Assembly: GCA_019235715.1 (NCBI GenBank)
Contig: JAFAKE010000010.1
Span: 1-34,739 of the forward strand
DNA from: Vulcanimicrobiota bacterium
GTDB taxonomy: Bacteria > Vulcanimicrobiota > Vulcanimicrobiia > Eremiobacterales > Eremiobacteraceae
DNA: 34,739 nt
Direction of reading: 5' to 3'
The notes under the pieces are model-generated. The model was not told where the DNA came from. It did no database searches and worked only from the letters and a program-made list of their open reading frames with translations. The stretch's first letter is position 1. Each line of letters opens with the position of its first letter. Below, in pieces: positions 1 to 34,739 of this stretch. Both the position numbers and the translations under genes were made by a program.

Positions 1-884
1 TCCCTCCAGCGGCGCACTTCCATCTGCGGGGCGATCGCTGCGGTCATATAGATGAGAGCGGCGGCGGCAGCGACCGCGAGCCCTCCCGTCCCCAGAAAAA
101 CGCCTGCGCCCAGGGAGGCGAGCGCCGCCGCGATCAGCGCTGCGGGAGCCGCGAATACGAGCCGGCGCGAGAGTGGGTCGCCGACGCGCACGAGACAGCC
201 GCGCGAGCGACCGATATTCCAGATCTGCCACGCATGATTCGGCCACAGCGCTCGGCGATAGTGGAAGACATATGGCCGAGGGTCATACCGGATAAGGCCG
301 CCGACTCGAGCAAGCCGCGCGCATAGATGGCTGTCTTCCCCGCCGTACCAGTTCGTCGCCCAGCCGCCGGCGCGATCGAGCCATTCTTTGCGCACGATCA
401 GATCGAACGCTGGGTAATCGTCACAATCGCGCGGCGCTTCGCGCACGAAGCGGAAGCGTAATGGGCCGCTGCCTGCGTGCGCTTCCAACGCACGCGCGCT
501 GACGCGCTCCCAAAAGAGCTGATCGTCGGGCTCAAGTCCTGGCCCGCCGACGCCCGCTGCCTGCGGTGTTTCGGCGAGCACGCGCGCTGCTTCGTCAAGC
601 CATTGCGGCGGTGGATACGCGTCGTCGTCCAGATAGGCGTAGGCGTCGACGTCGGCGCACTGAGCGCGCGCGAGATCGCGTTTGGTCGCTGGCCCTGTCA
701 ATGCGTGTGATCCGCTGACGACGTTGATGAAGTGCGGATCGTCGGGCAGATCGATTGGCTCGTCAGACACGACGCAGATGATGCGCGGCTCGTACGTCAG
801 ATTTGCGCACGCCTGGAGGCAGCGCGCCAGCCGCGAGTGTTGCCGCGCTACGGGAATCACGACAGCGATTCTCAGAGCGGCCAT
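1..884 (-). CDS. GT2-family glycosyltransferase (partial, C-terminus beyond window)
   Basis: The minus-strand frame is open from an ATG at 884 to the window edge, giving at least 294 residues. AAGGA lies about 8 bases before the ATG. The N-terminus has the beta-strand/loop start typical of GT-A folds (AVVIPVARQ), then an acidic DDD metal-binding motif at residues 86-88 and a GGED motif at 181-184, which in GT2 enzymes contributes the catalytic base. About 50 residues of hydrophobic sequence follow from about residue 240, suggesting C-terminal membrane helices. By family it transfers a sugar from a nucleotide donor to an envelope glycan or lipid; donor and acceptor cannot be read. It is divergent from murJ, and the 102-base gap would hold both promoters. 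Confidence 0.82.
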   Translation of the reverse strand, partial: MAALRIAVVIPVARQHSRLARCLQACANLTYEPRIICVVSDEPIDLPDDPHFINVVSGSHALTGPATKRDLARAQCADVDAYAYLDDDAYPPPQWLDEAARVLAETPQAAGVGGPGLEPDDQLFWERVSARALEAHAGSGPLRFRFVREAPRDCDDYPAFDLIVRKEWLDRAGGWATNWYGGEDSHLCARLARVGGLIRYDPRPYVFHYRRALWPNHAWQIWNIGRSRGCLVRVGDPLSRRLVFAAPAALIAAALASLGAGVFLGTGGLAVAAAAALIYMTAAIAPQMEVRRWR

Positions 885-986
885 AAAACCGTCCTTTGCG
901 CCCACACCGCCGCGTGCATTATGGACGCTTCCCCATCGTCCCTCGCGCATAGGCACGTGCGACGCACATTTCGAAGCCATCTTGCC

Positions 987-2609
987 ATGGCACTCGCCAC
1001 CGCTGAGCGTCGCTCTCAGAGATCTCTCAGCAAACCGCCCGCGAATGTCACGGCTTCGACGCTCGCCGTCATGATCGCCACACTCGCGAGCATGCTCTTA
1101 GGCTTCGCGCGCGAGGTCGTCAACGCCAAATACTTCGGCGAATCCTGGGAATTCGATGCGTTTCTCGTCGCCGCCATCGTGCCGACGCTCGTCTTCGGGG
1201 TCTTCAACGGCGCGCTGGTGAGCGCGCTCGTGCCGGTGTTCTCCGAATACTTCGGCGCGAAGCAGGAAGAAGACGCGTGGCGGCTGTCGAGCACTGTGAT
1301 CAACGTGCTGTTCGTGGTCCTGCTCGCCGCGGCTGCGCTGGGCTGGCTGGCCGCGCCGCTCATCGTGCGCGTCGTGGCCGTCGGCTTTCCGGCAGACCAC
1401 CTCGCCGAGACCGTACGCATGACTCGCATCCTCATGCCTGCGATCATCGCCACGTCCATCGCGGGAGTGCTGCAGGCCGTGCTCAACGCACAGCAGCGTT
1501 ACCGCGCCGCGGCGCTGCAAGGCGTTGCGCTCAACGTGGTGACCGTTGCGAGCGTCCTCGTGCTCTTCCGCCAATACGGCATTTACGCGCTCGTGTTCGG
1601 CTACGCCGCCGGACTCTTCGCGCAGCTGCTCGTGCAGGTGCCAAGTTTTCTGCGCCGCTCGCGCTACCGGCTGGTCGTCGACTTGCGTCATCCCGGCATC
1701 GCGGCGCTGTTCGCGATCCTCGGTCCGATCGTCGTCGGCTCTGCGGTCGGACAGGTTAACCTCTTGGTCGACAAATACTTCGCGTCGGCGCTGCCTGCCG
1801 GCGCCATTTCAGCGATGAATTACGCGACGAAACTCGTCGGATTCCCACAGCAGCTATTCGCCGTCGCGATCGCCACCGTGATCTTCCCAATCCTGTCGGC
1901 CCAGTTCGCGACGCGCGAGATCGCGGCGTTGCGCCAGACCGCCTCGACCGGCTTGCGCATGACCGCGCTCATCACCATCCCGGCTGCAGCGCTGCTGATC
2001 GTGCTCGCGCAGCCGATCTTGAGCGTGCTGTTCGAGCGCGGCGCGTTCACGTCGGGCGACGTCGTGCGCACCGCGGGCGCACTGCAATACTATGCGATCG
2101 GACTGCTCGGCATCGCCGCGTGCGTGGTGCTCACGCGCTGCTTTTTCGCCATGCGCGACTCGCGTACGCCCGTGATCCTCGCGATCGGCGTGATGATCCA
2201 AAACGTCGTGCTTTCCGCGTTGCTCGTCGGGCCATATGGCGTCAACGGCCTTGCGATCTCGAACTCCGCATCCTCACTCACCGAAGCCGCGATTTTGTTC
2301 TGGCTGCTGCACAAGCGCATCGGACCGGTCGACGAAGGCGGAGATCTTATCGGCTCGTGCATCCTGCGCGTCAGCATCGCGTCGTCCGCGATGGCCGCCG
2401 CTGCGTTCGTCGTCCACAGGCTGCTGTGGCACGACGCCGGCACGCTCTTGCAACACGCCGCCACGCTCGCCGCCGCGCTGCTGGTCGGCGGCGCCGTGTT
2501 CTTGGCGGTGGGAACAGCGCTGCGCGTTCGCGAGCTCGCGATGCTGCTCGCGGTCGCGGCCGAGTATGTCGAACGCCGCGCCGCATCCGCTGCCGCGACG
2601 CCGCGTTGA
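987..2609 (+). CDS. murJ: MurJ-type lipid II flippase
   Basis: An integral membrane protein of about 540 residues with the repeated hydrophobic segments of the MOP superfamily (about 14 helices). The N-terminal region (STLAVMIATLASMLLGFARE) matches the MurJ/MviN signature, and charged loop residues such as FGESWEFDAF follow. MurJ moves lipid-linked peptidoglycan precursor across the inner membrane. I chose the ATG at 987 because it puts the first helix at the usual distance from the N-terminus. An in-frame ATG at 921 would add a 22-residue basic stretch, and neither has a clear ribosome site. The stop overlaps the rmlD start by four bases. A flippase for another lipid-linked glycan remains possible given the sugar genes around it. 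Confidence 0.88.
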   Translation: MALATAERRSQRSLSKPPANVTASTLAVMIATLASMLLGFAREVVNAKYFGESWEFDAFLVAAIVPTLVFGVFNGALVSALVPVFSEYFGAKQEEDAWRLSSTVINVLFVVLLAAAALGWLAAPLIVRVVAVGFPADHLAETVRMTRILMPAIIATSIAGVLQAVLNAQQRYRAAALQGVALNVVTVASVLVLFRQYGIYALVFGYAAGLFAQLLVQVPSFLRRSRYRLVVDLRHPGIAALFAILGPIVVGSAVGQVNLLVDKYFASALPAGAISAMNYATKLVGFPQQLFAVAIATVIFPILSAQFATREIAALRQTASTGLRMTALITIPAAALLIVLAQPILSVLFERGAFTSGDVVRTAGALQYYAIGLLGIAACVVLTRCFFAMRDSRTPVILAIGVMIQNVVLSALLVGPYGVNGLAISNSASSLTEAAILFWLLHKRIGPVDEGGDLIGSCILRVSIASSAMAAAAFVVHRLLWHDAGTLLQHAATLAAALLVGGAVFLAVGTALRVRELAMLLAVAAEYVERRAASAAATPR

Positions 2610-3472
2610 AACTCGCCGTCATCGGCGCCAACGGGCAGTTCGGCAGCGACATCGCGCGCATCGCTCGCGAGCGCCGCTTTGAAGTCATCGGCCTGACGCA
2701 TCAGGATTGCGACGTCCGCGACCGCGCGTCGCTGGATCGCGCGCTTTCCGCGATCGGTGCAGGCGACGTCGTCGTCAACACCGCGGCGATGCACAAGACC
2801 GATGAATGCCAGCTGCGTCCCGCCGCCGCGGTCGAAGTGAACGTGCATGGCGCATACCATGCGGCGCTCGCGGCAGCGGCGCGCGGCGCGACGCCCGTCT
2901 ACATCAGCACCGACTACGTCTTTGACGGCAGCAAACGCGCGCCGTACCTCGAAAGCGACGCCCCGTTACCCTTGCAAGTCTATGGCTCGAGCAAGGCCGC
3001 CGGCGAAGCGCTCGTGCGTTTGGTCGCATCGCACTACATCGTGCGCGTGAGCAGTCTATTCGGCGTTGCGGGTTCGAGCGGCAAGGGCGGAAATTTCGTC
3101 GAGACGATGCTCGCGCGCGGTGGCGGCGGCGAAAAACCGCGCGTCGTCGACGATATCGTGTCGTCGCCCACCTCGACCGCGGATGCGGCCGCGCTGTTCG
3201 TCGACCTGCTCGAACGAAAGGCGCCGTTCGGCACCTACCACTTGGCGAACGAAGGAGCAGCGAGTTGGCGCGAGTTCGCCGATGAGATCTTCGCGCAGTG
3301 CGGCTTGCGCGTGCGCGCCGAACCGATCAAGTCAAAGGATATGATCGGGCTGCGCCGGCCCGCGTACTCAGTGCTCGCGAGCGAGAAACTCGCCGAGCTA
3401 GGGCTCAGCGCGCGACCGTGGCGCGACGGGCTGCGCGACTACCTCAAAGCGAAGGGCCATATCAAAGGATAG
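2606..3472 (+). CDS. rmlD: dTDP-4-dehydrorhamnose reductase (RmlD/RfbD)
   Basis: A 288-residue extended SDR protein of normal RmlD length. It opens with the nucleotide-binding motif GANGQFG, has the STDYVFDG segment typical of RmlD, and carries catalytic Tyr126-x3-Lys130 (YGSSK). The family reduces dTDP-4-dehydro-L-rhamnose to dTDP-L-rhamnose for cell-surface polysaccharide. The start is TTG at 2606, inside the murJ stop (TTGA), implying translational coupling. No ATG or GTG lies nearer the conserved N-terminus. The last 11 bases overlap the convergent epimerase gene tail to tail. No rmlA, rmlB or rmlC is in the window. Confidence 0.88.
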   Translation: MKLAVIGANGQFGSDIARIARERRFEVIGLTHQDCDVRDRASLDRALSAIGAGDVVVNTAAMHKTDECQLRPAAAVEVNVHGAYHAALAAAARGATPVYISTDYVFDGSKRAPYLESDAPLPLQVYGSSKAAGEALVRLVASHYIVRVSSLFGVAGSSGKGGNFVETMLARGGGGEKPRVVDDIVSSPTSTADAAALFVDLLERKAPFGTYHLANEGAASWREFADEIFAQCGLRVRAEPIKSKDMIGLRRPAYSVLASEKLAELGLSARPWRDGLRDYLKAKGHIKG

Positions 3473-4544
3473 GAGCGCTCGATCGCTGCGTCGCGGCGCC
3501 GTTCGCCGACGCCGCGGTCGTCGCATCCCAGATCGAACGCTCGCCGGCATGCGTCGCGACGACGTCCTCGAGCAGCGTCATCCAATCGATATTGTAAAAG
3601 CGCGGATGCGCAAGCCCCGCCGGGTCCTTCACCGGCAATTTCGCGAGCATGCGCTCGATCGACTCGAGCACGGTGACGTGCGGCGTGAAACCGAGCGCGG
3701 CGGTCAGCTTCGCGTTCGTGCAGCGATAATTGCGATTGATCTTGGGCAGCGGCGCGTCTTCGAGGCGCACGGAACGCTCGTGCAGCGATAGGGAGCCTGA
3801 GACCAACATCGCGAGCTGGCGGATCTGGAAGTTGCCGTGCACGACGTTGAACGTCTCTCCGCTCACCGTCCCCGCGTCCGCTTCCAGACAGCGCAGGTGC
3901 GCCTCGGCGACGTCGCCGACGTCGACCAGCGGGCGCCACATCCAGCCGCCGCCGTGCAGAAAAAGCGTGCCGCGCAGCAGCGCATCCTTGATAAACGTGT
4001 TCACGACGAGGTCGAGGCGCATGCGCGGACTGTAGCCATACACGGTGCCCTGGCGCAGGATAACGGGATGGAAGCCGTCGCCTGCGAGGCTGCGCAGCGA
4101 CTCTTCGGCGGCGAACTTCGAGCGCGAGTACGCGCCGCGCGGCTGTACCGCGGCGCTTTCGTCGAAGAGGCCATCGCCCAGCCCGTCGTAGATCGACGCG
4201 CTGGAGCCGAAACTGAAGCGCGCGATGCCGCGCTGCTTGCACGCCGCCGCTAAGTGCGCCGTCGCATCCGCGTTCATCTGCCAGTTCGCTTCGGTATTGT
4301 ACTCGGCCGTCGGATCGTTGGACAGCCCGGCGAGATGCGCGACGCCGTCGATGCCGTCGAGAACGTCCGGACCGATCGCGCGCACGTCTTCTTGCACCAG
4401 TTCGATGCGCTCGCGCAGATGCGCCAGCGGCGCACGGCCCCAGTACAGCCGATCGAGCACGCGCACGGTGTGGCCCGCGTCGAGCAGCCGCTCGCACAGC
4501 ACGACGCCGATATATCCGCCGCCGCCGGTGACTAGGATCTTCAC
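3462..4544 (-). CDS. NAD-dependent nucleotide-sugar epimerase/dehydratase
   Basis: A 360-residue extended SDR enzyme. The Rossmann motif GGGGYIG is at the N-terminus and the catalytic Tyr139-x3-Lys143 (YSRSK) is present with an upstream SSASIY segment. The start is GTG at 4544: the conserved first strand (KILVTGG) begins at the next codon. Family members epimerise or dehydrate UDP-, dTDP- or GDP-sugars; the specific substrate cannot be told. The C-terminal 25 residues are Ala/Ser-rich and probably disordered. It lies 32 bases after the LptD-like gene and is the last gene of the minus-strand group starting at 7430. Confidence 0.85.
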   Translation of the reverse strand: MKILVTGGGGYIGVVLCERLLDAGHTVRVLDRLYWGRAPLAHLRERIELVQEDVRAIGPDVLDGIDGVAHLAGLSNDPTAEYNTEANWQMNADATAHLAAACKQRGIARFSFGSSASIYDGLGDGLFDESAAVQPRGAYSRSKFAAEESLRSLAGDGFHPVILRQGTVYGYSPRMRLDLVVNTFIKDALLRGTLFLHGGGWMWRPLVDVGDVAEAHLRCLEADAGTVSGETFNVVHGNFQIRQLAMLVSGSLSLHERSVRLEDAPLPKINRNYRCTNAKLTAALGFTPHVTVLESIERMLAKLPVKDPAGLAHPRFYNIDWMTLLEDVVATHAGERSIWDATTAASANGAATQRSSAPIL

Positions 4545-4576
4545 GCTGCGATCATGCTCTCCGAATCGGCCTGGAA

Positions 4577-6148
4577 TTATGGGAAGAGCTGGAAGGTGAT
4601 CGTTCCAAAGCGTTGACCTTCGAATCCGAAATAGTAGGACCTGCCGAGTTCGACGGTCAGTCCCTGATAGACGCGAAAGCGCACGTCGGCGCCGACGACC
4701 CATGGCGTGACGACGACGCCGGCCGGCAGCTGCGTCGAGCCGGTCGCATGCGAGCCGGTCAGCAGCATCGCGAACTCGTTGTTGTGATTGTACTGCAGCG
4801 AGGCGTTCTCAGTGGTGAAGTGGCTTGCGTACGATGCATCGAGCGTCGGAAAATCGTCGCGTATGGGCTGATCGATGATGCCGCCCGTCAGCGTGACGAA
4901 GCGGTTCATGCGCTGCGTGAGATTGAGCGCGTACGTCTGGAAGTTCTGCAAATGCGGCAACGTGTCGTGCGAAAACCGGTCGTCGCCCGACATCGTGAGC
5001 GTGGTCGCCGGCCCCACTGCGAGCGGCTTCGTCGCCAGATAGCCCTCGAACGCGAGATGCGAGTACCATTGCGGCAAGAAGATATCGGATGGAAACGGAG
5101 AGTAGCCGAATGTCGGCGGCGTGTGCGTCTCGCCGGCCTCCGAGCGCAAGTGGAACACGAGATCGGACAGCGTGCCTTGCTGTGCGAGCGCTTGGTCGTA
5201 TCCTTGCCACGCCAGCAGTGCGCCGAAGTTCTGATGGTATTGCGAGCCGTTGAGCTCGATGAACGAACGGTGGACGCCGTCGCGTACGTCGTACGAGTTG
5301 ATCGTACCGATGCCTTGGATGCTTTCCGAGGTGAGCGATTGCTGCGTGTGGCTGTTGATGCGATCTTGCCAGCTGAAGTTCAGCGTTTTCTCGTTGCCGA
5401 AGATCGGCGCGACCGAGGCGATCACGTACGCGTGCGTCGTGTCGACGATGCGATCGTCGAAGCCCAGCGCGAACTTGACGTCGGGCCGGTAGATGAAGTG
5501 CAGACCCTGCACCGAATCGCGCGTGCTGCCGAAGTAGACGGGCACGTCTTCGCTGGCGCCCGCTAAATTGCTGATCGCATAGCCGGGATCGGACGAGTAC
5601 GTGTACACGTACGAGGGCAGCGGCAAGCTGCGCGCGCCCGGCAGTGCGACGCGCACGTTCGTCAGGCGCACGTCCGTGCCGACGTGCGCGACCGCGCGGT
5701 GCGCAGTCGCGAACGGCGTCTCATCGCCGAAGTCGGGAACCGGCAACGGTTCTGCGGCAGCGGATGGGCCAGTCGGTTCGCCTCCGATCTCACCGCCCGA
5801 CACGACGCGGCGCCGCGGCGGCTCGTCGAGCGACACGAGCAAGCCGTGGTGCGTGTTCAGCTCATCGCCGAAAACGTCGCCTTGCGCGCTTTCGACCACG
5901 GTGCCTGAGCCGGCTGACGCGGGCAGCGCGTGAGCAGACGACACGGTGACATCGCCAATCGCGAGGTAGCGTTTGGCACGCAGGTCGACGGTGATGTGTG
6001 CGGCACTGACGTGCACGACGCCGTCATCGAGATAGGCGCCGCCATTGGCGTCGAGCACGAGATGCGACGCGTAGAAGCGGACGCTAGTACCTGTGAGGGT
6101 GACGGTTTGGCCTTGGACGTCGGCGTAGGCGGCTGTCGCCGTCGACAA
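4577..6148 (-). CDS. LptD/OstA-like outer-membrane assembly protein
   Basis: About 523 residues from the first standard start (TTG 6148). Residues 10-70 are a beta-rich repeat like the LptA/OstA jellyroll (an LxxDANGGAYLDDG turn, and GDVTV). The rest alternates aromatic and polar residues as in outer-membrane barrels and ends FQLFP. LptD inserts lipopolysaccharide into the outer leaflet; at this length it is shorter than E. coli LptD (784), so it may be a divergent or partial-function relative. The frame stays open upstream to 6214 and encodes an arginine-rich segment, a hydrophobic core and an AYA-type cleavage site, a complete signal peptide. No ATG, GTG or TTG precedes it; ATC at 6208 is the best-placed codon. 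The extended frame overlaps the end of the aminotransferase gene. Confidence 0.72.
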   Translation of the reverse strand: MSTATAAYADVQGQTVTLTGTSVRFYASHLVLDANGGAYLDDGVVHVSAAHITVDLRAKRYLAIGDVTVSSAHALPASAGSGTVVESAQGDVFGDELNTHHGLLVSLDEPPRRRVVSGGEIGGEPTGPSAAAEPLPVPDFGDETPFATAHRAVAHVGTDVRLTNVRVALPGARSLPLPSYVYTYSSDPGYAISNLAGASEDVPVYFGSTRDSVQGLHFIYRPDVKFALGFDDRIVDTTHAYVIASVAPIFGNEKTLNFSWQDRINSHTQQSLTSESIQGIGTINSYDVRDGVHRSFIELNGSQYHQNFGALLAWQGYDQALAQQGTLSDLVFHLRSEAGETHTPPTFGYSPFPSDIFLPQWYSHLAFEGYLATKPLAVGPATTLTMSGDDRFSHDTLPHLQNFQTYALNLTQRMNRFVTLTGGIIDQPIRDDFPTLDASYASHFTTENASLQYNHNNEFAMLLTGSHATGSTQLPAGVVVTPWVVGADVRFRVYQGLTVELGRSYYFGFEGQRFGTITFQLFP

Positions 6149-6191
6149 GGAGAGCAGCGCGAGCGCACACGCCGCGCCGCAGGTTCGAGCG

Positions 6192-7430
6192 TTACGCCTG
6201 TGCCAGATGCGTCGTCACCAAGTCTCCGAGCCGCTCGATTCCGGTCACGAGCGCGTCTTCGGACGCATTGCTGAAGTTGAGGCGCATGGTGTTGCGCACG
6301 TCCGCATTGACCCAGAACGGCGCGCCGGGCACGAATGCGACCTTCTTTTCCGACGCATGGCCGAGCAGTTCTTGCGTGTCGATGCCTTCGGGCATGCGCG
6401 CCCACAAGAAAAGCCCGCCGTCGGGGCGCGTCCACGACGAGCCGGCCGGCATCGCGCGTGCCAGCGTCTCGAGCATGAGGTCGCGCCGGCGCCGATACAC
6501 GGGCAGCATCTCGGCGATGTGCCCTTCCACCTGGCCCGGCACGCGCGCGTACGCGTAGACGGCGCGCTGCGTGAAGCTTGACGTGTGCAGATCTGCGGCC
6601 TGTTTTGCCGGCACGACGCGTTCGTAGAGTCCCGGCTCAGGGATCACCAGCCACGCGACGCGCATGCCGGGCGCGATGATTTTGCTCACCGTGCTCATGT
6701 AGACTGTGTTGCGGCCTTTCGCAAGCGCCATGATCGATGGCAGCGGTTCGCCGGAGTAGCGCAACCGTCCGTACGGGTCATCTTCGAAGATCGGAATGCC
6801 ATGCTCGGCGCATACGTCGATCAATTCGTGCCGGCGGCGCAGGCTCAACGTCACGCCGGTCGGATTTTCGAAGTTAGGGACGAGGTAGAGCAGTTTGGGC
6901 TTGACCGGAGTCTGTCGCAGGAGACGGTCCAGGTCTTCAGTGCGCATACCGTTGTCGTCGGACGGAACGTTGAGGTAGCGCGCTTGATACGCGTCAAACG
7001 CCTGGATCGCGCCGAGATACGCCGGGTTTTCAATGACGACATAATCGCCGGGATCGAGCAGCACCTTGCCGATGAGGTCGAGGCCTTGCTGCGAGCCGCT
7101 GATGATGAGGACTTGTTCGGGTTCGCATTCGATCGAGTTGTTGGCGCGCAAGTACTCGCAGATCCAGGCGCGCAGCGGCGTGAAACCTTCGGTCACACTG
7201 TATTGCAACGCGGCGGCGCCGGCCTCGTCGAGCACCTCTTGGCACGCCTTGCCGAATTCGCGCACCGGAAAGAGTTCTGGTGCAGGGAGGCCGCCCGCGA
7301 AGGAGATGACGTCGGGGAGTTCGGTGACTTTGAGGATCTCGCGGATAGCGCTGGCTTTGAGCCGGCCCATGCGCTGCGCGTATCTGAAGACGTCAAGATC
7401 GGCGCGGTTCGACGGAGCGGCGAGTGACAT
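6192..7430 (-). CDS. PLP-dependent class I/II aminotransferase (2-aminoadipate/aromatic type)
   Basis: A 412-residue fold-type I aminotransferase. It has the SFAGGLPAPELFP N-terminal arm, the GSQQGLDLIGK phosphate-loop start, the PNFENPTGVTLS segment and the PLP lysine at residue 250 (STVSKIIAPG), followed by the conserved PGMR. These features match the LysN/MocR-catalytic-domain branch, but the winged helix of MocR regulators is absent. Likely reactions are transamination of 2-aminoadipate, branched-chain or aromatic amino acids. The ATG at 7430 follows GGGAGG by 7 bases, a good ribosome site, and longer N-terminal forms lack any. It is first in the minus-strand group and divergent from larB across 148 bases. 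Confidence 0.88.
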   Translation of the reverse strand: MSLAAPSNRADLDVFRYAQRMGRLKASAIREILKVTELPDVISFAGGLPAPELFPVREFGKACQEVLDEAGAAALQYSVTEGFTPLRAWICEYLRANNSIECEPEQVLIISGSQQGLDLIGKVLLDPGDYVVIENPAYLGAIQAFDAYQARYLNVPSDDNGMRTEDLDRLLRQTPVKPKLLYLVPNFENPTGVTLSLRRRHELIDVCAEHGIPIFEDDPYGRLRYSGEPLPSIMALAKGRNTVYMSTVSKIIAPGMRVAWLVIPEPGLYERVVPAKQAADLHTSSFTQRAVYAYARVPGQVEGHIAEMLPVYRRRRDLMLETLARAMPAGSSWTRPDGGLFLWARMPEGIDTQELLGHASEKKVAFVPGAPFWVNADVRNTMRLNFSNASEDALVTGIERLGDLVTTHLAQA

Positions 7431-7578
7431 GCAAGGCCTCCCACGCGTGGTTCGGCACGCCGAGCGCAGGTCCCCCGCCCGCGCTCGCTGCGAACGCTCG
7501 CTCATCCTCACATATTCCCGAAACTCAGGCAAATGCGCGGAGAGGCGCGCTCCCGGGCAAGCGCGTAAGTCCGCTGCG

Positions 7579-8340
7579 ATGCAGGATACCTTGCGCGGCT
7601 TGCTCGCCGCCCTGCGTGACGGAACGATGTCGGTCGACGACGCGCTCGCACATCTGCGCGGCGCGGGCGCGAGCGACATACCATCGGTGACGCTCGATCA
7701 TCTGCGCGCCGAGCGCACAGGATTTCCGGAAGTGATCTATTGTCCTGGCAAGCGCGACGATGAGATCGCCGCGATCGCCGCGCGTCTGGCATCTTCAGCC
7801 GGACGTTTTTTGGCGACGCGTGCGACTGCGAGCGCGTTCGAGGCGGTGCGCGCGCAGGTGCCCGATGCACGATTCGACGCCGATGCGCGCGCGATCGCGT
7901 TTGAACGCGATCGGCTCGAGCGCGTCGGTCTCGTGTGCGTGGTCAGCGCCGGCACGTCGGACCGCCACGTCGCGGCAGAGGCCGCATGCGCGCTCGACAT
8001 CATGGGCAACGAGCTGGCGCGCGTCGACGACGTCGGCGTCGCCGGTTTGCACCGCGTGCTCGGCCACGTCGGCGCGCTGCGCACGTGCAACGTGGTCGTC
8101 GCCGTCGCCGGCATGGATGGCGCGTTGCCGGGCGTCATCGCGGGCTTGACCGATCGCCCGGTTCTCGCGGTGCCGACAAGCGTCGGATACGGCGCGTCGT
8201 TCGGCGGACTTGCAGCGCTGCTCACGATGCTCAACGCGTGCGCGGGCGGCGTCAGCGTCGTCAACATCGACAACGGTTTTGGCGCGGCCTGCGCCGCATC
8301 GCGCATCAATCATCTCGCGGCGGATCGCGCAAAGCGATGA
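7579..8340 (+). CDS. larB: Nickel-pincer cofactor biosynthesis protein LarB
   Basis: 253 residues, close to Lactiplantibacillus LarB. The N-terminal helical part (MSVDDALAHLR) and the FPEVIYCPGK segment precede a PurE-like C-terminal domain (VVSAGTSDRHVAAEAA, GMDGALPGVIAGL). LarB carboxylates the pyridinium ring of nicotinic acid adenine dinucleotide and releases AMP, the first step to the nickel-pincer nucleotide of lactate racemase and related enzymes. PurE is the other family to consider, but the order larB-larC-larE makes LarB secure. The ATG at 7579 begins the conserved N-terminal helix. The stop overlaps larC by four bases (ATGA). No larA is in the window. Confidence 0.92.
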   Translation: MQDTLRGLLAALRDGTMSVDDALAHLRGAGASDIPSVTLDHLRAERTGFPEVIYCPGKRDDEIAAIAARLASSAGRFLATRATASAFEAVRAQVPDARFDADARAIAFERDRLERVGLVCVVSAGTSDRHVAAEAACALDIMGNELARVDDVGVAGLHRVLGHVGALRTCNVVVAVAGMDGALPGVIAGLTDRPVLAVPTSVGYGASFGGLAALLTMLNACAGGVSVVNIDNGFGAACAASRINHLAADRAKR

Positions 8341-9572
8341 GCATCGCGCTCTTCGACTGTTTCGGCGGCGCGAGCGGCAACATGATACTCGGCGCGCTCG
8401 TCGACGCAGGTCTCGATCTCGATCGGCTCGAGCGCGAATTGCGCCGCCTGCCGGTGTCCGGCTGGTCGATCGAACGGCGCGACGTTCACAAGTGCGGACT
8501 CGGCGCGCTGTACGTCGACGTCGTCGTGCCGGGCGAGGACGCGCACGTCGCGGATACGCTGTCGCATCACGCCGGTCATCATCACGAGGGCCATCCACAC
8601 CGCTGCCTCGCGGACGTGCTCGCGATCATCCGTGCCGCCGGTTATCCGATCGAGGTCGAAGCGAAAGCGGTCGCGATCTACGAACGTCTGGCGGCAGCCG
8701 AAGCGCGCGTGCACCGGCTTCCAGTGGAAGAGATCGCGTTCCACGAAGTCGGTCAAGTGGATGCGATCGTCGATGTCGCCGCGGCAGTGCTCGGGCTGCA
8801 CATCCTCGGCGTCGACGCGGTGTTCTGCTCGCCGCTCCCCTGTGGAAGGGGCGCCGTGCACAGCGCGCATGGAGCACTGCCATCTCCGTCGCCGGCGACG
8901 CTCGATTTGTTGCGTGACGCGCCGACGTACGCGGTCGACCTCGACGCTGAGACGGTGACGCCGACCGGCGCCGCGATTCTGACAGGCCTTGCAAGTTTTG
9001 GTCTGCGGCCGCCGATGACGATCGAGCGCATCGGCTACGGCGCGGGCCGTTCCGATTTCCCATTCCCAAACGTGCTGCGCGTTTCGATCGGTGAGCCGGT
9101 TCGGGCCGCGAACGACGCAAGCGAAGGCGATGCGGTCCAGCTCGAGACGAACATCGACGACATGAGTCCGCAGCTGTACGAGCACGTGCTCGAGCGCCTC
9201 ATGATTGCCGGCGCGTTGGATGCCTGGTTGCAGCCGATTCAGATGAAGAAAGCGCGGCCGGGAACGCTGCTGTGCGTGCTCGCTCCGCCCCAGCTTGCCG
9301 ACGAACTGAGCGAGATCGTGCTCGCTGAGACGACGACGATCGGCGTACGCCGCTGGAACGTGCGGCGGCGCGTTCTACCGCGCACGATCGAGCGTCTCGA
9401 GACGGAGTTCGGTCCAGTGCGCGTCAAGGTCGTCAGCGCACCGGACGGCGCTCGCATCCGCCCGGAGTACGACGACTGCCGCGACATCGCGCGGCGCACC
9501 GGCCTGCCGCTTGTCGAAGTGATGCGCCGCGTCGAGGCGCGGATCGATGAGTGGAGCAAGCAGCGGACGTGA
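8337..9572 (+). CDS. larC: Nickel insertion protein LarC (single ORF)
   Basis: 411 residues, beginning with the LarC signature DCFGGASGNM. A histidine cluster lies at residues 77-88 (7 His in 12 residues), as in other LarC proteins, and suits metal delivery. Conserved segments FHEVGQVDAIVDV, TPTGAAI and ETNIDDMSPQ follow. LarC uses CTP to insert nickel into the sulfur-bearing pyridinium precursor, giving the finished pincer cofactor. In L. plantarum larC is two ORFs joined by a programmed frameshift; here it is one continuous frame. It is coupled by overlaps to larB (ATGA) and larE (GTGA). Confidence 0.93.
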   Translation: MSIALFDCFGGASGNMILGALVDAGLDLDRLERELRRLPVSGWSIERRDVHKCGLGALYVDVVVPGEDAHVADTLSHHAGHHHEGHPHRCLADVLAIIRAAGYPIEVEAKAVAIYERLAAAEARVHRLPVEEIAFHEVGQVDAIVDVAAAVLGLHILGVDAVFCSPLPCGRGAVHSAHGALPSPSPATLDLLRDAPTYAVDLDAETVTPTGAAILTGLASFGLRPPMTIERIGYGAGRSDFPFPNVLRVSIGEPVRAANDASEGDAVQLETNIDDMSPQLYEHVLERLMIAGALDAWLQPIQMKKARPGTLLCVLAPPQLADELSEIVLAETTTIGVRRWNVRRRVLPRTIERLETEFGPVRVKVVSAPDGARIRPEYDDCRDIARRTGLPLVEVMRRVEARIDEWSKQRT

Positions 9573-10387
9573 ACGGCGCTGCGCTCGGCCATCGCGCTTC
9601 CACCCTGCGCGCTTTGATCAAGGATCTGCGCAGCGCGGTGATCGCCTACTCCGGCGGCGTCGACAGCTCGCTCGTCGCCGCGATCGCATACGAACAGCTC
9701 GGCGATCGCGCGCTTGCGATCACGGGTGTATCAGCGTCGCTGGCTGCCGGCGAGCTCGATGCGGCAAGGCAGCTCGCAGCGCGCATGGGCATCCGCCACG
9801 AGACGATTGAAACGCGCGAGTTCGACGACCCGGCATATCGTGCGAACGGCGCCGATCGCTGCTTTCACTGCAAGGACGAGTTGTTCGCGCGTCTGACGCA
9901 GATCGCGCGCGCGCGCGGATTTGAACACGTCGCGGACGGAACCAATGCTGATGACGGAAGGTCGGCGTTGGACGTGCGTCCGGGGCAACGCGCTGCGCGC
10001 GAACGCGCCGTGCGCAGCCCGCTGGCGCAGGCGGGGATGGGCAAAGACGCCGTACGCGCGCTTGCGCGTGAGCTCGCTTTGCCCGTTTGGGATAAACCGG
10101 CGGCGCCATGCCTGTCATCGCGCGTGCCGCACGGCACGCGCATCGAGCTCGACGATTTACGGCGCATCGATCTGGCCGAGTGTTACCTGCGCGCCAGCGG
10201 ATTTCCGATCGTTCGCGTGCGCCATTTCGGCGTGCGCGCGCGCATCGAGGTTCCGATCGCCGACGTCGAGCGTTTGCGGGCGCGGGAGGAGCAGCTCGCG
10301 CGCACGCTGCGCGAAGTCGGCTATACAGCTGTCGAGATAGACGCCCGCGGTTATCGCACCGGCAGTCTGAACGAAGCGACTGCGTAG
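9569..10387 (+). CDS. larE: ATP-dependent sacrificial sulfur transferase LarE
   Basis: 272 residues of the N-type PP-loop ATPase family. The ATP-binding motif SGGVDSS is at residues 28-34. The region WDKPAAPCLSSR places a cysteine at 181, matching the sacrificial Cys176 of L. plantarum LarE that gives its sulfur to the substrate. LarE adenylates and then thiolates the dicarboxylated nicotinate mononucleotide made by LarB. I chose the GTG at 9569 because it forms a GTGA overlap with the larC stop, like the neighbouring junction. A GTG at 9551 would add six residues. The next gene starts on the last base of the TAG stop. Confidence 0.92.
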   Translation: MNGAALGHRASTLRALIKDLRSAVIAYSGGVDSSLVAAIAYEQLGDRALAITGVSASLAAGELDAARQLAARMGIRHETIETREFDDPAYRANGADRCFHCKDELFARLTQIARARGFEHVADGTNADDGRSALDVRPGQRAARERAVRSPLAQAGMGKDAVRALARELALPVWDKPAAPCLSSRVPHGTRIELDDLRRIDLAECYLRASGFPIVRVRHFGVRARIEVPIADVERLRAREEQLARTLREVGYTAVEIDARGYRTGSLNEATA

Positions 10388-11712
10388 TGGCCCAACGCGC
10401 CGCCGCGCATGGCTTCAGCCTCGCGCGCATCGGCGGCGACGCGGCGATCATCGTGGGCGGCGCGCTGACTTCGAACGCGTTCAATTACCTCTATCATTTC
10501 ATCATCTCGCGGCGGCTTGGCCCCGACGGCTATGGCACGCTCGCGACACTCGCAGCGGCAGCGACGATACTCGCCGTTTTCGGCGGCACGATCGGCATCG
10601 TCGCCATGCAGGACACGGCTCGGTTGTGGGCGACCAACCGCAGCGAACACGTCGGTCCGTTCGTCCGCGCGGTTGCGCCGGCAGCGCTGCTGGCCGCGCT
10701 CGTCATCGCCGCGATATCGTTCGTCGCGGGCGTGCTGGCCGGACCGTATCTGCATATCGTCCGGCTGTCGCTGTGGGGCGCGTTCGGCGCGTACCTCGCG
10801 CTTACGATCTTCAGCGGCTTCTTTCGCGGCGCCGCCCAAGGAGCGCACCGCTTCGGTCTGTTCGCCGCATCCACGATCGGTGAAACCGCCTGCAAGCTCG
10901 TGTCCGCGCTTGTGCTGGTCGCAGCGGGGTTCGCCGTTCTTGGCGCGCTTGGCGGCTTCGTCATCGGGGCGCTTGTGGGACTCTGCATCGTCGCGCTGCC
11001 GCTTGCAGCGCCGCGCGGCGACGCGGCCACGACAGCGCAGCACGATCACCTCGAGTTGGGCGGGCGGGCGCTCTCGGTGCTATGGATATCGGCATGCGTG
11101 CTGATGCTGTTGTTCATGGACCAGCTCTTCGCAAAACATCATCTGGACGGGGCAGACGCGGGATATTACGGCGCGGCGGGTACGATCGCGCGCACGATTC
11201 CGTTCGGCGTCGGCATGATCTCGCTGGTGATGGCGCCGAAAGCGGCGGCGGCGTTGCACGTCAGCCGCGATCTGTTGCGCCGTCTGCTCGCGCTCACATT
11301 CGGCGCGGGCGCAGCGCTCGCGTTGGCCGGTTTCGCGATCGCGGCTCTTGTGCCGGCGCAGCTGCTGAGCATCACCTACGGGCCATCGTTCGCACAAGCG
11401 CAATATCTGCTGCGCGAATACGCCGGCGCAGAAGCGCTGCTCGCCGTCGATTCACTCGGGATCGCGTACCTGCAAGCGATCGGCAGCTATCGCATCACGA
11501 TCGCGCTCATCACAGCGGTCGTCGTCGAGGCGCTCCTCATGGCTGCGTTTGGCACGAGCGGTCCGCGGATCATCGGCATCGCCGGCCTTGTCAATTTCGC
11601 GCTCGTGCCGGTCGTTGCGGCCTATGTCGCTGTGACGCTGCGTGGAGCGCCGCAGGCAGGCGGCCCCCCGCCCGACGAAGCGCTTTTGCTCGATGAGCCA
11701 CGTCTTCTATAG
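10387..11712 (+). CDS. Polysaccharide/oligosaccharide flippase (MOP superfamily, Wzx-like)
   Basis: A 441-residue membrane protein with about 12 to 14 hydrophobic segments. The start NAFNYLYHFIISRRLGPDGY is characteristic of Wzx-type and lipopolysaccharide O-unit flippases (the RxLGPxxYG motif). Such proteins move undecaprenyl-linked oligosaccharides to the periplasmic face. The start is GTG at 10387, on the last base of the larE stop (TAGTG). It is therefore cotranscribed with the nickel-cofactor genes, an odd functional pairing. The end overlaps the aminotransferase gene at 11693 by 20 bases. The transported glycan cannot be told. Confidence 0.85.
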   Translation: MAQRAAAHGFSLARIGGDAAIIVGGALTSNAFNYLYHFIISRRLGPDGYGTLATLAAAATILAVFGGTIGIVAMQDTARLWATNRSEHVGPFVRAVAPAALLAALVIAAISFVAGVLAGPYLHIVRLSLWGAFGAYLALTIFSGFFRGAAQGAHRFGLFAASTIGETACKLVSALVLVAAGFAVLGALGGFVIGALVGLCIVALPLAAPRGDAATTAQHDHLELGGRALSVLWISACVLMLLFMDQLFAKHHLDGADAGYYGAAGTIARTIPFGVGMISLVMAPKAAAALHVSRDLLRRLLALTFGAGAALALAGFAIAALVPAQLLSITYGPSFAQAQYLLREYAGAEALLAVDSLGIAYLQAIGSYRITIALITAVVVEALLMAAFGTSGPRIIGIAGLVNFALVPVVAAYVAVTLRGAPQAGGPPPDEALLLDEPRLL

Positions 11713-13087
11713 GAAGCTCGGCGTCCAACCGCCGGAGATCGTGCGCGCGCAAGGCATCTACTTGTACGACGAGCGCGGCCACCGCTATCTCGACGCGTGC
11801 GGGGGCGCCATGGTCGTCTCGATCGGCCACGGCGTCAAAGAGATCGGCGCCGCCATGGCGGCGCAGACCGCATCCGTGGCCTACGTCAACGGCACGGCGT
11901 TCACGACGCCGCCTGTCGAGGCGCTCGCGGATTTTCTCGCCGCGAAAGCACCGGCCGGCGTTGACCGCGCATATTTCTTAGGAAGCGGATCGGAGGCGGT
12001 CGAGGCTGCGCTCAAGCTCGCGCGCCAGTATCACGTCGAGCGCGGTGACATGGAACGCACGATCGTCATCGCGCGCACGCCGGGTTATCACGGCAATACG
12101 CTGCTCGCGCTCTCCGCGTCGGCGCGCGCGCACTACCGCGCGGTCTACTCGCCCTGGCTCGTCGACGTGCGCATGATCGATGCTCCCTATCCGTATCGCG
12201 CGGAAAGCCCGGACTCGCCGGCGATGACGGGCGAAGCCCTCGAAACCGCCATCCTCGAAGCGGGGCCTGAGAACGTCGCTGCATTCATCGCCGAACCGAT
12301 TGGCGGATCGTCGACGGGGGCTTCCGTTCCCGTGCCAGCCTACTACGCACGCGTGCGCGAGATCTGCGATCGCTACGGCGTCTTGTTCATCGCAGACGAA
12401 GTGCTGACCGGCGCGGGGCGCACGGGCACGTTCTTCGCGCTCGAACATTTCAAAGACGCGGCCGGCAAACCAGTCGTGCCGGACATCGTCACGCTGGGCA
12501 AGGGTCTCAATGGCGGCTATGCGCCGCTTTCGGCGCTGCTGGCGAACGGCCGGTTGGTGGAGACGCTCGCGCGCGGACGCTTTGGCGGGCTGGTGCACGC
12601 GCAGACGTATTCGCATCATGCGGTGTCGTGCGCGGCGGCGTTGGCGGTGATGAAGTACATGGAGCGCAACGATCTTGTCAAGCGCGCGCGCGACAGCGGT
12701 GCGTATCTGCAGCGCGCGCTGCGCGCATTGCTTGACGAACCCACCGTCGCTCGCGTCGTCGGCGACGTGCGTGGCATCGGCATGCTCGCCGCCGTGGAAT
12801 TCGTCGAAGAGCGAGAGACAAAAAGGCCGTTCGCGCGCGAAGCGAAGTTCGTCGAACACATCGTGGCGCGTGGGCGCGAGAACGGGCTCGTGCTCTGGCC
12901 GAACGTCGGCCATGCCGACGGGCACAACGGCGATTTGGTGCTGATCGCGCCGCCCTATATCATCGAGCGCGCGCAGATCGACGAACTCGTCGAAAAGCTG
13001 CGCGTGACGATCAAAGACGTCGTCGAAAAACATTTCGCCGGGCCCGCAAGCCCGGCGCCGCGAAAAACCGCTGAGGTGAAATCATGA
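11693..13087 (+). CDS. Class III PLP-dependent aminotransferase (omega-amino acid type)
   Basis: 464 residues. Conserved features are FLGSGSEAVEAALKLARQY, the PGYHG segment, ADEVLTGAGRTG (the PLP-ring aspartate) and the Schiff-base lysine at residue 270 (LGKGLNGGYAP). It transfers an omega or alpha amino group, giving a semialdehyde or keto acid; beta-alanine, putrescine, taurine or ornithine are candidate substrates. The downstream semialdehyde dehydrogenase, coupled by ATGA overlap, suggests the product is an amino-acid semialdehyde oxidised at once. The ATG at 11693 lies within the end of the flippase gene. Class membership is secure; substrate is inference. Confidence 0.88.
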   Translation: MSHVFYRKLGVQPPEIVRAQGIYLYDERGHRYLDACGGAMVVSIGHGVKEIGAAMAAQTASVAYVNGTAFTTPPVEALADFLAAKAPAGVDRAYFLGSGSEAVEAALKLARQYHVERGDMERTIVIARTPGYHGNTLLALSASARAHYRAVYSPWLVDVRMIDAPYPYRAESPDSPAMTGEALETAILEAGPENVAAFIAEPIGGSSTGASVPVPAYYARVREICDRYGVLFIADEVLTGAGRTGTFFALEHFKDAAGKPVVPDIVTLGKGLNGGYAPLSALLANGRLVETLARGRFGGLVHAQTYSHHAVSCAAALAVMKYMERNDLVKRARDSGAYLQRALRALLDEPTVARVVGDVRGIGMLAAVEFVEERETKRPFAREAKFVEHIVARGRENGLVLWPNVGHADGHNGDLVLIAPPYIIERAQIDELVEKLRVTIKDVVEKHFAGPASPAPRKTAEVKS

Positions 13088-14670
13088 GCGTTCAAGCGCC
13101 GCGCAAGCAGCCCAAGATCACGTACTCGGCCGTCGGCGGAAATCTCGACGAGATTCATTCCGCTTTTGACGCCGCGCTCGGGCGCGTCCGCGCCGAGCTC
13201 GGCAAGGCGCACCACCCCTTCATCAACGGGCGCGAAGCAAAAGGCGAAGGGCCGTCGCTTGAATGGCGCAGTCCGATCGATTCGGGCGTGAGCATCGGCA
13301 CGTTCACCAGCGCAAGCCCTGCGCAGATCGATGCGGCGGTCGCCGCCGCGCGTTCGGCGCGCAAGGCGTGGGGCGCGCTGCCGTGGGCCGAACGCGTCGC
13401 GATCCTGCGTCGCGCCGCCGAGAACATCCGCGCACGACGCTACGAGATCGCCGCGCTGATGAGCATCGAAGTGGGCAAGAATCGCATGGAATCGCTCGGG
13501 GATGCGGAAGAGGCCGCGGATCTCATCGACTACTATGCCGATCAGGTCACAGGCGCGGACGGCTATCGGCGTCCGCTCGGGCAGCTGTCCGCGAACGAGC
13601 AGACACAGGATGCGCTGCGTCCGTACGGCGTGTTCGCTGTCATCGCGCCGTTCAATTTCCCGCTTGCGCTCGCGACGGGGATGTCCAGCGCGGCGCTGTT
13701 GGCCGGCAACACCGTCGTGCTCAAACCGTCGGTCATGGCGTCGCTCACGGGCTCGAAGCTCGCGCAGGCGTATCATGACGCAGGCCTGCCGGCCGGCGTT
13801 TTCAATTTGATCTACGGCTCGGGTGAGGGTGTCGGCCAACCGCTGTTGCATCACGCCGGCATCGACGGCGTCGCGTTCACCGGTTCGCACGAAGTCGGCA
13901 TGCAGATCTTGCGCGACGTCGGCGCCTCGGGCGCGTACGCGAAGCCCGTGTTGGGCGAACTGGGCGGCAAGAACGCCGCGATCGTCACGAGCAGTGCTGA
14001 TCTGGACATGGCGGCAGAAGGCGTGATGCGTTCCGCGTTCGGCTACCAGGGCCAGAAGTGCAGTGCGTGCTCGCGCGTCTACGTGGAAGAAGGCGTCGCC
14101 GATGATTTCATCGCGCGCCTGCTCGAGAAGACCGACAAGATCGCGATCGGCGATCCCACCAAGCGTGAAGTGTGGTTCGGTCCGGTCATCAATGAAGCGG
14201 CGGTTCACAAGTTCGAAGATGCGGCATCAGGTGCGCGGCGCGCCGGCACGATGCTGGCGGGCGGCGAGCGCCTCTCCGGTGACGGACTGGAGCGCGGCAA
14301 TTATGTCGAGCCGACGATCGTCAAGCTGCCGCTCGACCACGAGCTGTATCAGCGCGAGCTGTTCCTTCCGTTTTTGGCGGTCGGCATCGTGCCGTCGTTC
14401 GAGCGCGCGCTCGAAGAGTCGAATCGGCCCAAACTCGGCCTTACCGGTGGGCTGTTCAGCCAAGACGACCGGCAGATCGAGCGCTTTTTCGACGAGATGG
14501 AAGCGGGAGTGCTCTACGTTAATCGGCGGTCGGGCGCCACGACCGGCGCGTGGCCAGGCGTGCAGTCATTTTGCGGTTGGAAAGGTTCAGGCGTGACCGG
14601 CAAGGGCGGGTGCGGGCCGTATTACGTCGAGCAGTTCATGCGCGAGCAATCGCGCACGCGGATGCTGTAA
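13084..14670 (+). CDS. L-glutamate gamma-semialdehyde (P5C) dehydrogenase, ALDH superfamily
   Basis: 528 residues, the length of monofunctional P5C dehydrogenases. It contains the ALDH segments IAPFNFPLALATG, the glutamate in LGELGGKN, and the catalytic Cys326 in GQKCSA. The C-terminus (NRRSGATTGAWPGVQSFCGW then GSGVTGKGGCGPYY) is characteristic of the RocA/PutA P5CDH branch. It oxidises glutamate semialdehyde to glutamate with NAD+. Other semialdehydes, for example aminoadipate semialdehyde, are possible. Translation is coupled to the preceding aminotransferase (ATGA at 13084). The 131 bases after its stop hold no clear terminator. Confidence 0.88.
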   Translation: MSVQAPRKQPKITYSAVGGNLDEIHSAFDAALGRVRAELGKAHHPFINGREAKGEGPSLEWRSPIDSGVSIGTFTSASPAQIDAAVAAARSARKAWGALPWAERVAILRRAAENIRARRYEIAALMSIEVGKNRMESLGDAEEAADLIDYYADQVTGADGYRRPLGQLSANEQTQDALRPYGVFAVIAPFNFPLALATGMSSAALLAGNTVVLKPSVMASLTGSKLAQAYHDAGLPAGVFNLIYGSGEGVGQPLLHHAGIDGVAFTGSHEVGMQILRDVGASGAYAKPVLGELGGKNAAIVTSSADLDMAAEGVMRSAFGYQGQKCSACSRVYVEEGVADDFIARLLEKTDKIAIGDPTKREVWFGPVINEAAVHKFEDAASGARRAGTMLAGGERLSGDGLERGNYVEPTIVKLPLDHELYQRELFLPFLAVGIVPSFERALEESNRPKLGLTGGLFSQDDRQIERFFDEMEAGVLYVNRRSGATTGAWPGVQSFCGWKGSGVTGKGGCGPYYVEQFMREQSRTRML

Positions 14671-14801
14671 GCACTGGAGCATCGTCCGTAGTCGGCCGCC
14701 CGCGCCGAATAATCTTAGGCACAAGGTCCAACCTGGCTAAAGAACGAAGATGTGAACCTCGTGTAGTGCGGGCTTCGTTCACTTCGCCTTCTTGAGACAT
14801 T

Positions 14802-16145
14802 ATGGCCAAGAACTATCCGAATATCGTCGTCGCGCCGCCGGGCCCCAAGGCTCAGGCGATCATCGCTAAGGACAAGCTGTACTCCTCACCGTCGTATATC
14901 AAGGAGTACCCGCTCGTCGTCGAGCGCGGCGCGGGCGCGATGATCGAGGACGTGGACGGCAACCGCTATTTGGATTTCATGGCAGGTATCGCGGTTGCCG
15001 CGACCGGTCACGCGCATCCCAAAGTCGTCGCAGCGATCGAAGAGGCCAGCCGCAAGTTCTTGCACATCTGCGCGACTGATTTCTATTATCCCGCGTTCGC
15101 GCAGCTGTGCGAGCGCCTCGCGAAGCTCGCGCCTGGTCCGGGCGCCAAGCGCACGTTTTTGACCAACTCCGGCGCTGAAGCCGTCGAAGGCGCGATCAAG
15201 CTCGCGCGCGCGCACACGAACCGGCAGAACATCATCGCGTTCGAAGGCTCGTTCCACGGACGCACGCTGGGTGCGATCTCTCTCGGCTCCAGCAAGGTGA
15301 AGTACCGCCGTCACTTCGGCCCGTTGCTGCCGGGCGTCTATCATCTTCCTTACGCGAACACGTATCGCTGCACGTTGGGGCGAAGCGCACAGGAGTGCGC
15401 GGACGGCTGCGCGTGCTGGCGCGCGCCGGCCGAGCGCCTTTTCCGGGAACGCGTCGGCGCTGATGAGATCGCCGCCGTCATCATCGAGCCGATCCTCGGC
15501 GAGGGCGGCTATGTCATTCCACCGCGCGCGTTCTTGCAGTATTGGCGCGACTTCTGCGACGAGCATGGCGCCGTTCTTATCTTCGACGAAGTGCAGACGG
15601 GCATCGGACGCACGGGGCGCATGTTCGCAGCCGATCTGCTCGACGTCGCGCCGGATGTCATCTGCTTGGCGAAAGGCCTTGCGTCCGGGATGCCGATCGG
15701 CGCGATCATCGCGCGCGAAAGCGTCATGACGTGGGACCACGGCACGCACGGCAGCACGTTTGGCGGCAACCCCGTCTGCTGCGCGGCGGCGCTGGCGACG
15801 CTCGACCTGGTCGAAGGTGGGCTGATGCAGAACGCGGCGCGCATGGGCTCGCTGCTGCTCGGCGGTTTCCGCAAGCTCGCAGCGCGCCATGAGTCGGTCG
15901 GCGACGTGCGCGGCGCAGGCCTTATGCTCGGCATCGAGTTCGTCGCCGATCGCGCGACCAAAGAGATCTACCATCACATCGTGCACCAGCTCGAGCTCGC
16001 GGCGTTCAAGCGCGGACTGCTGCTGCTCGGCTGCGGGCAGAGCACGATTCGTATCGCGCCGCCGCTCGTCATCGACGAGGAAGATGTCGCGACCGGGTTG
16101 CGCATCTTCGAAGAAGCGCTCGCGGAGCTGCGCGTCGCCGCTTGA
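14802..16145 (+). CDS. Acetylornithine/4-aminobutyrate-type class III aminotransferase (GabT-like)
   Basis: 447 residues with TNSGAEAVEGAIKLAR, the GSFHGRTLG segment, FDEVQTGIGRTG and the PLP lysine at residue 291 (CLAKGLASGMPIGA). A Cys-rich insertion near residues 188-203 (YRC, then ECADGCAC) is seen in the archaeal-type GabT subgroup that includes 4-aminobutyrate and related aminotransferases. It probably converts GABA or a related omega-amino acid to the semialdehyde. The ATG at 14802 has no strong ribosome site. The stop overlaps the CoA-transferase alpha start (TTGA). With the P5C dehydrogenase upstream and the CoA-transferase downstream it fits an amino-acid degradation route ending in a CoA ester. 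Confidence 0.86.
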   Translation: MAKNYPNIVVAPPGPKAQAIIAKDKLYSSPSYIKEYPLVVERGAGAMIEDVDGNRYLDFMAGIAVAATGHAHPKVVAAIEEASRKFLHICATDFYYPAFAQLCERLAKLAPGPGAKRTFLTNSGAEAVEGAIKLARAHTNRQNIIAFEGSFHGRTLGAISLGSSKVKYRRHFGPLLPGVYHLPYANTYRCTLGRSAQECADGCACWRAPAERLFRERVGADEIAAVIIEPILGEGGYVIPPRAFLQYWRDFCDEHGAVLIFDEVQTGIGRTGRMFAADLLDVAPDVICLAKGLASGMPIGAIIARESVMTWDHGTHGSTFGGNPVCCAAALATLDLVEGGLMQNAARMGSLLLGGFRKLAARHESVGDVRGAGLMLGIEFVADRATKEIYHHIVHQLELAAFKRGLLLLGCGQSTIRIAPPLVIDEEDVATGLRIFEEALAELRVAA

Positions 16146-17071
16146 GCTCGGCGAATCCCAGCGCGCCGAAAGTCATGGACATGCGCGAGGCGGTGGGCCG
16201 CTTCGTGCACGACGGCGACACGCTCGTCATCGAAGGCTTCACGCATCTCATCTGCTTTGCGGCGGCGCACGAGATCATCCGGCAGCAGCGGCGCGATCTG
16301 ACGCTCGCGCGCCTCACGCCCGATCTCATCTACGACCAGCTCATCGCCGCCGGTTGCGCACGCAAGCTGATCTTCTCGTGGGCCGGCAATCCGGGCGTCG
16401 GCTCGCTGCACGGTATGCGCCGGGCAGTCGAGCAGCGCGATCCGCAGCCGCTGCAGCTCGAAGAATATTCGCATTTCGGTTTGGTCGCGCGCATGGCGGC
16501 CGGCGCGGCGAAGCTGCCGTTTTGGCCGCTGCGCAATTATCGCGGCAGCGACTTGCCCGCGGTCAATCCGCTGATCAAGACGATCGAGTGTCCCTATACG
16601 GGCGAACAGCTCGCAACCGTGCCTGCGCTCAATCCGGATGTGACGATCGTACACGCGCAACGTGCAGACTCCGCAGGCAACACGCAGATCTGGGGCTTGT
16701 ACGGCGTGCAAAAGGAAGCCGCGTTCGCTGCCTCGCGCGTCATCGTCGTCGTCGAAGAGATCGTTCCCGAGTCGGTGATCCGCGCGGATCCCAATCGCAC
16801 GATCATACCGGGCTTCATCGTCGATGCCGTCGTGTGCGAGCCGTGGGGCGCGCATCCGTCGTACGCGCAAGGCTACTACGATCGCGACAATGATTTCTAC
16901 GTCGCGTGGGATGGGATCTCGCGTGACGCCAAGGGCCTGGAGGCATGGCTCAACGAGTGGGTGTACGGCGTCGGCAGTCGCGGCGAGTACTTCGACAAGT
17001 TGGGCGAAGACGTCACCGCGCGATTGTCCGCCAAGCCACGCATGAGCGAAGGAGTCAACTACGGCTTCTGA
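16142..17071 (+). CDS. Family I CoA-transferase alpha subunit (glutaconate CoA-transferase type)
   Basis: 309 residues. The N-terminal part has VHDGDTLVIEGFTH and TPDLIYDQLIAAG, then SWAGNPGVGSLHG, as in alpha subunits of the glutaconate/3-oxoadipate CoA-transferase group. It pairs with the beta subunit that follows to move CoA between a dicarboxylic or keto acid and an acyl-CoA. The start is TTG at 16142, overlapping the gabT-like stop (TTGA). An ATG at 16175 would remove 11 residues and is the alternative. It ends NYGF-TGA at 17071, and the beta reading frame (+1) is already open across this stop. Confidence 0.85.
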   Translation: MSSANPSAPKVMDMREAVGRFVHDGDTLVIEGFTHLICFAAAHEIIRQQRRDLTLARLTPDLIYDQLIAAGCARKLIFSWAGNPGVGSLHGMRRAVEQRDPQPLQLEEYSHFGLVARMAAGAAKLPFWPLRNYRGSDLPAVNPLIKTIECPYTGEQLATVPALNPDVTIVHAQRADSAGNTQIWGLYGVQKEAAFAASRVIVVVEEIVPESVIRADPNRTIIPGFIVDAVVCEPWGAHPSYAQGYYDRDNDFYVAWDGISRDAKGLEAWLNEWVYGVGSRGEYFDKLGEDVTARLSAKPRMSEGVNYGF

Positions 17072-17108
17072 AAGCGCAGGCGCACAGACCTACACGAACC
17101 GCGAGCTT

Positions 17109-17840
17109 ATGGCCGTGCGCGCCGCGCATGAGCTGGCCGACGGCGACGTCGTCTTCGTCGGGATCGGGCTTCCCAATCTCGCGTGCAATCTCGCGCGCGC
17201 GACGCACGCTCCCAATCTCGTCCTCATCTATGAGTCCGGCGCCGTCGGCGCCGTGCCCGAGCGGCTGCCGGTGTCGATCGGCGATCCGGCGCTGGTCACC
17301 GATTCGCTCGGCGTGGCCTCGATGGCGGACATCTTCCAATTCTACCTGCAAGGCGGACGCATCGACGTCGGCTTTTTGGGCGGCGCGCAAGTCGACCGCT
17401 ACGCGAACATCAACTCGACGGTCATCGGCCCGTATGCGAAACCGAAGGTGCGCTTGCCCGGCAGCGGCGGCGCCTGCGAGATCGCCATCCACGCGGCACG
17501 TGTCATCGTCGTCGCGCCGCTCTCCGCGCGCTCGTTTCCGGCGGACGTCGATTTCTACACGTCTCCCGGCCAGGCGGGCAAGTACGGCACGCGCGCGCAG
17601 CTGCAACTCCCCGGCGGCGGCCCGACGCGGATCGTCACCGACGTCGGTATCCTGGAACCGGCGGCGGACGGCGAACTCGCGCTGGTCGCGGTCTATCCAG
17701 GCGTCGATGTTGCCCAAATAAAGACAAAAGTCGGCTGGGCGCTGCGCGTTTCAGCGACGCTCGAGCCCGTGCCGCCGCCCACAGCCGAGGAACTGACCCT
17801 GTTGCGCGACGTATTGGACCCACAGCACTTGTATCTTTAG
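17109..17840 (+). CDS. Family I CoA-transferase beta subunit (glutaconate CoA-transferase type)
   Basis: 243 residues from the first standard start, ATG 17109. The catalytic glutamate is Glu42 in the YESG motif, followed by FLGGAQVDRYANINST and the GSGGA segment. In A. fermentans GctB, as I recall it, the catalytic Glu is 54 and an N-terminal YTNKE precedes the AV segment matching AVRAAHEL here. The same TYTNREL is encoded just upstream of 17109, so the annotated ATG is probably internal. The frame is open back to 17046 with no ATG, GTG or TTG. ACG at 17061 sits 6 bases after AAGGAG and would give 259 residues with Glu58. The alternative is a +1 frameshift at the alpha stop giving a fused protein. 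The coordinates given are the minimal form. Confidence 0.85.
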   Translation: MAVRAAHELADGDVVFVGIGLPNLACNLARATHAPNLVLIYESGAVGAVPERLPVSIGDPALVTDSLGVASMADIFQFYLQGGRIDVGFLGGAQVDRYANINSTVIGPYAKPKVRLPGSGGACEIAIHAARVIVVAPLSARSFPADVDFYTSPGQAGKYGTRAQLQLPGGGPTRIVTDVGILEPAADGELALVAVYPGVDVAQIKTKVGWALRVSATLEPVPPPTAEELTLLRDVLDPQHLYL

Positions 17841-17913
17841 GGCGCATTGTTCCGTATTATAGATAGCGCGCGTCAGCGCGCGCGCATCCACGGCTAGGAA
17901 AAGGAACTTACCT

Positions 17914-20082
17914 GTGAACATCAGCCACCGCGTCACGGCGGCCGCATTGTGCGCCGCCCTCTTGACCGGCGTCCTGCCGATCGCGAGCAGCGCTGCGTCT
18001 ACGGCACCCGCTGCCTCCCCGGCTGCGAGCGCGGCTCCCGGCACGGCGCCCACGGCGCCTGCCGCACCCGCAGCGAGCGCCGCGCCCGCGATGCCCGCGG
18101 CTGCGCCGGCCGCCGGCGGATCGTTGCTGCCCGCGGACACCGGCGTCAATTGGAATCTGACGCCCGATCAGATCAAGTCGACCTGTGACGCGGCCCTCAG
18201 GACCGCGCGCGACAGCATCAAGCAGATCGAGGCCATACCGGTCGCGCAGGCGGGCTTTAACACCGGCATCAAGGCGGTCGAGAACACGATGGCGACCTTC
18301 AACGACACGCTGGTCGCGCAGAGCGTGCTGTCGCAGATCTCCCTCGACAAAGCGGTGCGCGATGCGTCCACTGCGTGTAACGAGCAAGAGTCGCAGTTCG
18401 GCGTCGAGTTGGCGTCCGATCCGTTCATCTATGCGATGGCGCAGTTAGGCGCCGCGACGGCGACCAACGCGAACGATCGCAAGCTCGCCGAACTGTACAT
18501 GGAAAGCGGCCGGCGCTCGGGCGCGGGTCTGGATCCCACCACGCGCGCGCAAACGACCAAGCTATTCAACGAGTTAAACGATCTGGAGATCGCGTTCGCA
18601 CGCCAGCTCGGCGAAGATACGACATCGGTCACCATCAGCAAGTCGGAAGCCGCGTCGCTGCCGCCGTCGTTCGTCAAGGCGCTCAAGGCTGAAGGCGACG
18701 GCTTCCGCGTCCCCGTCAACGAGAGCACGTACTCGCAGTTCTTGCAAAACGAGCGCTCGAGCGCAGCTCGGCAGCGCTACTACATCGCCTATTTCAACCG
18801 CGGCGGCGAAGCGAACGTCAAGCGTCTGCAACAAGCAGTCGCGGTGCGCGCGCAACTCGCGCACCTCCTCGGCTATCCGACGTGGGCCGCCTATCAACTC
18901 GATGCGAAGATGGCGAAAACGCCGCAGCGCGTTGACAGCTTCCTCGCACAAGTCGACGGAAAGCTGCTGCCCAGAGCGGTGAGCGAAATCAACGTCCTGA
19001 AGGCGCTCAAGAAATCGTCGGGCGACGCATCGCCGTGGCAACCATGGGACTACGGCTACTACGAAAACCTTTTGATCAAGACGAAGTACGCGGTGAACGA
19101 CGAGGTCGTGCGCCAGTACTTCCCGGTCACAAAGGTGCTGCCCGCGGTGATGGGCATCTATCAGAAGCTGCTGGGCGTGACGTTCCACCCGATCGTGCCG
19201 GCCGATACCTGGGCGCCGGGCGTGCTCGAGTACTCGATCAGCGATAACGCGAGCGGCAAGCCGATCGGCTGGTTCTTCCTCGATCTCTATCCGCGGCCCG
19301 GCAAGTTCCAGCATTTCGCGAACTTCCCGCTGCGCGCCGGGCGAGTGTTGCCGGACGGCACGTGGCAGATGCCGATCTCCTCGATCATCGGAAACTGGCC
19401 TGTCGGAGCGCCCGGCAAGCCCGCGCTGCTCAGCCACGACGACGTCGTCACCTTCTTCCATGAGTTCGGCCATCTGATGCACAGCACACTGTCCATCGCG
19501 CCGTACGAGACCTATTACGGCACGGCGGTGCGCGGCGACTTCGTCGAAGCGCCCTCCCAGATGCTCGAGAACTGGATGTGGCAGCCTTCGATTCTCAAAG
19601 AGGTCTCAAGCAACGTCGACACGGGCAAGCCGCTGCCCGACGATCTCATCACGAAGATGATCGCGCTCAAGCACGTTGACGATGGCGTGCAATGGACGGG
19701 TCAGGCCTTCTACGCCGCCTACGACATGAAGATCCACAGCTCCGGGCCCGACATCAACGTGCAGACGACGTGGTTCGATCTTAAGAAGAAGATGACGCCG
19801 ACGCCGGCAGTGGCGGGCACGATTCCCGAGGCGGGATTCGGCCACCTGATGGGCGGCTACGACGCGGGCTACTACGGCTATCTATGGTCGCGCGTCTATG
19901 CGCAAGACATGTTCACGGTCTTCCAAAAGGGCGGCCTTGAGAATCCCGTGGTCGGCGCGCGCTATCGCCAGGACATCTTGCAGCCCGGCGGCAGCCTCGA
20001 GCCGGACCAGCTGCTGCGCAATTTCCTCGGGCGTGAAGTGAACTACGACGCGTTCTACCGCGACATCGGCATCACCAAGTAG
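17914..20082 (+). CDS. Exported M3-family zinc metallopeptidase (oligoendopeptidase/thimet type)
   Basis: 722 residues. An N-terminal signal peptide (about residues 1-27) is followed by an Ala/Pro-rich low-complexity linker at about 29-69, then the M3 domain. The zinc site is HEFGH at 516-520, and the third ligand is Glu545 in FVEAPSQ, 25 residues after the second histidine as in thimet oligopeptidase. M3 enzymes cleave short peptides, and export is less usual for them. The start is GTG at 17914 after AAGGA at 17900-17904. Upstream lie an AT-rich box (TATTAT near 17855) and a GC hairpin at 17866-17885, suggesting its own promoter. A terminator follows. Confidence 0.9.
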   Translation: MNISHRVTAAALCAALLTGVLPIASSAASTAPAASPAASAAPGTAPTAPAAPAASAAPAMPAAAPAAGGSLLPADTGVNWNLTPDQIKSTCDAALRTARDSIKQIEAIPVAQAGFNTGIKAVENTMATFNDTLVAQSVLSQISLDKAVRDASTACNEQESQFGVELASDPFIYAMAQLGAATATNANDRKLAELYMESGRRSGAGLDPTTRAQTTKLFNELNDLEIAFARQLGEDTTSVTISKSEAASLPPSFVKALKAEGDGFRVPVNESTYSQFLQNERSSAARQRYYIAYFNRGGEANVKRLQQAVAVRAQLAHLLGYPTWAAYQLDAKMAKTPQRVDSFLAQVDGKLLPRAVSEINVLKALKKSSGDASPWQPWDYGYYENLLIKTKYAVNDEVVRQYFPVTKVLPAVMGIYQKLLGVTFHPIVPADTWAPGVLEYSISDNASGKPIGWFFLDLYPRPGKFQHFANFPLRAGRVLPDGTWQMPISSIIGNWPVGAPGKPALLSHDDVVTFFHEFGHLMHSTLSIAPYETYYGTAVRGDFVEAPSQMLENWMWQPSILKEVSSNVDTGKPLPDDLITKMIALKHVDDGVQWTGQAFYAAYDMKIHSSGPDINVQTTWFDLKKKMTPTPAVAGTIPEAGFGHLMGGYDAGYYGYLWSRVYAQDMFTVFQKGGLENPVVGARYRQDILQPGGSLEPDQLLRNFLGREVNYDAFYRDIGITK

Positions 20083-20107
20083 TCGTTAGCGCAGAACAGC
20101 AACGAGC

Positions 20108-20142
20108 GCGCCGGGACTCTCGAGCCCGGCGCTTTGCTTCTT
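20108..20142 (+). terminator. Intrinsic terminator after the M3 peptidase gene
   Basis: GCGCCGGG at 20108-20115 pairs perfectly with CCCGGCGC at 20125-20132 across a 9-base loop, followed by TTTGCTTCTT. It lies 25 bases after the peptidase stop and 58 bases before the next start codon. The U-tract is interrupted, so termination may be partial. Confidence 0.75.
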
Positions 20143-20199
20143 CCGCATGGTCGCGCGTTGCGGCAGGTGTCCGTCCGCGATTTCGTAATCGCGCCCTGC

Positions 20200-21372
20200 A
20201 TGAAGCGTTTCATCGTCTTATCGTTGACCGCTGCCCTCGCAATGGCGGCGCCTGTTGCGGCGGACACGATCACGCCGCAAGCCGCCATCGCGCGGCTATT
20301 CACGTCAGACAAGATCGATTCCGACTGGTTCGCACCGTCAGTGCTGCAGCAGGTGCCGGTTGCGCAGGTCCAGATCGTCATCGACCAATTGAAGGCGCAG
20401 CTCGGCGCGTATCAGGAAGTGCGTCCGGACGGCGACCACTTCGACACCGTCTTCGCCACCGGCTATGCGCCGACGTTCATCGCGCTCGACGGCCAAGGCC
20501 GCATCCTTAGCCTTTTCTTCAAGCCGCCGCTGCCGACCACGAAAGATCTCAGCGGCGCGCTGGATCAAATGCGCACGCTGCCCGGAAAGATCAGCGTATT
20601 CATCGAGAACGGTTCGACGCCGGTGCAAGGCATCGCCGCCGATCAGCCGCTCGCGATCGGCTCGGCGTTCAAGCTCGCAGAAGTCGCGGCCGTGAAGAAG
20701 CAGATCGACGCGCACCGCGTGTCATGGACGCAGATCGTCACGCTCCGCAATCAGTGGAAGAGCTTGCCATCAGGCGTGCTGCAGTCATGGCCCGACGGCG
20801 CGCCTTTGACGTTGTACAGCGTCGCAGCGTTGGCGGTGTCGCAAAGCGACAACACCGGCGCCGATCTCTTGCTGCGCACGGTTGGGCGCTCGGCGGTCGA
20901 AGCGGAGTCGCCAAGTAATACGCCGTTTCTGACCACGCGCGAAGCGTTCGTGCTGAAGGATCCGGCGAATTCTGCGTTGCTCGCGAAGTGGCGAGCCGCC
21001 AATGCGAGCGCGCGCAATGCGCTCCTGGCGCAGCTCGATTCGAAGCCGTTGCCCAGCGCGGACATCTTCGGCGGCAAAGTCACCGCGCAAGACGTCGAGT
21101 GGTTTTTCAGCACGCGCCAGCTGTGCGCGTTGATGAGCCGCGTCGCCTCGCTGCCGTTCATGAGCATCAATCCCGGCATTGCCGACCCTTCACAGTGGTC
21201 GCGCGTGGCCTACAAAGGCGGTTCCGAACCCGGCGTGCTGAATCTCACCACGCAAGTCGTGGCCAAGAACGGCAAGACGTACTGTCTGTCCGCAACCTGG
21301 AACGACACCAAACCGTTGGATGAAAAACGCTTCGAGCTGCTCTACGGCCTGCTCTTGAACAGCCTCGAATAG
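20200..21372 (+). CDS. Exported serine hydrolase, class A beta-lactamase fold (Orf12-like)
   Basis: 390 residues. A signal peptide (MKRFIVLSLTAALAMAAPVAA) is followed by an N-terminal alpha/beta domain at about 22-125 and then a beta-lactamase-like domain. The active-site motifs are SAFK (Ser155, Lys158), SDN (216-218) and KGG in place of KTG (339-341). The two-domain plan resembles the Orf12 family (an NTF2/steroid-isomerase-like domain plus a beta-lactamase fold), whose members act as esterases or weak lactamases. I do not see a clear omega-loop ExxxN, so antibiotic hydrolysis is doubtful; peptidoglycan or ester hydrolysis is as likely. The ATG at 20200 is chosen because it begins the signal peptide. 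It converges with the gene at 21375 with a 2-base gap. Confidence 0.8.
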   Translation: MKRFIVLSLTAALAMAAPVAADTITPQAAIARLFTSDKIDSDWFAPSVLQQVPVAQVQIVIDQLKAQLGAYQEVRPDGDHFDTVFATGYAPTFIALDGQGRILSLFFKPPLPTTKDLSGALDQMRTLPGKISVFIENGSTPVQGIAADQPLAIGSAFKLAEVAAVKKQIDAHRVSWTQIVTLRNQWKSLPSGVLQSWPDGAPLTLYSVAALAVSQSDNTGADLLLRTVGRSAVEAESPSNTPFLTTREAFVLKDPANSALLAKWRAANASARNALLAQLDSKPLPSADIFGGKVTAQDVEWFFSTRQLCALMSRVASLPFMSINPGIADPSQWSRVAYKGGSEPGVLNLTTQVVAKNGKTYCLSATWNDTKPLDEKRFELLYGLLLNSLE

Positions 21373-21374
21373 AC

Positions 21375-22394
21375 TTATTGCGGTATCGCGGGTGGTCCTG
21401 ATGCCGCGGGTCCGGCGGGCGGCGTGAACGTCGGCAATGGCGCGACCGGTGTTGCTGCCGGCGTCCCCAGCAAGCCGGGCCGCGTGCGCATGAACGACAG
21501 CAGCGCGGCGCCTGTGGCCAGCGCGCCGACGATGCCGAACATGATCACGCCGAACCACGTGGGTGTGAAGCCGGTGAAGATAAGAATGATGGCGAGTCCC
21601 AGCCCGACGACTGCCAGCGGTTGCGGCTCAGTGTCTTTTGCTGCGACGAGCAGGAGACGGCGTCCGAGGACCGCGGCGACCGCAGCTTTGCCGATGAAGT
21701 ACGCGATGATGTACGCGACCACGGCGACTGGAATGAGCGGAATCGTGATCACTAAGCAGGCGAGCACGATCACCGCGAACGCCAGGAAGAACGGCGCGAG
21801 CATCCCGAGGACGATCGCGAGCAATGGCTGCGAGACGAGATGTTCCTCGACGTTGCGCGTGCGCAGCGGGAACAAGAAGAAAGCGAGCAATGTGAGCAGC
21901 AGATCTGGCACCAGGATCGACGCGCGTACGGCGGCCGCGTGGAAGGGCGACTCGATCGTGGGCGGCATCGACATTTCAGGCGCCGGCGTTTCTTCCGGCG
22001 GTGCCGACATCTCCGGCATCGGCGTCTCGACCGCCGGCGGTGGGACGACCGTCTGATGTTTCTTAGGCGGTGTTGAAGTCGACTCGTTGAGGATCGAACC
22101 GCCGAACGAGACCGTGTCTTTTTCGACCGAGCCTTCCGGATAGATGTGCAAGTCGCCGCCGAATGCCACAGCACTGCCGTCGACTTTGCCGTGGATCTTG
22201 ATGTCGCCGCCGAACACGACCACATCGCCTTCCACTTCCTGATCCGCCGGAATCGTCACATCGCTGCCGAACTCGACGACGTCGCCGTGTGCATGCCGGT
22301 ACTCGCCGGCCGCGCGCGAGCTTGAGGCGTTCATCGTGACGAGCGCCGCGATCGCGACGAGTGCGACGATAGCGATGAGTCGCACGCGCTTCAT
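21375..22394 (-). CDS. Membrane protein with exported bactofilin-like beta-repeat domain
   Basis: 339 residues. The N-terminal signal peptide or anchor (about 1-29) is followed by a repeat domain at about 35-100 with a regular GDVVVFGGDIKIHG-like pattern: repeating GG/GD turns with alternating hydrophobic residues, as in bactofilins and DUF8173-type solenoids. A Pro/Glu/Met-rich linker at about 105-150 precedes four or more hydrophobic helices (about 155-310) and a Pro/Ala-rich tail. True bactofilins are cytosolic, so a repeat domain outside the membrane is unusual. The ATG at 22394 overlaps the anti-sigma stop (ATGA), placing it in the sigma operon as third gene. The role is unknown; envelope-stress sensing or scaffolding is inference. 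Confidence 0.75.
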   Translation of the reverse strand: MKRVRLIAIVALVAIAALVTMNASSSRAAGEYRHAHGDVVEFGSDVTIPADQEVEGDVVVFGGDIKIHGKVDGSAVAFGGDLHIYPEGSVEKDTVSFGGSILNESTSTPPKKHQTVVPPPAVETPMPEMSAPPEETPAPEMSMPPTIESPFHAAAVRASILVPDLLLTLLAFFLFPLRTRNVEEHLVSQPLLAIVLGMLAPFFLAFAVIVLACLVITIPLIPVAVVAYIIAYFIGKAAVAAVLGRRLLLVAAKDTEPQPLAVVGLGLAIILIFTGFTPTWFGVIMFGIVGALATGAALLSFMRTRPGLLGTPAATPVAPLPTFTPPAGPAASGPPAIPQ

Positions 22395-22921
22395 GCCGGT
22401 GCTCCCGCGAACCAGCCGCGCATCTGCGGATAGAAGCGGCGCAGCGCGAACGCGCCAACCAGCAGCACGAGCATCTCGATGCCGATGCCTGCACCCACGA
22501 ATGTCGTCAGATGCAGGCGCAAGCCGACGCCAAGGACGGTCGAGCCGGCCGCTGCGACTTTGCCGAGCTCTATGGCCACTGCAGCGAACGCGTGCTGCCA
22601 ATCGATCACGCGCGCAACGGTGAGAGTGATGAGCACGGCCCACGCGGCCGCGACGTATGCGACGAACCAGCGCAGGCGCAAACGCGCGGGTTTCGGTACA
22701 GGCAACGCCGCGATCGCCGCCATGACCGCGACGTCGAAGCCGGGCCGCGGCTCGACGCCGCGCAGCCCTTGCAGTTTGATCTCGACGGCGCGCAGATCGT
22801 TGACAAGCACGCGGCAGGATGCGCACGAATTCATATGCGCTTCGATCGCCTGCGCATCGCGCGCTGACAGTTCTCCATCGAGGTACGCGGCGAGCCGCGC
22901 CTCACAGGCAGAGCAATTCAC
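22391..22921 (-). CDS. Zinc-binding anti-sigma factor (ZAS family, membrane)
   Basis: 176 residues. The N-terminal zinc finger has Cys3-x2-Cys6 and His29-x3-Cys33-x2-Cys36, the HxxxCxxC signature of ZAS anti-sigma factors. Two hydrophobic helices follow (about 85-105 and 138-160), so it is membrane-anchored with its sigma-binding domain in the cytoplasm. It is expected to hold the adjacent ECF sigma factor inactive until an envelope or redox signal. The start is GTG at 22921 with AGGAGG about 9 bases upstream, a strong site lying inside the end of the sigma gene, which it overlaps by 20 bases. Confidence 0.88.
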   Translation of the reverse strand: MNCSACEARLAAYLDGELSARDAQAIEAHMNSCASCRVLVNDLRAVEIKLQGLRGVEPRPGFDVAVMAAIAALPVPKPARLRLRWFVAYVAAAWAVLITLTVARVIDWQHAFAAVAIELGKVAAAGSTVLGVGLRLHLTTFVGAGIGIEMLVLLVGAFALRRFYPQMRGWFAGAPA

Positions 22922-23519
22922 GTCCGCCTACCTCCTGTGTCGTCGATCGTTCGCGCGCGCCGCGCTCGCGCCCCAAGGCGCGCGCGAGCGCCGCCTTGCC
23001 GCGATGGATGAGCGTCTTGACATTTCCCAGCGACACGTTCATCGTGTCTGCGATCTCTTGATACTCCATATGCCGGTAATAGCGCAATGACAGCGCCGTG
23101 CGCATGCGTTCGGGCACCGAAAGGAGTGCCGCGCGCACCGCGCGCTGCTCTTCGTCCGCAAGGATCATGGCGTCGGGCGACGCCTCGCGACGGGTATCGG
23201 GGAGACGCTGCTCGAGCGTCTCGTCTTCGAATAATTCCTCGGATTGCGGGCGCCGGCGTTCTTTGCCCAAATGCGTGCGGGCGGCATTGCGCGCTATTTG
23301 GTACAGCCACGTCGAGAATTTCGCGAGCTGCGGATTGAAGGTGCCGAGGTGCGAGTAGGCTCGTATGAATGTCTCCTGCGCAAGGTCGTTGGCGTCTTCG
23401 GTCGAGCGGACGGTGCCATATAGGAAGTTCACGATGCCCCGCTTGTGCCGCTCGACCAGCGGCGCGAATGCGCCAGAATCTCCCTGGAGGATAAGCGCGA
23501 CAAGCGTCTCATCCGGCAC
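22902..23519 (-). CDS. ECF-family RNA polymerase sigma factor (RpoE-like)
   Basis: 205 residues. Region 2 (FLYGTVRSTEDANDLAQETF, then FSTWLYQIARNAARTHL) and region 4 (LRYYRHMEYQEIADTMNVSL, then VKTLIHRGKAAL) are clear, and regions 1.1 and 3 are absent as in ECF factors. The start is GTG at 23519, the only standard start before conserved region 2; an upstream in-frame stop closes the frame. A GGAACTT-type promoter may lie at 23558-23584, consistent with autoregulation. The linked zinc anti-sigma factor and the membrane repeat protein form one overlapping operon. Confidence 0.92.
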   Translation of the reverse strand: MPDETLVALILQGDSGAFAPLVERHKRGIVNFLYGTVRSTEDANDLAQETFIRAYSHLGTFNPQLAKFSTWLYQIARNAARTHLGKERRRPQSEELFEDETLEQRLPDTRREASPDAMILADEEQRAVRAALLSVPERMRTALSLRYYRHMEYQEIADTMNVSLGNVKTLIHRGKAALARALGRERGARERSTTQEVGGRELLCL

Positions 23520-23557
23520 CCCAGCGTCGATCGTCCGACCTCCCGATGATGTCTGAG

Positions 23558-23584
23558 TCTACTCGCTTTTCAGCGGGAAAGTTT
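23558..23584 (-). promoter_or_regulatory. Possible ECF-type promoter of the sigma operon
   Basis: Read on the minus strand, AAACTT (23584-23579) is followed after 16 bases by GTAGA (23562-23558). This resembles the AAC-containing -35 and GTC-like -10 of ECF sigma promoters and would give a leader of about 32 bases before the GTG at 23519. The match is partial, and the region also serves the divergent thioesterase gene. Confidence 0.3.
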
Positions 23585-23613
23585 CGGGACAGGCCCGGCG
23601 AACCCCGCGGACG

Positions 23614-24141
23614 ATGAGCCAGGCCGACAAAAGCCTCAAACAGCTCGCGCCCAAGCCTGTAGCTGAGTCGGCAACGACGCTGGCGACGCTGATGGAGCCG
23701 GCCGACGCCAACCCGATGGGCAACGTCCATGGCGGCGTCATCATGAAGCTCGTCGACCAGGCGGCGGCCGCCGCGGCCATCCGCCACTCCGGGCGCATCT
23801 GCGTCACGGTCGCAGTCGATCGACTCGACTTCTTCGGCCCTGCTCACGTCGGCGATATGGTCACCCTCAAGGCCGCGGTGAACTATACGCATCGGACCTC
23901 GATGGAGGTCGGCGTACGGATCGACGCCGAGACGCTGCGCGAGGGTCATGTCAGGCAGATCGGCACCGCGCTCTTGATCTTCGTCGCCCTCGACGACAAG
24001 TGCCGGCCGATCGAGGTCCCGCCGGTGTTGGCGCAGAGCGACGAAGAGCAGCTGCGCTTTCGCCAGGCCGAACTGCGCTATCGCCACCGCAAGGAGCTGC
24101 GCGAAAAAGAACGCGCGTTGCGCACGTCTAGCACGAATTGA
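23614..24141 (+). CDS. Acyl-CoA thioesterase, hotdog fold (YciA/BACH type)
   Basis: 175 residues. The hotdog core has NPMGNVHGGVIMKLVDQAAA, with the catalytic Asp in LVDQ and the HGG turn, then TVAVDRLDFFGPAHVGD, typical of acyl-CoA thioesterases of the YciA/ACOT7 class. The C-terminal 40 residues are charged and helical (RFRQAELRYRHRKELREKE), which is common in this group. It releases free acids from acyl-CoA in the cytoplasm. It begins at ATG 23614, 94 bases from the divergent sigma gene, and its stop overlaps the transporter start (TTGA). Confidence 0.88.
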   Translation: MSQADKSLKQLAPKPVAESATTLATLMEPADANPMGNVHGGVIMKLVDQAAAAAAIRHSGRICVTVAVDRLDFFGPAHVGDMVTLKAAVNYTHRTSMEVGVRIDAETLREGHVRQIGTALLIFVALDDKCRPIEVPPVLAQSDEEQLRFRQAELRYRHRKELREKERALRTSSTN

Positions 24142-25031
24142 CCGCTCGGTACGCGCTGCTCACGCTGGGCATCGCCGGCCTGTCGATGGCCGGCATTTTT
24201 TACTCGCTCGCGCACGCGCCGGTCGTCACGATCGTCGCGTATCGCATGGTGTTCGCTGCGCTGCTCATGCTGCCGGTCGCGTTTGTCGCGCGCCGAGCGC
24301 GGGCGCCCCAAACAAGCGCGCCCTTCTCGCGCGCCGACTTGTGGACGACCGCCGGCTCCGGAGCGCTGTTCGCGCTCGATCTCATCGTGTGGGCGATCAG
24401 TCTGAAGTTCACGACAGTCGCCAGCGCGGCGCTTTTCGTGAGCACACATCCCATCTTCGTCGCGCTGCTGGCTTGGGCGATCTTCCGCGAGCGGCCGACG
24501 CCGCTGATGCTCGCAGGCATCGCCGTCGGCGTCGTCGGCATCACGATCGTCGCATATCAAGACCTTGCGCTTTCCGGGCGCGCGCTGATCGGCGACGGCT
24601 TGGCGGCGCTCGCGGCGCTCGCCGAGACCGGCTACTTGTTATGCGGCCGCAGCGTGCGCCGGCGTATCGACGCACCGCGTTATGCGTTCGGCGTCTACGC
24701 ATCGTGCGCCGCGTTCGTGTGCGTCGCGGTCTTGGGCACGCGCTCCGGGTTTGCGATCTCCGGTCACGATCTGCTGCTCGCGCTTGGATTGGCCGTCGTC
24801 GCGACGGCGCTCGGCCATACGCTGGTGTCGCAATCGTTGGGCTACATGCCGGCTGCAGTGGTTGCGGTATCGTTTTTGGCGCAGCCATTGATGGCGGCGC
24901 TGTTCGCATTGCTGTTCCTCGCACAGGTGATTCCGCTGACAACTGCGCTCGGCGGCATTATCGCGCTGGCAGGCATCGGCCTCGTCGCGTACGCGAACGA
25001 GCGCGAGCCCACTGCGCCGCTCGAGATGTAG
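24138..25031 (+). CDS. EamA-family (drug/metabolite superfamily) transporter
   Basis: 297 residues with ten predicted hydrophobic helices forming two EamA repeats. Conserved features are the first-repeat segment [20 protein letters not shown] and its second-repeat counterpart [20 protein letters not shown]. These proteins export or exchange amino acids, nucleotides or other small metabolites; the substrate cannot be told. The start is TTG at 24138, within the thioesterase stop (TTGA), so the two are translationally coupled. A 58-base gap separates it from gmd. Confidence 0.85.
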
Positions 25032-25089
25032 ACGCCTCCTTGACGCGCACGTAGGAAAACGTGATGAAACCGAACGAAGGGGCGAGCAG

Positions 25090-26061
25090 ATGGCAAAGCG
25101 CGCGCTGATCACCGGTATCACCGGTCAGGATGGTTCATATCTTGCCGAGCTCTTGCTCGACAAGGGATACGATGTCTTCGGCATCACGCGCCGCTCGAGC
25201 ACGAATTCGTTTGACCGTATAGCCCACATCATCGACAGGATAACACTGTTGTCGGGTGACTTGTTGGATGAGCATTCCCTCGTCAGCGCGATACGCGAAG
25301 CGAAACCAGATGAGATCTATAATCTCGGTGCGCAAAGTTTTGTGCCCACCTCGTGGTCGCAACCGGTGCTCACGGCGGAGTTCACCGCGGTTGGTGTCAC
25401 GCGGCTGCTCGAAGCGATCCGGATCGCAAAGCCCGATACGCGCTTCTACCAAGCGTCGAGCAGCGAGATGTTCGGCAAAGTGCAAGAGACTCCGCAGCGC
25501 GAAACCACGCCGTTTTATCCGCGCAGTCCATATGGCGTCGCGAAGGTCTATGCACACTGGATCACGATCAACTACCGCGAGTCCTACAACTTGTATTCGT
25601 GCTCTGGAATCTGCTTCAATCACGAAAGTACGCGTCGCGGTTTGGAGTTCGTGACGCGTAAAGTGAGCGACAGCGTAGCGCGTATTAAACTCGGTCTCGC
25701 TACTGAGATAAGGCTTGGTAATCTCGATGCGCGCCGCGATTGGGGCGATGCGCGTGACTACGTGCGCGCAATGTGGCTCATGCTGCAACAGCAGCAGCCG
25801 GACGACTACGTGATCGCAACGGGCACGACGCGTTCGGTCAAGGACCTCGTGATGGCCGCATTCAAACACGCCGGACTCGATTGGCAGAAGTACGTCGTCG
25901 TCGATCAGAAGTTCATGCGGCCGGCCGAAGTTGACGTGCTCGTCGGCGACGCATCGAAGGCACGCCGCGTGCTTGGCTGGCATCCGACGATCTCATTCGA
26001 GCAGATGATCGGCGAGATGGTCGACGCCGACATCGCGCGCCTGCGCAAGCTCAGCGGCTGA
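25090..26061 (+). CDS. gmd: GDP-mannose 4,6-dehydratase
   Basis: 323 residues, slightly shorter than most Gmd proteins (about 340-370). It has [19 protein letters not shown], the GDP-mannose-dehydratase-specific opening, [11 protein letters not shown], catalytic Tyr148-x3-Lys152 (YGVAK) and NHESTRRG. It converts GDP-D-mannose to GDP-4-keto-6-deoxy-D-mannose. GAAGGGG lies about 10 bases before the ATG. The rmd gene follows after two bases, giving the GDP-D-rhamnose pathway. The first half is less GC-rich than its surroundings: 29 of 60 bases at 25201-25260 by hand count against 41 of 60 at 26161-26220 in rmd. Confidence 0.94.
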
Positions 26062-26063
26062 TC

Positions 26064-27023
26064 GTGCGCGCGCTGGTCACCGGAGCCGACGGCTTCGTGG
26101 GTCAGTGGCTTTTACGCGAACTGCTCGCGCACGGCGACGAGGTCACCGGCGTCACGCGCGGCGACCACACCCGGCTGACCACGCTTCCCACCGAAGCCGC
26201 GACGCAGATCCGCTGGTTGAGCGCAGACATACTCGATCTTGATGCGCTCGTAAACGCGGTCAGCGAAGCGCGGCCCGACGCGATCTATCATCTCGCTGCG
26301 CAGGCCTCGGTGGCAGAGTCGCTGCGCGATCCGGCCGGCACCGTCGACACGAACGTGATGGGCACCGCGAACCTGCTTGAGGCGACTCGTGCCAAAGCGC
26401 CAGAGGCGCTCGTCGTCGCCGTTGGTTCAGCGGAGATATACGGCTCCGTCGAACCGAACGAGCTGCCGCTGAACGAGAGCGCGCCGCTGCATCCCAATAA
26501 CCCATACGCGGGCAGCAAGGCGGCGGCCGAGATGGTCGCTTTGCAGTACGCCCAAACCGGCTGGGCCCGCGTGCTGGCGACACGCTCGTTCAACCACACC
26601 GGCCCGGGGCAGAGCGTGACCTTCGCGGCCGCCGGATTCGCGAAACAGTGCGCGGATATCACGCGCGGCAAGCAGGCGCCGGTGCTGCAACACGGCAATC
26701 TTTCCGCACAACGCGACTTCCTCGACGTGCGCGACGTGGCATCCGCCTACCGTCGCCTGGGCGAGCGCGGCGAGTCCGGGTCGGTGTACAATGTCTGCAG
26801 CGGGCGTGCGGTCAGCATGCGCGAGATCGTCGAGGAGCTCATACACCTCGTCGGCCTGCCCGTGGAACTGCGCCAGGATCCGCAGCGGATGCGCCCGGTG
26901 GACACGCCGGTCATCGTGGGCGACCCGAGCCGCATCCGGCGCGATACCGGCTGGCAACCTCAGCTGCCGCTGCTACGGACGCTGCGTGACTTGTACGACT
27001 ACTTTCTAAAGGAAGATGGATAA
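26064..27023 (+). CDS. rmd: GDP-6-deoxy-4-keto-D-mannose reductase (GDP-D-rhamnose synthesis)
   Basis: 319 residues. The start is GTG at 26064. The Rossmann motif is VTGADGFVGQWLL, the catalytic pair is Tyr148-x3-Lys152 (YAGSK), and TRSFNHTGPGQ is typical of the Rmd branch of SDR enzymes. Rmd reduces the Gmd product to GDP-D-rhamnose; a GDP-fucose synthase or another 4-epimerase is less likely by motif. It follows gmd by two bases and overlaps the next gene by eight, so the three are one operon. The nucleotide sugar would feed a glycosyltransferase elsewhere. Confidence 0.87.
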   Translation: MRALVTGADGFVGQWLLRELLAHGDEVTGVTRGDHTRLTTLPTEAATQIRWLSADILDLDALVNAVSEARPDAIYHLAAQASVAESLRDPAGTVDTNVMGTANLLEATRAKAPEALVVAVGSAEIYGSVEPNELPLNESAPLHPNNPYAGSKAAAEMVALQYAQTGWARVLATRSFNHTGPGQSVTFAAAGFAKQCADITRGKQAPVLQHGNLSAQRDFLDVRDVASAYRRLGERGESGSVYNVCSGRAVSMREIVEELIHLVGLPVELRQDPQRMRPVDTPVIVGDPSRIRRDTGWQPQLPLLRTLRDLYDYFLKEDG

Positions 27024-27672
27024 ACCGAACCCCGCTCCTCCGCCACGCAGCCCGGCCCAGGGTCAGGACTGGCGAGCGGTCGTCTTCAAGAACCGCGGCC
27101 TCATCTTGCTGCCCGTCGCACTCGCGCTCGTCATCTTCGGGCAGCCGACCGAGTTCAGCGCCGCGATCGGCGTCGCCATCGCGCTGTGCGGCGAACTCAT
27201 CCGCATTTGGGCGGTCGGCTACTCCGGAGCGACGACGCGTGCCGACGTCGTCACCGCACCGAAGCTCGTGACGGCCGGCCCCTACGCGATGATGCGCAAC
27301 CCGCTCTATGTCGGCAACGCGATCATTGCCATCGGCTTTACCGTGGCGTTTTCCGGCGGCGTGCCGCTGATGCAGTCGTTCTGGCTGCTCGCGTTCGTGT
27401 TGGTCATCGTGATCGGCGTCTATACCACCATCGTGCCGCTCGAAGAAGAGTATCTCGCCCGAGCTTTTGGCATGCGCTTCACGCAGTACACGACGCTCGT
27501 TCCGCGCTTTATCCCCTGGAAAGGCCCGATCGACAAGAGCAAACAGGAGGGCAAGTGGAACCGCAGCGTGATCAACAGCGCGGAGAGCACGACGATCGGT
27601 CTGTTCGTGCTCATGGTCATCGTCTTGGTGCTCAAACTGACCGTCTTGCGAGGCTGGACGGTCATTCTCTAA
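27016..27672 (+). CDS. Isoprenylcysteine carboxyl methyltransferase-like membrane methyltransferase
   Basis: 218 residues, with four to five hydrophobic helices. The signature TAGPYAMMRNPLYVGN and a later EEEYL with FGMRFTQY place it in the ICMT/PEMT-type membrane methyltransferase superfamily, which uses S-adenosylmethionine on lipid or prenylated substrates at the membrane. Bacterial members are often of unknown substrate. AAAGGAAG precedes the ATG at 27016, inside the end of rmd. The last coding bases lie within the promoter proposed for the downstream leader RNA. Confidence 0.83.
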   Translation: MDKPNPAPPPRSPAQGQDWRAVVFKNRGLILLPVALALVIFGQPTEFSAAIGVAIALCGELIRIWAVGYSGATTRADVVTAPKLVTAGPYAMMRNPLYVGNAIIAIGFTVAFSGGVPLMQSFWLLAFVLVIVIGVYTTIVPLEEEYLARAFGMRFTQYTTLVPRFIPWKGPIDKSKQEGKWNRSVINSAESTTIGLFVLMVIVLVLKLTVLRGWTVIL

Positions 27673-27675
27673 AAT
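27646..27675 (+). promoter_or_regulatory. Sigma-70-type promoter for the leader RNA
   Basis: TTGCGA (27646-27651), an 18-base spacer and TAAAAT (27670-27675) match the -35 at four of six and the -10 at five of six positions. The start site would be near 27682, just before a hairpin. It lies across the 3' end of the preceding gene. Confidence 0.5.
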
Positions 27676-27681
27676 CCCGCA

Positions 27682-27924
27682 AAACGGGACAAGTGCTCTC
27701 GTGGTCCCGAACACTCGTAGGCTTGTCCTTCCGGCGGACCGGGTGCTATCTTCAGAAGGCGGTGCCGGCTCGATGCGCGAGTCCCTGAGGCCGGGTCTGC
27801 GGAGACTTCCGGAGAGCGCAGGTTCCCGGAATTTCCGGCCTCATGGGGAACCGGAGCAGTACGTAAGGATTGCGCCGCATCGAGCACACCGCACGTCGGC
27901 CGCCTAAATGGCGGCCCTTTTTTT
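27682..27924 (+). ncRNA. Putative structured leader RNA with pseudoknot upstream of hbd
   Basis: About 243 nt between the proposed promoter and an intrinsic terminator, with no convincing protein coding. Pairings seen: CGGGAC 27685-27690 with GTCCCG 27704-27709 as a 5' hairpin; TGAGGCCGG 27786-27794 with CCGGCCTCA 27835-27843 (9 bp, P1); CTGC 27797-27800 with GCAG 27818-27821 within P1; and GTTCCC 27822-27827 inside P1 with GGGAAC 27846-27851 after it, an H-type pseudoknot. CGGCC at 27836-27840 could instead pair with GGCCG at 27898-27902, the 5' strand of the terminator, a possible antiterminator switch. I do not recognise a known riboswitch, 6S, SRP, tmRNA or RNase P consensus. It could be a standalone small RNA. 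Confidence 0.5.
27898..27924 (+). terminator. Intrinsic terminator/attenuator just before hbd
   Basis: GGCCGCC (27898-27904), a TAAAT loop and GGCGGCC (27910-27916) form a perfect 7-bp stem, followed by C and seven T. It ends 17 bases before the hbd ATG, leaving no room for a promoter after it. Confidence 0.88.
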
Positions 27925-27941
27925 GTGTCGTAGTGAGACGG

Positions 27942-28790
27942 ATGACGATATTGGTCGTCGGCGCCGGGCAGATGGGATCCGGCATCGCGCAGGTCTGTGC
28001 CGGGGCCGGCAATCGCGTCCTGCTCAACGACGTCGATGAGGCCGCCTACGCACGCGGCCGCGCGGCGATCGAGAGGAATCTCGCACGCGCAGTCGAGCGC
28101 GGCAAAACGTCGCAAACAGATGCGGACGCGCTGCTCGGCCGCATCTCGTACCACCGCGATCTGACGGCGCAGACCGACGCCGCGATCGCGATCGAGGCGG
28201 CCACAGAAGACGAAGCGCTCAAGCTCGCCATCTTCAAGAAGCTCGACACCGCGCTCGTCCCCGCCGCGATTCTCGCGAGCAACACCTCTTCGATCTCGAT
28301 CACCAAACTCGGCGCAGCGACAAAACGCCCCGAGCGAGTCATCGGCATGCACTTCATGAATCCGGTCCCGGTCATGAAGCTCGTCGAGATCATCCGCGGA
28401 TTGGCGACATCTGAAGAGACGTACGGGTTCACCGAACAGCTCACGCGCGAACTTGGCAAAGTGCCCGTCGAAGTCAACGACTTCCCGGGTTTTGTGAGCA
28501 ACCGCGTGCTCATGCCGATGATCAACGAAGCGATCTACGCGCACATGGAAGGCGTCGGCAGCGCGGAGGCGATCGACACCGTCATGAAGCTCGGCATGAA
28601 CCATCCGATGGGACCGCTCGAGCTGGCGGACTTCATCGGCCTCGACACGTGCCTGGCGATCATGCAGGTGCTCTACGATGGGTTTGCCGATCCGAAGTAC
28701 CGGCCGTGTCCGCTGCTGAAGAAGATGGTCGCCGCGGGCCACCTGGGCAAGAAAAGCGGTCGCGGCTTCTACGACTACTCGGCAAAGTAG
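27942..28790 (+). CDS. hbd: 3-hydroxybutyryl-CoA (3-hydroxyacyl-CoA) dehydrogenase
   Basis: 282 residues, normal for the single-domain family. The NAD-binding GAGQMG is at 7-12, and NTSSISITKL, GMHFMNPVPVMKLVEI and VNDFPGFVSNR are the conserved segments around the catalytic His-Glu pair and the C-terminal dimer domain. It oxidises (S)-3-hydroxyacyl-CoA with NAD+ or works in reverse. The ATG at 27942 is chosen; GTG at 27933 adds three residues. It begins 17 bases after a strong terminator, so readthrough seems needed. It is followed by an acyl-CoA dehydrogenase after 15 bases. Confidence 0.92.
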   Translation: MTILVVGAGQMGSGIAQVCAGAGNRVLLNDVDEAAYARGRAAIERNLARAVERGKTSQTDADALLGRISYHRDLTAQTDAAIAIEAATEDEALKLAIFKKLDTALVPAAILASNTSSISITKLGAATKRPERVIGMHFMNPVPVMKLVEIIRGLATSEETYGFTEQLTRELGKVPVEVNDFPGFVSNRVLMPMINEAIYAHMEGVGSAEAIDTVMKLGMNHPMGPLELADFIGLDTCLAIMQVLYDGFADPKYRPCPLLKKMVAAGHLGKKSGRGFYDYSAK

Positions 28791-28805
28791 GCAACCCGCG
28801 CGCAC

Positions 28806-30044
28806 ATGAACTTCGAGCTGACTGAGGACCAAAGAGCCGTACGCGATATGGTCGCGGCATTTGCCGCGCGCCAGATCGCCCCGCATGCGGCGCAGTGGGA
28901 TCATGACGGCACGTTCCCGGTCAAGGTCTTCGCGCGGCTCGGCGAGCTCGGCATCATGGGCATGTCGGTCTCGGAGCGCTACGGGGGCGCCGCGCTCGAC
29001 GCGATCAGCATCGCGCTCGCGATCGAAGAGCTCAGCAAAGCCGACGCGGGGGTGGGCGTGACGGTCTCCGTGCACGCCGGCATCATCACGCGCATCATCG
29101 AGCAATTCGCTTCCGACGAACTCAAATCGGAATATCTGCCCAAGATGTGCGAGGGCACCTGGCTCGGTGCATTCTCATTGACAGAGCCCGAGGCTGGATC
29201 GGATGCCGGTGCGCTGCGCACCCGTGCGGAGCGGCGCGGCGACACGTACATCATCAACGGAACAAAGCAATGGGTGACCAACGGCGGCCACGCTCAGGTG
29301 TACGTCGTCTTCGCACGCACCGGCGGACCCGGACCGCGCGGCATTTCCGCCTTCTTGGTCGACCGCGACACGCCGGGCCTCACGATCGGCCGCGAAACCG
29401 AGAAGATGGGAATCCGCTCATCCGACACGGTCGATCTCATTCTGCGCGATGCGCACGTGCCGGCGTCGCGCCTGCTTGGCGCAGAGGGCGCCGGCTACAA
29501 GATCGCGCTCGCGAACCTCGGGGTCGGCCGCCTGGGAATCGCAGCGCAGGCCGTCGGCATTCTCGCTGCTTGCCTCGACACATCGGTGCGCTATGCGCTC
29601 GATCGCTATCAGTTCGGACGGCCGATCGGTGCGTTCCAGGCGGTGTCGTTCAAGATCGCCGACATGGCGATGGACCTCGATGCTGCCCGGTTGCTGTTGT
29701 ACCGCGCCGCGTGGCAAAAAGACAACGGCTCGACGAGCATCGATGCGTCCTCCAAAGCCAAGCTCTTCGCGTCGACCGCCGCGCGCAAACACGCCGCCGA
29801 ATGCGTGCAGATCCTTGGCGGTTACGGCTTCACGAAGGAGTTTCCGGCAGAGCGCTACTATCGCGACGCGAAGATCACCGAGATCTACGAAGGGACGTCC
29901 GAGGTGCAGCACATCGTCATCGCGCGCGAGCTGCTCGGCCGGCTTGACGAGCGCACCTCGATCGACCGCCCGGCCGGTCCGCAAGTGCGGCCCAGCGCGC
30001 CAAAACACGATGGTGTCGGCCAAGCCGAGCGCACGCCCAAATGA
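28806..30044 (+). CDS. Acyl-CoA dehydrogenase (FAD)
   Basis: 412 residues. It shows the ACAD signature FSLTEPEAGSDAGAL, WVTNGG, RYQFGRPIGAFQAV and the catalytic Glu362 in YEGTSEVQ, the short- or medium-chain position. It introduces the trans-2 double bond into acyl-CoA, passing electrons to electron-transfer flavoprotein. The C-terminal 30 residues beyond the usual end are Pro/Arg-rich. It lies 15 bases after hbd and overlaps the methyltransferase gene (ATGA), so the beta-oxidation pair is cotranscribed with the following genes. Chain length is not evident. Confidence 0.92.
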   Translation: MNFELTEDQRAVRDMVAAFAARQIAPHAAQWDHDGTFPVKVFARLGELGIMGMSVSERYGGAALDAISIALAIEELSKADAGVGVTVSVHAGIITRIIEQFASDELKSEYLPKMCEGTWLGAFSLTEPEAGSDAGALRTRAERRGDTYIINGTKQWVTNGGHAQVYVVFARTGGPGPRGISAFLVDRDTPGLTIGRETEKMGIRSSDTVDLILRDAHVPASRLLGAEGAGYKIALANLGVGRLGIAAQAVGILAACLDTSVRYALDRYQFGRPIGAFQAVSFKIADMAMDLDAARLLLYRAAWQKDNGSTSIDASSKAKLFASTAARKHAAECVQILGGYGFTKEFPAERYYRDAKITEIYEGTSEVQHIVIARELLGRLDERTSIDRPAGPQVRPSAPKHDGVGQAERTPK

Positions 30045-30829
30045 GCGAAGCGGCGCCGCGTCTGTTCGCAGATGCAGATGCGTATCAGCGCTTCATGGGG
30101 CGTTGGAGCAGCAGACTCGCGCAGAAGTTCTTGGATTTCGCCGGCCTCAAAGACGGCGAGCGTGTACTCGACGTCGGGGCGGGCACGGGCAGTCTGATCG
30201 CGGCGATTGCCGAGCGCGCGCCGCGCGCCGCCATCAGCGGCATCGATCCTTCGCCCGAATATGTCGCCTATGCCGCAGCGCGCGTGCCGCACGCGGCCGT
30301 GCAGGTCGGCGACGCGCAAGCGTTGCCGTTCGAGGACGCCTCATTCGATCGCACGCTCTGCCAATTGGTGATGAACTTCATCCCCGACGCGCGGCGCGCG
30401 GCCGCTGAAATGCGCCGCGTCACGCGGCCGGCCGGAACCGTCGCGGCCGCCAACTGGAATTTCGACGGCATGCGCATGCTCGGCGAGTTCTGGGATGCCG
30501 TCGGCCCATCGCCCTTGGTGAACAGGCACGGCGAGCGCGGTTCGGCGTTTACGCGAGAAGAGCTTATCGAGCTGTGGCGCGAATCGGGTCTGACCGGCGT
30601 CGAGGCGGCCGACATTTCGATCGTCACCGAATTTGCTTCGTTCGACGACTATTGGCTGCCGTTTCTGCTCGGGCAGGGTCCCGCGGGCGTGTTTGCCGTT
30701 GCGCTTGCTCCGAGCGAGCAGGCCGCGCTGCGCGAGCGTTTGCAAGCGCGGTTGCTCGGCGGGGGTCCGGATAGGCCCTTTTCGTTGGAGGCTCGCGCAT
30801 TCGCCGTGCGCGGCGCAGTGAGGAAATAG
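30041..30829 (+). CDS. Class I SAM-dependent methyltransferase
   Basis: 262 residues. Motif I is VLDVGAGTGSL, followed by the acidic GIDPSPE (ribose binding), GDAQALPFEDASFD and an AAAEMRRVTRPAGTV strand-loop, the standard Methyltransf_11-type arrangement. It methylates an unknown small molecule or lipid in the cytoplasm; ubiquinone/menaquinone (UbiE)-like reactions are one option. The ATG overlaps the acyl-CoA dehydrogenase stop by four bases and sucC begins three bases after the stop, which places an unrelated-looking enzyme tightly within a carbon-metabolism operon. Confidence 0.86.
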   Translation: MSEAAPRLFADADAYQRFMGRWSSRLAQKFLDFAGLKDGERVLDVGAGTGSLIAAIAERAPRAAISGIDPSPEYVAYAAARVPHAAVQVGDAQALPFEDASFDRTLCQLVMNFIPDARRAAAEMRRVTRPAGTVAAANWNFDGMRMLGEFWDAVGPSPLVNRHGERGSAFTREELIELWRESGLTGVEAADISIVTEFASFDDYWLPFLLGQGPAGVFAVALAPSEQAALRERLQARLLGGGPDRPFSLEARAFAVRGAVRK

Positions 30830-30832
30830 CGC

Positions 30833-31966
30833 GTGAGGTTACTCGAGTATCAAGGCAAAGAGCTGTTCGCGGCCGCCGGCATTCCGGTGCCGACGGGCAA
30901 AGTCGCGCAATCGGTCGATGAGGCCGTCGCCATCATGCGCGCCAATCCCAAACCGAGCGTGGTCAAAGCGCAAGTCCTCATCGGCGGCCGCGGCAAAGCC
31001 GGCGGCATCAAGTTCGCCAACGACGAGCGCGACATCGTCGGTCCCGCCACAGTGATCTTGGGCATGAACATCAAGGGCGAGATCGCCAAGCGCGTTTGGA
31101 TCGAGCAGCGCGTCGACATCGTCAAGGAGCTGTACTTGTCGATCACGGTCGACCGCCAAAGCAAGCGCCCGATCATCATCGCGTCTGCGATGGGCGGCAT
31201 GGATATCGAAGAGGTCGCCGCCTCGCACGCAGGCGCGATCGCCAAATACCGCATCGATCCCGCGATGGGCTACTGGCCCTTCGTCGGGCGGCGCGTCGCG
31301 CGCGAAGCCGGCATACCAAAAGAAGTGACCTCGCAATTCGTGGACATTCTCGGCAAACTGTACCGCTTGTTCTTCGACATCGGCGCGATGCTGGTCGAGA
31401 TCAATCCGCTGGCGATCACCAAAGACGGCAAGCTCATCGCTTCGGATGCGAAGGTCGACATCGACGACAACGGCTTGTTCAGACACCCGGAGCTGGAAGC
31501 GTGGAAGACCGATCTGCCGGCCGATGCGCTCGAAGAACGCGCGCGCAAGACCGGGCTCGCATACGTGCATCTCGACGGCGACGTCGGCATCATCGGCAAC
31601 GGCGCAGGCTTGGTGATGGGCACGCTTGACGCGGTCAAAGCTGCGGGCGGCGAGCCGGCTAATTTCCTCGACGTCGGCGGCGGCGCGAAAGCCGACATCG
31701 TGCGCGAAGCGGTCAACATCGTGACCGCCGATCCGAAAGTGAAATCGCTCTTCATCAACATCTTCGGCGGCATCACGCGCGGTGACGAGGTTGCCAAAGG
31801 TCTGGTCGAAGCGCTCGGCGGCGGATCGTGGAGCAAGGATAAGCTGGTCATCAGACTGACCGGCACCAACGAAAAGGAAGGCCGTGAGGTGCTGCAAGCC
31901 AACGGCATCAAGTCGGTCGAGACGATGAACGAAGGCGCGCGCCAAGCAGTCGCGCTCGCCCGCTGA
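30833..31966 (+). CDS. sucC: Succinate-CoA ligase beta subunit
   Basis: 377 residues. The ATP-grasp N-terminus ([32 protein letters not shown]) and the C-terminal [21 protein letters not shown] and [13 protein letters not shown] are the classic SucC landmarks. With SucD it interconverts succinyl-CoA and succinate while forming ATP or GTP in the TCA cycle. The start is GTG at 30833, after GAGGAAA. It is three bases downstream of the methyltransferase and 13 bases upstream of sucD. Confidence 0.95.
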
Positions 31967-31979
31967 CGGAGAAACGACG

Positions 31980-32864
31980 TTGTCCATCTACCTAGGCAAG
32001 AACTCGAAAGTCATCGTGCAGGGCATCACCGGCCGCGAAGGTCTTTATCATGCGAACAGGATGCGCACGTACGGCACAAATGTCGTCGGCGGCGTCACGC
32101 CTGGCAAGGGCGGACAAAAAGCCGACGAGTTCGCCGTATTCGACACCGTACACGGCGCGCGCGCGAGCACCGGCGCGAACACGAGCGTCATTTTCGTGCC
32201 GCCGCCGTTCGCGGCCGATGCGATCCTCGAATCCGCCGACGCCGGCATCGAGTTGATCATCTGCATCACCGAAGGCATTCCCGTGCACGACATGCTCAAA
32301 GTGATGTCGGTCGTGCCGAAATCGACGCGCGTCATCGGTCCCAACTGCCCAGGCATCATCACGCCCGGCGAAGCGCTCGCCGGCATCATGCCCGGTCACG
32401 TGTTCAGCCAAGGACGCGTCGGCTTGATCTCGCGCAGCGGCACGCTCACCTATGAGATCGTCGATCAGCTCACGCGAGCGGGCATCGGTCAGAGCACGTG
32501 CGTCGGCATCGGCGGCGATCCGATCATCGGCACGGTTTTCGTCGACTGCTTGCACGCATTCGAACGCGACGAGAAGACCGACGCGGTCGTGCTCGTCGGC
32601 GAGATCGGCGGAACGGATGAAGAAGACGCTGCAGCACTGATCCGCGACAAGCACGTGACCAAGCCGGTCGTCGCATTCATCGGCGGCCGCTCCGCGCCTG
32701 AGGGTAAACGCATGGGTCATGCCGGCGCGATCGTGAGCGGCGGCGGTGGCACCGCCAAGGCGAAGATCGCCGCGTTCCAAGCCGTGAACGTGCCGGTCGC
32801 CGACAGCCCTGCGGATATACCAGAACTTGTCAGTCGCAGTGGGCGACAGCCGGCGCGCGTATGA
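31980..32864 (+). CDS. sucD: Succinate-CoA ligase alpha subunit
   Basis: 294 residues. CoA-binding segments QGITGREG and [28 protein letters not shown] and the phosphorylated His247 in [10 protein letters not shown] (E. coli His246) are all present. It forms the heterodimer with SucC. The start is TTG at 31980 after GGAGA; the conserved N-terminus ([14 protein letters not shown]) follows directly. It is the last gene of the run that begins at hbd. Confidence 0.95.
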
Positions 32865-32916
32865 AAGAATAGCGTTGTGATTTTTCATCGCCGAAAAGGC
32901 TGAAAAAGCGCCCATT

Positions 32917-32947
32917 TTGCGGCTCTCCCAGACTGGGAGGGCCGCAA
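32917..32947 (+). other. Long stable hairpin in the sucD-TonB-receptor gap
   Basis: TTGCGGC 32917-32923 pairs with GCCGCAA 32941-32947 and CTCCCA 32925-32930 with TGGGAG 32934-32939, with one T-G pair between the arms and a GAC loop: about 14 bp. No T-run follows on either strand, so it is not a standard terminator. The rest of the 244-base gap (32865-33108) holds no recognised gene; a GAAGGAA ribosome site precedes the receptor. Confidence 0.5.
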
Positions 32948-33108
32948 GGTTAAAAGGGGGTGAAGAAGGAAATTCTGGGACACGCAAGTCCATGCCGTCG
33001 GGTGTGGGCTCGCTTTGCAGTATTCGAGCGACAAATCGGGCGGTTCGCCGTCGGATTGGACGCACGGAGCTGTATCACTCGCTTCTCTAAGAAGGAACCT
33101 TGAAAACC

Positions 33109-34739
33109 ATGAAAGGTTTGCTGAGATTTGCCTTCTTAGCGGTCGCGGTGTTGCTTGTGCAGGGAACATGGGCACTGGCAGGCGTCACCGGATCGCTGAA
33201 CGGCACGGTTCTGCAGGAGCAAACGCATGCACCGGTGGCGCAAGCCAAGGTGACGGCGTCTTCTGCAAGCCAGACCTCAAGCACAAACACCGACAATGGT
33301 GGTCACTTCGGGTTCGTCTCCCTTGTCCCCGACACGTACACGGTGACGGTGGATAAGGAAGGCACGATCGAGACATTCGTGCAGCGCGGCGTGACCGTGC
33401 TTGCCGACCAAGTCCAGAGCCTCACAATCGTCGCCAAGCCAGCGATCAAAACGTTGGCCACGGTGACGACGCGTGCGTCGACGGATCTCGTCAAGCCCGG
33501 CACGACGGCCAATGTCTATTCGGTCAACCCGGCCGCGCAAGCGCGTAGCGCTGTGCTCGGCGGCGGTGGCGGCGCCAACCAGGGGTACTCCGCGATCGCG
33601 GCGTTGCCCGGCGCGTACGTTCCGCCAGGAAACAGCGGCTGGTTCCAGACCGTCAACGTTCGTGGCGGCGACTACGATCAAGTCGGCTACGAATTCGACG
33701 GCGTACCGGTCAACCGGTCGTTCGACAACTATCCATCGAGCAATCTGTCTGCCATCGGGCAACAGGAATTGCAGCTATACACCGGCGGCGCGCCTGCCAC
33801 GGCCGAAGGCCAGGGCTTGGCTGGTTACCTCAACCAGGTGATCAAGACCGGCACGTATCCGGGATACGGTACCGTCGATCTCGGCGTCGGCGGCCCGAAC
33901 ATGTACAACAAGGCCAGCATCGAGTTCGGTGGCGCATCGCCCAACCGCAACTTCTCGTACTACGTGGGTCTGGGCATCATCAACCAGAACCCGCGCTTAT
34001 ACGACGAGAACAACGGCGCCAGCGTGAACTCGACGTACGGTCTCGTGTACGACATGCAGAAGCCGACCGCAGCCAGCGGTGGATGTGCCGGCGCAACCGG
34101 TTCGAACTACACGCTGTGCTATGCTAACGGAGCGAACACGATTCTCGGCGTACCCGCCGGTCCGGGCGGCTACTACCTGGGCTCGATGAACATCCTGACC
34201 CCGAAGAATCTTGAAGATCGTGAGAACGTCTTCAACTTCCACTTCGGTCTCCCGCACAAGGGCGATACTGGTAAGGACGATATCCAGCTGTTGTACGACT
34301 CGTTCCAGCTGTATACGAACTTCTATGAATCGCCCAACGACTGGGGCGGCGGGCCGCAGTTCTTCACGAACAACACGCTTGGTGCGATCGAGGGACCTGG
34401 ACAGCCGATCTACATCAGCGGCGCCCAGTATCTCACGCCGGTGGGTACGGTGTTTACAGCGGCCGCGCCGGGCCAAGTAAACAACGTCGTACCGTACGCG
34501 TACCCGAGCGAGCCGAACGGTTATCTCGGCGTCAACATCCCGGGCAACGCCCCGATGGGATATAGCAACGGCCAGGAGATCTACAAGCTCCAGTACCAGC
34601 ACAACATCGGCACGCAGTCGTACCTGCGCGTGTATGGATACATCTACTACTCATGGTGGTTCATCCACGACCCGATGGCGGCTTGGAACCTGGACTTCGG
34701 TCTCGCGCCTGACTACGAGCTGTGGACGCACACGCGTGG
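33109..34739 (+). CDS. TonB-dependent outer-membrane receptor with carboxypeptidase-regulatory domain (partial)
   Basis: The frame is open from ATG 33109 to the window edge, at least 543 residues, with no stop, so it continues outside. A signal peptide (about 1-24, ending WALA) is followed by a CarboxypepD_reg-like beta-sandwich at about 25-100 (GSLNGTVLQ, NGGHFGFVSLVPDTYTVTV), then a plug domain (TVNVRGGDYDQVGYEFDGVP, ELQLYTGGAPAT) and barrel strands rich in Tyr, Trp and Asn. It imports a substrate through the outer membrane using TonB energy; the substrate is unknown. AGAAGGAA at 33090-33097 serves ATG 33109 or the in-frame TTG at 33100. Base composition is less GC-rich than in sucD. Confidence 0.87.
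   Translation, partial: MKGLLRFAFLAVAVLLVQGTWALAGVTGSLNGTVLQEQTHAPVAQAKVTASSASQTSSTNTDNGGHFGFVSLVPDTYTVTVDKEGTIETFVQRGVTVLADQVQSLTIVAKPAIKTLATVTTRASTDLVKPGTTANVYSVNPAAQARSAVLGGGGGANQGYSAIAALPGAYVPPGNSGWFQTVNVRGGDYDQVGYEFDGVPVNRSFDNYPSSNLSAIGQQELQLYTGGAPATAEGQGLAGYLNQVIKTGTYPGYGTVDLGVGGPNMYNKASIEFGGASPNRNFSYYVGLGIINQNPRLYDENNGASVNSTYGLVYDMQKPTAASGGCAGATGSNYTLCYANGANTILGVPAGPGGYYLGSMNILTPKNLEDRENVFNFHFGLPHKGDTGKDDIQLLYDSFQLYTNFYESPNDWGGGPQFFTNNTLGAIEGPGQPIYISGAQYLTPVGTVFTAAAPGQVNNVVPYAYPSEPNGYLGVNIPGNAPMGYSNGQEIYKLQYQHNIGTQSYLRVYGYIYYSWWFIHDPMAAWNLDFGLAPDYELWTHTR

Follow-up and report, generated by a model that had tools for sequence, protein, structure and literature searches.

Directly 5' of a fatty-acid-breakdown operon in a member of the Eremiobacterales lies a folded RNA of ~165 nt (27759-27924, + strand; ~166 nt here) that is real and previously uncatalogued. 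As read from its sequence, it consists of a three-way junction of P3, P4 and P5, with the UCUGCGGAGA hairpin unchanged in every copy, that is closed by the long stem P1 and followed by a strong intrinsic terminator. Comparison of sequences establishes how it is built, where it is predicted to begin and end, that it is conserved and that it is confined to one order. The most likely reading, to which we give just under an even chance, is a small RNA with a terminator of its own, past which readthrough feeds the downstream (thiolase)/hbd-acd-sucCD operon. The features on which the argument rests, in the coordinates of the window (the whole 34,739-nucleotide stretch of DNA analysed), are the following.

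27016-27672, + strand: upstream gene, PEMT/ICMT-family methyltransferase (family assignment)
27675-27689, + strand: inverted repeat TCCCG-N5-CGGGA, 5' of the promoter; position kept in relatives (ATTCCGC...GGGAC; upstream sequences, 12 genomes)
27708-27722, + strand: conserved block CGAACACTCGTAGGC abutting the -35, consensus CGAACAnnCGTTGGC (upstream sequence comparison)
27723-27752, + strand: sigma-70-like promoter, -35 TTGTCC and extended -10 TGCTATCTT (27744-27752), conserved in ten genomes
27759-27924, + strand: the RNA, predicted 5' end at the P1 base and 3' end at the T-run (conservation, covariation, promoter-P1 spacing, terminator)
27759-27776, + strand: P1 5' strand (27759-27764 and 27768-27776), pairing with 27877-27892 (strand-swap test)
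27786-27794, + strand: P3 5' strand TGAGGCCGG, conserved and covarying; the 9-bp stem of the initial annotation
27796-27805, + strand: P4 hairpin TCT-GCGG-AGA, the same in 13/13 aligned copies
27807-27831, + strand: P5 hairpin TTCCGG-a-GAGC-GCAG-GTTC-CCGGAA, which includes GTTCCC (covariation, folds)
27835-27843, + strand: P3 3' strand CCGGCCTCA, conserved and covarying
27846-27851, + strand: GGGAAC, proposed crossing partner, non-conserved (comparison with relatives, strand-swap test)
27877-27892, + strand: P1 3' strand (27877-27885 and 27887-27892; strand-swap test)
27898-27924, + strand: intrinsic terminator GGCCGCC-TAAAT-GGCGGCC-C-T7 (terminator prediction; in 13/13 copies)
27942-28790, + strand: hbd, 3-hydroxyacyl-CoA dehydrogenase, first downstream gene (Pfam 3HCDH_N/3HCDH; neighbourhoods)

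The order was sampled by 14 genomes (G000-G013), of which G000 is that of the window. Thirteen of them, in nine genera, have the RNA at the corresponding locus, with a predicted length of about 149-174 nt; two copies are shortened (G006, G007) and one is divergent (G013). A DNA search over the order returned full-length matches in the two congeners only, whose copies are about 81-84% identical, and homologues beyond them came from synteny and covariance models. Sequence 5' of orthologous hbd genes yielded the RNA in three more genera. A covariance model built on six sequences (R1) and run against 117 genomes of the class added copies in G008, G009, G010 and G012, and inspection of the same intergenic position revealed the shortened and divergent ones. 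The G012 locus gives no match in G011, where the RNA may have been missed because the genome is incomplete (81%). With a core model (R2) searched over 149 genomes of the phylum, scores of at least 57.8 bits were confined to this order and all others stayed at or below 26.3 bits; there was no convincing match in the 135 other genomes of the phylum, nor any at 80 hbd loci from other phyla. Other families of the class gave weak model matches (L183-L190, 20-24 bits) that lay, where inspected, in apparent coding sequence and lacked the conserved core.

The two shortened copies (L191, L192) are located between methyltransferase and thiolase genes. They have lost the -10 and, compared to G008 of the same genus, ~53 nt of the P5/P3 3' region. 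The RNA remnant is 93.7% identical between G006 and G007, against about 87% for the flanking genes.

Folding energies compared to dinucleotide shuffles (z = -4.65 for 27740-27925 and z = -5.10 for 27768-27890) are so far below expectation that the region must be regarded as structured, though as nested helices: the minimum-energy fold contains P1, P3, P4 and P5 and no knot. In a model-fitted alignment, 96.9% of cells are paired and 8 pairs have changed on both sides, a result equalled by none of 500 shuffles and abolished when the partners are slid. Because a model-fitted alignment is biased towards the structure, an alignment-free test was added in which 5' and 3' strands were swapped between species and duplex energies compared over 20000 permutations. 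Matched strands gave -21.6 kcal/mol versus -11.0 for mismatched ones in P1 and -14.9 versus -11.8 in P3 (0 of 20000 permutations each), and -12.9 versus -9.4 in P5 (1 of 20000). P1, P3 and P5 covary strongly. As for P4, UCUGCGGAGA is unchanged in 13/13 aligned copies, and this lack of any variation demonstrates a constraint on sequence, pairing being not provable from P4 itself. Helices form easily at high GC, and one could attribute the whole to fortuitous folding of GC-rich intergenic sequence. However, z values near -5, conservation over nine genera and above all the covariation tests refute this explanation, to which we assign practically no weight.

Two further features of the fold were observed. 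P4 (CUGCG, 27797-27800) is complementary to the apical part of P5 (CGCAG, 27818-27821), a candidate loop-loop contact, and in several other genera the apical part of P5 reads GCCGC, facing GCGG. In G003, G005, G010 and G009 (L200, L201, L197, L196), an alternative hairpin GCUCGC...GCGAGC just 3' of P3 competes with outer P3.

The initial annotation had placed here an H-type pseudoknot with a riboswitch-like ligand pocket. The strings it quoted are present exactly (TGAGGCCGG at 27786-27794, CCGGCCTCA at 27835-27843, GTTCCC at 27822-27827, GGGAAC at 27846-27851, CTGC at 27797-27800 and GCAG at 27818-27821), and its 9-bp stem is the conserved, covarying helix P3. It was also right in placing a structured RNA at the operon head, 5' of the terminator. 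The crossing GTTCCC/GGGAAC helix, extendable to 7 bp (27821-27827 with 27846-27852), is confined to the single sequence. In the congeners it is reduced to six pairs, mostly G-U (G001), or three consecutive pairs (G002), and it is absent from the homologous copies compared in other genera. Its strands do not covary: matched duplexes reach -11.0 kcal/mol and mismatched ones -10.1, and 2540 of 20000 permutations attain the observed value. Since an H-type pseudoknot riboswitch requires two compensatorily conserved crossing helices, this candidate was rejected. Thus the folded RNA survives comparison (z near -5; covariation of P1, P3 and P5), but the knot does not, the helices being nested.

Given the 9-bp stem, a crossing helix of at least 6 bp arises in 14% of shuffles and one of at least 7 bp in 3%. 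The latter figure, the existence of the strings and the leader position are what a metabolite-binding riboswitch with this pseudoknot has in its favor. It would nevertheless have to break the conserved P5, because GTTCCC is part of the P5 3' strand; in this one sequence the exchange of P5 for the crossing helix is about neutral (-1.1 kcal/mol, without pseudoknot penalty). With a crossing helix conserved neither within the genus nor beyond it, and no conserved base-pairing switch with the terminator, this proposal is largely refuted by the conservation and covariation tests and we consider it very improbable. Nothing indicates a ligand.

The failure to match a known class, already stated in the initial annotation, was confirmed with Rfam 15: nothing in the window reached the gathering threshold, and in seven homologous loci the RNA position gave no match up to E = 1. 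Paired ends, compact form and size range recall 6S RNA and the bacterial small SRP RNA. The true genes for both lie elsewhere in the genome (RF00013 at C92 and RF00169 at C62, respectively), and the RNA matches neither model. A CsrA-bound or sequestering RNA was likewise rejected: CsrA is absent from six RNA-carrying genomes (G000-G002, G004, G005, G013) and is therefore not a general partner. The closer likeness is to Hfq-type small RNA genes, with which it shares an own promoter, a length of ~165 nt, a strong terminator with U5-U9, single copy, restriction to a lineage and the presence of Hfq, encoded in 14/14 genomes of the order. It differs from them in being highly structured, in displaying an invariant paired motif instead of an obvious single-stranded seed, and in always heading one operon.

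Both ends of the RNA carry the signals that a small RNA gene requires, judging by their conservation and a predicted start. The promoter, missed by a simple promoter scan, has an extended -10 (TGnTAnCnT-like) that ends 6-7 nt before the first P1 base in all ten genomes with a findable motif, and, in the nine genomes whose sequence reaches that far upstream, a normally spaced -35-like TTG. This constant spacing suggests that the predicted RNA begins exactly with P1. At the other end, the terminator follows directly 3' of P1 with a run of T5 to T9. In the ten genomes tested, its formation probability is 0.93-1.0, it is favored by 10-19 kcal/mol over folds without it, and neither a conserved alternative partner for its 5' arm nor a conserved antiterminator was found. 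Pairing of that arm with the GGCGG of the P1 5' strand or with the CGGCC of P3 (27836-27840) occurs in single sequences only; the latter, also suggested in the initial annotation, is due to the self-complementary GGCC. A terminator that is always favored and whose 5' arm has no conserved partner points to transcription ending there unconditionally, as it would in a gene for a small RNA, and argues against a riboswitch that works by base-pair switching.

Upstream of the promoter, the inverted repeat and the CGAACAnnCGTTGGC-like block are recognizable across most of the order. These elements (27675-27722) look like regulator sites; it is also possible that the inverted repeat is the end of the upstream unit. 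Downstream, in genus g5 (L192, L194), a further conserved hairpin, which reads GCAUCCGGCG...CGCCGGAUGU in G007, lies between terminator and thiolase, adjoining the start codon, and possibly affects translation.

In the reading we prefer, RNA polymerase would start at the first P1 base (about 27759), and the transcript would fold into the long P1 closing the P3/P4/P5 three-way junction. The unconditional terminator with U7 would then stop transcription and release a ~166-nt RNA with paired ends, which a partner, either a protein or a second RNA, probably contacts at the invariant UCU-GCGG-AGA hairpin. The operon would probably also be fed by readthrough, the T-run being only 17 nt from the hbd ATG. 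Transcription, release, a partner and action in trans are what we infer. Counted for this reading are the homologues at the same locus, with none convincing outside the order, the strong covariation of P1, P3 and P5, the 6-7 nt spacing that appears to fix the start, a terminator directly after P1 with no antiterminator, Hfq throughout the order, and the persistence of the operon in G006 and G007 in spite of the lost -10. Counted against it are the 10-mer, which is mostly paired, unlike a typical small RNA seed, and the invariable position of the RNA.

In 13/13 copies the RNA is located 5' of (thiolase)/hbd-acd-sucCD in the same orientation, which suits a role in cis. In six genera hbd leads the operon, in three thiolase does; the G012 operon has a thiolase and lacks hbd. 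As the entire neighborhood is syntenic, position alone is not decisive. The distance from T-run to ATG is 16-17 nt in the genus (17 nt here) and 38-94 nt elsewhere. A gap of 16-17 nt is too short to hold a separate operon promoter, and hbd there needs transcripts passing the terminator. Within the operon, a class I SAM-dependent methyltransferase gene (30041-30829) sits between acd and sucC and overlaps the acyl-CoA dehydrogenase stop codon; sucC directly follows acd in G012.

The main rival to the small RNA is a cis-acting leader attenuator, which we regard as a serious but still tentative possibility. Here, the RNA promoter would drive the operon and the terminator would end most transcripts; readthrough would change when the P4/P5 junction is recognized by a protein or by a factor for processive antitermination. 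The short gaps agree with this, as does the fact that the RNA remains at the operon 5' end whether hbd or thiolase comes first. The position in a 5' leader, with a terminator just before the first gene, is also that of known attenuators and riboswitches, from which the RNA differs in lacking a conserved antiterminator or switch and in being absent from Rfam. Against it, the terminator was favored in all ten genomes tested, and G006 and G007 retain the operon with a shortened RNA devoid of its promoter. It is for the unconditional terminator and the operon kept in these two genomes that we place a small RNA with readthrough slightly above a protein-dependent cis attenuator.

Like a transcription-attenuating riboswitch, the RNA lies 5' of functionally related genes; mutually exclusive terminator and antiterminator structures were not found, and with no conserved antiterminator a classical riboswitch is unlikely. 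A ligand could also bind the real three-way junction and act by a mechanism that does not show up as competition between base pairs. The invariant 10-nt element in the junction and the location in the leader of acyl-CoA and succinyl-CoA genes would fit, and in the minimum-energy folds of G003, G005, G009 and G010 the P3 3' strand pairs alternatively with the downstream GCGAGC segment, possibly reflecting bistability in these genomes. However, this alternative fold is missing from the genus of the window, the RNA is limited to one order and no expression platform was found, which leaves the proposal a slim chance. Less improbable, yet still unlikely, is a new regulatory RNA class in which the UCU-GCGG-AGA three-way junction would sense a metabolite or recruit a processive antitermination factor, thereby controlling the beta-oxidation/succinyl-CoA operon of this uncultivated order.

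A pseudoknot that is attractive in one sequence can thus vanish on comparison with relatives while the RNA gene itself is real. A literature search under the phylum name Eremiobacterota, a name that was itself a guess, found no small-RNA work. The RNA is new to Rfam, the pseudoknot is unsupported, and the mechanism lies between two ordinary possibilities, a small RNA and a cis attenuator. The analysis adds to this lineage an RNA family that is well defined and backed by covariation; its unchanging 10-mer and its place ahead of CoA-thioester genes provide specific testable leads.
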